This document shows positions 1 to 57,337 of a stretch of 57,337 nt of DNA, piece after piece. Source of the DNA: Blastopirellula sp. (GTDB lineage Bacteria; Planctomycetota; Planctomycetia; Pirellulales; Pirellulaceae); contig JAJTFE010000005.1 of the NCBI GenBank assembly GCA_021298375.1, positions 1-57,337 of the forward strand. The letters are read 5' to 3'. The position numbers and the translations under genes were made by a program. Numbering within the stretch: the stretch's first letter is position 1; each line of letters starts with the position of its first letter. The notes under the pieces were generated by a model. That model saw nothing but the letters and a program-made list of their open reading frames with translations, was not told where the DNA came from and did not search any database.

Positions 1-32
1 ACTTTGGCCTGCCTGATCATTTGCTGTACACC

Positions 33-278
33 ATGGCGGGAATTGAGATCATCGCCACTATCATCAGCATCGTGACCGCCATTATGCTGCTGGTGGCGAT
101 CTTCAAGCTTGCCGCCAACCTCTATCCCGGGACCAAATCGAAATTCCTGCACTTGGTTCTGTTCTTCATTCCACTGGGCGTGCTCTTTTCACTGCTCAGC
201 CTCGACCGGGCTGCGCGAACTCAACTGCGGGCGGCCGGATACACAGTCGGTTTGATGGGTGTCAAAAGTTCACCCTGA
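33..278 (+). CDS. Small two-helix membrane protein, unknown function
   Basis: An 81-residue protein starting at the ATG at 33. The same frame stays open to the left edge, so the true start could be upstream or outside the window. Two hydrophobic stretches, about residues 3-27 and 42-58, suggest two membrane helices with a short basic loop between them. The tail after the second helix is polar and basic. No catalytic motif is visible and I do not recognise the family. No clear ribosome binding site precedes the ATG at 33. Confidence 0.5.
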   Translation: MAGIEIIATIISIVTAIMLLVAIFKLAANLYPGTKSKFLHLVLFFIPLGVLFSLLSLDRAARTQLRAAGYTVGLMGVKSSP

Positions 279-594
279 GCGGGCGGCTCACCCCACTTGC
301 CTTGCGAACTCCCGGTTGTCTTCGGAGGCTCCCGGTTACCTTCCGAGTCTGAAGCGTGGGAATTCTCAAATCCCGGAGTTTTGGCAGGCAATCGCAGATC
401 GGTCCAGACTACCGACGACTTGGGGACCGTCAAATCAAGAGCGGAGCCGAACGTGAGTATCTCAGCCCAAATGGGACTGGGCGAAGCCGAAAGGACTGGG
501 CGACTCGGAAAGGACTGGGCGACTCGGAAAGGACTGGGGGACGCGGGGGCTGAGGCGATCGCGACCGGCAGGTTCTCCTTGAACGCTTCGCGGT
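279..594. other. Intergenic region with 19-bp tandem repeat
   Basis: No convincing gene. It separates the small membrane protein gene from the convergent ketosynthase gene. The only structure I see is the tandem repeat at 471-538. Confidence 0.6.
471..538. repeat. 19-bp tandem repeat, about 3 copies
   Basis: Two identical 19-bp copies at 490-508 and 509-527 share the core GGACTGGGCGACTCGG. A partial copy follows to 538 and a diverged copy precedes at about 471-489. Not coding. Confidence 0.8.
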
Positions 595-1878
595 CTATTT
601 AAACTCTGCAGCGATCAGCGTGATATTCTGTCCGCCAAAGCCAAAGCTGTTGTTGAGCGCGTAGCGAACGTTGGCTTCGCGCGCGACGTTCGGCACGTAA
701 TCCAGGTCGCAGTCAGGGTCAGGATTTTCGTAATTGATCGTCGGCGGCAGCAGTTTGTCGCGGATGGCGAGGAGACAGACGATCAATTCAGTCGCCCCCG
801 CGGCGGCAATCAAGTGCCCCATCATGCTCTTGGTGCTGGAGACAGGAACCTGCATCGCGTGGCTCCCGAAGACTTCTTTGCAGGCTCGGGTTTCCACGCG
901 GTCGTTGACCGAAGTGCTGGTTCCGTGGGCGTTGACGTAGTTGATTTGTTCCGGGTTGAGCCCGGCATCCGCCAATGCTGCTCGCATGCAGCCGATGGCG
1001 CCGCGCCCCTCAGGGTGGATGTCGGTGATCCGGTAGGCGTCGGCGGTTGAGCCGTAGCCGACGATTTCGCCCCAGATGTGGGCTCCGCGGCGTTTGGCGT
1101 GTTCGAGGTCCTCGAGCACGACCATGGCGGCCCCTTCGCCCAGCACGAATCCGTCGCGAAGTCGGTCAAACGGTCGCGAGGCCCGCGTCGGATTCTCATT
1201 GTTTTCGGAAAGGGCCGTGAGCAGGTTGAACCCGGTCACTCCAAACGGATGAATCATGCTGTGGGTTCCTCCGGAAAGCATGACATCCGCTTCGCCGCGA
1301 CGAATGATTTCAGTCGCTTCGCCGACCGCCTGGCTGCTGGCTGCGCAAGCCGTGAGGCAGTTGGCATTTGGTCCTTGGGCGTCAAACATGGCTGCCAGGT
1401 GCCCGGGGGGCATGTTCGGTTCCTGTTCCAACTCAGCCAGCGGGTTGAGGGTTTCCAAACCGCGGCGAGTGAACTTCACCAGATCGAGCTGGCCCTGCTC
1501 ATCGAGCGAGTCGGCCATCATCATGGCAAAGGTCTGGAAGTCCTGATTCCCTTCACCGCTGCCAAGGTAGACGCCGAACCGGCGCCGGTCCTGAATGCTG
1601 TCCAGTACCCCGGAACTGCGGATCGCCTGAATCGCTGCTCCGGCTGCGAAGCGGGTATGTCGGCCGCGATGCTTCCAAACGGCGGCGCTCTCGCCCTGTT
1701 GGGTGATATCCCAGTTTTTGATTTCAGCAGAGATCCTGGTGCGGAAATTGGTCGCGTCAAAAATCGTGGTGTAGCCAACTCCGGACTTGCTCTGCTTCAA
1801 GCCGGCCCACATTGTTTCGACGTCATTGCCCATCGGGTTAATCACCCCGACGCCTGTGACCACTACGCGACGTCTCAT
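595..1878 (-). CDS. fabF: Beta-ketoacyl-ACP synthase (KAS II / FabF family)
   Basis: A 427-residue condensing enzyme that extends an ACP-bound acyl chain with malonyl-ACP. The thiolase-fold Cys-His-His triad is visible: C178 in TACAASS, H318 in NAHGTST and H355 in KSMMGHLIAAAGATE. The N-terminus RRRVVVTGVGVINPMGND is typical of the family and the length is normal (about 410-430). The ATG at 1878 is preceded by an AAAGG-type ribosome binding site. It is the last gene of a four-gene lipid cluster with acpP and two hotdog-fold dehydratase-like genes. Such clusters often serve a dedicated lipid route rather than housekeeping synthesis, so the fabF symbol marks the family, not a proven role. Confidence 0.9.
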   Translation of the reverse strand: MRRRVVVTGVGVINPMGNDVETMWAGLKQSKSGVGYTTIFDATNFRTRISAEIKNWDITQQGESAAVWKHRGRHTRFAAGAAIQAIRSSGVLDSIQDRRRFGVYLGSGEGNQDFQTFAMMMADSLDEQGQLDLVKFTRRGLETLNPLAELEQEPNMPPGHLAAMFDAQGPNANCLTACAASSQAVGEATEIIRRGEADVMLSGGTHSMIHPFGVTGFNLLTALSENNENPTRASRPFDRLRDGFVLGEGAAMVVLEDLEHAKRRGAHIWGEIVGYGSTADAYRITDIHPEGRGAIGCMRAALADAGLNPEQINYVNAHGTSTSVNDRVETRACKEVFGSHAMQVPVSSTKSMMGHLIAAAGATELIVCLLAIRDKLLPPTINYENPDPDCDLDYVPNVAREANVRYALNNSFGFGGQNITLIAAEFK

Positions 1879-2071
1879 GAATTTCCGACCTTTCTCACTG
1901 ATTCACTTTTACACAGGCTGCGCTGCAGCACGCGAACTCGTTTGACTGGAGTATCAGAGTCACACCCTATCCGAGTTACACCGCATCAAGGTTATCAGCA
2001 GCCGGGCGGATTGACTCCGCGGCCGCAGCAGTTGGCTCGGCGTTTCCATCGTGGCGAGGGATTCACCAAGC

Positions 2072-2617
2072 TCAGGGAATTGGCGATGCGAGCAGGATTT
2101 GCTCCGCCTCAAGCATGTGCTCGGGAATTCGAACTTGCTCACCAGTTTCCGTCACGGCCACATCGAACAGCTTGAGCAGTCGCAGCATCCGCAAAAAAGC
2201 AGCCGGCTCAAACTGCTCGACTTTGGCAAACTTGTCATCGTCCAGGAACGCAAACATCAATTCCATATCGCAAAACAGTTTGCCGTCCCGCTCAATTCGA
2301 CCATTGACGAACGCCCCGTTGGGCTGAAGGTTCGTGATTTCCGCAAGGAAGTCGAGCCGTTGCCCCGGACGCGGAACGTCCGCGAACTTGCAATGACTGA
2401 TTTTGGCCAAGACCACCCGTTCCCGAAAATCGCTGAGTTGCCCGATCAGCAGTCCGCCTGTTTGAGCCATGCCTTCGATCACGACGGACGATGGCAGGCA
2501 GGGGTAGCCGGGACAGTACTCGTCGACTGCTTCCTCCGAGAGGCTGACGCATTTCACAGCCCGGGCATATTTGCCGCTGACAAACTCGGTAAATCGGTCG
2601 ATCCAAAACCAACGCAT
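2072..2617 (-). CDS. Hotdog-fold beta-hydroxyacyl-ACP dehydratase-like protein, His changed to Tyr
   Basis: A 181-residue FabA/FabZ-like protein; start chosen at the ATG at 2617 because residues in frame upstream are low-complexity and unlike the family. Aligned with its neighbour at 3308-3829, the motif that carries the catalytic His in FabZ reads EYCPGYPCLP here, so H34 of the neighbour is Y34. The catalytic Glu is kept (E48 in IEGMAQTGG). The C-terminus extends by about 40 residues. It may bind acyl-ACP without dehydrating it, act as an isomerase or thioesterase-like partner, or be a subunit of the neighbouring dehydratase; these roles are inference. It lies between acpP and the ketosynthase gene in the same orientation. 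Confidence 0.8.
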   Translation of the reverse strand: MRWFWIDRFTEFVSGKYARAVKCVSLSEEAVDEYCPGYPCLPSSVVIEGMAQTGGLLIGQLSDFRERVVLAKISHCKFADVPRPGQRLDFLAEITNLQPNGAFVNGRIERDGKLFCDMELMFAFLDDDKFAKVEQFEPAAFLRMLRLLKLFDVAVTETGEQVRIPEHMLEAEQILLASPIP

Positions 2618-2803
2618 AACTTGCCCCGACGCGACTCGGTTTTTCCGGGCCGACAGTCTCTCCTCAGCTTCGATTGCGTGTCGGTCCCGCCTTGGAGAGG
2701 AGTTTGGTCCTCGCAAAGTCCGGCACGCGGGTCTTCCCTCAACGGGACTTGAACGCGCTGCCTGCGGCCTGGAGTTCCCCCGAGGCCGGCAAGCTTGCAA
2801 TCC

Positions 2804-3190
2804 CTAGCCACCCACCTTCATGGAGACGTAGTTACACAAGTCCTGAACGGTCAGCAGGTTGTTGAATTCCTGAACAACCGGGTTCTTTTCAAACTTGGTC
2901 AAGTCGGCAAACGGCATTCGCTGCTTGAGCGCCGCCAGGCCATCGGTCGTCATTCGGCCGCCCTGGACGTATTGGGAATTCGTCAGAATGTCTTCAGGGT
3001 AAAGGTCTTCCCGCTTGAACTGGAAACCGAAGGCCTTCTCCAGTTTGAAAATGATGTCCAAAAAATCGATCGACTCGGCGCCCAGATCGCCAACCATAGT
3101 CGCGCCGGGTTGTACTTCGTCATCGTCCACCCCCAGAGCGTCTACCAGCGCCTCCCGCACTTTGGCGAAAACTTCGTCTTGATTGGGCAT
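2804..3190 (-). CDS. acpP: Acyl carrier protein with long helix III region
   Basis: A 128-residue acyl carrier protein. The phosphopantetheine site is S40 in GDLGAESIDFLD, close to the usual DSLD-type motif. Standard ACPs are about 75-85 residues; this one has about 45 extra residues between helix II and the final helix (from about residue 62 to 108), which fits a carrier of a specialised pathway rather than the general fatty-acid ACP. The ATG at 3190 has an AAAGGAG ribosome binding site. A 22-bp triple repeat begins just upstream. The neighbours are two dehydratase-like genes and a ketosynthase, so it most likely serves those enzymes. Confidence 0.85.
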   Translation of the reverse strand: MPNQDEVFAKVREALVDALGVDDDEVQPGATMVGDLGAESIDFLDIIFKLEKAFGFQFKREDLYPEDILTNSQYVQGGRMTTDGLAALKQRMPFADLTKFEKNPVVQEFNNLLTVQDLCNYVSMKVGG

Positions 3191-3211
3191 TCCCTTCTTA
3201 CTCCTTTTTCA

Positions 3212-3277
3212 ATGGTCAGTTTTTATCAATCGTATGGTCAGTTTTTAACAATCACACGGTCAGTTTTTAACAATCAG
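3212..3277. repeat. 22-bp tandem repeat, 3 copies, directly upstream of acpP
   Basis: Three contiguous 22-bp units at 3212-3233, 3234-3255 and 3256-3277 share the core GGTCAGTTTTTAACAATC with two or three differences. The unit is about two helical turns, so any bound protein would face the same side of the DNA. The array ends about 20 bp before the acpP start codon, just outside the ribosome binding site. Confidence 0.9.
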
Positions 3278-3307
3278 ATAGTGTGCAAAAATCCGGTTTG
3301 CTGCGGG

Positions 3308-3829
3308 TCAGTTCGCCGGGGCGGTCGCGGGATTCGCCGAAGGCAGCGCGGTCGACACCAATGGGTTGAATAGTAAACGGTATTTTCTCTTAAACTCGCG
3401 AACCAAATACTGGTCGGTCGCCGTGCTGGCCGCACCTCGATCAGCCAAGTTGTACTTTTCGACCAGAATCCAACCGGAAACGGCGGTTCGGTCATCGATG
3501 GTCCCTTCGACCTTGAGCTTCACCTGACTGCCCTGCTCAGAGTGCCACTTGGCAGTCACGACCAGCTGGTCACCAGGCTGCACGAAGCCCTGGAATTTGA
3601 GGTTCCGAGCCTCGACCAAACTGACCATGGAGTGCTTGAATTCGTCTGTCGTCCGCACAAGGCAGGCTGCCGCCTGAAAAATGGCCTCCAACATCAAAAC
3701 CCCAGGCATCACGGGGAAGCGGGGGAAATGGTCCTGCAGGTATTCCTCGGACAGGGCGAGACCCTTGACTGCCCGGACTGAGTCACCAGGGGTCAACGAC
3801 AAAATCCGGTCAATCTGGGCAAATCGCAT
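3308..3829 (-). CDS. fabZ: 3-hydroxyacyl-ACP dehydratase, FabZ-like
   Basis: A 173-residue hotdog-fold dehydratase that would remove water from 3-hydroxyacyl-ACP. Both catalytic residues are present: H34 in DHFPRFPVMPG and E48 in LMLEAIFQAA. Start chosen at the ATG at 3829; a TTG at 3847 in the same frame is less likely. The C-terminal 40 residues are longer than in housekeeping FabZ (about 150 residues). It heads the cluster fabZ, acpP, dehydratase-like, ketosynthase, and a consensus-like promoter lies about 90 bp upstream at 3918-3946. The degenerate second hotdog protein and long ACP argue for a dedicated lipid pathway. Confidence 0.85.
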   Translation of the reverse strand: MRFAQIDRILSLTPGDSVRAVKGLALSEEYLQDHFPRFPVMPGVLMLEAIFQAAACLVRTTDEFKHSMVSLVEARNLKFQGFVQPGDQLVVTAKWHSEQGSQVKLKVEGTIDDRTAVSGWILVEKYNLADRGAASTATDQYLVREFKRKYRLLFNPLVSTALPSANPATAPAN

Positions 3830-3896
3830 GTTCAGTCGCGCAGGCAAACAACATCACCGCGTGCTGCGGGCATTCAGTCCACAGACTCGGCGCTCA

Positions 3897-3946
3897 TTCA
3901 GGTTTCTAGGAGTGCTAACTATAACATTTGCCCCATTTTGCCTCAA
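3897..3946. promoter_or_regulatory. Overlapping divergent promoters, lipid cluster and ptsI
   Basis: On the minus strand TTGAGG (3941-3946) and TATAGT (3918-3923) are 17 bp apart and point at the lipid cluster. On the plus strand TTCAGG (3897-3902) and TATAAC (3920-3925) are also 17 bp apart and point at ptsI, though this -35 is weak. The two -10 elements share the same bases. Sequence inference only. Confidence 0.5.
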
Positions 3947-4084
3947 CAACAGCTTTCCCCGCTTGCGCCCCGTTTTTCCCAGCCGTTGGGAGGCACCGGG
4001 AGGTTGAATTCGCTTCCGGGCACCATTTGCAGGGAGTGGCTCAAGGTCTATTTCAGCCCCCGGCTCCATGGTAAAGTTGTGGCC

Positions 4085-5839
4085 ATGCGCAAAGGAATCG
4101 CCGTATCCCCCGGAGTCGCCATCGGCACCGCTTACGTGATTCGCGAGATTTTCGTGAATCCCAACACCAAGCGGCTGGAAGGCTCCGAAATCACCGCCGA
4201 ACTGGCCAGCTACGAGACGGCCCGCGACAAGACAGCGGCCGATCTCCGCAGCCTGGAGAAGAAGGTTGCTGCCCAAGTCGGTCGCGAACAGGCGAACATT
4301 TTCGCGATTCACCAGCAGATCCTGCGGGATGGAGCGTTCACCAACAAGATCCGCAACTGGATTGTTCAGGAACAACTGACGGCCGACGCCGCTCTGCACC
4401 GCCTTCTCGGCGAATACACCGCCCTGTTTGCCAAAACCCGCGACGAATACATCCGCCAACGTCTGGATGACATCCGCGATGTGATTGTGAGAATCTGCAG
4501 CCACCTGCTCGACGTGGCCAAGCTCGACCAGAACTCGCTCAAAGGTCCCCTGATTGTCGTGGCCGATGAACTTCTGCCGTCCCAAGCCGTGGCCCTGGGC
4601 GAAATCGAGGTACGTGGCATCGTGACTCAGGCCGGCAGTCAGACCAGTCACGCGGCCATCATCGCCCGCAGCCGGGGCATCCCGGCAGTCTCGGGGGTGA
4701 AAGGAATCATCCGAGCGGTCAAAACGGGAGACACGATCGTCGTCGATGGTCGCGATGGCCATGTCGAGGTCAACCCGAACCCCGAAACCCTGGCGGCCTT
4801 CCGCAAGCTGGAACGGGAATTTTTTCACCTCAAAGATCAACTCGCTGAAAATCGCGACCTCCCCGCCCTCACTGCCGATGGCACGGAACTGCGCCTGCAG
4901 GCCAACATTAACGGTGTCAACGATGCTGCCGCGGCGCACGCCATGGGCGCCTCGGGAGTCGGGCTGTACCGGACCGAGTATCTGTACCTGACCCACTCCG
5001 ATGTGCCGGACGAAGACGAGCAGTACCGGACCTATCGCGAGATTATCAACTCCAGCCCCAACCACAACGTCACCGTCAGAACACTCGATATCGGCGGCGA
5101 CAAGACGGTCTCTTATCTCGGTCACGACCACCAGGAAGCAAACCCTTTCATGGGTTGGCGAAGCATTCGAATTTCGTTTGAGCATCCCGAGTTCTTCAAC
5201 ACTCAAATCCGGGCGATCCTCCGCGCCGCAGCCGACTTTCCCAACGGCAATGTCCGAATCATGTTCCCGATGGTGACCACCGTGGAAGAGATTCGGAAGC
5301 TGCGAGCCTTTGTCCGCAAAGCCTACAAGGCCCTTTTGGCCCAAAAGCTGAAAGTGCGAGAGATTCCCCTGGGGATGATGCTCGAAGTCCCCGCTGCGGC
5401 AATCTCCATCGACAACATGCTGGAACTGGTCGACTTCGTTTCCATCGGCTCGAATGACCTGGTCCAATACCTGATGGCGGCCGATCGCGACAATCCCAAG
5501 GTCAGCCACCTTTGCGAACCGCTCGCCCCACCAGTCCTGACCCTGCTGCATAACGTGATTGGCGCCTGCAATCGGGCCAACGTTCCGGTCACGCTCTGCG
5601 GTGAAATGGCTGGACATCCCAAGGCGTTTCTCCTGCTTCTGGGGATGGGCCTGCGGCGGTTCAGCATGAGCCCCGCCTTCATTCCCTCGATTAAGCAACT
5701 GGCCAGCCAGGTCACCATCGCCGAATCAGAGCAGATCCTGCAGTCCGCCCTGAAGCTCAAAGAAACAGCCCAAGTCAAGAAGTACATGGCCCGGCAAGTG
5801 GAACAGCTCGCTCCCAATCTGGCACTGCTGGATATCTGA
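4085..5839 (+). CDS. ptsI: Phosphoenolpyruvate-protein phosphotransferase (enzyme I)
   Basis: A 584-residue cytoplasmic enzyme I that takes phosphate from PEP and passes it to HPr. The N-terminal domain has the phosphorylated H189 in GSQTSHAAIIARSRG. The C-terminal PEP-binding barrel shows GVGLYRTEYLY, the metal-site region GSNDLVQYLMAADR, and the catalytic Cys in TLCGEMAGHP. Start chosen at the ATG at 4085 (MRKGIAVSPG), the usual enzyme I N-terminus; the upstream in-frame 49 residues look unlike the family. No HPr or sugar permease gene is in the window, so its partners are elsewhere and its role may be regulatory rather than sugar uptake. Confidence 0.93.
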   Translation: MRKGIAVSPGVAIGTAYVIREIFVNPNTKRLEGSEITAELASYETARDKTAADLRSLEKKVAAQVGREQANIFAIHQQILRDGAFTNKIRNWIVQEQLTADAALHRLLGEYTALFAKTRDEYIRQRLDDIRDVIVRICSHLLDVAKLDQNSLKGPLIVVADELLPSQAVALGEIEVRGIVTQAGSQTSHAAIIARSRGIPAVSGVKGIIRAVKTGDTIVVDGRDGHVEVNPNPETLAAFRKLEREFFHLKDQLAENRDLPALTADGTELRLQANINGVNDAAAAHAMGASGVGLYRTEYLYLTHSDVPDEDEQYRTYREIINSSPNHNVTVRTLDIGGDKTVSYLGHDHQEANPFMGWRSIRISFEHPEFFNTQIRAILRAAADFPNGNVRIMFPMVTTVEEIRKLRAFVRKAYKALLAQKLKVREIPLGMMLEVPAAAISIDNMLELVDFVSIGSNDLVQYLMAADRDNPKVSHLCEPLAPPVLTLLHNVIGACNRANVPVTLCGEMAGHPKAFLLLLGMGLRRFSMSPAFIPSIKQLASQVTIAESEQILQSALKLKETAQVKKYMARQVEQLAPNLALLDI

Positions 5840-6031
5840 ACCGCTGGCCATCTGAACCGCTGAGGCTACTGAAATTTCGCGGCCGGGGCTGCGGCCAGTT
5901 TTGAGCCTAATCGCCCGCAGTAGCCCAGCCCTCACCACCCAACCTGGCTCTTCCGCGCCTTCCGGTATCGGGCTTTTTTTGATGCCCCGCCGAAGCCGCA
6001 AAGTCTTTCGGCGGACTTCCACTTCAAATTG

Positions 6032-6060
6032 TTGATTTCTGTCAACTCCAACCGTATTCT
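6032..6060 (+). promoter_or_regulatory. Sigma-70-like promoter for the protease gene
   Basis: TTGATT at 6032-6037 and TATTCT at 6055-6060 are 17 bp apart, 54 bp before the protease start codon. Found by eye. Confidence 0.45.
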
Positions 6061-6113
6061 ACCCAATTGGAAGTACCCTCTTACCTTTTGCCTGTTCGTC
6101 ACGCGAGCGAGCC

Positions 6114-8186
6114 ATGCCCTCTGTTCCCCCCTATCGCAATCCAGCCCAATTCAAAAAGCAAAAACAGAACAGCTCTTTACCAACCGGCGCGATTATCGGC
6201 GGTTTGCTCGGCATTTTGCTGCTGGGTGGTGGAGGCGCAGCCGCCTGGTTCCTCTTCCGCTCAGCACCTGAGAAGCAACGCGCGGAAGTCGCCAACGAGG
6301 TCGCCTCCACAGCGGAATCAACTACTCCATTCAAAGACGAGCCCGCTGCAGCCGCCAATGCCAGCGCCGCTCCACCGAAGAACCTTGGTTCGGATCACGC
6401 GGCAAGCTCAAGCGGCAAACCGAGCCCCTTTGAAAAACCGGGGACCGCGGAGCAGCTTCGCGCCCAGGTTAACGCGGCCTCAAAAGGTGGTCTCGGGCCA
6501 CTGCCAGCTCAACTCAAATCAGCGGGAATGCAACGCCTCTCGGATTCGGCTTCGGCAAGTCTTCAGTACCGGCTCCAGCCCAACGTTGATTATGGCGTCA
6601 GCTTTTCTGTTGAGTTGATTACGCCGACGGGAACCCAGGTAACAAAGGGGCGCACCGTTTATCGGCTGGTCGATGAAAACCCGCAGACGCTTCTGAACAG
6701 CAACGCCGGTGCGCTGGAGGAGGATTACGAGGCGGGGAACTCGACTGGAACCGGGTTTGCCATTCATCCCGATGGGCTGTTGGTGACCTGTGCTCATGTC
6801 GTCGAGGACGCTCATCAGCTGAGTGTGGTGATCAATGGCCGAGATATTCCCGGTCAGGTTGTGGCAATCGATTCGCAAAACGACTTGGCTCTGGTCCGAA
6901 TTGAATATGAATTCAAGCAGATCATCGGCCTGAATGATGAATTGCCTGAATTGGGAGTGACTTGCCGGGCGATTGGCTTTCCGCTGGCCGGCGACATGCT
7001 GGGGGAGAAAGTCAAGATGTCAACCGGCACGATTGTCGGCGACGACATTCGAATGAATGAACGCCGTTTGCAAATCGACGCAACCGTCAATCCCGGGAAC
7101 AGCGGTGGACCGGTGGTCGGTGACCATGGCGAACTTTTCGGCGTGGCCGACTCGATCATGGTCATGGAGCAGACGCAGGATGTTTCATTTGCAGTTCCGG
7201 TGGATGTCGTCGCCCGGATGCTGCAGCGGGCTCGAGCGCCGTATGCAACCAGTCATTTCGGGAAAGACGTCAACGACCCTCGGGTGGTCAAGACTTACAA
7301 GGATGCCACCAACTGCGCTTTTCTGATCAGGGTCAACAACAAGGCCAAAGGCCCCGAGCCCAAAGACTTGATGGTACTCTCATTCGACTGCGCAATGGAC
7401 GGCAATGGTTCGAAGCAATCACTGCAGCAGGGCCGTGTCGTCATCGACCGCTCGGGAAGGGTGTACTTCAGTTCGAATTCCCCCTCATTGCCGATGTTTC
7501 TCAACCGGGCCGGAACCATCGGTTTTGACCGTTATCCGGATGGACCCCAGACAAGTTGGAAATCGATCGATGCCTCCATGGTATCGGTCAACATTCCGAA
7601 TCGGGGCAATCAAGCCGATGACAACCCCTTTGGAATGCTCGGCACCGATGTCTTTTCCCCTGGCTTTCGCCGACCGGGCGGGGGGCTACCCGTCCCACCT
7701 TCTCGCCCTCCCGGCCCAGCGAGCGAAGTGCCTCAAGAAATGCTGGTCATGAAGATTCAGGCCTGCAAACTCGAAGGCGATCGCGACTCGACGACTGAAT
7801 TCGCCCTGATCGGCGCAGACCCCCTCCAGTCTGCGCCTCAACTGGTGGTCAATGGCAAAGGCAAGTCGACACTAGATCCCCAATCGGGTTTCGCAAAAAT
7901 GGCAACCATGAGCGGCGACTTCACCAGTGCCCTGGGAGGCCGCAGTCAGCGGGGACGACTGCGGATGACCTACGGCTATATGACCGAGGCTGAAATGAAA
8001 GCCGAAGAAGCCGCGGAAGCCGCACGACAACGGGAACTCGAAGCGAAAGCCAAAGCCGAGGCGGAGGCCCGCCGAATCGCCGCTGAAAAGGCGGAAGCCG
8101 AGCGACTCAAAAAATTGTCGGAAGAGGTCAAGCGACGAGACACCAAATTGACCAAGTCGCTCGACCAATTCGATCCTGACAAGTAA
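6114..8186 (+). CDS. Membrane-anchored trypsin-like serine protease
   Basis: A 690-residue protein with one N-terminal membrane helix at about residues 25-48, then an Ala/Pro-rich linker to about 190, then a trypsin-like (DegP/HtrA-type) domain. The catalytic triad is H228 in TCAHVVEDA, D257 in SQNDLALVRI and S330 in NPGNSGGPVV. No PDZ domain follows. Instead there are about 200 residues of unassigned beta-rich sequence and a highly charged Ala/Glu/Lys coiled coil at about 620-690. The anchor places the protease outside the cytoplasm. The next gene, 72 bp downstream, encodes a secreted protein and may be co-transcribed. Substrate unknown. Confidence 0.85.
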   Translation: MPSVPPYRNPAQFKKQKQNSSLPTGAIIGGLLGILLLGGGGAAAWFLFRSAPEKQRAEVANEVASTAESTTPFKDEPAAAANASAAPPKNLGSDHAASSSGKPSPFEKPGTAEQLRAQVNAASKGGLGPLPAQLKSAGMQRLSDSASASLQYRLQPNVDYGVSFSVELITPTGTQVTKGRTVYRLVDENPQTLLNSNAGALEEDYEAGNSTGTGFAIHPDGLLVTCAHVVEDAHQLSVVINGRDIPGQVVAIDSQNDLALVRIEYEFKQIIGLNDELPELGVTCRAIGFPLAGDMLGEKVKMSTGTIVGDDIRMNERRLQIDATVNPGNSGGPVVGDHGELFGVADSIMVMEQTQDVSFAVPVDVVARMLQRARAPYATSHFGKDVNDPRVVKTYKDATNCAFLIRVNNKAKGPEPKDLMVLSFDCAMDGNGSKQSLQQGRVVIDRSGRVYFSSNSPSLPMFLNRAGTIGFDRYPDGPQTSWKSIDASMVSVNIPNRGNQADDNPFGMLGTDVFSPGFRRPGGGLPVPPSRPPGPASEVPQEMLVMKIQACKLEGDRDSTTEFALIGADPLQSAPQLVVNGKGKSTLDPQSGFAKMATMSGDFTSALGGRSQRGRLRMTYGYMTEAEMKAEEAAEAARQRELEAKAKAEAEARRIAAEKAEAERLKKLSEEVKRRDTKLTKSLDQFDPDK

Positions 8187-8258
8187 ACGCCGCTTCCCCC
8201 TCCTCGCGACTTTCGGACCGCGACGCCAACTCAACTTGCCTTCTTGGGACACCAATCC

Positions 8259-9440
8259 ATGCTCCCGTTCAAAGCCTACCGAACTGGTCTCGCCTCAGTC
8301 TTCATCCTGCTGTTTGCCGGAAACCCTGGACCCGCCACTGCGCAGTACTCCGGCCCTCCGAAAATCGTTCAGCGGGAACGCAACGACTTTGTTGGCGCGA
8401 AATGGGCTTTGGCCCGGCGCGGGAACCTGCTGATTACCTCCTCCCGCGAGGGTACCGAGGCCCATGTCTGGAGCGGCGGCAAATTCAACTCTGTCAACCG
8501 GAGTATCGACAAGCCAGCCAACGATTTCGTTCACTTCGCCAGCGAGGCCGACTTGCTGCTGATCGGTTCCTCCGCCGGAATCGCCCAACATCAGCGACTG
8601 ATGAAGGGCAAGGCACCTTTGCCGGGACTAACTCCACCTGCCGATGCGATGTTTCCGGGGGATGTCCCCGAGTCGATGAGAAAGTCGATGGAAAAGGCTC
8701 TCAAGTCGCGCCCCTCGGCGAAAAAGGACCCGCTCGAACTCCGGATGTTTGCCAACCCCGATAAGACGACACTCCGCCGATTCGGCTCAATTGAACTGCA
8801 GCCGACAACAAATTGGCTGACCGTCGCAGGAGACGCAACGAAAGTCGTCTTGTATGACGGCGGAGCGAATACTCTGGAAATCGTCCGTGTCGCAGAGGGC
8901 TTCAATACACCATCCCAGCGCTGGAAGGATGTGCTCTATCCAACGCAACTTCACGACATGACCCTTTCTGCCAAAGGAGGGCATTTGTTGGTGGCTCAGG
9001 AGTTGCGGCTCTCCCTGATCGATACTGATTCGGGAACACTGATTCAAGCCATGCCGATTCCGGAGAACTGGCGACAACTGCGATTCTCCTACGGCGGAAG
9101 GTATCTCGTTGCCAAGCAAATTTCCGAAGACCAAGTTTCCGAAAACAAGGCTACGGCGATCGTCATGGAGGTCACCTCTGGCCGTATTCTCGAATTCCCA
9201 ATCGACGCTGCTGACCTGGTGCACGTGACGCCCGACGGCCAATGGCTGGTTCGAATCAACTCCAGCGAACTGGAGTTTACGAAACTGGCCAACCGGAATG
9301 AGAAGTACTCCGAACTGCTGCACGATGATTGCAATCGGAATTGCGATATCGTGTTTGCCGCGGATGCCGGAAGGGCTGTCATTTGGTCCGACGAACCGGC
9401 TCGAATCTATGTCGCCCAGTTCCCCTTCAACTCCAAGTGA
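8259..9440 (+). CDS. Secreted protein, possible beta-propeller, unknown function
   Basis: A 393-residue protein with an N-terminal signal peptide ending near PATAQ (about residue 30). Start chosen at the ATG at 8259, which gives a compact signal peptide; an ATG at 8244 in the same frame is possible. The body has repeated short strands with patterns such as GGRYLVAKQ, GGHLLVAQELRLSLID and TPDGQWLVRI, resembling WD40/PQQ-type propeller blades in which a value is looked up and compared. I see no catalytic residues. It follows the membrane protease closely and on the same strand, so a shared envelope role is plausible but unproven. Confidence 0.65.
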   Translation: MLPFKAYRTGLASVFILLFAGNPGPATAQYSGPPKIVQRERNDFVGAKWALARRGNLLITSSREGTEAHVWSGGKFNSVNRSIDKPANDFVHFASEADLLLIGSSAGIAQHQRLMKGKAPLPGLTPPADAMFPGDVPESMRKSMEKALKSRPSAKKDPLELRMFANPDKTTLRRFGSIELQPTTNWLTVAGDATKVVLYDGGANTLEIVRVAEGFNTPSQRWKDVLYPTQLHDMTLSAKGGHLLVAQELRLSLIDTDSGTLIQAMPIPENWRQLRFSYGGRYLVAKQISEDQVSENKATAIVMEVTSGRILEFPIDAADLVHVTPDGQWLVRINSSELEFTKLANRNEKYSELLHDDCNRNCDIVFAADAGRAVIWSDEPARIYVAQFPFNSK

Positions 9441-9665
9441 TGCCCTTTGGTGCAGGCCCATCACTTTTTCAAGCCTTGCTCAACTCCCTGGTTTGCTGCC
9501 GGAATATGTGCCCCCGGAGTCCCCGGTCGGCTCCATCCATTTTGCCCGAGCCATTTTGCCGGGGCCGTGTAGAATGGCAGACAGAACGAAAACCGCTGCG
9601 CCCCATCAATTGGACCTCAACTCCATGGGGGCAGACCACGCCCCCGCTCACTTCCGAGATCTCAA

Positions 9666-10439
9666 ATGTTCTTTCCGATCAGCGATGACGACCGGCATAT
9701 TGACTCGCCCGCCTGGGTTACCTGGACTTTGCTCGCCCTCAACATTCTGCTGTTTCTTGTCCAAGTCTCCAATCCGGACTTCACGTATGGCTGGAGCGTG
9801 ATTCCCAAAGAGATCACCACGGGAGTGGACATCACGACGCCGCAATCGGTTTCGATTCCCGGGGAAGGGACGGTCGAGATTCCGCAAGCTCCCGGGCCGC
9901 CGATTATCTGGCTGACACTGCTCAGTTCGATGTTCATGCATGGCGGCATCGGTCACCTCGCCGGGAACATGCTCTACCTGTGGATCTTCGGCAACAATGT
10001 CGAGCACCGCTTCGGGCATCTCTGGTTTCTGATTTTCTATCTCGCCGCCGGTCTGGTCGGGAGCATCGCCCAAGTGCTGCTGATCCCCGAAAGCATAATC
10101 CCCAACCTCGGCGCCTCCGGCGCCATCGCCGGCGTGATGGGCGCCTACCTCGTGCTCTTTCCTCGCAACCGCGTCAACGCCGTCTTCCTTTACCACATCG
10201 TCGCGGTCCCCGCGCTGGTCGTGCTGGGGATGTGGATCGTGATGCAACTGTTCAGCACCGTCGGCTCGATTGCCTCCACGTCCGTGGAAAGCGGCGGCGT
10301 GGCCTACCTGGCGCACGTCGGAGGCTTTCTCGCCGGCGTGCTCGCCGCCCTCCCCTACCGGCTCAGCCTGCAAGCCGAACCCGACTCGATGCTGCGGCGG
10401 CAGTATGCCCGCGACCCGGATGCCAAGAGGTTGTGGTAA
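9666..10439 (+). CDS. Rhomboid family intramembrane serine protease
   Basis: A 257-residue membrane protein that would cut other membrane proteins within or near the bilayer. The catalytic dyad is S151 in NLGASGAIAG and H217 in HVGGFLAG; N101 in GHLAGNMLYLWIFG is the oxyanion-side Asn. About six membrane helices are visible, with a longer loop (about 40-75) between helix 1 and the conserved core. This architecture, with the short N-terminus and loop 1 insert, is common in planctomycetes and actinobacteria. It ends 220 bp before the convergent trxA gene. A second, GlpG-like rhomboid is at 41907-42917. Confidence 0.9.
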   Translation: MFFPISDDDRHIDSPAWVTWTLLALNILLFLVQVSNPDFTYGWSVIPKEITTGVDITTPQSVSIPGEGTVEIPQAPGPPIIWLTLLSSMFMHGGIGHLAGNMLYLWIFGNNVEHRFGHLWFLIFYLAAGLVGSIAQVLLIPESIIPNLGASGAIAGVMGAYLVLFPRNRVNAVFLYHIVAVPALVVLGMWIVMQLFSTVGSIASTSVESGGVAYLAHVGGFLAGVLAALPYRLSLQAEPDSMLRRQYARDPDAKRLW

Positions 10440-10539
10440 ACGAGGGTTCGCAAGCCGCTCCCTCGGCAGGACCGCGGACCCAAGAAAACTCAAAACTGCA
10501 CAGCGCTGTCCAAATTGGTTCGTGCTTCTGTAGCCCAAC

Positions 10540-10576
10540 AAAAAAAGGAGAGGACGAGTAATCACTCGCCCTCTCC
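10540..10576 (-). terminator. Rho-independent terminator after trxA
   Basis: On the minus strand a 13-bp stem (GGAGAGGGCGAGT with ACTCGTCCTCTCC, one G-U pair, 4-base loop) at 10547-10576 is followed by seven T. It is about 80 bp past the trxA stop. Confidence 0.85.
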
Positions 10577-10657
10577 ACTGAACTTGTTATTCTGTCCAGA
10601 CTGACGGCACGGCAAGACTACAGCCTGCAACGCTGAACCAAATCTGCCGCGGCCGAA

Positions 10658-10984
10658 TCAGGCAATCGCGCCGCGGTGCCGGTCGAGCATCGCCTGGAGT
10701 TGGCTCTTGGGAACCGCACCCAAGACCGAGTCCACCACTTTCCCATCCTTGAACACGGCGATGAACGGAATGCTCTGGACGTTGTAACGCATCGCCAAGT
10801 CCTGATTGGAGTCGACGTCGACTTTGCCAATCTTCAGGTCGCTGTTTTCACGAGCCAACTCGTCAATCACGGGTCCGATTCGCTTGCAGGGGCCACACCA
10901 AGCTGCCCAGAAATCGACCAACACGGGGCCATTGGCCTGCAACACTTCGGACTGGAAATTCGAGCTGTTAAACTCCAAAGCCAT
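10658..10984 (-). CDS. trxA: Thioredoxin
   Basis: A 108-residue thioredoxin, the normal length, with the redox motif WCGPC (C30, C33) and the conserved cis-Pro in SIPFIAVF. It reduces disulfides of cytoplasmic proteins, and class I ribonucleotide reductase (nrdA and nrdB lie 40 kb away) is a classic client. Start chosen at the ATG at 10984, which has a GGGAGAAA ribosome binding site; a TTG five codons upstream would place the start inside that site. It lies 434 bp downstream of the EF-G gene and is followed by a strong terminator. Confidence 0.95.
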   Translation of the reverse strand: MALEFNSSNFQSEVLQANGPVLVDFWAAWCGPCKRIGPVIDELARENSDLKIGKVDVDSNQDLAMRYNVQSIPFIAVFKDGKVVDSVLGAVPKSQLQAMLDRHRGAIA

Positions 10985-11418
10985 TTCACTTTCTCCCAAT
11001 TCGTTTGTCTCCCCGCTGCGGGGATGAATCTCGTCGTTGAATCACTGCCGGGCTCACATCCGGCCAGCAGCCAAACTGCCAACTTGCTGTGAGCGACCAC
11101 TGAGCATCGCAAGTGACGTTCCGAATTATCGGCCGACCGGGGAATTCCTGCAATCACCGGGGCAAAACGGCTCAATTCCCGCCAATTCACGGGCGTTAAC
11201 AACAGCGGACAGTTGTTTGGCGGCCCCTCTCTGCCCTGCGGTTCCCGGAATTAGCCTGCCAATCTGACGGGCCTGAACGCAGAGCTCAAACTCCAACCGG
11301 CCTCCTAGACGGCTTCCTTGGGAGCACTCGTTCGGCTGCGTTGGCGTTGGCGTTCGCTTGCGACCGACCATCGCCCGCTCCGGGAAACAAGCCTGGGCCC
11401 CAGCTCCTGACTCGGCGG
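10985..11418. other. Intergenic region between EF-G gene and trxA
   Basis: No gene recognised. Presumably holds the trxA promoter, but I cannot pick one with confidence. Confidence 0.5.
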
Positions 11419-13500
11419 TCACATCGCAAATCCCTGAGCCACTTCGGCGGGAGCGACCTCGTAAGCAAACGGCTCCATGGAGCTTCCCGCCCGGCCTTGG
11501 CTGAGGCTGCGCATCGCATTGGAATACCCGAACAACTCGGCCAGCGGTGTCTGCGACTCGATGACCGTGATCCCATTGAACGACTCGGTCTTGGAAATCC
11601 TGCCGCGACGCTGGGCAATGTCCCCGACAAATTCGCCGTAGAAGTCGTCCGGTGTCGTGATGGTCAATTTCATGACCGGTTCCAACAGGACTGGGTCTGC
11701 CGATGTCAGCGCCTGCTCGAAAGCCTGTGCGGCGGCAATTGTCATCGCGATTGGCGTGGTCTGTTCGTTGACCTCGGCACCGGTGATCGTGACCCGAATC
11801 TTGGTCAGCGGGAAGCTGCCGATCGGACCGCCGCCCTGGCCCCGGGCCCGCAACTCATCCATGACCGCTTGGTGCCATTCCGGGGTCAAAAGCTCTGGTG
11901 GCAAGCGATTGAATATCTGCAATTGCTGGTCGCTGTTTGGATTGGGCTCGACCTTCAGCGTCAGTTTCGCAAACAACTGCTGCCCATTGACCAGGCGATG
12001 GCACTCGCCTGTCACCTCCACCTGGCGGCTGATCGTCTCGCGGTAAGACACCCGGGGCTTGTGGACTTTGACATTCAGATTGAAGTCTCGGAGCAGACGG
12101 TTGCGAATCACCTCCAAGTGCAGTTCGCCCATCCCCGCGATCAGCGTCTGACCGGTTTCCGAGTTCTCCTGAGCGCGGAAGGTCGGGTCCTGACGTTTGA
12201 GCATCTCGAGGACTTCGGCCAGTTTCTTCCGGTCAGCGGTCGTTTCGGGTTCGATCGCCATCTCGATCACGGTCTGCGGAAACTCGATTTTCTCCAGCAG
12301 AATTGGAGCCTTGGCATCGCACAGCGTATCGCCGGTCACGGCCTCCCGAGGCCCAATCACTCCGACAATTTCGCCTGGCCCGACCGCTTCGATTTGTCCG
12401 TCTTTTTCCTTGCGTGTCGCATGAATCTGCCAGAGCTGCGCGATGTTCTCCTTCTTGCCATTGCTGGGGCAGAAAGCGCGCGTGTTTTGTTTCAGTTCGC
12501 CGGAGTAAACCCGCACCCAGTAAAAATCCCCCGTCTTCGCCGGCAGAATCTTGAAGACCAAGCCACAAAACGGTTCCTTGGCGTCTGGCTTGCGAATCTC
12601 AAGCTTGTCCGGCTTGTCTGGGTCGCTTCCTTGAACTGGCGGACGATCAATTGGGCTCGGCAAATAAGCCTGGACCGCATCCAAAACTCCCTGAACCCCA
12701 ATTCCGTGCAGGGCCGAGCCGCAAATCACGGGCTGAATTTGCCGAGCCAAGGTTGCCTGGCGAATCGTGCGGCGAACGAGGTCCTCGGGAATCGGCTGCT
12801 CCGCCAAAGCGAGTTCGGTCATCTCATCGCTGAACTCATAGAGAGTCTCCAGCAACTGGGCCCGATTGAACTCGGCGACATCCTGCCAATCCTCAGGGAT
12901 CGGATGCTCGGTAATCGTGCGGCCCTCGTCGGCGTAAGTCAGCATCCGCATCCCGATCAGGTCGATCACGCCGCGAAACGGATTGGCGGTATGAGCCGGT
13001 CCCTCGCCGACCGGAATGGTGATCGGAACGGGATTTCCGTTGAGCCGCTGGCGAATCTCACCCAGTACCCGCTCGAATTCAGCCCCCTCCCGGTCAAGCT
13101 TGTTGATGAAGGCAATTCGCGGGACCTGATATTTGTTGGCTTGTCGCCACACGGTCTCACTTTGGGCCTCGACCCCTTCGCGCGCACTGAAGACGACCAC
13201 CGCTCCGTCGAGGACTCGCAGACTCCGCTCGACTTCAGCGGTAAAGTCCACGTGCCCCGGCGTGTCGAGCAGGTTGACGTGGATATCCTTCCAATCGAAG
13301 GTCACGCAGGCCGCGTAGATCGTAATGCCGCGTTCCTGTTCCTCGGGATCGTCATCGGTGGTCGTGGTTCCCTTGTCGACCATACCCACGCGATGCTTGG
13401 CTCCGCTGAGGAACAGCATCCGCTCGGTCACGGTCGTTTTGCCGGCATCGATGTGAGCGATGATGCCGATATTTCTCAGGTTTTGAATTTTTCGCGACAT
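11419..13500 (-). CDS. fusA: Elongation factor G-family GTPase, spdEFG2/mitochondrial EF-G2-like
   Basis: A 693-residue translational GTPase of normal EF-G length. G1 is AHIDAGKTT, G2 region RGITIY, G3 DTPGHVDF and G4 NKLDREGA; domains II-V follow, ending in an EF-G-type C-terminus. The G-domain wording (AACVTFDWK, VNLLDTPGHVDF, GVEAQSETVWRQANKY) is closer, by memory, to mitochondrial EF-G2 and the spdEFG2 group than to standard FusA. In that group the factor recycles ribosomes and a paralogue does translocation. The symbol fusA is given for family and position after rpsL-rpsG; which step it performs is open. A terminator separates it from rpsG, so it may be transcribed from its own promoter. 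Confidence 0.85.
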   Translation of the reverse strand: MSRKIQNLRNIGIIAHIDAGKTTVTERMLFLSGAKHRVGMVDKGTTTTDDDPEEQERGITIYAACVTFDWKDIHVNLLDTPGHVDFTAEVERSLRVLDGAVVVFSAREGVEAQSETVWRQANKYQVPRIAFINKLDREGAEFERVLGEIRQRLNGNPVPITIPVGEGPAHTANPFRGVIDLIGMRMLTYADEGRTITEHPIPEDWQDVAEFNRAQLLETLYEFSDEMTELALAEQPIPEDLVRRTIRQATLARQIQPVICGSALHGIGVQGVLDAVQAYLPSPIDRPPVQGSDPDKPDKLEIRKPDAKEPFCGLVFKILPAKTGDFYWVRVYSGELKQNTRAFCPSNGKKENIAQLWQIHATRKEKDGQIEAVGPGEIVGVIGPREAVTGDTLCDAKAPILLEKIEFPQTVIEMAIEPETTADRKKLAEVLEMLKRQDPTFRAQENSETGQTLIAGMGELHLEVIRNRLLRDFNLNVKVHKPRVSYRETISRQVEVTGECHRLVNGQQLFAKLTLKVEPNPNSDQQLQIFNRLPPELLTPEWHQAVMDELRARGQGGGPIGSFPLTKIRVTITGAEVNEQTTPIAMTIAAAQAFEQALTSADPVLLEPVMKLTITTPDDFYGEFVGDIAQRRGRISKTESFNGITVIESQTPLAELFGYSNAMRSLSQGRAGSSMEPFAYEVAPAEVAQGFAM

Positions 13501-13581
13501 GCATTCACCGTTGGGCTGCCGGCGCTCCGGCCTTCAGAACACGACCAGCCAAAAGCTCAGCTCGAAAAAAGCTCAGCGCAT

Positions 13582-13613
13582 AAAAAAACCGTCTTGTCAT
13601 TCGACAAAACGGT
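13582..13613 (-). terminator. Rho-independent terminator after rpsG
   Basis: On the minus strand ACCGTTTTGTC, a 4-base loop and GACAAGACGGT form a stem (13588-13613) followed by seven T. It lies 19 bp past the rpsG stop and separates rpsG from the EF-G gene. Confidence 0.85.
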
Positions 13614-13631
13614 TGAGTCTGTTTTGGTTGC

Positions 13632-14102
13632 CTACCACGCGAAATGGGCAAACGCCTTGTTGGCTTCGGCCATGCGGTGGGTATTTTCGCGACGGGTCAC
13701 TGCGACGCCTTCGCGGTTGTAAGCGGCCACCAGTTCGTCGGCCAGCTTCAATGCCGTGGGACGCCCCTTCTTTTCGCGAACGGCCATCAGCAACCAGCGG
13801 ATGGCAAGCGACTGTTGTCGTTGGCGATTGACCTGCATCGGAACCTGATACGAGGCGCCACCGACCCGCTTGCTGCGAACTTCGATGTGAGGCTTTACGT
13901 TTTCCACCGCTTGCAGAAAGACCTCGATCGGTTCGCGGTCCGGCAGGCGGGATTTAATTTCGTCGAGCGCATCGTAAAAAATCCGTTGCGCGACGGCCTT
14001 TTTGCCGCTCCACATCATGCAGTTGATGAATTTACCGGCCAATTCCGAACCGTACTTCGGGTCGGGCTTGAGATGCGAACGACTGGCTGTGATACGTCCC
14101 AT
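13632..14102 (-). CDS. rpsG: 30S ribosomal protein S7
   Basis: A 156-residue S7, which binds the 3' major domain of 16S rRNA and nucleates the head of the small subunit. The end [21 protein letters not shown] and the middle [19 protein letters not shown] are diagnostic. Start chosen at the ATG at 14102 ([15 protein letters not shown]), which gives the normal family length; 42 residues in frame upstream are not S7-like. It lies 155 bp after rpsL and is closed by a strong terminator 19 bp after its stop. Confidence 0.96.
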
Positions 14103-14257
14103 ATGATTCCGATGAACTTTCGATTGCCCGGGCCCCACTGAACTGATTGCCCAGCTCGTTGGACCACTTTTGAATGGCTGAATGATTCCGCTAAAAAACC
14201 TTCGGCTCAACGCCAGCGATCGGGTCAAACCGATCGGCTCAAGCCGGCTTCGCTTTA

Positions 14258-14668
14258 CTACTTCTTCCCGCCCTTGGCCGGAGCAGCTGCCTTGCCGGCC
14301 GCAGGCCGCTTGGAGCCGTACTTGCTGCGAGCTTGACGCCGCTTTTCGACACCGAGCGTGTCGCGGGTGCCACGAATGATGTGGTACCGCACGCCTGGCA
14401 GGTCCCGAACACGACCACCGCGAACGAGGACGATCGAGTGTTCTTGAAGATTGTGACCTTCACCGGGAATGTAAACAGTCACTTCCTTGCCGTTAGACAA
14501 CCGCACACGGGCGATCTTCCGGAGAGCCGAGTTCGGCTTCTTCGGGGTCATGGTCCGCACTTGCAAGCAGACTCCTTGCTTGAAGGCGCACTTGTCGAGC
14601 ACGGGGCTCTTGGAGAAGACCCGCTTATCGCGGCGTTTTTTCCGGATCAACTGATTAATCGTGGGCAT
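14258..14668 (-). CDS. rpsL: 30S ribosomal protein S12
   Basis: A 136-residue S12, part of the decoding centre. The conserved loops [11 protein letters not shown] and [10 protein letters not shown] and the block [15 protein letters not shown] are intact, with the wild-type Lys in TPKKPNS where streptomycin-resistance changes occur. The C-terminal tail is about 12 residues longer than in E. coli and is Lys/Ala-rich. It follows rpoC by 189 bp and precedes rpsG, the usual order rpoB-rpoC-rpsL-rpsG. Confidence 0.96.
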
Positions 14669-14857
14669 GCTGTCGTCACTTTTTCCAAGCTAAAGATCCG
14701 CCCCCGCCCGGGAGCGAATCCATAAAGGTAATGGTTTTTACTCAATCGTCAACTCAAAACGAAAAAAAGGCCAAATTCGCCAATTTTTCGCCAAACTTGA
14801 GGCTGCCAGAGGGCAAGCGGGGCCTGCCCACCGGCAAATCCTGCGAAAACTGGAAAG

Positions 14858-17800
14858 TTATTGGTCTGACTCCTCGCCGCCCGCGTCGAGTTCCCCTTCC
14901 AGTTCCTGCACCTCCTCCTCCGAAACAAAGTGGCTGGAGGCCGCCGCATCCGCTCCGAAATCGAGGTCGGCAGTCGCCGTGTTGGCTGAACCGCTGCCCG
15001 ATTCCAGCAAGGGGAAGCTTGCTTCCAGGGTTTGGCTGGGAGCCGCCGAAATCTGCCGCATCGCCTCGAGGTTGTACTGAATTTCGGAGTCTTGGAAGGT
15101 ACGGAAGCCCGTTCCAGCCGGAATCAAGTGCCCGAGGATGACGTTCTCCTTCAGCCCGACCAAGTGATCGACCTTGCCAGCCAACGCCGCCTCAGTCAAG
15201 ACTTTCGTCGTCTCCTGGAAGCTGGCCGCCGAGATGAAGCTGCTGCTTTGTACCGACGCCTTGGTGATCCCGAGCAACTGGGCCTTGGACTCTGCCGACT
15301 TGGGCTTGGTCCCCTTGGCAATCTTTCCACCAGCAGCCTCGATCTTGGCGTTCTCTTCCTCAATGTGCGACTTGAGGACAATTGCGCCCTTCTCGAACGA
15401 ACTGTCGCCCGCGTCAGTGATCTTCAGGCACTTCTCCAGTTCCTCGTTGACGCGACGCAAATCAAAGCGATCGAGCACCATCCCGGCGAGGAGATTGGTG
15501 TCACCAGGCTTCTCAACCTTCACCTTGCGGAGCATGCGGGCCACGATCACTTCAATGTGCTTGTCGTTGATCTCCACCCGCTGGCTGCGGTAGACCTGCT
15601 GAACTTCCTGCAGCAGGTAACGCTGCACTTCTTCCTCACCCGAAACGTCGAGGATGTCGTGGGGGACCAGCGGCCCGTCGACCAATTGCTGGCCAGCGGT
15701 GACGTAGTCGCCCGAGTGAACGCGGAACCGCTTGCCTGGCGGCACAAGGTGCTCGCGCTCCAAGCCAGCTTCTTCATTGCGCACGATAATCGTCCGCTTG
15801 TTTCGCTTCTTCTCGTTCTTGATCTCGACAATCCCGTCGATTTCCGAAAGGACTGCGGGGTCCTTTGGCTTGCGAGCCTCAAAAATCTCGGTCACCCGCG
15901 GCAAACCACCGGTGATATCCGAAACACCACCCGCTTCGCGAGGCGTTTCAGCCACCGCCGCACCGGCGGAGATCTGGTCACCTTCCTGAACGATGATGTG
16001 AGCCCGTTCCGGGAGGTAGTAAACGTCCAGGGTCTTGCCCGACTCGTCCTCGATCACGATTTGTGGATGCAGGTCGCCGCGGAAGTCGATAATCGATCGT
16101 CGGAGCGTTCCGCTGGAGTCCCGCTCTTCCTTCATTGTCTCGCCTTCCACCACGTCTTCGTAGCGAACTCGGCCGGAGACTTCCGAAAGCACAGGGATGG
16201 CGTGTGGATTCCACTGGCAAAGCACCGAGTTGGGCTCGACCGTCTGGTCTTCCTTCACCAGCAGGACGGCACCGGCCGGCACCTTGTGGTTTTCCAACTC
16301 GCGACCGCGCGGGTCGATAATCGAAATCTCACCGGTCCGGTTCAAGACGACGCTGTCGCCCTTGTCGTTGGTGACATAGCGCATCCGGGTCAGCTTGACG
16401 ATACCTGACTTCTTGCAGCGCTTCTCATTTTCTTCCGCAACCCGACCAGCCACACCACCGAAGTGGAACGTTCGCATGGTCAGCTGCGTACCGGGCTCGC
16501 CGATACTTTGGGCTGCAATGATGCCAACGGCCATGCCTTCTTCGACCATCGCCCCGGTGGACATGTCCATGCCGTAGCAGAGTTGGCAGACGCCGAGCGC
16601 CGCTTCGCAGGTCATCGGACTGCGGACCTGGATCTTTTCCAGACCCATTTCCTCAATCTTGCGGGCCTGCTCCAGCGTGATCATCTCGTTTTCCTTGACG
16701 ATCTGCTCATCCGTAATCGGATTGACAATGCTGTGCCGGGAAACGCGTCCATTGATCGCGGTTGCAAGTCGAACTTCGACCTGCTCACCGCGATAGATCA
16801 CCCCCTTGGTGATGCCGCGCGAAGTGCCGCAATCCTTGCAGGTGACGACGACGTTCTGGGCAACGTCCGCCAACTTGCGGGTCAAGTAACCCGAGTCGGC
16901 TGTCTTCAACGCCGTATCGGCCAAACCCTTGCGGGCCCCGTGCGTCGAGCTGAAGTACTCCAGCACCGTCAAGCCTTCGCGGAAGTTCGCCTTGATCGGG
17001 GTCTCGATGATCTCGCCGGTTGGCTTGGCCATCAAACCACGCATTCCGGCCAGCTGCCGAATCTGCTCGACACCACCGCGGGCGCCGGAGTGAGCCATCA
17101 AGAACACGGGGTTGACGTAGCCGCCGACGCGATCGTCGTGCTCCATCGCCTTCATCATGTTCTTGGTGATCTGTTCCCGGGCGTGCGTCCAGGTCTCCAG
17201 CACCTTGTTGTAACGCTCCTGCTCGGTGATCGCTCCGCGCTCGAAGTGCTTCCGCAACTTGAGCACTTCCTTCTCGGCCTCACCAATAAACTGGGTCTTG
17301 GTGTCCGGCGTAACCAAGTCATCGGTCGCAAACGACAGACCGCTGCGGGTACTTTCGCGGAACCCGAGCTGGTTCATGTCATCGAGCAACTTGATCGTCG
17401 CCCGGCGTCCAAGTACCTGGTAGCAGTCGGAAATCACGACGGAAAGGTCGCTGCTCTTGAGGTTGTGATTGTAATAGTCCATTCCCTGCGGCAGCATCTG
17501 ATTGAACAGAATCCGCCCGTAGGAAGTCGTGATGATCCGGCTTTCGGATCGTTCGTCTTCGTTCAGCCGAACCTTGCGGCCTTCGGGGAGGCGAACGCGA
17601 ATCTTGGCGTGCATCGTGATTACGTGCTGGGCGTAGGCCATCTCGGCCTCGGCAAACGACGCAAACGTCATCCCCTCGCCTTTTTGCCCCGGCAGTACCA
17701 GGGAGATGTAATAGCAACCCATCACCGTGTCCTGCGAAGGACTCATGATCGGCTTGCCATTGGACGGCGCGAAGATGTTATTGGTCGACATCATCAGCGT

Positions 17801-19237
17801 GTGGGCCTCGACCTGGGCCTCAATCGAAAGCGGCAGGTGAACCGCCATCTGGTCGCCGTCAAAGTCGGCATTGAAGCCTTTGCAGACCAGCGGATGGAGA
17901 TGGATGGCATTCCCCTCCACCAACACCGGTTCAAACGCCTGGATACCCATCCGGTGAAGCGTCGGGGCGCGATTGAGGAGCACCGGGTGATTCTGGATGA
18001 CCTGCTCCAGGATGTCCCAAACTTCCTCGTCCTTCCGTTCAAGCATCTTCTTGGCGCTCTTGATCGTGTCCGCATGCCCCAATTCCTTGAGCTTGCGGAT
18101 GATGAACGGCTGGTAGAGTTCCAGGGCAATCTTCTTGGGCAAACCGCACTGATGCAACTTCAGTCGCGGACCAACGACAATCACGCTGCGAGCCGAATAA
18201 TCGACTCGCTTGCCGAGCAGGTTCTCGCGGAACCGCCCCTGCTTACCCTTGATCATGTCGGTGAGCGACTTCAGCGGCCGGTTGCTCGAACCCAGCACCG
18301 GGCGCTTGCAGCGATTGTTGTCGAACAAGGCATCAACCGATTGCTGCAGCATCCGCTTCTCGTTGCGGATGATCACTTCGGGAGCATTCAAATCAACCAG
18401 TTTCCGCAACCGGTTGTTGCGGTTGATGATGCGGCGATAGAGGTCGTTCAGATCGCTCGTCGCAAAATTGCCTGACTCGAGCAGAACCAGCGGCCGCAAA
18501 TCCGGCGGAATGACCGGAATCACGTCGAGCACCATCCACTCGGGCTTGTTGTCGCTGTCGCGAATCGACTCGACAATCTTCAGGCGATTGGTCAGGTCCT
18601 TGCGCTTCTGCTTGGAGTTGGTCGTCGCCAACTCGCCGCGCAACTCTTCGCTCAGCTTGACCAGGTCAAGGCTTGCGAGCAAATCGCGAACCGCTTCCGC
18701 GCCCATCCCCGCCTTGAACGAACCGTCACCGTACTTCTGCCGGGCTTCGCGGTACTGTTCCTCGGTCAGCAGTTGCTGCTTTTCCAGGTCGGTTGAACCG
18801 GGGTCGGTCACGACGTAGTCCTGGAAATAAATCACCTTCTCCAGACTGGTGGTCTTCATGTCGAGCAAGTTACCGAGGCGGCTCGGCATGGCCTTGAAGA
18901 ACCAGATGTGGACGACCGGAGCCGCCAATTCAATATGACCCATCCGTTTGTGGCGGACCCGGGAGTGGGTGACCTTGACGCCGCAGCGGTCGCAGATCAT
19001 CCCCTTGTATTTCATCCCGCGATACTTGCCGCAGGCGCATTCCCAGTCCTTTTCCGGACCAAAGATCCGCTCACAAAAAAGCCCGTCCTTTTCCGGGCGG
19101 TAAGTCCGATAGTTGATCGTTTCGGGCTTCTTGACCTCGCCCATCGACCAGCTGCGAATGTCGTGCGGCCGGGCCAAGCTGATCTTGACGGAGGCGTAGT
19201 CATTGATGCGGTCATAAGAGGTGTCGGCAATGGCCAT
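14858..19237 (-). CDS. rpoC: DNA-directed RNA polymerase subunit beta'
   Basis: A 1459-residue beta' subunit, the catalytic half of the RNA polymerase cleft. The catalytic metal motif NADFDGDQM is intact. An N-terminal zinc-binding cluster reads [20 protein letters not shown], and the second zinc site near residue 890 reads CKDCGT with [11 protein letters not shown]. The trigger-loop and bridge-helix regions look standard. The start is the ATG at 19237, with an AAGGAG site; a TTG nine codons upstream would lie before that site. The gene is uninterrupted, unlike rpoB, which ends 116 bp upstream. Confidence 0.96.
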
Positions 19238-19353
19238 CTTCACCTGCTCCTTTAGAAAATCCAATTTGTGCGTCTAGTCCCGAAGCCAAACCGCGTCCAG
19301 CGGGCGAGGGTCTCACTGACCTCCACTCGCCCGGCCGAACGTTCATCAGACCG

Positions 19354-23020
<3,667 letters not shown>

Positions 23021-23880
23021 GGTACGGAAGTCTCCCTATCTTGTTCCAGCCACTATTCGCTGCCGAGCGCAGATGCTCCAGCCACAGCACAGGTCGGCGG
23101 CCACATCAGCCCAGCCGCCCAACCGAACCCAACCAAATGACGCTTCTGCCGATCGCAGAGCCTGCCCTGCCACCCAGCGCCCGCCCTGCCACCCAGCACC
23201 GATTGCCGCCCGCATTTCGCAGACCATGCAATCCAGGAACCGAGCAAGCCGGAGCACCCAAGCAGAGCGGACAGTTTGTTCACCTGCCATCCAAGTTGAG
23301 TCCAGACAAAAAGAAAACGCCGCCGCTCGATCCCTTCGAACGCCGCGCGTGAAAATCCGGATTGTGTTGAAGCCAAATCCAAGTTTCGCACTGCTCAGAA
23401 ACTTCGCCCCTGCTGGGTGCCGACAACCACCATCATGCCTCCCAGCCTGGCTGCCTTGCCCGCGCTGTTCGACATTGCCAACTGCCACCACCCGCCGCCG
23501 TGCGCCAATCACCCTGCTTGAACTATTTGAGCTCGATTCAGTTTCAGCTGAGTCGTTCAAGTGAGTCGACAAAACGAGTTATCCAATCGCCGCAGTCCAG
23601 GGGCCCTGCCAATCAATGTCTGCCTGTTGGTCAATTCGTTCAGTTGAACTGGTAATCACCGAACAAACACCGCAACTGCCGCTCCGGAAATTGTCTTCTC
23701 CAACAATTACCAGCACCGCTCGCCGCCCACCAGACTCACACTGTGGAAGCACTCCCCAAACCCACACTCAGAAACACCGTCTCTACCAACATCTCTTCGC
23801 ACCGCTCAGCCCGACCCGCGTCGCCGCCGAAATGGCACAAAAAAACTGGCTCACCAACTCACGCCCGCTCTCGCCTGTCT

Positions 23881-23922
23881 CCCGTCGCCCGTCGTCCGTC
23901 GCCCGTCGCCCGTCGCCCGTCG
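23881..23922. repeat. 7-bp tandem repeat, 6 copies
   Basis: Six consecutive units of CCCGTCG (one with a T for the first C) in the rplL-rpoB spacer. Confidence 0.9.
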
Positions 23923-24536
23923 CCAATGCCGCCTCGCCTCACCGATTTGTCACCGCTTGACTGAATCCGCCTCGCCGAGCATGCAGCTCGCTCAGCAGAC
24001 CAGCCACACCCATTTCGCTCATCACCCAGTCAGCCCAACAAAGTCAGCCCAACCGAACCGTGTCAAGCTTTGAGGCGAAGTCCCAGCCACCTGATTCAGG
24101 TAACCGTGGTTTCGAACCAACCGATGCAAACAAAAAGGATCAGAAACAAATCAGACAGACCGATGCCCCGCAAGGGTCCAGCACCAGACGACTCGCCGCC
24201 GCGGGTCATCCAGTAAAGCCTGCTATAGCACCGCTACGTTTTTGCTGAGGAGAATCAACTTGGCGAGTCAGCTCCCTAAAGACCCAGACCCCAACTCGCT
24301 CGACCAAGAGCCAGCTCTCGACTTAAACCGATTCCAAGTTCCTGCTTTACCCGCTGGTCTTGCTTCAACCGCTGTTGCTGCGTCGCCCGGTTTGTACTTC
24401 ACCCCAGTTCCTGCTTCGCAGCGAATGAGCCGTGGTTGAAGTCAAGCCGCATTGGCTCTCCCCGCCCGCATCTCAATCGCAACGCGAATCAATCCCAACG
24501 GGAACCGCACCCAAGGCGAATGGCGCCCGGTGCAAG

Positions 24537-24584
24537 TTGAACTCAGGGCAAATTGAACTCAGGGCAGATTGAACTCAGTGCGAA
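24537..24584. repeat. 16-bp tandem repeat, 3 copies
   Basis: Units TTGAACTCAGGGCAAA at 24537, 24553 and 24569, the third with three changes. Confidence 0.85.
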
Positions 24585-24938
24585 CTCAATTCCACCGCGA
24601 GTTTCTGCCTCAGCGACGGCCACTCGTTTGTCGCAATTGCACAAACCCGGAACTGCCGCTGGCAACCAAAGCAAGGTTCGCAGACCAATCTCGGTCCGCT
24701 TGGGAACCAGAGTCCAGTCCACGAGAACCAGGAAAACACGTTCGTCGACAGCAACCCCTGTTGAGCGAAAACCGAAACCCACCACAGCAGACCGACTCAA
24801 GCCACGACCCGCCAACAAGGTTGACGGGCTAACGACCAGAACGGGACCACCCAACTTGCCTAATCGTAGCAAACAATGAGGCGAAACTGAACATGGTGCC
24901 GGGTAAGGGCAAAGCAATCGAGACCGGGGAAAGCCGAA

Positions 24939-25349
24939 CTACTTCAGTTCGACAACGCCGCCGGCTGCTTCGATTTCCGACTTGATCTTGGCAGCTTCGT
25001 CCTTGGAGACGCCGCCCTTGACGGTCACTGGGGCGCCTTCGACCATCTTCTTGGCGTCCATCAGCGAGGCGCCAGTGATGTTCTTGACCACCTTGACGAC
25101 TTCCAGCTTCTTGTCGCCGGCATTGGCCAAAACGACGTCGAATTCGGTCTTTTCTGCAGCCGCAGCAGCCCCGCCAACGGGCCCACCCGGAGCAGCCATG
25201 ACCACGGCACCGCCAGCAGCCGGCTCGATGCCGTACTGGGCCTTCAGGTAATCGCTCAGTTCCTTGGCTTGCTTCAAGGTCAAACCGGCGATCTGGTCGC
25301 CGATGGTCTTGGTTTCAGCCGAAAATTCCATGGTTGCGCTGTCAGACAT
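24939..25349 (-). CDS. rplL: 50S ribosomal protein L7/L12
   Basis: A 136-residue stalk protein that recruits translational GTPases to the ribosome. It has the N-terminal dimerisation helix region (residues 12-45), an Ala/Gly-rich hinge (45-65) and the conserved C-terminal domain ending KSEIEAAGGVVELK. The N-terminus is about 12 residues longer than in E. coli. It follows rplJ by 390 bp, an unusually wide gap for this pair, and is followed by a 1.9-kb spacer before rpoB. Confidence 0.95.
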   Translation of the reverse strand: MSDSATMEFSAETKTIGDQIAGLTLKQAKELSDYLKAQYGIEPAAGGAVVMAAPGGPVGGAAAAAEKTEFDVVLANAGDKKLEVVKVVKNITGASLMDAKKMVEGAPVTVKGGVSKDEAAKIKSEIEAAGGVVELK

Positions 25350-25739
25350 TGCTCGTCACCCTTTCTTCGAAATCGAGCCGCACGACAAATACGGCTCTGC
25401 TCAAAAATCACCAGTTCAATTGTGAAACAAGTATTTTAAGTTCCCCGGCGGAACCACCTGGTCCAGTCTTCCAGACCTTGGTCCCACCCGAAAACATCCA
25501 AAACAATCGGAGTGCTTGAATTCAATCGTTTTTTGAATTCAATCGTGTTTGAATTCCCACCCCGGGCCAAGCCCAAGGGGGTTCGGGGCAACTCATTTGA
25601 GTGGCCCGCTGGCAACCTTGCCGAAGAAACGCCTGGCAACCTTGCCCGACCGCGAAAAATCCAGCCACTCGTCAGCGAGCTTCTCCGAAACCAAGCCAAA
25701 TTTGCCTGATCCAGCGAGCGCGACTGTTCTCGAGCGAAC
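25350..25739. other. rplJ-rplL spacer with two tandem repeats
   Basis: No gene seen. Contains a 17-bp repeat (25516-25549, copies of TTGAATTCAATCGTTTT) and a 24-bp-spaced direct repeat of CTGGCAACCTTGCC (25609-25647). Confidence 0.65.
25516..25549. repeat. 17-bp tandem repeat, 2 copies plus a fragment
   Basis: Two 17-bp units at 25516-25532 and 25533-25549 differ at one base; a TGAATTC fragment follows. Confidence 0.85.
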
Positions 25740-26261
25740 CTAGCCGTTCTTTTCGCCAGCTTGTTCGATTTGGCTGGCCAATTTGCCAGCCGGGGCAATG
25801 ATTTGGGCTCCCAACTTGCGGCCCGGTCCGAGAATCTGCCCGACCAGCATGCTGAGCTGCTCTTGGCGATTCGGCCATTTGCTGATCTCAGCCACTTTCT
25901 CCGGGCTGAGTCGCTCGCCGTCCATGACGCCGCCGCGGGTCTTGAACGCGGCAAACTTTTCGTCCTTGTCCAGGCCGGTCACTTCCTTGACGAGGGAGAT
26001 GAAGTCCTCCCCTCCGTAAAGAACTGCCGCCGTACCCTTCAGTCCTTCGAACGCCGGCCCCAAGTTTGTTCCCTTGGTGGCCAACCGCGCCAGGCTGTTT
26101 TTGATGACCAAGACACCAATCTTCTTGTCGCGCAACTTTTTGCGGAGTTCCGCGGTCAGTTCCGAATTCAAACCGACCATGTTGCCGACCACGCAGTCCT
26201 GAACACCGTTCAGGCGACGTTTGATGTCGTCAGCTACCAGACCTTTGACTAACTTGCTCAT
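25740..26261 (-). CDS. rplJ: 50S ribosomal protein L10
   Basis: A 173-residue L10, which anchors the L7/L12 dimers to 23S rRNA. The N-terminal globular part includes VIKNSLARLATKGT and the C-terminal helix that binds L12 runs from about residue 135 to the end. Length is normal (165-180). It lies between rplA and rplL. In many bacteria the L10-L12 complex represses its own mRNA through the leader; the 336-bp leader here could do this, but I cannot identify the structure. Confidence 0.95.
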   Translation of the reverse strand: MSKLVKGLVADDIKRRLNGVQDCVVGNMVGLNSELTAELRKKLRDKKIGVLVIKNSLARLATKGTNLGPAFEGLKGTAAVLYGGEDFISLVKEVTGLDKDEKFAAFKTRGGVMDGERLSPEKVAEISKWPNRQEQLSMLVGQILGPGRKLGAQIIAPAGKLASQIEQAGEKNG

Positions 26262-26597
26262 ATCTGTTTTGCCTCAGACCAAATGGCACCAGCCACTTGG
26301 CTCGCTGAAATCACTAAACCCAGTTTAACTCTCAACCCTGCCCCGTTCGATCACTCGTCCCACAGGCTCTCGCTCAGAAAGCGACTCCCATTTCGGACTG
26401 ACGAACATCGAACGAAACCGACCTCAACCTGACAAGGAATGTGTTCTCGTTCGAGAAGCGCGAACGATGGACCACATTCACTACCCACTCATTCTTCAAA
26501 CGCCCAAATTCAGGTTTCCAACTGGCTGATTGACTCGAACCCGGCCCGATGGCGAGCTCCAGCCGCCCCGACCCAGCCGGGGCACAGCCACCTGACG
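26262..26597. other. rplA-rplJ spacer
   Basis: No gene or clear hairpin terminator seen; it would form the rplJ leader. Confidence 0.5.
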
Positions 26598-27275
26598 TTA
26601 GGCTGCGACAGTCACCCCGGGGCTCATCGTCGCCGAAATCGAAATTCCCTTCACATAAGCCCCCTTCACCGCTGCCGGCTTCAGGTTCTGTATGAAGTCA
26701 ATAAAAGCCTGAATGTTTTCAAGCAGTTTTTGCGGCTCAAAACTGAGCCGACCAACGACCGCGTGCACATTGCCGCCCGCATCATTGCGGAACTCAACCT
26801 TGCCCGCCTTGTATTCCTTAACAGCCGTCGCGACGTCCGGGGTAACCGTTCCCGCCCGAGGCGAAGGCATCAAACCACGAGGACCCAACACCCGCCCCAG
26901 AGGACCAACCAAACCCATCATGTCGGGAGCAGCAATGCAGACGTCGAAGTCCATCCAACCTTCCTGGATCCGCTTCGACAAGTCTTCCTGGCCAACGACG
27001 TCAGCTCCAGCAGCCTTCGCGGCGTCCGCAGCCGGTCCCTTAGCAAACACGACGACGCGTTGCGTCTTGCCGATGCCATGAGGCAGCACGAGCGAACCGC
27101 GGACCAACTGGTCAGCCTGCTTGGCGTCAATTCCCAGTCGCATGTGAACTTCGACGGTCTGGTCAAACTTTCGCGGCTTGAAACCCTTGAGGATTTCAAC
27201 TGCCTTGACCAGCGGAACTGCGTCTGCCGGAACCTTCTTCGCCATTTCCCGTTGTGCTTTTGATTGCTTTGCCAT
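26598..27275 (-). CDS. rplA: 50S ribosomal protein L1
   Basis: A 225-residue L1 of the mobile L1 stalk, which helps release deacyl-tRNA. The blocks [35 protein letters not shown] and the C-terminal [17 protein letters not shown] are typical. Start chosen at the ATG at 27275 (MAKQSKAQ); three residues in frame upstream are dispensable. Order rplK-rplA-rplJ-rplL is standard. L1 often represses the rplK-rplA mRNA by binding its leader; no site was identified here. Confidence 0.95.
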
Positions 27276-27529
27276 GATTCTCAACTACCCAGCTGCTGCC
27301 TGTTTGATTGATTTGCCTTGTGATTCTTCCGGTTGGCACTTGGCCGTCGCCAACCACCAGTCGAAAACAATGTTGCCAAGCTTGCCTTCGCGCCGAATTT
27401 GCCTTGTTTCGGACACCCAATCAGCTCGCCGCCAACCTCAACTAATCCCGCTCCCTCATTCGCTACCGCACTGAACACCGCGTTGCCTGACACCGCGTTG
27501 AGTCACGCAGCGGCCTGCGTTCGTCAGCC

Positions 27530-27955
27530 TTAGCCAACGATCTCGATCCCCATGCTCCGCGCGGTTCCTTCGATCATCCGGCGGGCATGATCCAAATCCC
27601 GGGCGTTCAGGTCATCCTTCTTCCGCACGCAGATTTCCTCAACCTGCTTGGCGGTCACCGTCCCGACCTTGGTCCGGTTCGGCACCCCTGAACCACTGGC
27701 AATTCCGGCTGCGATCTTGAGCAAAGCAGCTGCCGGTGGGCTCTTGGTGACGAACTCAAAGGACCGATCACTGTACACCGTGACCACGACCGGCACCGGA
27801 GTGCCATTCATGTCCCGAGTCCGTTCATTGAACTGGGAAACAAACTGACCGAGGTTGATACCGTACTTACCGAGCGACGTACCAACAGGAGGGGCAGGAG
27901 TCGCCTGTCCACCCTTGCACTGCAGCTTGACTTGAGCCACCAACTGTTTCGCCAT
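27530..27955 (-). CDS. rplK: 50S ribosomal protein L11
   Basis: A 141-residue L11 of the GTPase-associated centre. The N-terminal domain has the Pro-rich thiostrepton-binding segment ATPAPPVGTSLGKYGINL. The C-terminal rRNA-binding domain has GSGVPNRTKVGTVT and ends GTARSMGIEIVG. Length matches E. coli L11 (142). It lies 114 bp after nusG and 254 bp before rplA. Confidence 0.96.
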   Translation of the reverse strand: MAKQLVAQVKLQCKGGQATPAPPVGTSLGKYGINLGQFVSQFNERTRDMNGTPVPVVVTVYSDRSFEFVTKSPPAAALLKIAAGIASGSGVPNRTKVGTVTAKQVEEICVRKKDDLNARDLDHARRMIEGTARSMGIEIVG

Positions 27956-28069
27956 AACCTGGATCTTTCAACTTGACCAATGGTGTGATTGATTCAACTT
28001 CAGCACCCGACAGCAACCCAACGGCCGGGACACTGGACAACAGGCCGCGGCTCCGCGACCTGCCCCAAA

Positions 28070-28759
28070 CTAAACCTCTTCGACCTGCCAATGCTCCAAC
28101 TGCACCGGATTGGGTCGACCAAAAATGTTTATCATGACCGTGATGCGACCATTCCGCTCGTCGATGTTCGACAACTCGCCTTCGTAATTCTGGAAGTAAC
28201 CTTCCTTGACTCGCACTCGGTCCCCAACCTTGAAGCGAATCGCTGTCTTGATTTGCTCTTCGCCTTCTTCTGTCTTCTCAGCCCGGCTGCTGGCCAAAAT
28301 CCGATCGACCTCGGTCTGCGACAAAGGCACGGGCTTGCCGGCGGCACCGGTAAAGTCACCAATCCCCGCAGTGTCACGAACCAGAAACCAGGTATGGTCG
28401 TTGACGGCCATCCGCACCACGACATAACCCGGGTAAAGCTTCCGCTTGACGATTCGCTGCTTACCCGACTTGGAAAACTCTCTCACATCCTCGGTCGGAA
28501 CGAGAATCTCTCCAAAGTAGCTCTCCAGCCCAGCCCGCTTGATGTTCCGCTGCAAGGCTTCGCAAATCGAATTTTCCCGGTTCACCTGCACCTTCAGGAT
28601 GTACCAGGCTTTTTCCTGATTCTCGGTCTCCGGGAGAGGCTCTTCCACCAGCTCTTCGATCGGCGATTGGGCGGCCGCATCGTCACCGTCCTCATCCTCG
28701 AAGTCCAACTCCTCAGGAGAAAACTCCTCGGCCAGTTTCTGCGGCAGCTTGCAACTCAC
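28070..28759 (-). CDS. nusG: Transcription termination/antitermination protein NusG
   Basis: A 229-residue NusG that binds the RNA polymerase clamp and links it to Rho or the ribosome. The NGN domain runs from about residue 50 (AWYILKVQVNRE, KLYPGYVVVRM) and the KOW domain from about 175 (FKVGDRVRVKEGYFQNYEG). The first 48 residues form an acidic extension absent from E. coli NusG. The start is a GTG at 28759, the best in-frame choice; an ATG 36 bp upstream is in another frame and stops after 20 codons. It follows secE, as usual. Confidence 0.93.
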   Translation of the reverse strand: MSCKLPQKLAEEFSPEELDFEDEDGDDAAAQSPIEELVEEPLPETENQEKAWYILKVQVNRENSICEALQRNIKRAGLESYFGEILVPTEDVREFSKSGKQRIVKRKLYPGYVVVRMAVNDHTWFLVRDTAGIGDFTGAAGKPVPLSQTEVDRILASSRAEKTEEGEEQIKTAIRFKVGDRVRVKEGYFQNYEGELSNIDERNGRITVMINIFGRPNPVQLEHWQVEEV

Positions 28760-28844
28760 CCTCTTTTTCAGGCATTTCGCTAGACACGACTAACCCCAAA
28801 ACCTCGCTTGAACCACCAACCCATTCCACCCCGACGCGACAAAC

Positions 28845-28892
28845 CCCGCCGCGGAACGGCAGGACAAAAACCCGCCGCGGAACGGCAGGACG
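28845..28892. repeat. 26-bp direct tandem repeat, nearly 2 copies
   Basis: A 26-bp unit containing CCGCGGAACGGCAGGAC is repeated at 28845-28870 and 28871-28892, between secE and nusG. Confidence 0.85.
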
Positions 28893-28908
28893 AAGCGCGG
28901 TCAGAGAA

Positions 28909-29361
28909 CTAACCCAAATACCGAATGTTGAGAAGCTTGAACAGGTACGACCAAATCGCATCGAACAGGAACAAAATGAACGACAGGGCAAAGATGACGA
29001 AAATCACCACCGCGGTCGCTCGCCACAGTTCAGTCTTGGAAGGCCAGGAAACCTTGTTCATCTCGGCTTCAACCGAGATCAACAAGTCGGCGAACCGCGG
29101 AACATTGACCACCCGAAAGGCAACCCACAGCCCCAGCAGCACCAAAGCCACCAAGACCAACGGCTGTGCACTTCCGGACAGCGATAACAGCCAGCCAGTA
29201 TTCGATAACTGGTAGGCAGCCAAGGCAGACAGCAGAGCGATCACGCCAAACGCAACCTGGCGAACAACCCGCCCCTGGTTCTGCTTGTAAAGCCGAGCCT
29301 GAAACAGGCTCGCCCAAAAGCCGACCGGCTGTGCCGAATCCTGCTTGGTGACCGTCGTCAT
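28909..29361 (-). CDS. secE: Preprotein translocase subunit SecE, extended form
   Basis: A 150-residue SecE of the SecYEG channel. The conserved amphipathic motif MNKVSWPSKTELWRA sits at about residues 101-115, followed by the last membrane helix. Two extra hydrophobic segments at about 33-51 and 58-79 give three membrane helices. Many bacteria have a one-helix SecE of about 65 residues, but extended forms are known. Start chosen at the ATG at 29361, with an AAAGG site; 17 residues in frame upstream are unlikely. It lies between tRNA-Trp and nusG. Confidence 0.93.
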   Translation of the reverse strand: MTTVTKQDSAQPVGFWASLFQARLYKQNQGRVVRQVAFGVIALLSALAAYQLSNTGWLLSLSGSAQPLVLVALVLLGLWVAFRVVNVPRFADLLISVEAEMNKVSWPSKTELWRATAVVIFVIFALSFILFLFDAIWSYLFKLLNIRYLG

Positions 29362-29396
29362 TGCCAACCTTTCAATTTCCGTAACCGCGACATCCC

Positions 29397-29428
29397 TGAC
29401 CCAACACTTCACTGACCCAGCACTTCAC
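29397..29428. repeat. 16-bp tandem repeat, 2 copies
   Basis: TGACCCAACACTTCAC at 29397-29412 is repeated with one change at 29413-29428, just upstream of secE. Confidence 0.8.
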
Positions 29429-29547
29429 TGAACCGGTGCAAGCAATTCCTCAGCAGGCTTGCTTGTCACTCCACGGTTCAAATTACTTTTTTCTTCAACG
29501 GGCCCGAAACCAAACGCCCGAAACCAAACAAAGCGACAGAAGAGAAA

Positions 29548-29623
29548 TGGCAGGGGCGGCGGGAATCGAACTCGCAACCCCTGGTTTTGGAAACCAGTGC
29601 TCTGCCAATTGAGCTACGCCCCT
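29548..29623 (-). tRNA. tRNA-Trp (anticodon CCA)
   Basis: A 76-nt cloverleaf on the minus strand. The anticodon loop TTCCAAA lies between CTGGT and ACCAG. The acceptor stem AGGGGCG pairs with CGCCCCT, the discriminator is G and CCA is encoded. It is the only one of the five tRNAs here with a genomic CCA. It lies between tuf and secE, a classic bacterial position. Confidence 0.95.
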
Positions 29624-29817
29624 GCATCAATTTCTCTGATTCAGCGCCGCCGATTCCAAGCCGACCACGCTTGAACTGCCTCTCAGCCGAGCCCAATTCC
29701 GCCTCGCGACGAAATTTCCGCTCGACAACCGAATTCGCCCCGCCAAACCTTGGCCGCCACCCGACAAAAAACAGGGCGGCAAGCGTCACAGCGGAGTTCG
29801 AACAGAATAGCAGCAAA

Positions 29818-29847
29818 AGCGTCAACCGCAAAATCACGGCTGACGCT
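29818..29847 (-). terminator. Hairpin terminator after tuf
   Basis: On the minus strand AGCGTCAGCCG pairs with CGGTTGACGCT (11 bp, one G-U pair, 8-base loop), followed by TTTTGC. It lies about 110 bp past the tuf stop and before tRNA-Trp. The short U tract may allow read-through to tRNA-Trp and secE. Confidence 0.7.
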
Positions 29848-29958
29848 TTCGCCTTGTTCACTTTGACACCAGAAACCCGCTCGGACAGTCGTCAAGCCAT
29901 CCGCAGGGCACAGTCCGTTCGACCTCGCCCCTCCGGTCAGTCCAGGTGCCCGCCGAGA

Positions 29959-31159
29959 CTACTCGACGATCTTGGTCACCACGCCGGAACCAACCGTGCG
30001 GCCACCTTCACGAATCGCGAAACGAACACCGTCGTCCATCGCGATCGCCTTGTGCAACTCAACCGTCACCCGAACGTTGTCGCCCGGCATGCACATTTCA
30101 GCGCCAATCAAGTTGGCCGTGCCCGTAACGTCGGTCGTGCGGAAGTAAAACTGCGGGCGGTAACCGCTGAAGAACGGGGTATGACGACCACCTTCTTCCT
30201 TGCTCAAGCAGTAAACTTCTGCTTCAAACTTCGTGTGCGGCTTAATCGAACCCGGCCGGCTTGGCCAAAACCTGACCACGCTGAATGTCTTCCCGCTTCA
30301 CACCGCGAAGCAGACAGCCAACGTTGTCGCCAGCACGGCCTTCGTCGAGCAACTTGCGGAACATCTCAACGCCCGTACAGGTCGTCTTCCGCGGCTCGGC
30401 CGACAGCCCGATGATTTCGACTTCTTCACCTGTCTTCAAAACGCCGCGCTCAATACGACCGGTCGCGACAGTTCCACGACCTTCGATCGAGAAGACGTCT
30501 TCGATTGCCATCAAGAATGGCTTGTCTTCCTCGCGCTTCGGCTCGGGAATGTAAGCATCAATCGCGTCAATCAGCTCGCTGATGCACTTCGAAGCAACCG
30601 GGTCGGCCGGATTCTGGTAGGCCGGCAGAGCCGAACCACGCACGATCGGCACATTGTCGCCATCGAAGTCGTACTTGTTAAGCAACTCGCGAATTTCCAT
30701 CTCGACCAATTCGAGCAATTCCGGGTCGTCAACCAAGTCAACCTTGTTCAGGAACACCACCAGAGCCGGCACATCCACCTGACGAGCCAAGAGCACGTGC
30801 TCCTTGGTCTGAGGCATCGGACCGTCCGCAGCGGAAACCACCAGAATCGCGCCGTCCATCTGGGCAGCACCGGTGATCATGTTCTTGATGAAGTCGGCGT
30901 GACCAGGGCAGTCGATGTGAGCGTAGTGTCGCTTCTCGCTCTCATACTCAACGTGCGAGACCGCAATCGTCACCGTCTTGGTTTCGTCGCGGACCGTACC
31001 ACCCTTAGCGATATCCGCATAGGACTTGAATTGAGCGAGCCCCTTGGCGGCCTGAACCGCCAAAAGAGCACCGGTGGTGGTCGTTTTACCATGGTCAATG
31101 TGACCGATGGTCCCCACGTTCACGTGGGGCTTTGTTCGTTTAAATTCTTCTTTGGCCAT
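29959..31159 (-). CDS. tuf: Elongation factor Tu, frame broken by a 4-base duplication
   Basis: EF-Tu, which carries aminoacyl-tRNA to the ribosome. From the ATG at 31159 the frame gives 305 residues with [17 protein letters not shown] and NKVDLVDD, then ends early after [10 protein letters not shown]. The remaining domain 3 ([22 protein letters not shown] to VTKIVE) continues in another frame to 29959. At 30251-30258 the tetranucleotide CCGG occurs twice in tandem; removing one copy restores [13 protein letters not shown], the expected sequence. Read this way the protein is close to 400 residues, normal for EF-Tu. It is flanked by tRNA-Thr upstream and tRNA-Trp downstream. A second intact tuf elsewhere is possible. 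Confidence 0.92.
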
Positions 31160-31273
31160 TTCTAATCACACCCTGCCAAAACAACTGACTCGTTTGAAAC
31201 CAAGCAAAATACACATTCAAGCTCGAACGCCCCACGGCTTCTGTTCCGCTTCGCAAATCCGAACCAAGTCCAG

Positions 31274-31346
<73 letters not shown>

Positions 31347-31496
31347 ATGGCCTTAAAACATCGACTCCCCGCCCCAGCTCGACCCACCCCCGCCACTACC
31401 CTGCGGTCGACAAGCCCCAAGCGAGCAAGCCAACCCCAAACGCAGCAGAACCGCGAAGCAAACCAAACCTGAACACGAACAGCCATTTCATCAACA

Positions 31497-31569
<73 letters not shown>

Positions 31570-31671
31570 ACAAACCCCGGGGTCACACCCGCAATCGACA
31601 AATCCAAATCAATCAAAGGACCGAAATCCAGCCCAACGGACCGGCGCCAACTCAAGGCACTCAATCCCCCG

Positions 31672-31715
31672 AGCAGACCAGCCCGCAAGCAGACCAGCCC
31701 GCAAGCAGACCAGCC
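31672..31715. repeat. 16-bp tandem repeat, 2.75 copies
   Basis: Exact copies of AGCAGACCAGCCCGCA at 31672 and 31688, with a partial copy to 31715. Confidence 0.9.
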
Positions 31716-31898
31716 ACCGACCGAGAAGCTCAGCGGACCCAGCTCTTCTCCGGAGCAGGACATCGCATCACCCCGAACAAAGCTCTGTTCGGCGACTGCC
31801 TCGGGAAAGTTAAAACTGTTTGTCCAAACTAGCCGAACCAACCGCCAGCCGACCCAAACACCCAACAACCCGCACAATCGTGTCACCCTGAACGGTTC

Positions 31899-31958
31899 AT
31901 CGCAAGGCAACCGATCGCAAGGCAACTGATCGCAAGGCAACCGATCGCAATGACAACT
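31899..31958. repeat. 15-bp tandem repeat, 4 copies
   Basis: Units of ATCGCAAGGCAACCG at 31899, 31914 and 31929, and a diverged fourth at 31944. Confidence 0.9.
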
Positions 31959-32385
31959 CCATCTCGACTCAGCTGGCCGCTTCAATCCAACTGGCCGTTT
32001 CCAACCAGCGCGTTCTAACCGGCGCGACGGGGCGAGAGAACATCCGTGCTAGACCGGTTCCAAACCGGACCCGATGGCAACCAAGCCTCTGCCGACACCA
32101 AGCCCCGGGAAGTCAGTGACACCAACCGCCCATTGATTAGCTTGTGTAGCCGGCAAACGTCCGATTACCCGTAGTCTCGATTCAGCCCGCGGACCCGCCC
32201 CTGACAAGTCTATCAAATCCAGCCAATTCCCCAATGCCCAAGGAGCAGAATTCGGCAGAAAGAGCGCAGAAACAGGTCGGCAGCCGCGTTTTCGCGACCC
32301 ACCGTTCCGCTCTTTCACGACCGAACTCAATTCATCAACTCAAGCAGTCGAGCCCACCTCAAACAGTGGGGCCCAACCCGGGCAG

Positions 32386-32468
32386 TGGGGGGAGCAGGAT
32401 TCGAACCTGCGAAGGCGTGAGCCAACAGATTTACAGTCTGTCCCGTTTGCCCACTTCGGTATCCCCCC
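32386..32468 (-). tRNA. tRNA-Tyr (anticodon GTA)
   Basis: An 83-nt class II tRNA with a long variable arm. The anticodon loop is CTGTAAA between stem arms CAGA and TCTG. The acceptor stem GGGGGGA pairs with TCCCCCC and the discriminator is A. No CCA is encoded. Confidence 0.93.
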
Positions 32469-32606
32469 GCAATCAAATGAGTCCAATCGGCTCCCCGCAC
32501 GGGAACCGTGAACCACTTGTTCCGAGGCCTGACCAGCCTCCCAATCCCAACCTACCATGACGCTTCCAGCCAACCGAGTCACCGGCTAGTGGAGCTGGAG
32601 TCGCCA

Positions 32607-32676
32607 GTGCACCGCAAGCAGCGCACCGCAAGGAGCGCACCGAAGGCGGGGCACCGAAGGCGGGGCACCGAGCAAA
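32607..32676. repeat. 14-bp tandem repeat, 5 imperfect copies
   Basis: Five 14-bp units, each containing GCACCG (for example GCGCACCGCAAGGA), drift gradually from one end to the other, as in a slipped array that later mutated. Confidence 0.85.
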
Positions 32677-32850
32677 CCGGTGACCGAAAGCTAGTCCCCG
32701 CTGAACTCCGGAAAACCGAGTCCAAGAACACTAACCTTCGAGCGGGCGGCCCAACTTCCGGAAACATGCCCCAGAAACTTGCCGCCAGAATCGCTCCACA
32801 CTCTCCCGAATCACCCCCCACTCGCAACGCAAAAAGGCTCTTTTCGAGCG

Positions 32851-32898
32851 ACACCGCCTGCAAGCAACACTGCCTTTAAGCAACACTGCCTGTAAGCA
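32851..32898. repeat. 16-bp tandem repeat, 3 copies
   Basis: ACACCGCCTGCAAGCA, ACACTGCCTTTAAGCA and ACACTGCCTGTAAGCA in a row. Confidence 0.85.
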
Positions 32899-32960
32899 AC
32901 ACCGGCCTGAAACGGCACCGCGTAAAACAGATACCGCCTTGAAAAGACACAGCCTTCGAG

Positions 32961-33033
32961 AGCCAGCGGAGGGACTCGAACCCACGACCAGCGGTTTACA
33001 AAACCGCTGCTCTACCAACTGAGCTACGCTGGC
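32961..33033 (-). tRNA. tRNA-Thr (anticodon TGT)
   Basis: A 73-nt cloverleaf. The anticodon loop is TTTGTAA between GCGGT and ACCGC, and the acceptor stem GCCAGCG pairs with CGCTGGC. No CCA is encoded. It is the first gene of the tRNA-tuf block, 21 bp after a promoter -10 element. Confidence 0.93.
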
Positions 33034-33054
33034 GGTGGAATTGGAAAACGTGCC

Positions 33055-33082
33055 AGTATAACGAAAAGCACTCCCCCCGCAA
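33055..33082 (-). promoter_or_regulatory. Promoter of the tRNA-tuf block
   Basis: On the minus strand TTGCGG (33077-33082) and TATACT (33055-33060) are 16 bp apart, and the -10 ends 21 bp before the 5' end of tRNA-Thr(TGT). Confidence 0.7.
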
Positions 33083-33225
33083 TACGAAACGACCAATTTC
33101 CGACCCGCCTGGTTCGCCCGAAAAACCGCGCCAAATCCACCCGGTCAGAATGCCGCAGCAGTAACCAAGATCCGCTTCCGATAATCCCCCGAACTGAATC
33201 GACTTGACACCCCCGCGGACTCCCA

Positions 33226-34560
33226 ATGCTCCACTCCCAAACACCCCCAGCCCGATGGCTCGACCTGAACTCCAGCGCCCAGAAGGTGGAGGAGACGCTT
33301 CAGTTTTTAAAGCAGGCCGGGACATTCGATTTCCCCAGCCTCCCCAACGGGCTTTTTTCTGCAGCAGCCGGGCAGGCCCACGACTTTGAATTAACCGGCT
33401 ATCAAAACGTCTGGGTCCGGGACAATGTGCACGTTGCCTGGAGCCTCTGGGAGGGCAACCGCGACCGCCCCCGGGCCGTTCGCTGCCTCCGCGCGCTGCT
33501 CGATTTTTTCCAGAGCCAACAGCCGCGTCTGCGTGGGGTAATCGAGGGCTCGACGGACCCCGCTGAAGTACAAAATCGGCCCCACATCCGCTTCGATGGT
33601 CGCCGCCTTTGCGAACTGACCGAAAAGTGGCCCCACGCTCAAAACGACGCTTTGGGCTACCTGCTTTGGCTCGGCGCGCTGATGGCAGCGGATGGTGAAC
33701 TGGCACTCCAACCGGCTGATTGGGAGTCCTTTTCTTTGCTGATTCACTACTTTCTGGCGATCGAGGTCTGGCGAGACGAGGACAGCGGACACTGGGAAGA
33801 AAACCGCAAGCTCGCGGCCTCCAGCGTCGGCTCGGTTTGCGCCGGACTGAGCGCGCTGCTCGATCTCGTCACCGACAACTCGGCTGCCGCGGCAGCCCTG
33901 GCCGAGACCTCGCGACCTTTGAGCATCGAACAACTCGCGGATTTGCTCCAAAAGTGCCGCCAAGCGTTACACGAAATCCTGCCGCTGGAGTGCCGCCAGA
34001 GCGACCCGTTGCAGCATCGGCAACATGATGCGGCTTTGCTGTTTTTGATTTACCCCCTGAATCAGGTGCGCGACTCGCAGACTGTGCAGCAAATCCTCGA
34101 CAGCGTTGCCGAGCAGTTGACCGGCCCGATTGGCATCCGCCGCTACAATGGCGACTCTTATTGGTGCAATGATTATCGCCAGCAGTTCACGGCCGAACTG
34201 CGTTCGAGCGACTTCAGCGAGGACATCTCCAACCGGGACCGTCTGCTCCGCCCCGGACTGGAAGCCCAATGGTGCCTGTTCGACCCCATCGTGGCCTGTA
34301 TCTACGGCCGACGCTACGAGCAAACAGGGGAAAGCGTCGACTTGGCTCGACAGGTCCAGGCTGTCCAACGCTCACTCGGCCAACTCACTCGTCCAGAAGA
34401 TCGGTTTCCCCCCTACCGCTGCCCGGAATCCTGGTTCTGGGAGCAGGGAAACTGGATCCCCAACGACATCACGCCCCTGCTTTGGACTCAGGCGAATCTG
34501 ATTCAAGCTCTCGATTCGCTCCAGCGAAGCTTCAAGCTCAGGGATGAAAACAAGCGATGA
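33226..34560 (+). CDS. GH15 / phosphorylase-kinase-like (alpha/alpha)6-barrel protein
   Basis: A 444-residue protein resembling the glucoamylase-like domain shared by glycoside hydrolase family 15 and phosphorylase kinase alpha. Motifs: QNVWVRDNVHVAWSLW near residue 60, HIRFDGRRLCEL followed by WPHAQNDALGYLLWL near 120-150, and DSGHWEENRKLAASSVGSV near 187-205, where the Glu pair in WEE matches the catalytic acid region. Another Trp-rich block, PESWFWEQGNWIPNDITPL, is near the C-terminus. Cyanobacteria and planctomycetes carry such proteins of unclear substrate. There is no signal peptide, so it is probably cytoplasmic. It is transcribed divergently from the tRNA-tuf block. A role in glycogen or oligosaccharide metabolism is inferred from the fold only. 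Confidence 0.72.
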   Translation: MLHSQTPPARWLDLNSSAQKVEETLQFLKQAGTFDFPSLPNGLFSAAAGQAHDFELTGYQNVWVRDNVHVAWSLWEGNRDRPRAVRCLRALLDFFQSQQPRLRGVIEGSTDPAEVQNRPHIRFDGRRLCELTEKWPHAQNDALGYLLWLGALMAADGELALQPADWESFSLLIHYFLAIEVWRDEDSGHWEENRKLAASSVGSVCAGLSALLDLVTDNSAAAAALAETSRPLSIEQLADLLQKCRQALHEILPLECRQSDPLQHRQHDAALLFLIYPLNQVRDSQTVQQILDSVAEQLTGPIGIRRYNGDSYWCNDYRQQFTAELRSSDFSEDISNRDRLLRPGLEAQWCLFDPIVACIYGRRYEQTGESVDLARQVQAVQRSLGQLTRPEDRFPPYRCPESWFWEQGNWIPNDITPLLWTQANLIQALDSLQRSFKLRDENKR

Positions 34561-34630
34561 TTTTGCCGGCAAAACTTCAGTTGCAATCCTTCTCTCAACC
34601 ACCCCCCCAAAAAAAAGGACAGGGCGGCTG

Positions 34631-34667
34631 AAAACAAAAAGGCCGGGAGGAATCTACCCCCCGGCCC
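34631..34667 (-). terminator. Rho-independent terminator after the sigma-factor gene
   Basis: On the minus strand GGCCGGGGGG and CCTCCCGGCC form a long stem (34641-34667) followed by TTTTTGTTTT. It is about 50 bp past the stop. Confidence 0.85.
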
Positions 34668-34715
34668 ATGAAAGGTCTCAACGGCAGCTTGTCTTGAATC
34701 GACCCGCAGGACGGC

Positions 34716-36395
34716 TCAGGAATCGAGTTCCGGCAAGTCGATTTTTTCTTCCTTGGCGGCTGCCCGAAGTTTGGTCAGCGCCCGGGCCTCGATTTGACGG
34801 ATCCGTTCTTTGGTCACGCCGAGTTCTTCGCCCACCTCTTTCAAGGTCAACGGTTCCTTCTCGTGGTTCAGCCCAAACCGGCTGATGATGATCTGCTGCT
34901 CGCGATAATCGAGCTTGGCCATGATCCGGCTGATTTGTTCCTCCCGAAGCTGCTGCTCCGACTCGGCGGCATAATGATTGCCGCGCTCGTCCGCCTGGGC
35001 GAGAAACACTTCTTCGCTGGTCGGTCGGAATCGATCTCGCTGACGGAATTCATCCGGGATGGTCCGGGCGAAATTCTTCATGATTGCCCAGCTGGCGTAG
35101 GTGCTGAACTTGTTCCCCCGGGCATAGTCGAATTTCTCGACCGCCCGAATCAACGACATGTTGCCGTCGCTGACCAACTGGAAGAAGTCGTCGCTCCCAT
35201 TTACATGCCGTTTGGCAATCGAGACCACCAGCCGCAAGTTTGACTGCACAATCCGGTTCTTGACCTTGATCGCCTCGTCGTTCAGAGCCTGGATCTCGTC
35301 CATTTCCTGAGCGCGTGCCCGCGAGAGGTCAAGTTCTTTCCGCAGCCGTGAAGCCTTGAACTTGAGGTAATTGTACTTGCGGAACAGGTGCTGTTCCTGT
35401 TCGCGAGTCAACAAGGGAACTTCGTACAGCGAGGCGAGGTAACGAGGCAAGCCAGCCGGTGGCCGCGTCCGCCGCTGCGGCGAATCCGCTGCAGGCAACT
35501 CGGTCTCGAGAATTCGCTTGTCCGCACCCTTGCGGTGAAACTCCGGGCTGTCCATGAATTCCAGAGGGAGCTCCAGAATCGCGCGGGCCCGCATTTCGTT
35601 GACCACCCGGTACACGGTCGCTTTGGTCCGGCAATACCGCCGACCAATCGACTCGGCCGGCTTGCCAGCCACAAAGTCAGCGTAAATCCGTTCCTTCAGC
35701 TCCAGGTTGAGCGGACCGTTATTGTTGGGGAAAATCGCCAAATCGGGGTACTTCTCGTCAAAATTCTTGATTGTGTAACGCACCGTCTCCACACTTCGAT
35801 CGACCTGCTCGGCGATTTGCCGCGTAATCTCCGCGGGGCATCCACCGGCCACAGAGAGCCGACGAGCCAAATCGATAATGTGCTCTTTATCCTGGGTAGT
35901 CAGCTGGCTGAACCGCTCGCCTCGCCGAACCTTTTCCTGATTCGCCTTGACGAAATAAGTCACACTGCTGTGCAGGAAGCCAACTCGCTTCCGCCCACCC
36001 TCGAAAACAAATCGCCGGCTGACCAGCCCTTGCTGACGCCAACGCGAAATCGTCTTGGTCGAGACGTTGAACTGCTTGCTCAACTCCTCCACCGTCAACA
36101 CCGGCTCACCCGCTTCATCGGCCGGCAAATTGGCAGCGTCCGAAACGTCCTCGATGAACTGGTGCAAATCGGGAAGCAAATCCGCTCCCGAAATGGCGAC
36201 CACCGGCGCGAACTCCGGCCGATATCCGGTTACCCGGAAACAGACAAACTCGTAACTGTAGGTTTTCTGCGGATCAATTTCACGCAGCAAACGCTCCGCA
36301 CGATCCACCTGCTCGGCCTTCTTCTCCCGAGGAGCGAACCGAACCTGCTGGTCGCACAGCTCACGCATCAATTGGCAACGATATTTTTCCTGCAT
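34716..36395 (-). CDS. Sigma-70 family factor with three N-terminal helix-turn-helix domains
   Basis: A 559-residue protein. A sigma-70 core fills the C-terminal half: region 1.2-like at 318-360, region 2 at 375-455 (SNLRLVVSIAKRHV, NKFSTYASWAIMKNFAR) and region 4 at 490-545 (PLTLKEVGEELGVTKERI). Only about 35 residues separate regions 2 and 4, so region 3 is very short. The N-terminal half has three apparent DNA-binding units: MerR-like at about 98-125 (LTVEELSKQFNVSTKTISRW), a second at 165-212 and a third at 232-266 (resolvase-like). Start chosen at the ATG at 36395, which has an AAGGCGG site; 32 in-frame residues upstream look non-coding. The housekeeping sigma role is possible but not shown. 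Confidence 0.88.
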   Translation of the reverse strand: MQEKYRCQLMRELCDQQVRFAPREKKAEQVDRAERLLREIDPQKTYSYEFVCFRVTGYRPEFAPVVAISGADLLPDLHQFIEDVSDAANLPADEAGEPVLTVEELSKQFNVSTKTISRWRQQGLVSRRFVFEGGRKRVGFLHSSVTYFVKANQEKVRRGERFSQLTTQDKEHIIDLARRLSVAGGCPAEITRQIAEQVDRSVETVRYTIKNFDEKYPDLAIFPNNNGPLNLELKERIYADFVAGKPAESIGRRYCRTKATVYRVVNEMRARAILELPLEFMDSPEFHRKGADKRILETELPAADSPQRRTRPPAGLPRYLASLYEVPLLTREQEQHLFRKYNYLKFKASRLRKELDLSRARAQEMDEIQALNDEAIKVKNRIVQSNLRLVVSIAKRHVNGSDDFFQLVSDGNMSLIRAVEKFDYARGNKFSTYASWAIMKNFARTIPDEFRQRDRFRPTSEEVFLAQADERGNHYAAESEQQLREEQISRIMAKLDYREQQIIISRFGLNHEKEPLTLKEVGEELGVTKERIRQIEARALTKLRAAAKEEKIDLPELDS

Positions 36396-37051
36396 CGAAT
36401 CACCGCCTTGTCTGTTGAACACCCAATCAGCCCGCTGTCCATCAGGCTGCCCGGGAGCCCCTTCTCGTGAAGCACCTTCCACGTGCTTCAACCTTCCCCA
36501 TTACCGTTTACGCTCGAGCCCACTCACCTGTTCACCGGTTGCAGTTGCTTAATAGTCGCCATCCGAACTGGGAACTGCGACCTGGGAACTGCGACCCGGA
36601 AACCGGGCCAGGGCGAACTGGAGGTCAGGCATCAAGCGCTGTCTCTCCTTCCGCATCCGACCCACAACTTAGGCCAAGTACGGTTTGAAAAACTCAAATC
36701 CGCACTCGCCAACCGACTCGCCAGTGATTTTGGCCAAAGCTGGTTTGCTTCGGCCAAAGCTTGTCAGTCCGTTGTTCCATCAGTAATGCAAATGCCAGGC
36801 CAAGTTCGGGCTTTTCGGAAAATCCAGCAAATTCAGTCGAAATCGAGCCAATTCCCTACCGCGGTAACGTTACTGCTCCAACTTTCCGTTCGCTTTCGCT
36901 ACGACTGGAATCAATTTGAGACAACCCCTGAGACGATAAAACCAGAGAGTCCGTTCCCTGTTTTTTGGTTTTTTTCGGAATAACCGGAAAAAAGAGCGGC
37001 ATTTCGCAACAATCAGGCTTCGACGACTGTATCAGGATTGCTCAGGTCGCC
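36396..37051. other. Divergent intergenic region with repeat and nested palindromes
   Basis: Separates the sigma gene from a secreted-protein gene. It holds a 14-bp repeat (CTGGGAACTGCGAC at 36568 and 36582) and nested palindromes at 36857-36873. I could not place a convincing promoter for either gene. Confidence 0.55.
36857..36873. promoter_or_regulatory. Two nested 10-bp palindromes, possible operator
   Basis: TACCGCGGTA (36857-36866) and GTAACGTTAC (36864-36873) are both perfect palindromes and overlap by three bases, between the divergent sigma and secreted-protein genes. Confidence 0.35.
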
Positions 37052-38437
37052 ATGTTATACCAAGTTTCCCTGCGAAAGTTTCCCAAATTCGGCTCGGTGC
37101 GCTTCCTCTCCCTGTTTGCCTGCACAGCCCTGCTGGTCGCTGGACAAACGTCCACCCCGCTGGCGGCAAGCCCAGTTCAGGCTGACAAATCGGCTCGCGA
37201 ATATCAGATGCAAGTCGAGTACGCTGGCAATGTGACATCCCTCGCCAGCCCGGAAGTTGAACAACCGGAAACGCTCCCCCTCAAAGTTCAGGGGCAGTTC
37301 GCCTTCTCACAGGAGCGGCTCGACAACCGCTCGGCCCTTCGCAACTATCGCCGAGCCGCAGCGGAGATCACCCTCGGTCCGAGTACCAGCACGAACGAAC
37401 TGTCTGAGGGTAATCGCCAGCTGAAAGCCCGGCTTGCCAACAGCCAGCTGACCCGCCCGATTCAATATCTTTCCGCTGGCGGTTTGCTCAAGCAATCCGA
37501 ACTGGACTTGCTGACTTTGCCGGCCGATCCGCTCTCGTTCCCGCTGCTGTTTGCCGACCGCAAAACAGAAACGGGGGCCGAATGGCGGCCGTCCGATTAC
37601 GCGGTACAGACCTTTTTGGCAGCTGAGAACCTGATCGAAAACGACGTCAAAATCACGGTCAAGGAAGCGACCGGCACTTCGATCAAGCTCTACCTGACCG
37701 GCGATGCCAAAGCCGAAATCGAAGGCGCCACGGCTCGCTTCCAAATCGTCGGACTGGCCTTGCTCGATGCCCAGTCCGGTGAAGTCCGCGGCCTGCGATT
37801 GACCCTCGACGAGAAACGAACAGCCAGCCAATTGGCTCCTGCGTTCGAAGGTCAGGTCAAGGTCGACGTCCGGATTGTGACCGCCGAAGAGGCCCGTCGC
37901 ATCGACGCCGCTGCTGCCGCTGCGGCCCGCAAAGATGCCAACACGCCGGTCCGCCTGTTGTGGAGCACCGACAGCGAATTCGAACTTGTCTACGACCCCC
38001 GCTGGAAGATCATTCTGTCCGAGCCAGAGACTGTCATCATGCGGTACGCGGACCAGGGGAACCTCTTGGCCCAGTGCAGCATCCTCCAGTTGCCGCGGCG
38101 TCCCGCCGATCGGCCGCTCTCCCTCGAAGACTTCCGGGCTGAGGTACAAAAGCTGCTCGCCGAGGCCCCGGGAGCAATGGTCTCCGCCGGTTCACTTTCC
38201 ACCCGGAACGGGCTCTCTGTCCACAAGGTGGTCGTCACCGGCAAGCAGGACGATGTCCAAATCGACTGGCTCTATTACCATGCGGCCCATCCGGACGGTC
38301 GCCGCGTCGCCCTGATCTTTACGCTTGAGCACGAGGTCGCCCTTACTTTCCAAGGGGCTGACGAGCGTCTGCTGGAGGCGATTCGCTTTGCCACCCCGAA
38401 AACGGCTCAGGCCGAATCGGGCGAGGAAATCAAGTAA
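37052..38437 (+). CDS. Secreted protein of unknown function
   Basis: A 461-residue protein with an N-terminal signal peptide (basic start, hydrophobic stretch about residues 17-32, cleavage near PLAAS). Start chosen at the ATG at 37052; 29 residues in frame upstream are unlikely. The first half contains beta-rich sequence with repeated LSAGG/LPADPLSF patterns. An Ala-rich helix at about 285-300 links it to a C-terminal domain of about 150 residues. I see no catalytic motif or membrane helix after the signal peptide, and I do not recognise the family. The downstream purine phosphorylase gene starts 178 bp later on the same strand. Confidence 0.7.
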   Translation: MLYQVSLRKFPKFGSVRFLSLFACTALLVAGQTSTPLAASPVQADKSAREYQMQVEYAGNVTSLASPEVEQPETLPLKVQGQFAFSQERLDNRSALRNYRRAAAEITLGPSTSTNELSEGNRQLKARLANSQLTRPIQYLSAGGLLKQSELDLLTLPADPLSFPLLFADRKTETGAEWRPSDYAVQTFLAAENLIENDVKITVKEATGTSIKLYLTGDAKAEIEGATARFQIVGLALLDAQSGEVRGLRLTLDEKRTASQLAPAFEGQVKVDVRIVTAEEARRIDAAAAAAARKDANTPVRLLWSTDSEFELVYDPRWKIILSEPETVIMRYADQGNLLAQCSILQLPRRPADRPLSLEDFRAEVQKLLAEAPGAMVSAGSLSTRNGLSVHKVVVTGKQDDVQIDWLYYHAAHPDGRRVALIFTLEHEVALTFQGADERLLEAIRFATPKTAQAESGEEIK

Positions 38438-38614
38438 GAGCCCAAGCCGGCGGGCCTGCCCTCCGCGGGCAAGCCAAACGGCGCTCCGCAACTGAGCCCC
38501 GGGAAGAATGAAACCAATTCGCCGGGGGGCTGGGCAAGGCGACGGGACTGTCCTAACTTCAAGAGCTGTCAATCCGGCCAGCCCTTCAAGTCATGCAGTT
38601 GAAAGTCGCGCCCC

Positions 38615-39439
38615 ATGCTCGATCTCTACGACAAGATTCAGGAATCTGTCGCGTTTATCCGCAAACATTGGACGACCACTCCGAAGGCGGGCATCATCCT
38701 CGGCACCGGTCTTGGCTCCCTCGTGGAAAAGATCGAGGTTCAAGCCGCAATTGACTACAGCGACATCCCCAACTTCCTCAAGTCGACGGCAACCAGCCAC
38801 CGCGGCCGACTCGTCTGCGGCCTGCTCAACGGCCTTCCGGTCATGGCAATGGAGGGACGGCAGCACCTTTACGAGGGCTATGCCCTCAAAGATATCACCC
38901 TCCCGGTGCGGATCATGAAAGCCCTCGGAGCCGACCTGCTTGTCGTCTCCAATGCCTGCGGTGGAATGAACCCCCAGTACGCCTGCGGCGACATTATGCT
39001 CATCGAGGACCACATCAACCTCCTCGGCGACAATCCGCTCATCGGCATCAACGATGATCGCCTCGGTCCACGCTTCCCCGATATGAGCCAGCCTTACTGT
39101 CACCAGCTGATCGACCGGGCTTTGAAGCTCGCCCGGGCCAAGGACATCGTCGCCCACAAAGGGGTCTTTGTCGCCGTCGCCGGGCCAAATCTGGAAACGC
39201 GCGCCGAATACCGTTTTCTCCGCCTGATCGGCGCCGATGTCGTCGGCATGTCAACCGTTCCGGAAGTCGTCGTCGCCGTTCACTCCGGCATGAGAGTCGT
39301 CGGCTTCTCGATCATCACCGACATGTGCCTCCCTGACGCACTTAAACCGGCCAATGTCGAAGAAATCATCGCCGTCGCCAAACACACCGAGCCCAAGCTC
39401 ACCGACCTCGTCGTCGGCGTCCTGGCGCAGGAGAAGTAA
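38615..39439 (+). CDS. Purine nucleoside phosphorylase, Asp variant (paralogue 1)
   Basis: A 274-residue trimeric-type (PNP/MTAP family) phosphorylase that splits a purine nucleoside with phosphate into base and ribose 1-phosphate. Visible sites: GIILGTGLGSL for phosphate, H84 in GRQHLYEG, VSNACGGMNP, E198 in AGPNLETRAEYR and MSTVPEV. At the base-recognition position where human PNP has Asn243 (TNKV), this protein has D236 (ITDMCLPD). Asn-to-Asp at this site in human PNP is known to shift activity towards 6-aminopurines, so adenosine use is a reasonable inference. The paralogue 41 bp downstream keeps Asn. Confidence 0.9.
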   Translation: MLDLYDKIQESVAFIRKHWTTTPKAGIILGTGLGSLVEKIEVQAAIDYSDIPNFLKSTATSHRGRLVCGLLNGLPVMAMEGRQHLYEGYALKDITLPVRIMKALGADLLVVSNACGGMNPQYACGDIMLIEDHINLLGDNPLIGINDDRLGPRFPDMSQPYCHQLIDRALKLARAKDIVAHKGVFVAVAGPNLETRAEYRFLRLIGADVVGMSTVPEVVVAVHSGMRVVGFSIITDMCLPDALKPANVEEIIAVAKHTEPKLTDLVVGVLAQEK

Positions 39440-39480
39440 GCCTCTCGCCCCGCCCCAGCTTTTCACTCGCCTGCGCTCCC

Positions 39481-40362
39481 ATGCCAGCCCACTCGCCATC
39501 AACCGAAGCGACATCAGCCCAAGCGGTATTGTCGAACCCGAGCCTGATTTCGCGCGCCGCCCAATCGGCTGCCGAACAGATCGCGCAGGCCTGGCCGAGC
39601 AGGCCGCGGTTTGGGATTATTCTCGGGACAGGTGCCGGGCAATTGGCCGGGGCGATCGATCGGGAGGCGACTTTTCCCTACGCGAACTTCGCCGGTTTCC
39701 CTCACAGCACCGCTCTCGGTCACGCTGGGCAGTTCGTCTGCGGTCAACTCCAAGGCCAACCGGTGATTGCACTGCACGGCCGGTTCCACCTCTACGAGGG
39801 CTACCGCGTCGACCAGTCGACGCTCGGCGTTCAAACCATGGCAGCGCTCGGGATTCAGTATCTGCTGGTCAGCAACGCAGCGGGTGGAATCAATCCGAAA
39901 TTCCGCAGCGGTGAGGTGATGCTGATCACCAGTCACATCGACCTGATGTTTCGTCCGCTACCCGCCATGGAAACCTGCTCCAGTGGCTTGCGGCCCGAAT
40001 TGCGGGGCGATGCCGCTTACGACCGGGAACTCATCACCCAGGCCGAAGCCTGCGCTCGTCGGCATCATTTCGCGGTCCACCGCGGCACCTACTGCGGACT
40101 CCTCGGGCCCAACTACGAAACCCGCTCCGAGTATCGCTTTCTCAGACGGATCGGGGGCGATACGGTCGGCATGTCAACCGTGCCCGAAGTTCGCCTCGCC
40201 GCTCGACTCGGACTCCGCGTCCTCGGCCTGTCGGTTGTCACCAATGTGGCCCGCCCTGACGCGCTAGACCCCACTTCCGGCCAGGAAGTCATCGATGCCG
40301 CCCAAGTTGCCAGCCCCTGCCTGCGGGCGCTATTCGAAAACGCTGTGGCGGTAAATTCCTAG
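39481..40362 (+). CDS. Purine nucleoside phosphorylase, Asn variant (paralogue 2)
   Basis: A 293-residue trimeric-type purine nucleoside phosphorylase. Phosphate loop GIILGTGAGQL, HLYEG, VSNAAGGINP, E217 in GPNYETRSEYR and MSTVPEV are present, and N255 in VVTNVARPD matches human Asn243. It therefore fits inosine/guanosine cleavage. The first 25 residues are an extra, poorly conserved N-terminus, and a later start is possible. It directly follows paralogue 1 and is probably co-transcribed; together the two could cover 6-amino and 6-oxo purines in nucleoside salvage. Confidence 0.9.
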   Translation: MPAHSPSTEATSAQAVLSNPSLISRAAQSAAEQIAQAWPSRPRFGIILGTGAGQLAGAIDREATFPYANFAGFPHSTALGHAGQFVCGQLQGQPVIALHGRFHLYEGYRVDQSTLGVQTMAALGIQYLLVSNAAGGINPKFRSGEVMLITSHIDLMFRPLPAMETCSSGLRPELRGDAAYDRELITQAEACARRHHFAVHRGTYCGLLGPNYETRSEYRFLRRIGGDTVGMSTVPEVRLAARLGLRVLGLSVVTNVARPDALDPTSGQEVIDAAQVASPCLRALFENAVAVNS

Positions 40363-40679
40363 GCAACGCCTCTTGCCGGGCCACTCCTCCTGCCCCAAAG
40401 CGGTGCTGCTCAGACTGGTTGGCCCGAAGCGCGTGATTGCTGGTCTCGAGGGCGTCCCCCAGCAACGGCCGGCAGCTAGCAACCGGGCTAAAAAACAGCC
40501 GAAAACTCGTCTAGGTCCGCCTGCTCGTCCTTTGCTACATTCCTGATTGCCAGCGGCCCACCAAGCATTCGGCCCCTCAGCACAAGACCGGGCTCGGTGA
40601 AATCTGGCCCGGGGCAATTCCCATCGCGCCCCAATCCCATCGCGCCCCAAGACGCCGCCTTCTCAAGGATGAAATTCGC
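40363..40679. other. Intergenic region
   Basis: I see no gene, terminator or repeat that I can support here. Confidence 0.45.
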
Positions 40680-41750
40680 ATGTTCGCTCCCGGCTTAAAC
40701 TCGGCTCGGACCTTTCTGCAGCTCGCCAGCACGATCTTGTTCAGCACGGTCCTGTTCAGCACCGTCTTCGCCGGCACAATCCTCCTCGGCGCAACCGGCT
40801 GGGCTCAGCAACCAGCCGGCAACACGCCCGCCGACTATCAGGCGCTGCAGAATCAAGCCACCCAACAAGCCACTGCCAATCAAGGGGGACAACCACCTGA
40901 GGGCTTTGACAATCTCACTCCGGAACATCTTTCCTACATCGAACGACTGCTGGAATATTGGGAAAAGAGCAGCGCACAAGTCAAACGCTGTGAGTGCGAC
41001 TTTGAGCGCTGGGATTACGACGCGAGTATCGTGGCCACACGCAACCCGGCGGACAATCGACTGGTGGCTCACCGCTTTGTTCGCGGCAAAATCCGCTTCT
41101 CGTCTCCGGACCAGGCACAATACGAGTCGACTGAGATGTGGTCGTACCAAGACCCCAAGGCCGAAAATCCCTACGTGCAATTGACCGGCGAGGGGGACCG
41201 CGAAAAGTGGATCTGCGACGGCTCCGGCATCTACGAATTCGACTTTGCCAATCGTCGCCTTTACGAAACGAAGATTCCGCCAAGCCAGGCTGGTAAAGGA
41301 CTTCTTGACGGTCCGCTCCCCTTCCTGTTCGGCGCCAACAAGGACCAAATTCTCAGCCGCTACTGGCTGCGCCTCGCCACGCCCCAAGGCGTCGAAAACG
41401 AGTACTGGCTGGTCGCGGTCCCCAAACGCCAAGAGGATGCCCGCACTTACTCCAAAGTTGAAATCATCCTCGCCCGAGAAGACTTCCTGCCCAAATCGCT
41501 CCACATTTTTTCGGTCAACTACGACCAGGCGACCACCGCCGTCAGTCAGGCAGTCGTTTTCAAAAATCGGAAGATCAACAGCCAGCTTTCTGGTTTGCAG
41601 GACTTTCTCGGCGTTTTCGTCCGCCCCACCACGCCAATCGGCTGGCAGCGGGTGGACAGTCTCCCCGAAGCCGGCATTCCCTCGGCCGGCGTACCGGGCA
41701 ACGACCCGAATCGGACCGGTGCCCTGCCCAACTCCAATCGCCCGAAATAA
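40680..41750 (+). CDS. Secreted protein, possible planctomycete LolA-like domain
   Basis: A 356-residue protein with a long hydrophobic N-terminus (residues 12-40) ending near GWAQQ, so a signal peptide or anchor. After a Gln-rich linker (to about 75), residues 80-320 resemble, by memory, the planctomycete-specific domain of secreted proteins that starts YIERLLEYWEKSSAQVKRCECDF and has a lipoprotein-carrier-like beta fold. Patterns such as GKIRFSSPDQAQYES and WICDGSGIYEFDFANRRLYE are the kind of edge strands seen in LolA-type half-barrels. The domain name is my best guess, not a search result. The C-terminal tail is Pro/Asn-rich. Confidence 0.65.
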   Translation: MFAPGLNSARTFLQLASTILFSTVLFSTVFAGTILLGATGWAQQPAGNTPADYQALQNQATQQATANQGGQPPEGFDNLTPEHLSYIERLLEYWEKSSAQVKRCECDFERWDYDASIVATRNPADNRLVAHRFVRGKIRFSSPDQAQYESTEMWSYQDPKAENPYVQLTGEGDREKWICDGSGIYEFDFANRRLYETKIPPSQAGKGLLDGPLPFLFGANKDQILSRYWLRLATPQGVENEYWLVAVPKRQEDARTYSKVEIILAREDFLPKSLHIFSVNYDQATTAVSQAVVFKNRKINSQLSGLQDFLGVFVRPTTPIGWQRVDSLPEAGIPSAGVPGNDPNRTGALPNSNRPK

Positions 41751-41856
41751 CAGGGCCTGTCCCAGACCGCCTGCCCCAGACCGCTGGGCCAACTCTCAAA
41801 CTGACGCGGGGTAGTTTCGGCGTCTTCTCATGGTCTGCCCGACCGCTGCGCCGACC

Positions 41857-41888
41857 AAAAAAAAAGCTCCCCGTCCCGAGAACGGGCT
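41857..41888 (-). terminator. Terminator after the second rhomboid gene
   Basis: On the minus strand AGCCCGT and ACGGG..GCT form an imperfect stem followed by nine T, about 20 bp past the stop at 41907. Confidence 0.6.
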
Positions 41889-41906
41889 GACGATTTCCCG
41901 CGCCAT

Positions 41907-42917
41907 CTACTTTCGGGCCGAACCGATTACCGGCCCCAGCCAGGCGAATGCCATGCCGACCACCAGTCCCACACCATGGGCCCAATTCGCCACGGAACTG
42001 CGGACGCCGTCGCTCGTTCCGCTCATCATTCCCACGTCGGAAGCCATGCAGAAGAACAACCAGCCGACCATGATCACAATCGTCGACGTGGGGAGAAAGA
42101 ACCCACTACTCGGGTCCTGGAGGGAACGGACCCAGATAAATCCAAACAGCCCGTAAACGACTCCCGACATGCCGCCGAGATAAATCATCAGATTGGGGTC
42201 CTGCGGATTGGGCATCGCGCCGCCGAACTGAGCCGGCACAGCCACTTGGGCAAAGTTGCTGGCGATGGCGACTACCAGACAGAGGCTGCCCAGAAGCAGA
42301 CTGCCGTAGCGACCTTCGATCAACCGGCCGAATTGATACAGCCAGATCAGGTTGAACACGAGGTGCAGCACGCCGAAGTGAATAAAGACCGGAGTGACCA
42401 GGCGCCAGAATTCCCCCAAGCGGATACTGGCGAATTTCAATGCCCACGCCTCTGAATTGAAGCCGTGCTCAACCGCAAGTTTGCTTCCCAACTCCGCTGG
42501 GACCGCATTAAAGGCGAGCGCCTTCATGGCGGCCGTCGGTCCATTGGGAAACTCACCGAAATTGGTCAGCACAGCCACGCCGATCGAGGCCAGGATCAAG
42601 GCCAAGGTCAAACCGCCACTGCGGGTTTGGGCGGGCCCAGCTTGCTGCAGATTTCGCTCGAATCGCCGCTGCCGCTCCAACTTCGCCCGCTGCACATCGG
42701 CTGCCCGCTGGGCTGCTTCCTGATACCGCCGCTCCTGCGGATTGGCGAGATAAGCCTCCAACTCGCGGCGAGCCCGCTCCAACTGGTCTTCGTCCTTGAC
42801 CCAGATTTCGAATCCGGCGGTCTCACGTTCGAATTTGGCCTCAATCCCCTCGGCCAGCAGCCAATCGGTCAAGACACTCGCTTGGTGTTCCGTCGGCAAC
42901 GTTCCTATCTGTCGCAT
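41907..42917 (-). CDS. GlpG-type rhomboid protease with N-terminal cytosolic domain
   Basis: A 336-residue intramembrane serine protease. The catalytic dyad is S251 in GGMSGVVYGLFGF and H314 in NWAHGVGLVVG; N189 in HLVFNLIW is in the expected place. The first 60 residues (EHQASVLTDWLLAEGIEAKF, IWVKDEDQLERARRELE) match the cytosolic domain of E. coli GlpG, and a charged helix at 61-97 links it to the membrane core. The start is the ATG at 42917; residues in frame upstream come from the 15-bp repeat array and are not protein-like. It shares orientation with nagB, 151 bp upstream. Confidence 0.88.
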   Translation of the reverse strand: MRQIGTLPTEHQASVLTDWLLAEGIEAKFERETAGFEIWVKDEDQLERARRELEAYLANPQERRYQEAAQRAADVQRAKLERQRRFERNLQQAGPAQTRSGGLTLALILASIGVAVLTNFGEFPNGPTAAMKALAFNAVPAELGSKLAVEHGFNSEAWALKFASIRLGEFWRLVTPVFIHFGVLHLVFNLIWLYQFGRLIEGRYGSLLLGSLCLVVAIASNFAQVAVPAQFGGAMPNPQDPNLMIYLGGMSGVVYGLFGFIWVRSLQDPSSGFFLPTSTIVIMVGWLFFCMASDVGMMSGTSDGVRSSVANWAHGVGLVVGMAFAWLGPVIGSARK

Positions 42918-42981
42918 GTCGCTTCGCCATTCACTTGATGTCTCGATGCCCGCCGCCCGCCAGCCTGCTTCCGCAGCACAC

Positions 42982-43056
42982 TCTGCGCCATCACGTTCTG
43001 CGCCGACACGTTCTGCGTCACCGCACTCTGCGTCACCGCAATCCGCTTCGCCGCAC
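42982..43056. repeat. 15-bp tandem repeat, 5 copies
   Basis: Five 15-bp units, each starting TCTGCG or TCCGCT (for example TCTGCGTCACCGCAC), lie between nagB and the rhomboid gene, and part of a sixth follows. In one frame they mimic a Cys/Glu-rich peptide, which would be a false N-terminal extension of the rhomboid protein. Confidence 0.9.
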
Positions 43057-43068
43057 TCTGCGGGAGGC

Positions 43069-43872
43069 TCAGCGCACGGCTCGGTCGGCCTGAGCCAATT
43101 CCAATTCTTGCCGCACTCGTTCAACCTGGTCGTAGTACTCCCGACGGGCAAGCAACGAGGCGGCTGCTTCATCCAGGATCACGACCACGTCCCGATGCAA
43201 CTGCAAGGCAGAGGCCGTGACTTGAGCCGTTACCGGCCCCTCGACCGTATCGCGAATCGCCCGCGCCTTGTGCTCACCCAAGGCCAGCAACAAACATTGA
43301 CGCGAATCGAGAATCGTCCCCACGCCCATCGTCACCGCCATTCGGGGCACCTGGTCCTCTCCGCCAAAAAATCGGGCGTTGTCGCGGATCGTCTCGCCCG
43401 CCAACGTTTTGACCCGGGTCCGACTGCCGAGAGAGGAACCGGGTTCGTTGAAAGCGATATGCCCATCAGTCCCAATTCCCAAGAGTTGCAGGTCGATTCC
43501 GCCCGCCTGACTAATCTGCCGCTCATAACTCTCACAGTGCCGGTCAAAATCAAGCGCTCGCCCGTCGGGCACATGCGTTCGCTCGGGCCGAACGTTCAAA
43601 TGCCGGAACAGGTGCTCCTCCATGAAATAGCGATAGCTTTGGGGATGCGTTCCGGGCAATCCGACGTACTCGTCCAGATTAAAAGTCGTGACTTGCGAGA
43701 AATCGAGCCCTTCCTCGCGGTGCCGCCGCGCCAGTTCGCGGTAAACAGCCAACGGCGTCGAACCCGTCGCCAAGCCCAGGACCGCGCGCGGCCGCTGCTG
43801 AATCTTCCGGGCAATCAAGTCCGCCGCAGCCAGCCCGGCCGCTTCGGCCGTTGCATGAATCACCACCCGCAT
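43069..43872 (-). CDS. nagB: Glucosamine-6-phosphate deaminase
   Basis: A 267-residue enzyme converting glucosamine 6-phosphate to fructose 6-phosphate and ammonia, length equal to E. coli NagB (266). Phosphate-binding LGLATGSTP, the catalytic D67 in FNLDEYVGL, D136 and H138 in GIGTDGHIAFNEPGSSL, and E143 are present. No nagA or amino-sugar transporter is next to it in the window; the neighbour downstream is a rhomboid protease, so the pair is probably not functionally linked. Confidence 0.95.
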   Translation of the reverse strand: MRVVIHATAEAAGLAAADLIARKIQQRPRAVLGLATGSTPLAVYRELARRHREEGLDFSQVTTFNLDEYVGLPGTHPQSYRYFMEEHLFRHLNVRPERTHVPDGRALDFDRHCESYERQISQAGGIDLQLLGIGTDGHIAFNEPGSSLGSRTRVKTLAGETIRDNARFFGGEDQVPRMAVTMGVGTILDSRQCLLLALGEHKARAIRDTVEGPVTAQVTASALQLHRDVVVILDEAAASLLARREYYDQVERVRQELELAQADRAVR

Positions 43873-44229
43873 TCGCCAGTCTTCCTCTCTTGTCCAGACA
43901 ACCCTGCTTTCAGGTTCGGCCTCGATTCCCGTTCAAAATGGCTTCCCGAGTGAAACCGTGGCGAGTTCACCATCGGACTGGTTGCACCGTGATTCGACGG
44001 CCCAACCGACTCGCCCAGCGATTAGTTGTATCGCAATCGACGCTTGGGGCCACCCCCGCCCTTGGGATCAAACCGGCGTTTTTCCATTTCGGCGTTGCCC
44101 TGTTGAGTTTTTTGCGCGAAAGTCCCGCTCAGAGGCAGAGTCGAGTGCGGCCTGGCACAGGTCGACCACGCTCCCTGTTCGAGGCTGCCAAAACCTCCCC
44201 CTTCCGATCGCGTTCCTCATTTTCAACTC
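43873..44229. other. Divergent intergenic region, nagB and GAF-HlyD genes
   Basis: Must contain the promoters of both divergent genes. I see no clear -35/-10 pair and no operator-like palindrome. Confidence 0.45.
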
Positions 44230-46371
44230 ATGAGTGAAACCACCTCCAACCCCGGCTCGGCGACCCCTCAATTCCTGGTTGATGACAACGCACAGCCCTT
44301 TCGGCTCGGTCCCCGACCAGCCGCTTCCGGGTTGGACGGAGACTTGCTCGACCAAACCCGCAATCAGATCCGGGAACTGGTTGATGAAATCGCTGCGCTG
44401 GCCAAGTCGGGCTGCTCCCAGGCGACCTTTTTCGAAGGCTTTTTGACCCGCACCACAAGCGCCCTGGCCAGCAGCGGGGGCGTGGTCTGGACCCGCTCCG
44501 CAACAGACGGACCGCTGGAAATTGCTTTTCATATCAACTTCAACCAAACCGTTTTAGCCAGCAACGAAGCGGCTCAGGCCCAGCACACTCAGTTGCTGCA
44601 ACGCGTCCTGGCTGCACCCGAACCGCTGCTGGTTCCTCCCGACACCGCCAGTGACAATCATCCCGAAGGCAATCCGACTCCCTTCCTGCTGATCCTCGCT
44701 CCACTGCGAATCGATCAGCAACTGGTTGGACTGGTGGAGATCTTTCAGCGGCCGGGCGGTGGACCGGCCACCCAGCGCGGCTACCTTCGCTTCCTAGCGC
44801 AAATGGCTGATCTGGCCAGCGACTTTCTCAAGAGCCGGCGGCTCGAGGAATTCTCAGCCCAGCAACAGCTCTGGACCGAATTGCAACAATTTTCGGAGGC
44901 GGTCCATGCCTCGCTGGACCCGGATCAAGTCGCATTTGCGATCGTCAACGAGGGGCGGCGAATCATTGGTTGCGACCGCGTCGCAGTCAGCCTCGCCCAA
45001 GGAAAGCAACAACAAATCGTCGCCGTCAGCGGATTGGACTCGATTGAGCGGCGGGCGGCGGAAATCAAACGGCTCGCCGAACTGGCCACCGCGGTCGGAA
45101 AGGGCCGCGAGTCACTCTGGCATCCGGCCAACGCCCAGCCTCTCGCCCCGCAAATCGAACAACCGCTGCAGGCCTACCTCGACCAGTCCCACGGCCGCGC
45201 CGTGGCCATCATTCCCTGGTCAGCGCAGCAGTCCGGACAGAGCGACGACCCTCGCTCGCCAACTCCCGCGGCCGCTCCCTCGGCAACGCTGATCCTGGAA
45301 CAACTGAGTCATTCCGGCTTCTCGCCCGAACAACGGCACCGCGCAGCGCTGCTTCGCCCTGCAGCCGAGTCCGCTCTGGCCAACGCCCTGCAGGTCGACC
45401 GTCTCCCCTTCCGCCGCGCGCTCTCGGCGATCGGTCAATGGACCGCGCCCCTGGCCGCCGAGCGGCTGACGCGGACGACCCTCTGGCTGGCCGCCAGCCT
45501 CTCAGTCGTCGCAGTGCTCTGGCTGCTCCCTTGGCCGTTTGCGCTCGGGGCCAAGGGAAAGCTCTCTCCGATTGACCGGCAAGAGGTTTACGCAGCCGTC
45601 AACGGCACCCTCCTCGAAGTGCTTGAGCCCGACTCCCCCGACAGCCTCGTGCCCGAGGGTGCAGTCCTCGCGCAAATGTCCAACCACGAACTCCAGCTGC
45701 AACGGGAGCGGTTGACTGGGGAGTTGGCCAAAATCGAGGTGCAAATCAGCAATCTCAATCACCAGCAATTGGAAAAAACCCGCGGCAACAACCGGGAACA
45801 GGAGCGCCGCGACCGCTTCTACCTCGAGTCCGAACTCGCCAAGGCAACCGCCCTCAGGGAGAGCATTCGGGAGGAACTGGAGATCGTCGAAGGCCAAGTC
45901 GCAGCCCTCACCATACGCAATCCGATTTCCGGCCACTTGGTCGATTGGCAGATTCGCCGCCAACTCCTCGGCCGTCCCGTCAACCGCGGCGACCGCCTGA
46001 TGAGCGTCGTCCCCCCCAGCTCCGAGTTCGAAGTCGAACTCTTACTCCCGGAAAAACGGGTCGGACACCTGCTGGCTGCGGTCAAGGCAAGCGAAGAACC
46101 ACTCTCCGTTCACTTGACGCTCGCCTCTCAGCCAGAGTTGCCTCTTCTCGGTAAAATCCACGAGGTCGACCAAGTGCTCGCGCCGCATGACGGCGAGGGC
46201 AACGCACTCCGAATTCTGGTGCGATTCGACAACACGACCAGTGTCACTGCGCCCCTGCGGAGCGGCACCCGCGTGACGGCCCGCATCGAGTGCGGCTCCC
46301 AACCGCTTGGATACGTCCTCTTTCACGAGCTGATCGAGACGCTTCGAGGTGGCTGGAAACTCTGGTTCTGA
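44230..46371 (+). CDS. GAF-domain and HlyD-type membrane fusion protein
   Basis: A 713-residue protein. Residues 1-410 are cytoplasmic and appear to hold two GAF-like sensor modules (about 45-200 and 215-390; for example SLDPDQVAFAIVNEGRRIIGC). One membrane helix lies at about 416-438 (LWLAASLSVVAVLWLLPWPF). The C-terminal part is a HlyD/RND adaptor: a lipoyl-like half (VYAAVNGTLLEVL), a coiled-coil hairpin at about 490-560 and a second lipoyl-like half (LTIRNPISGHLVDW). So a putative ligand-sensing domain sits on the inside and an efflux adaptor on the outside. The next gene, 130 bp on, encodes a second adaptor. I see no ABC or outer-membrane partner in the window. Confidence 0.82.
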   Translation: MSETTSNPGSATPQFLVDDNAQPFRLGPRPAASGLDGDLLDQTRNQIRELVDEIAALAKSGCSQATFFEGFLTRTTSALASSGGVVWTRSATDGPLEIAFHINFNQTVLASNEAAQAQHTQLLQRVLAAPEPLLVPPDTASDNHPEGNPTPFLLILAPLRIDQQLVGLVEIFQRPGGGPATQRGYLRFLAQMADLASDFLKSRRLEEFSAQQQLWTELQQFSEAVHASLDPDQVAFAIVNEGRRIIGCDRVAVSLAQGKQQQIVAVSGLDSIERRAAEIKRLAELATAVGKGRESLWHPANAQPLAPQIEQPLQAYLDQSHGRAVAIIPWSAQQSGQSDDPRSPTPAAAPSATLILEQLSHSGFSPEQRHRAALLRPAAESALANALQVDRLPFRRALSAIGQWTAPLAAERLTRTTLWLAASLSVVAVLWLLPWPFALGAKGKLSPIDRQEVYAAVNGTLLEVLEPDSPDSLVPEGAVLAQMSNHELQLQRERLTGELAKIEVQISNLNHQQLEKTRGNNREQERRDRFYLESELAKATALRESIREELEIVEGQVAALTIRNPISGHLVDWQIRRQLLGRPVNRGDRLMSVVPPSSEFEVELLLPEKRVGHLLAAVKASEEPLSVHLTLASQPELPLLGKIHEVDQVLAPHDGEGNALRILVRFDNTTSVTAPLRSGTRVTARIECGSQPLGYVLFHELIETLRGGWKLWF

Positions 46372-46449
46372 AACCACACAACCACGGCCGATTCGGGCTC
46401 TCCGCTCCTCAACATCGGCCACAATCCAACCCCACAATTCAGCTTCAGC

Positions 46450-46455
46450 TATAAT
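46450..46455 (+). promoter_or_regulatory. Possible -10 element of the HlyD-like gene
   Basis: A perfect TATAAT lies 46 bp before the ATG at 46502. No -35 is visible at the right distance, so this may be chance. Confidence 0.25.
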
Positions 46456-46501
46456 TCCCTACCATCGCCTCCAGCGTATTCTTTTCAAAGGCCATCCTCA
46501 G

Positions 46502-47497
46502 ATGATCGCTTTCCGCGCAACCCGCCTCCTGCTCGCCAGTTCGATTGCGACCGCATGCCTGGCTGCTCCGCTCCTCATGGCCCAACAGTCGGGGACCTCG
46601 ATTGCCCCAAGCCAGTCGGTTATCAGTCCAACCTCCATCCAGCTTGCCGATTCCGGCCGTGCCAACAAACCCACTGCGGGAGAGAATTACGTCGACCTGC
46701 AGGATTGCGCCGTCCATCTGATCGATGACATCGATGTTCCGGCCCGCGAGGCCGGCCTGCTGAGAGGCGTCAATGTGGTGGAAGGCCAAGTGGTCAAACA
46801 GGGCGAGTTGCTTGCCCAGATCGACGACCAACTCGCTCAACGTCAATTGGAGGAAGCCCAGTTGAAGCAGAACATCGCCACCGAGAAGGCAGAAGACAAC
46901 ACCGATGTCGAGGCCGCCGACAAAAAGCAGAAACTGCTGGCGATCATGTACGAACGGAAGGCCAAACTGCTGCGCGACAGCTCCGCGTCGCAGGAAGACG
47001 TGGAGACCGCTCGCTTCCAAAAGGAAACCTCTTTCTTCGAGTTTCTCAAAGCTCAGCGCGATAAGAAGCTGGCGGCCGAAGAAGCCAAGGCCGAAGGTGT
47101 CAAAGTCAATGCCGCCAACGACAGCATCGCCCGACACCAGCTGACCTGTCCCATCGATGGACATGTCTTTCAAGTGTTCAAGGAACCCGGCGAGTGGGTC
47201 GCAGCCGGAGACACTGTACTCCGCGTTGCCCGCATGAATAAACTCAAGGCGACGGGCCTCGTCGACGCAACACTTTACTCGGCTCAACAAATCGCCAACC
47301 GGAATGTCGTGATCACCATTCAGCTTGCCCGGGAACAGACCACCCAACTTCCAGGAAAAATCGTCTATATCGACTACGAACGCAAAGAGGGTGGCAAGAA
47401 GTTTCAGGTCTGGGCGGAAATCGAAAATCAGCAGGTCGATGGCCAGTGGGTACTCAACCCAGACGATTACGTCTCCATGCGCATCCTGCTCAATTAA
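46502..47497 (+). CDS. HlyD-family periplasmic adaptor protein, secreted
   Basis: A 331-residue membrane-fusion (adaptor) protein. It starts with a signal peptide (residues 1-29, ending LLMAQQ). The first lipoyl half is near VPAREAGLLRGVNVVEGQVV, followed by a coiled-coil hairpin at about 115-205 with alternating Ala, Lys and Glu, and the second half near LTCPIDGHVFQVFKEPGEWV. A beta-barrel part ends the protein. The start is the ATG at 46502; in-frame residues upstream are not protein-like. It follows the GAF-HlyD gene and is probably co-transcribed. Two adaptors in a row suggest a mixed adaptor ring or two exporters. Confidence 0.85.
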   Translation: MIAFRATRLLLASSIATACLAAPLLMAQQSGTSIAPSQSVISPTSIQLADSGRANKPTAGENYVDLQDCAVHLIDDIDVPAREAGLLRGVNVVEGQVVKQGELLAQIDDQLAQRQLEEAQLKQNIATEKAEDNTDVEAADKKQKLLAIMYERKAKLLRDSSASQEDVETARFQKETSFFEFLKAQRDKKLAAEEAKAEGVKVNAANDSIARHQLTCPIDGHVFQVFKEPGEWVAAGDTVLRVARMNKLKATGLVDATLYSAQQIANRNVVITIQLAREQTTQLPGKIVYIDYERKEGGKKFQVWAEIENQQVDGQWVLNPDDYVSMRILLN

Positions 47498-47652
47498 AGA
47501 GCCGGCAGTGCACGAGAGGTCCGAACGGTGGAACCGTTCGCCGGTCGGTGCGCCCGAACCAGCCAAGCTCGCTGCGGCTGCTCAGGCTCAGTCAACCGAC
47601 GACCCTGTTCGCTCCCCCCCCGGCTGAGTCCCGGCGGCACCCTGCCCCACTG

Positions 47653-47684
47653 CCCTGCTGCCCTGCTGCCCTGCTGCCCTGCTG
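47653..47684. repeat. 8-bp tandem repeat, 4 copies
   Basis: CCCTGCTG four times in a row, in the spacer between the convergent HlyD-like gene and the next gene. Confidence 0.9.
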
Positions 47685-47716
47685 AACCACTGTCGCGCCC
47701 AATGGTGCGAGACGAC

Positions 47717-48772
47717 TCAGCGAATCCACATGAAGGGTTTGCCGTTCTCATCCAAACGCAACTCAACGCCCAAACTCGGCTTGGTCTGCTTCAGCAAGTC
47801 GACAATCGTCATGTAGTACGGGTGTTTCTTTTTGACGACGGTGACCAACGTCTTGGTCGGGTCCAGCTCTTTCCGCGCCAAGGCATTCCAGTCATAAAGC
47901 ACGGGCACCTCGCACAGTTCCGAAACGGCGTTGACCGCCTGCTGTAGAGGAAAGCCCTTGATCTCAATGTCACGCCGCTGAAACAGTTTCGGTTCGGCTT
48001 GGCTGACAGGCACATCAATCGGCCAGCCTACGGGCCAGTGTTCGTCCGCGTCAGCCGAGGCCCTGATCGCCAACTCAATCTCTTGGCCCTGCTCGCGTAC
48101 GGGAACCAGCACCAAGCCAGCCGGCCGCAAGGCGGCAGCCAGAGCCGTCCCGGCCGATAACCCCTGCAACTCATCCTGCAGATCGCCCGACTCATCAAGC
48201 GCCCTCCAAGCTGATTCGGGAATCCTCGCTCGTTTGCCCACCTGGCGGATCAGCCCGCGAACGAATTCGGTCGCCGAGGAACCTTTGGTCGGCTTTTCTA
48301 CGGTCTGCCCCAACTCTCCACTCAAACCAACCAACTGCTCGCTGGTCAATCCAAACGCCTTCTTCTCCGCCAGCGCGACCTTGGCTCCGTCATCGCGCAG
48401 TTTCTGAATGTAATTCCGAATGCCCGCGACATCTGCCTGCGAGAAGCGAGCGCCTGGCAGACTCAAAGCGGCACCTTGAATCACGCCCTTGACCCTGATT
48501 ACGACCGTCCGGCCGGAGGGCAATTCCTCGATCGCGGCGCTCTCGGGGCGGCGCACCGAACTGATTTTCACACTGTCGGCTCCGACTCCCTCCAGTATTT
48601 CCGCCCACTCTTGCTGGATGCCCAATTCACCCCCGGCGGCGGCGGTCAGTTGCAGTTCGACCAATCTCTGCTGCGCCGCAACCTCGCCCTGAAACATCCC
48701 TCCACTCGCGAACAGCAGCAGTCCCAGTTGGCGCCAGAATCCCCATTGGCACCAAATTCGTTGCGTCCACAT
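47717..48772 (-). CDS. Secreted protein with C-terminal STN/secretin-like domain
   Basis: A 351-residue protein with a Trp-rich signal peptide ending near EVAAQ. Start chosen at the ATG at 48772, with a GGAGG site. Residues about 265-345 (FPLQQAVNAVSELCEVPVLYD, then a block resembling TPTKTLVTVV) look like the short secretin/TonB N-terminal (STN) fold found in secretins and TonB receptors. The middle (60-240) is unassigned. The STN call is by eye. Downstream gene is on the opposite strand; upstream, a glycosyltransferase gene ends 71 bp before the start, so the two may be co-transcribed. Confidence 0.65.
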   Translation of the reverse strand: MWTQRIWCQWGFWRQLGLLLFASGGMFQGEVAAQQRLVELQLTAAAGGELGIQQEWAEILEGVGADSVKISSVRRPESAAIEELPSGRTVVIRVKGVIQGAALSLPGARFSQADVAGIRNYIQKLRDDGAKVALAEKKAFGLTSEQLVGLSGELGQTVEKPTKGSSATEFVRGLIRQVGKRARIPESAWRALDESGDLQDELQGLSAGTALAAALRPAGLVLVPVREQGQEIELAIRASADADEHWPVGWPIDVPVSQAEPKLFQRRDIEIKGFPLQQAVNAVSELCEVPVLYDWNALARKELDPTKTLVTVVKKKHPYYMTIVDLLKQTKPSLGVELRLDENGKPFMWIR

Positions 48773-48842
48773 CACCTGCACCTCCCCATTTCACTCAGCA
48801 ATTAGATACTCCGACTGGAGCGACCGGGTCGACGTGCGCGGC

Positions 48843-49697
48843 CTAATCTGCAACCCCATAGCGGACAATGCAATAGACCGCTTTGAACAAATCCCGAATT
48901 CCGATTTTTTTGCCATCCTTGTAACCCCGCGCGTGGTAGGTCACCGGCACCTCCGCGATGCGGTAGCCCAGTCGAGCGAGCTTGGCAGTCATTTCAGGCT
49001 CAATCCCGAAACGATTCTGTTTCAGCTTGAGGTCCTTGAGCACTTCCCGTCGAAAAGCCTTGTAACAGGTCTCCATGTCAGTCAAATGAACGCCGTTGAA
49101 CAGATTCGAGGCGGTGGTCAGAACCCAGTTTCCGAAGCGATGTACGAACGACTTATCTTGTACCTCAGTGCCAATAAAGCGACTTCCAAAAACTACATCC
49201 GCTTCATCTCGCAGCAACGGAGCCAACACGGCCGGAAGATCAGCCGGGTCATATTCCAAGTCCGCATCCTGAACCACAATCAAATCACCCATCGCGTGTT
49301 CAAACCCCGTCCGCAAAGCAGCACCCTTGCCCTCATTGACGGGCTTGAGGACCAATTTAAACCCGGGTAAGCCATCCAGCTTCTGCAGCACCGCATGGGT
49401 CCCATCTCGGCTGCAATCGTCCACAACAATCAGCTCCTTGGCAAAGGGGAGCGCCGCGAGGCGACTGAGCACGCGAGCAATCGTCTTCTCTTCGTTGTAG
49501 ACCGGGACGACAATTGAGGTGATCACCGTTTTCGGGGCCGCTGCCCTTAGCCCATCATTTGGATCGACCGCCGCCACGCACTCTAATGCCTGATATCGCT
49601 GCAATTCTTCCCGGACCAGTCCCTCGCAGTTTTCCAAGCGCGAGAGGACTTCGTCCAGCGAAGGGAAACAACCAGAGGGAGGCGCAGTTTCAGTCAT
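48843..49697 (-). CDS. Family 2 glycosyltransferase (dolichol-phosphate mannose synthase-like)
   Basis: A 284-residue GT2 enzyme. The GT-A core starts near residue 60: SIVVPVYNEEKTIARVL, VVDDCSRDGT, the Asp motif VQDADLEYDP and a substrate region FGSRFIGTE. No membrane helix is seen after the core, unlike DPM1 variants that carry C-terminal helices. The N-terminal 55 residues are extra. Such enzymes charge polyprenyl phosphate or other lipid carriers with a sugar; the acceptor is unknown here. Start chosen at the ATG at 49697 (MTETAPPS). Confidence 0.88.
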   Translation of the reverse strand: MTETAPPSGCFPSLDEVLSRLENCEGLVREELQRYQALECVAAVDPNDGLRAAAPKTVITSIVVPVYNEEKTIARVLSRLAALPFAKELIVVDDCSRDGTHAVLQKLDGLPGFKLVLKPVNEGKGAALRTGFEHAMGDLIVVQDADLEYDPADLPAVLAPLLRDEADVVFGSRFIGTEVQDKSFVHRFGNWVLTTASNLFNGVHLTDMETCYKAFRREVLKDLKLKQNRFGIEPEMTAKLARLGYRIAEVPVTYHARGYKDGKKIGIRDLFKAVYCIVRYGVAD

Positions 49698-50161
49698 GAG
49701 TGGCAACATGGAATCAGCTCGGGAAAATTGTACGGCCGCGCCAGCCTCAAGAAAACGTTCGGCGGCGGGACTGGCGGCGGCAAGGCGGTGGCCCCCGCGT
49801 CGAAACGTGCCGCCACTGGAGAGAACGGGGCTCAGCGAAAATGGGAACCGAGCAGACTCCGGCTCTCAGCCTGGCGCTGCCGAACCCTGAAAGGCCGACT
49901 CCAGAGGCGCCGAGTCCAAAAACCTCGCAGAACCGGTCCTGACCGTACAGGTTAGGTTATTTTCCTCGACGAACTGGCCAATTTGGTCCGCTTTTGCCCC
50001 GGCCCGAGTGCCGGTCCCTGCGTGTTGTGCCGCCGGCCAAGCGCCGCCAACAAGGATGCCCGGGATAGCCCCCCCTACCCTAACACGCTCCGCGGCACAA
50101 ACGCTACATCCGACAAAACAGAAATGTCGGATACAGCACTGCCCTTTCTCCCAATCGTGAC

Positions 50162-50195
50162 AAAAAAAGCCCGACTGACTTTCGTCAATCAGGCT
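50162..50195 (-). terminator. Rho-independent terminator after nrdB
   Basis: On the minus strand AGCCTGATTGAC, loop GAAA and GTCAGTCGGGCT form a 12-bp stem with two G-U pairs (50168-50195), then seven T. It is about 100 bp past the nrdB stop. Confidence 0.85.
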
Positions 50196-50295
50196 TCTTA
50201 ATTCAAAGCTTGGTTTGAGATTTGTTCGGGATACCAAGTTCTCCGGTGGCCAATGGCTCACCCCACTCGCTCTCGGTGAACTTGAGCGGACTGAA

Positions 50296-51372
<1,077 letters not shown>

Positions 51373-51703
51373 AGTTCGCTCCATCGAAGAAAAAGGCGAA
51401 TAAGGTCGGAAGTAGTCGGAAGGAAAATCGAGGCAATCCAAGCGGCCTGCTGAGGCCACAAGCGGCTGAGCCACCCGGCCTCACCCCCAGTCATTGAGGG
51501 CGGCAGAGGTTGCTCACCGAACGATGCCGGCTTCTCGGTGCTGGCTCTCTCGCAGCATAACCGAAAACCGAACTGCCGAGTCACCGCGTGCCTCGATAAA
51601 AAGCCCACGTGCCCCGGTAAAAATCAAAGCAAATCCCGGGCTGGAAGTGAGATCGTTCAGCCAATCGCAATCCAACCCGAACCAGCCAGACACCTCAGGT
51701 GGC

Positions 51704-51723
51704 GAACCCGGTTTCCCGGGTTC
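51704..51723 (-). other. RNA hairpin with GAAA tetraloop in nrdA-nrdB spacer
   Basis: On the minus strand an 8-bp perfect stem GAACCCGG/CCGGGTTC closes a GAAA loop (GNRA type). No U tract follows, so it is not a standard terminator; it could stabilise or process the mRNA between the two genes. Confidence 0.55.
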
Positions 51724-51786
51724 GGTCACTCTGCCAGTGCGAGCATGCTGTTTACATCCACCACGTTCCCGACCGCGCAGGTCACG

Positions 51787-51838
51787 GTGAAATTCTCGCG
51801 TGAAATTCTCGCGTGAAATTCTCCCGTGAAATTTATTC
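51787..51838. repeat. 13-bp tandem repeat, 4 copies
   Basis: GTGAAATTCTCGC at 51787 and 51800, with one change at 51813 and a diverged copy at 51826. Confidence 0.9.
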
Positions 51839-51889
51839 GTTTGCGAGACAACCTCGCGGCCGGTTGCGTTCAGCTGCCGAGTCGGGAGC

Positions 51890-54579
51890 TTACTGGCAAG
51901 CCTCGCAAGTGGGATCATCCAGACTGCAAGCCTTCACTTGCGAGGCCGGCAGATCCGATCCGCGATTGATCGTCACATCACCCGAGGCGCTGCGGTTTTT
52001 CATCCACCGCGGCTGTACCCCGAACTTGTTGATGTCAACCGTCGACTTTTCCACGTTGGTCGCGCCCAACGTGCGGAGATAATAAGTCGTCTTCAAACCG
52101 GCTTGCCAAGCCAACTGGTACATGTCGTCCAACCGCCGTCCACTGGGCTGAGCCAGGTAGAGGTTCAGCGATTGGCCCATGTCGATCCATTTCTGGCGAC
52201 GGCTGGCGCACTCGATCAGCCACTTTGGCTCGATCTCAAACGAGGTCGCATAGCGGTCTTTGATGTCCTGAGGCAATCCCGGAATCTCGCCGAGGACTCC
52301 GTCAAAGTACTTGATCGCTTCCAGCAGGTCTTTGCACCACAATCCCCGCTCTTTCAACTCAGTCACGAGGTTGATGTTCAACTGCACAAACTCTCCGGAA
52401 AGGTTGCTCTTGACGAAGAGGTGCTTGTACATCGGTTCGATCGATTGGGTCACACCGATGATGGTTGAAATCGTCGCGGTGGGAGCGATGGCCATCACGT
52501 TGCTGTTCCGCATTCCGTGCTGGCGCAGATGCTCCCGCACCGGGGTCCAGTCCATCGAAGCGGACGTATCCATGTCGACCGACATCCCGCGTTCCTGCTC
52601 CAGCAGGCGGACGGTATCGATCGGCAACAGACCGCGGTCCCACTTCGAGCCGCGGTAGCTGGAGTAGGTCCCGCGTTCCTTGGCCAGTTCACTGGAGGCC
52701 AGAATCGCAAAGTAGGAAATCGCTTCCATGCTGCGGTCGGCAAATTCCACCGCCGCCTTGCTTGCATAGCTGATCCCACAGGCTGCGAGAGCATCCTGGA
52801 AACCCATCAAACCGAGGCCAACCGGTCGATGACGGAGATTGGAGTTCCGCGCCTCGGCAGTCGGATAGAAATTGATGTCGATCACATTGTCGAGCATCCG
52901 GACAGCTGTCCGAACCGTTTCTTCCAGCTTCTTCAGATCGAGTTGCCCATCCTTGACATGGTTGAGCATGTTAATCGAGCCGAGGTTGCAGACCGCTGTC
53001 TCATCTGCCGAGGTATTCAAAAGAATCTCGGTGCAGAGATTGCTGCTGTGGACCACCCCGCAGTGATCCTGGGGCGAGCGAATGTTCGATGGATCCTTGA
53101 AGGTGATCCAGGGATGCCCTGTCTCGAACACTCGGGTAAGCATCTTTCGCCACAAGTCCCTTGCTTCCAGCGTCCGGGAGAGCTTGATCCGTCCCGCCGC
53201 GGCTTCGGCCTCATAGAACTTGTAACGCTGCTCAAAAGCCTTGCCGTAGAGATCGTGCAGGTCGGGAACTTCGTCGGGACTGAACAAGGTCCACGGCCCG
53301 CCCTCCACAACCCGCTTCATGAACAGGTCAGGAATCCAGTTCGCGGTGTGCATGTCGTGGGTCCGGCGACGGTCGTCGCCCGTGTTCTTCCGCAAGTCGA
53401 GAAACTCCTCGACGTCGAGGTGCCAGGACTCGAGATAAGAGCAAACCGCGCCCTTTCGCTTGCCGCCCTGATTGACCGCCACGGCCGTGTCACTGACGAC
53501 CTTGAGGAACGGAATCACGCCCTGACTTTGACCGTCAGCAGGTTGTAGAACTCGATTGCCCGCGAGGTCTTTTGCTCGCCCTCGTTCAGCGCCAAGCCCA
53601 TCGCGACCCGCATCCAGAAGTACTGGGGGGCTTCGAACCGGCGTCCGTCAATGTGCAGCAGGTAGCGGTCATAAATCGTCTGCAGGCCGAGGTACGGGAA
53701 CAACTCGTCCCGCTCAGGCACGATCGCGTCAGCCAACCGCTCCAAATCAAATTTCCGCAGTTCCGGGGCCAGCCGCTCGGCCGCGATCCCCTGCTCGATG
53801 TAGTTTCCAAACATGTCCCGATAACGCTCGGCAACATGATTTTCGTTGGCTGACTTGTCCAGCGATTCGCGGTAGATGATGTTCAGAATCAACCGGCTGG
53901 CGACGCGATCGTAAGAGGGGTCTTCTTCAATCTTGGCCCGAGCCGCAAGAACCATCGCCCGGCTGATTTCCTTGGTCGTGATTCCGTTGAAAAACTGCTT
54001 TTCAACCTCTTCAAACAGCAGCGGCGCCTCGGCCGCTACGCTCAACCCTTCACAGGCCGTGTCGACCTGCCGGCGAAGCCGATCAAAATCGAGCCCTTCC
54101 AGTCGTCCTTCAGCGGAGACCATGATCGCCGGGAACGGTTCGGCACTCTCCATCCGCTCTTCAGCCCGCAGCTGTCGAATCTTGGCGTGCTCGGCGCGGT
54201 ACAGAATATAACGGCGTGCGACCGAGAAAAACTCGTTCCGCATCAACTCGTTTTCGACCCAGTCCTGAACCTGTTCAACGCCCACCACACTTCCCTGACG
54301 GCCGGATTGATCGACCGAGGAAACAACCTCCTGCGTCATCATCTCGATTTTCTGCAGCAAGGCATCGTCCAGCAGGGAAATTTCAGCCAATCCGCGGTCG
54401 GCACAGAATGCCTTGGCCATTGCCCGTACGATCAAAGCCTGTTCAAACGGAACAACTCGGCCGTCCCGCTTTCGCACCACCAAATCGACGCCGACCAGCG
54501 AACCACCCGGAATTCCCGAGTTCCCGGCTACCTCGCAGTTGGCCCCGTCCTGAACCTTGCTGTCTCTCGTGTGATCCAT
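51890..54579 (-). CDS. nrdA: Ribonucleotide reductase alpha subunit, internally deleted in this sequence
   Basis: The large subunit of class I ribonucleotide reductase. An N-terminal ATP-cone ([16 protein letters not shown]) leads to EFYNLLT near 53530, where the frame ends at 53515. The C-terminal part resumes in another frame with [18 protein letters not shown] and runs to 51890. It keeps NLCTEI (radical Cys), [23 protein letters not shown] and the tail [11 protein letters not shown]. Compared with typical R1, about 70 residues between FYNLL and GQSQG are absent, including the first redox cysteine (SSC). So this is a frame-shifting deletion of roughly 210 bases, not a point error. Start is the ATG at 54579 with a GGGGTGG site. 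Confidence 0.9.
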
Positions 54580-55343
54580 TCGACATCCACCCCTATTTTT
54601 CAATTAATCGCAAAACCCGCGACCTCATCCCAAACAACCCGTTCAACCGTCGAACATCCAGCCAGAGAAAAATCGCCTCGCAACCGATCCCGCCGACTGG
54701 GACCTGACCAAAAACCGGGGCTCCCAAACTCGAGGGACACGCTGCTCCGTCGAGCCGGCTTCGTCACCCCAATCTCAAACTCGCCCCAAGCCTTTGATTC
54801 CGCTCTGAACTGGAGGCAACACCAAAACGGTCCCACCTGACCCTCGTCACAAGTCGCTCTTCAAAGAGGCCCTGTTCCCAGCGGAGTTGTGTTCAACCAA
54901 TGCTTTCTCGGCTACCGGGAAGACACCTTTGGTCCGACTTGAAAGATGACGACGACAGGGCCGCCCAAATGGCTCAAGCCTCCCTGCTCATCAACCTCCT
55001 CAAATCAACCTGCGTCTTCCAGAACGCCGTGCTCAGCTTTAAATTCCTGGCTCTCGCTTCCCTTGCTCCGGGTTTCGCGGCAAGTTGCCCGCGAACCCCT
55101 GCCTCTCGTTGCCGACTGGCAGACCCCTCATTCAGGTGCCCATTCGAGGCAACCTTGACGTCCAGCCAGCCCTCGGCCGCGGCCCCCGGCTTATTCCTCC
55201 AACCCGGCCCGGTCCGATCCATTTCGAGGCAGCTTAACGCCCTTCGAACCCACCACCAGAACGGCTCTTTCCGGGAGTCAAAACTGACGCCTCGAGGAAC
55301 GCCACCCGATGAAGGTCCCTTCACCCTGTCTGATGAGGTGGGA

Positions 55344-55390
55344 GCCCAATATATCGACGCCAAGTGCTTTGTCAACACAATATTTAGTGC
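55344..55390 (-). promoter_or_regulatory. nrdA promoter with two NrdR-like boxes
   Basis: On the minus strand TTGACA (55370-55375) and TATATT (55348-55353) are 16 bp apart. Box 1 (plus strand ACACAATATTTAGTGC, 55375-55390) touches the -35. Box 2 (GCCCAATATATCGACG, 55344-55359), a weaker match, covers the -10. Corresponding bases are exactly 31 bp apart, the usual spacing of NrdR box pairs, in which the repressor binds both boxes when dATP is high. Confidence 0.7.
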
Positions 55391-55680
55391 TTGCACTCTC
55401 ATCGACTTTTGCGGGAATTCCCTCCATTTTTTTCGAAAAATCGGTGAATTTTGCCCCACCCCAACTCCGCTTCCCCGGCTCCCAAAAATCGAGTTCTGCC
55501 TCCCTTTTCCGAGCCTTGAAAAGTTGTAAAAAAAACCGACTCAACCAGAAAAAATCCCCCCAAAAGAGCGGCTGCTTCCGATTCGTGCAGGAACGCTGGG
55601 AATCGCGGGATCCCAAGCGGCGCCCCCGCCTCAACCCGACCCGCCAGCCGCGTTCGGATCGGCCTCGCAGCGGGCAGCCT

Positions 55681-55706
55681 CGGTGCCGTGCCTCGGTGCC
55701 GTGCCT
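55681..55706. repeat. 13-bp tandem repeat, 2 copies plus a fragment
   Basis: CGGTGCCGTGCCT at 55681-55693 and 55694-55706, just before the chosen start of the next gene. Confidence 0.85.
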
Positions 55707-55708
55707 CA

Positions 55709-56635
55709 ATGCCATCTTCAATCCCCCACGGTTCACGCCTCGCTCCCGCTCCCTGGACCACAGCTGATCTCGCCAAACCGCCGCCGTATGAGCTAATCTG
55801 GGAAGCCGTGCTCGCCCAGCGTTGCCCAGGCCAAGCCAAGGGTTCCCCTAAACCGCATGATTTGACCACCGTGACCGCCAAACTCATCCAAGTCCTGACC
55901 AGTCGCCGCTTTTCGGAAGCGGACCGCCAAGGCCGCTTCCACCAGGTGCTCAGCGAACTGCAAGAAGCGACACCCAACCTGCGGGAGCCAAATTTCAAGC
56001 GGCTCGCCGAACCGGAACTCGAGTTTTTGTACCGCGCGATCGATCGACATTTCCTCGATTCGACCATCGCCAAAGCGATCGCCGCGGGACAGCATTCGCT
56101 CTCTTTTCGCATCTCTCGCCGGATGACCTCCACCGGTGGCTGTACCACGTCCCGCTTCCACCCCAAACACGGCCAGGGGACTTTTCAAATTGCGATCGCC
56201 GCTCAACTCCTCGCCCAGACCTGGGCCAACCGCGAGCAGGCAACCGTTTGCGGCGTCACCTGCCACGACATGCGCGAGGGACTTTGCCGCATCATGGAGC
56301 ACGAACTGCTGCACCTTTGCGAAATGCTCGTCTGGAAGGACTCCAGCTGCGCTCAAAGCCGTTTCAAAAGCATGGCCCAGCGACTCTTCGGCCACCGGGC
56401 CTCCAAGCACCATCTCCTGACCAATCGCGAAGCGGCCGCTTTGCAACACAACCTTCGCCCCGGCGATCGCGTCTGTTTCCCTTTCGAGGGACAACAACTT
56501 CTGGGAACGATCAATCGAATTCACAAACGAGCCACCGTGCTCGTACCCGATACTCGAGGGCAAGCCTATTCCGATGGCTCGCGGTACCTCAAGTACTATG
56601 TCCCGCTGCGGAACCTCGTCAAATGGCCCGGCTGA
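55709..56635 (+). CDS. SprT-like zinc metalloprotease domain protein with C-terminal SH3-like domain
   Basis: A 308-residue protein. The zinc-protease motif HELLH is in RIMEHELLHLCEML, and RRMTSTGGCTTSR upstream fits the SprT/Spartan family core. The family in eukaryotes cuts DNA-protein crosslinks; bacterial members are mostly uncharacterised. The C-terminal 55 residues (LRPGDRVCFPFEGQQLLGTI, KRATVLVPDTRGQAYSD) look like a small SH3/KOW-type beta domain, which could bind DNA or RNA. The start is uncertain: the ATG at 55709 sits at the end of a tandem repeat, and a GTG at 55808 is an alternative. No signal peptide or membrane helix. Confidence 0.75.
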   Translation: MPSSIPHGSRLAPAPWTTADLAKPPPYELIWEAVLAQRCPGQAKGSPKPHDLTTVTAKLIQVLTSRRFSEADRQGRFHQVLSELQEATPNLREPNFKRLAEPELEFLYRAIDRHFLDSTIAKAIAAGQHSLSFRISRRMTSTGGCTTSRFHPKHGQGTFQIAIAAQLLAQTWANREQATVCGVTCHDMREGLCRIMEHELLHLCEMLVWKDSSCAQSRFKSMAQRLFGHRASKHHLLTNREAAALQHNLRPGDRVCFPFEGQQLLGTINRIHKRATVLVPDTRGQAYSDGSRYLKYYVPLRNLVKWPG

Positions 56636-56912
56636 TCCGACACGCCAGTGCTTCCCCAATCCCACCCTTCAGTCGCAAACTCCGCTGGAACCATCCGCTG
56701 GTAACAGCCGCTTGACTGGCGTGCGAGAGCCAAGGGTGAAGTTGCCGGATCGGGAAAGGTCAAGTCCCTGCCTCGAGCGCCCTGTGCCTCGGGGGCAGCC
56801 GCGACGCTCCCAGTCCCCTGCCGCCTCGGTTCACCAGCAAACGACGTGCGCAGGCCTACAGCCGCAAACGCGTCGGCCGATCGACTCTGCGCTCTCCCGC
56901 TGTTTTTCCGCT

Positions 56913-56960
56913 CCCGGCGGCGCAAAACCCCGGCGGCGCAAAACCCCGGCGGCGCAAAAA
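56913..56960. repeat. 16-bp tandem repeat, 3 copies
   Basis: CCCGGCGGCGCAAAAC exact at 56913 and 56929, with a third copy at 56945 that runs into an A tract. Confidence 0.9.
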
Positions 56961-56993
56961 AAACACCGTGGAGCCTATGCAAGCTCCACGGTG
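56956..56993 (-). terminator. Rho-independent terminator of the right-edge gene
   Basis: On the minus strand CACCGTGGAGC pairs perfectly with GCTCCACGGTG over an 8-base loop, followed by eight T. The T tract is the A run that ends the 16-bp repeat. Confidence 0.9.
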
Positions 56994-57046
56994 CGTTTGA
57001 TCGCAATGCAGTTCAAGGAAGCTGGGAATTCAACCCAGCCAGCAGC

Positions 57047-57337
57047 CTAGCTCGCTGGCGAAACGGGTGGTGGCTCGTTGTTGTCAAAATCGATGTTGTC
57101 AAACAACGAGGTAAGAATCCAGCCCAACACGGCCAGCCGGCCAAGTCCAGCCAAACCGCCCGCGCCGCCGTAGCCGCCGCCGCCGCAACCACCACCGCCA
57201 CAGTAGCCGCCCCAATCTCCGGTCGCGCCACAGCAACCACCAGCGGCAGCACCACAGGCGATGTCGTTGCCAACCATCGGGCCCGCATAAGCATCGACCA
57301 CCGGGGCACCCGGAGTGCACGCATCACAGGCCGTGCT
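57047..57337 (-). CDS. Gly/Cys-rich protein, partial at the right edge
   Basis: The minus-strand frame is open to the window end, so only the C-terminal 96 residues are seen; an internal GTG at 57301 could also start it. The sequence is rich in Gly and Cys (ACGAAAGGCCGATGDW, GGYCGGGGCGGGGYGG), then has a hydrophobic stretch (LAGLGRLAVLGWILTSLF) and an acidic, Pro-rich tail. The first part resembles a flexible, possibly secreted or surface low-complexity segment, and the hydrophobic part could be one membrane helix. No family recognised. A strong terminator follows about 50 bp after the stop. Confidence 0.6.
   Translation of the reverse strand, partial: STACDACTPGAPVVDAYAGPMVGNDIACGAAAGGCCGATGDWGGYCGGGGCGGGGYGGAGGLAGLGRLAVLGWILTSLFDNIDFDNNEPPPVSPAS

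Follow-up and report, generated by a model that had tools for sequence, protein, structure and literature searches.

A putative two-input nrdAB leader in Pirellulaceae: a conserved NrdR promoter and an internal DNA-damage-type element

The class Ic-type nrdAB genes of this Blastopirellula sp. are probably served by two control elements, an NrdR promoter (P1) and an internal, damage-activated element (P2) for which a WYL protein would be the regulator. We analysed a stretch of 57,337 nucleotides (hereafter the window), which belongs to a 78%-complete MAG, together with nrdA loci of family members and others gathered by protein search. A pair of NrdR-type boxes, the promoter that they frame, the conservation of both, an nrdR gene, a second leader element and the presence of this element at repair genes as well were found computationally.

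According to the model that we propose, P1 is a sigma-70-type promoter (TTGACA-16-TATATT, with a start near 55341) that would transcribe nrdAB and has an NrdR box at either end, the distance between the two boxes being three helical turns. In its dATP/ATP-loaded form, NrdR would bind the box pair and block P1 when deoxynucleotides are plentiful. A GACC-N4-GTGTC box and a -10-like hexamer 12 nt downstream of it would constitute the internal promoter P2, located between P1 and nrdA and activated upon DNA damage by a conserved DriD-like WYL protein. The basal dNTP supply would be set by NrdR and raised for repair by the damage factor, and the leader would be long because this second regulatory element sits between P1 and nrdA. 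Wired in this way, DNA precursor supply appears to follow the nucleotide level as well as damage to DNA.

The NrdR box pair and promoter P1

The preliminary description of this DNA placed two NrdR-like boxes, in a 31-bp register, on a TTGACA-16-TATATT promoter of the minus strand, and the coordinates confirm this layout. The minus strand from 55390 to 55344 reads GCACTAAATATTGTGTTGACAAAGCACTTGGCGTCGATATATTGGGC and comprises the following features:

55375..55390, minus strand: NrdR box 1, GCACTAAATATTGTGT; 15/16 against the consensus, unique in the genome, conserved in relatives
55370..55375, minus strand: -35 hexamer of P1, TTGACA; TTGAC is kept across 64 loci
55344..55359, minus strand: NrdR box 2, CGTCGATATATTGGGC; spans the -10 at a distance of 31 bp to box 1, conserved in relatives
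55348..55353, minus strand: -10 hexamer of P1, TATATT; 16-bp spacer to the -35, kept in relatives

The promoter is directed toward nrdAB, and corresponding bases of the two boxes lie exactly 31 bp apart. Box 1 had been said to abut the -35 hexamer; it does adjoin it, and one base (55375) is common to both. With 15 of 16 positions matching the NrdR consensus, box 1 is the best NrdR-like 16-mer of the 57-kb window, the next best reaching 12/16, while box 2 scores 10/16. When the window was simulated 300 times with a first-order Markov model, no box pair as good as this one appeared. Across the 3.6-Mb genome, the box 1 core CACWAWATNTWGTG finds its sole mismatch-free match at the nrdA promoter, the NrdR boxes elsewhere being only a one-mismatch background about equal to the control; the box 2 sequence CGATATATTGGG has no second exact match.

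Two checks that the preliminary description had proposed, for an nrdR gene in the genome and for the boxes in relatives, gave positive answers. An intact nrdR gene is present (G000:C85:8583-9017), whose product matches TIGR00244 above cut-off (2.1e-57) and carries both Pfam domains, the Zn ribbon and the ATP-cone. The box pair and the promoter precede nrdA in each of the 47 nearest leaders examined, which are related sequences and hence not independent, and the 31-bp register is maintained in nearly all of them; the embedded promoter is kept in 64 loci in total. In these relatives box 1 is A+T-rich, ends with TTGTGT or a close variant and runs into TTGAC, while box 2 is CGATATATTG or a close variant and covers the -10. 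In more distant genera (L015, L018, L121-L134), we observed an extra pair of NrdR boxes, spaced by 31-32 bp, that is closer to nrdA than the distal promoter pair.

NrdR boxes are commonly separated by a 15-16-bp spacer (PMC12051234), and the 15-bp spacer of the window (31-bp register) falls within this norm for NrdR on an RNR promoter. The arrangement resembles the NrdR promoters of E. coli nrdHIEF and Listeria nrdAB (PMC12051234), in which two near-palindromic boxes with a 15-bp spacer (31-bp register) overlap the -35 and -10; here too nrdAB lies downstream and nrdR is in the genome. Unlike these systems, the planctomycete operon is class Ic, and its leader measures about 760 nt (300-800 in relatives), whereas in the pneumococcal examples the start codon lies 53-68 bp from the proximal box (PMC12051234). 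Taken together, the match to the consensus, the register and the conservation support the NrdR interpretation of the box pair, from which we infer NrdR binding. NrdR control of nrdAB is expected biology here; its family-wide conservation is newly documented for a class Ic RNR of Planctomycetota.

The nrdA and nrdB genes

Downstream of the leader, the following coding regions were identified:

53515..54579, minus strand: 5' part of nrdA (two ATP-cone stretches and an all-alpha domain); frame broken at 53515
51890..53518, minus strand: 3' part of nrdA (barrel domain); lacks about 230 nt that relatives have, the SSCYL segment among them
50296..51474, minus strand: nrdB, class Ic type; 1.1e-178 to C. 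trachomatis-type R2 (4d8f, 1syy)

The preliminary description regarded these genes as class Ic-like, and NrdB bears this out: its best alignment is to the class Ic R2 chains of Chlamydia trachomatis (4d8f/1syy), and a Phe replaces the radical Tyr at the position which, from established knowledge, we take to be that of the radical residue. The sequence comparison therefore supports assignment of NrdB to the class Ic type. The start of nrdA is most likely the ATG at 54579. Around 53500-53530 of the window, the stretch absent from nrdA contains a segment that carries SSCYL and a conserved Cys, and the frame is shifted; in relatives the gene is a single open frame of about 916-998 aa. This break is either an assembly error or a real inactivation of the sole class I large subunit found. 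With a broken nrdA and a possibly weak internal element, the present strain or assembly is not ideal for testing, and Mariniblastus relatives are better.

A second element in the nrdA leader

54580..55341, minus strand: nrdA leader of about 760 nt, without a conserved ORF or an Rfam match
54922..54934, minus strand: DNA-damage-type element GACCAAAGGTGTC (GAC-N7-GTC); in 31/47 leaders and, genome-wide, before repair genes
54904..54909, minus strand: site of the internal element's -10-like hexamer; GAGAAA in this genome, without the final T that relatives usually have

The leader had been described as about 750 nt long and free of genes, which agrees with the roughly 760 nt that we measure from about 55341 to the ATG at 54579. 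Its length had also been considered unusual; this view does not hold, as leaders of family relatives span about 300-800 nt and long leaders are the rule. The longer ORFs of the window leader have no Pfam match. A conserved small ORF was considered and rejected, the leaders giving neither a convincing protein match to each other nor a Pfam match, and a known structured RNA was likewise rejected for the window leader, which has no Rfam match (one sub-threshold match lies elsewhere). When the window leader was compared with those of its relatives by blastn, mainly two islands were recovered, namely the promoter end and the GAC-N7-GTC element; the leaders of the clade are otherwise unalignable. 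As to the claim that nrdAB is under NrdR through a distant promoter, the NrdR promoter is supported, while a lone distant promoter probably does not explain everything, because the leaders here carry a second element that is common to recA.

The element was scored as the 13-mer pattern GACC-NRA-S-GTGTC and counted at 10 bits or more. It is present on the sense strand of 31 of the 47 leaders (related, and therefore not independent, sequences), as against none on the antisense strand, none in the reversed sequence and 0.45 expected from shuffles; the other 16 have no clear GAC-N7-GTC box. The motif xAnnnT occurs at exactly N12 downstream in 24 of the 31 box-bearing nrdA leaders, compared with a background of 6%, while nearly all other offsets give 0-4 occurrences and N9 gives 9. 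The window's own copy, about 340 nt from the ATG, combines a perfect box with a weak -10-like hexamer (GAGAAA); the internal element may be weak in this genome.

A cobalamin riboswitch in outgroup leaders

In the outgroups, an RF00174 cobalamin riboswitch (55-113 bits) lies between the promoter and nrdA. It was detected in 21 leaders, 20 of which come from genomes with the B12-dependent nrdJ; 28 of the 40 tested leaders lacking it come from genomes without a detected nrdJ (Fisher p = 6e-7 for the association, phylogeny ignored). Positions 50000-57337 of the window gave no match to the RF00174 covariance model at E<=1, and nrdJ was not found in the 78%-complete genome of the window. These data fit an ancestral leader with NrdR and a riboswitch, the latter having been lost from, or never present in, the window's clade. 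In genus g6, the nrdA leaders L014 and L120 contain AGTGGAAACGAAAGCTGTCA and other stretches that by eye recall a cobalamin riboswitch and have no Rfam match; possibly, these are decayed riboswitches in genomes without nrdJ. The nrdABS operon of Streptomyces, reportedly described by Borovok et al., is said to have a cobalamin riboswitch plus NrdR. Several outgroup loci are similar in that NrdR-like boxes are combined with RF00174 in the leader of nrdA and the genome usually has nrdJ as well, whereas the window's clade differs in having no riboswitch.

Occurrence of the element before recA and other repair genes

The GACC-N4-GTGTC pattern has 9 sites in the window's genome and 0 when reversed. 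Over 12 genomes the figures are 81 and 19, 12 of the 19 reversed sites being in a single genome, G001. In the window's genome, the genes behind the sites encode RecA, ImuA followed by an ImuB-like protein, an AddB-like nuclease and an SbcD-like exonuclease (L188, L189, L186, L192). In relatives, SSB, Rad50/RecF-like ATPases, DNA methylases and Cas3-like helicases are added to this list; some sites have no obvious repair neighbour. Inspection of the recA loci (L242-L271) revealed the box in the scanned upstream stretch in 25 of 30 genomes, with 0 and 0 in the controls, and three of the five recA genes without it show a degraded copy of similar layout. The recA box of the window's genome (C217:8502) precedes the RecA match at 9434 by 0.9 kb and falls just beyond the scanned range. 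At the recA of G041, the sole genome from another family, the box was not found. The box GACCNNNNGTGTC-N12-xAnnnT preceding recA, imuAB, addB-like and sbcD-like genes would hence define a candidate DNA-damage regulon of Pirellulaceae. As a separate observation, a damage-type box in G001 (L198:2213-3983) precedes a gene for an ECF sigma factor, after which comes a second ORF, of 370 aa.

The candidate regulator and alternative explanations

DriD is an ssDNA-activated WYL regulator of Caulobacter whose site is ATACGAC-N7-GTCGTAT; DriD sites overlap the -35, their distance to the weak -10 elements is constant, and recA is among the targets (PMC12340889). The GAC-N7-GTC core of our element equals the core of this activator site. 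A WYL protein is encoded in 15 of the 15 genomes tested, and its ~336-aa form displays 58-71% identity to that of the window's genome across nine other genomes. The protein (L226-L237; MARNEQLIRQHKILQILERVRFGKT...) has a wHTH-WYL-WCX layout in which the WYL and WCX domains were found and the HTH scored only below cut-off. The nearest solved structures are the DriD entries (E 5e-15), ahead of PafC; its DNA-binding domain has no sequence match to DriD, the similarity being limited to the WYL/WCX part. Site similarity, co-occurrence and this partial likeness point to the WYL protein as the putative regulator of the box, through which P2 would become active upon damage.

The resemblance to the DriD regulon of Caulobacter crescentus (PMC12340889, PMC4211646) thus extends to the GAC-N7-GTC core, the overlap with the -35, the fixed distance to a weak -10, recA as a target and a WYL/WCX protein. 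The differences are that here the arms of the site diverge, the site is asymmetric (GACC...GTGTC), the repair regulon includes nrdAB and the regulator is putative. The system is also akin to mycobacterial PafBC / RecA-NDp (PMC6789036, PMC11804915), a WYL-controlled, non-palindromic promoter element before repair genes. PafBC is a heterodimer, whereas a single WYL gene is seen here, with more similarity to DriD than to PafC. In the RecA-NDp consensus, TTGTCRGTG-N8-TANNNT, TTGTC is likewise separated from the -10 by 12 nt.

The lexA gene was detected in 11 of the 15 genomes; no match was obtained in G001, G002, G092 and G146 (84-96% complete), all of which bear the box. In the window's genome, lexA (15175-15765) and imuAB (~7200-10200) are on the same contig (G000:C246), where a damage-type box occurs only at imuAB.

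Several other explanations were weighed against the two-input model. A chance resemblance of the box pair to NrdR sites on an ordinary promoter could be argued from the modest 10/16 score of box 2 taken by itself; since the simulated windows never produced such a pair and the nearest leaders display the same pair and spacing, this has practically no probability left. More credible, though still unlikely, is that only the NrdR promoter matters, the leader being neutral intergenic DNA that remained once an ancestral cobalamin riboswitch had been lost; the GACC-N4-GTGTC box would then have no role at nrdA. The presence of RF00174 at the same place in outgroups, its link with nrdJ (20/21) and the origin of most riboswitch-less tested leaders from genomes without nrdJ all speak for such a history, as do the leaders that cannot be aligned apart from the islands and the poor -10-like hexamer of the window's own copy. 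Yet neutral drift would erase a 13-mer that is retained in 31/47 leaders on a fixed strand with a positioned -10-like hexamer. As for an action at the RNA level, in which a small hairpin (nGAC...GTCn) of the nrdA transcript would control translation or stability, the flanks are able to extend the GAC/GTC stem in several leaders. However, their pairing (68%, 54% and 51%) is near the chance expectation (59%, 39% and 44%), on which ground we rejected the hairpin reading of the 13-mer, and the same element precedes many unrelated repair genes with the -10-like hexamer at a fixed distance; we therefore hold this explanation to be very improbable.

The leader element could also be a LexA operator, which would make nrdAB part of a classical SOS regulon based on a LexA box not described so far. 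The content of the regulon is indeed SOS-like, lexA shares its contig with imuAB in the window's genome, and the frequency of lexA (11/15) would allow a role for LexA in some of these bacteria. On the other hand, the four genomes without detectable lexA carry the box, which in G001, G002 and G146 is also found at recA, and on the contig that carries lexA in the window's genome the box is at imuA and not at lexA. The lexA gene is usually self-regulated. The lack of lexA in four box-bearing genomes and the lack of a box at lexA in the window's genome argue against LexA as the general regulator, and we consider this reading improbable, slightly more so than that of a neutral leader.

Returning to the WYL protein, we give about even chances to a broader proposal, namely that a LexA-independent, DriD-type WYL regulon is a main DNA-damage response of Pirellulaceae, comprising recA, imuAB, ssb, addB-like and sbcD-like genes as well as, unusually, nrdAB, the last through an internal promoter placed behind the NrdR promoter at the position of the outgroups' B12 riboswitch. 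In the literature that we searched, no DNA-damage operator of Planctomycetota was described; what is new is a damage-type box that recA and nrdAB have in common across the family, with lexA undetected in some members. If the proposal is true, the regulator-site pair is open to direct testing, DriD-type regulation is extended far beyond Caulobacter, and lineages can differ in what an RNR leader contains, a B12 riboswitch in one case and a damage-responsive element in the other. A two-input RNR leader with a damage-type box common to recA, in a planctomycete family, is worth experimental follow-up. Finally, small stand-alone WYL-domain ORFs (80-142 aa) were observed directly behind the box in three genomes (L202:2097-2525, L216:2656-2913 and L233:2532-2774).
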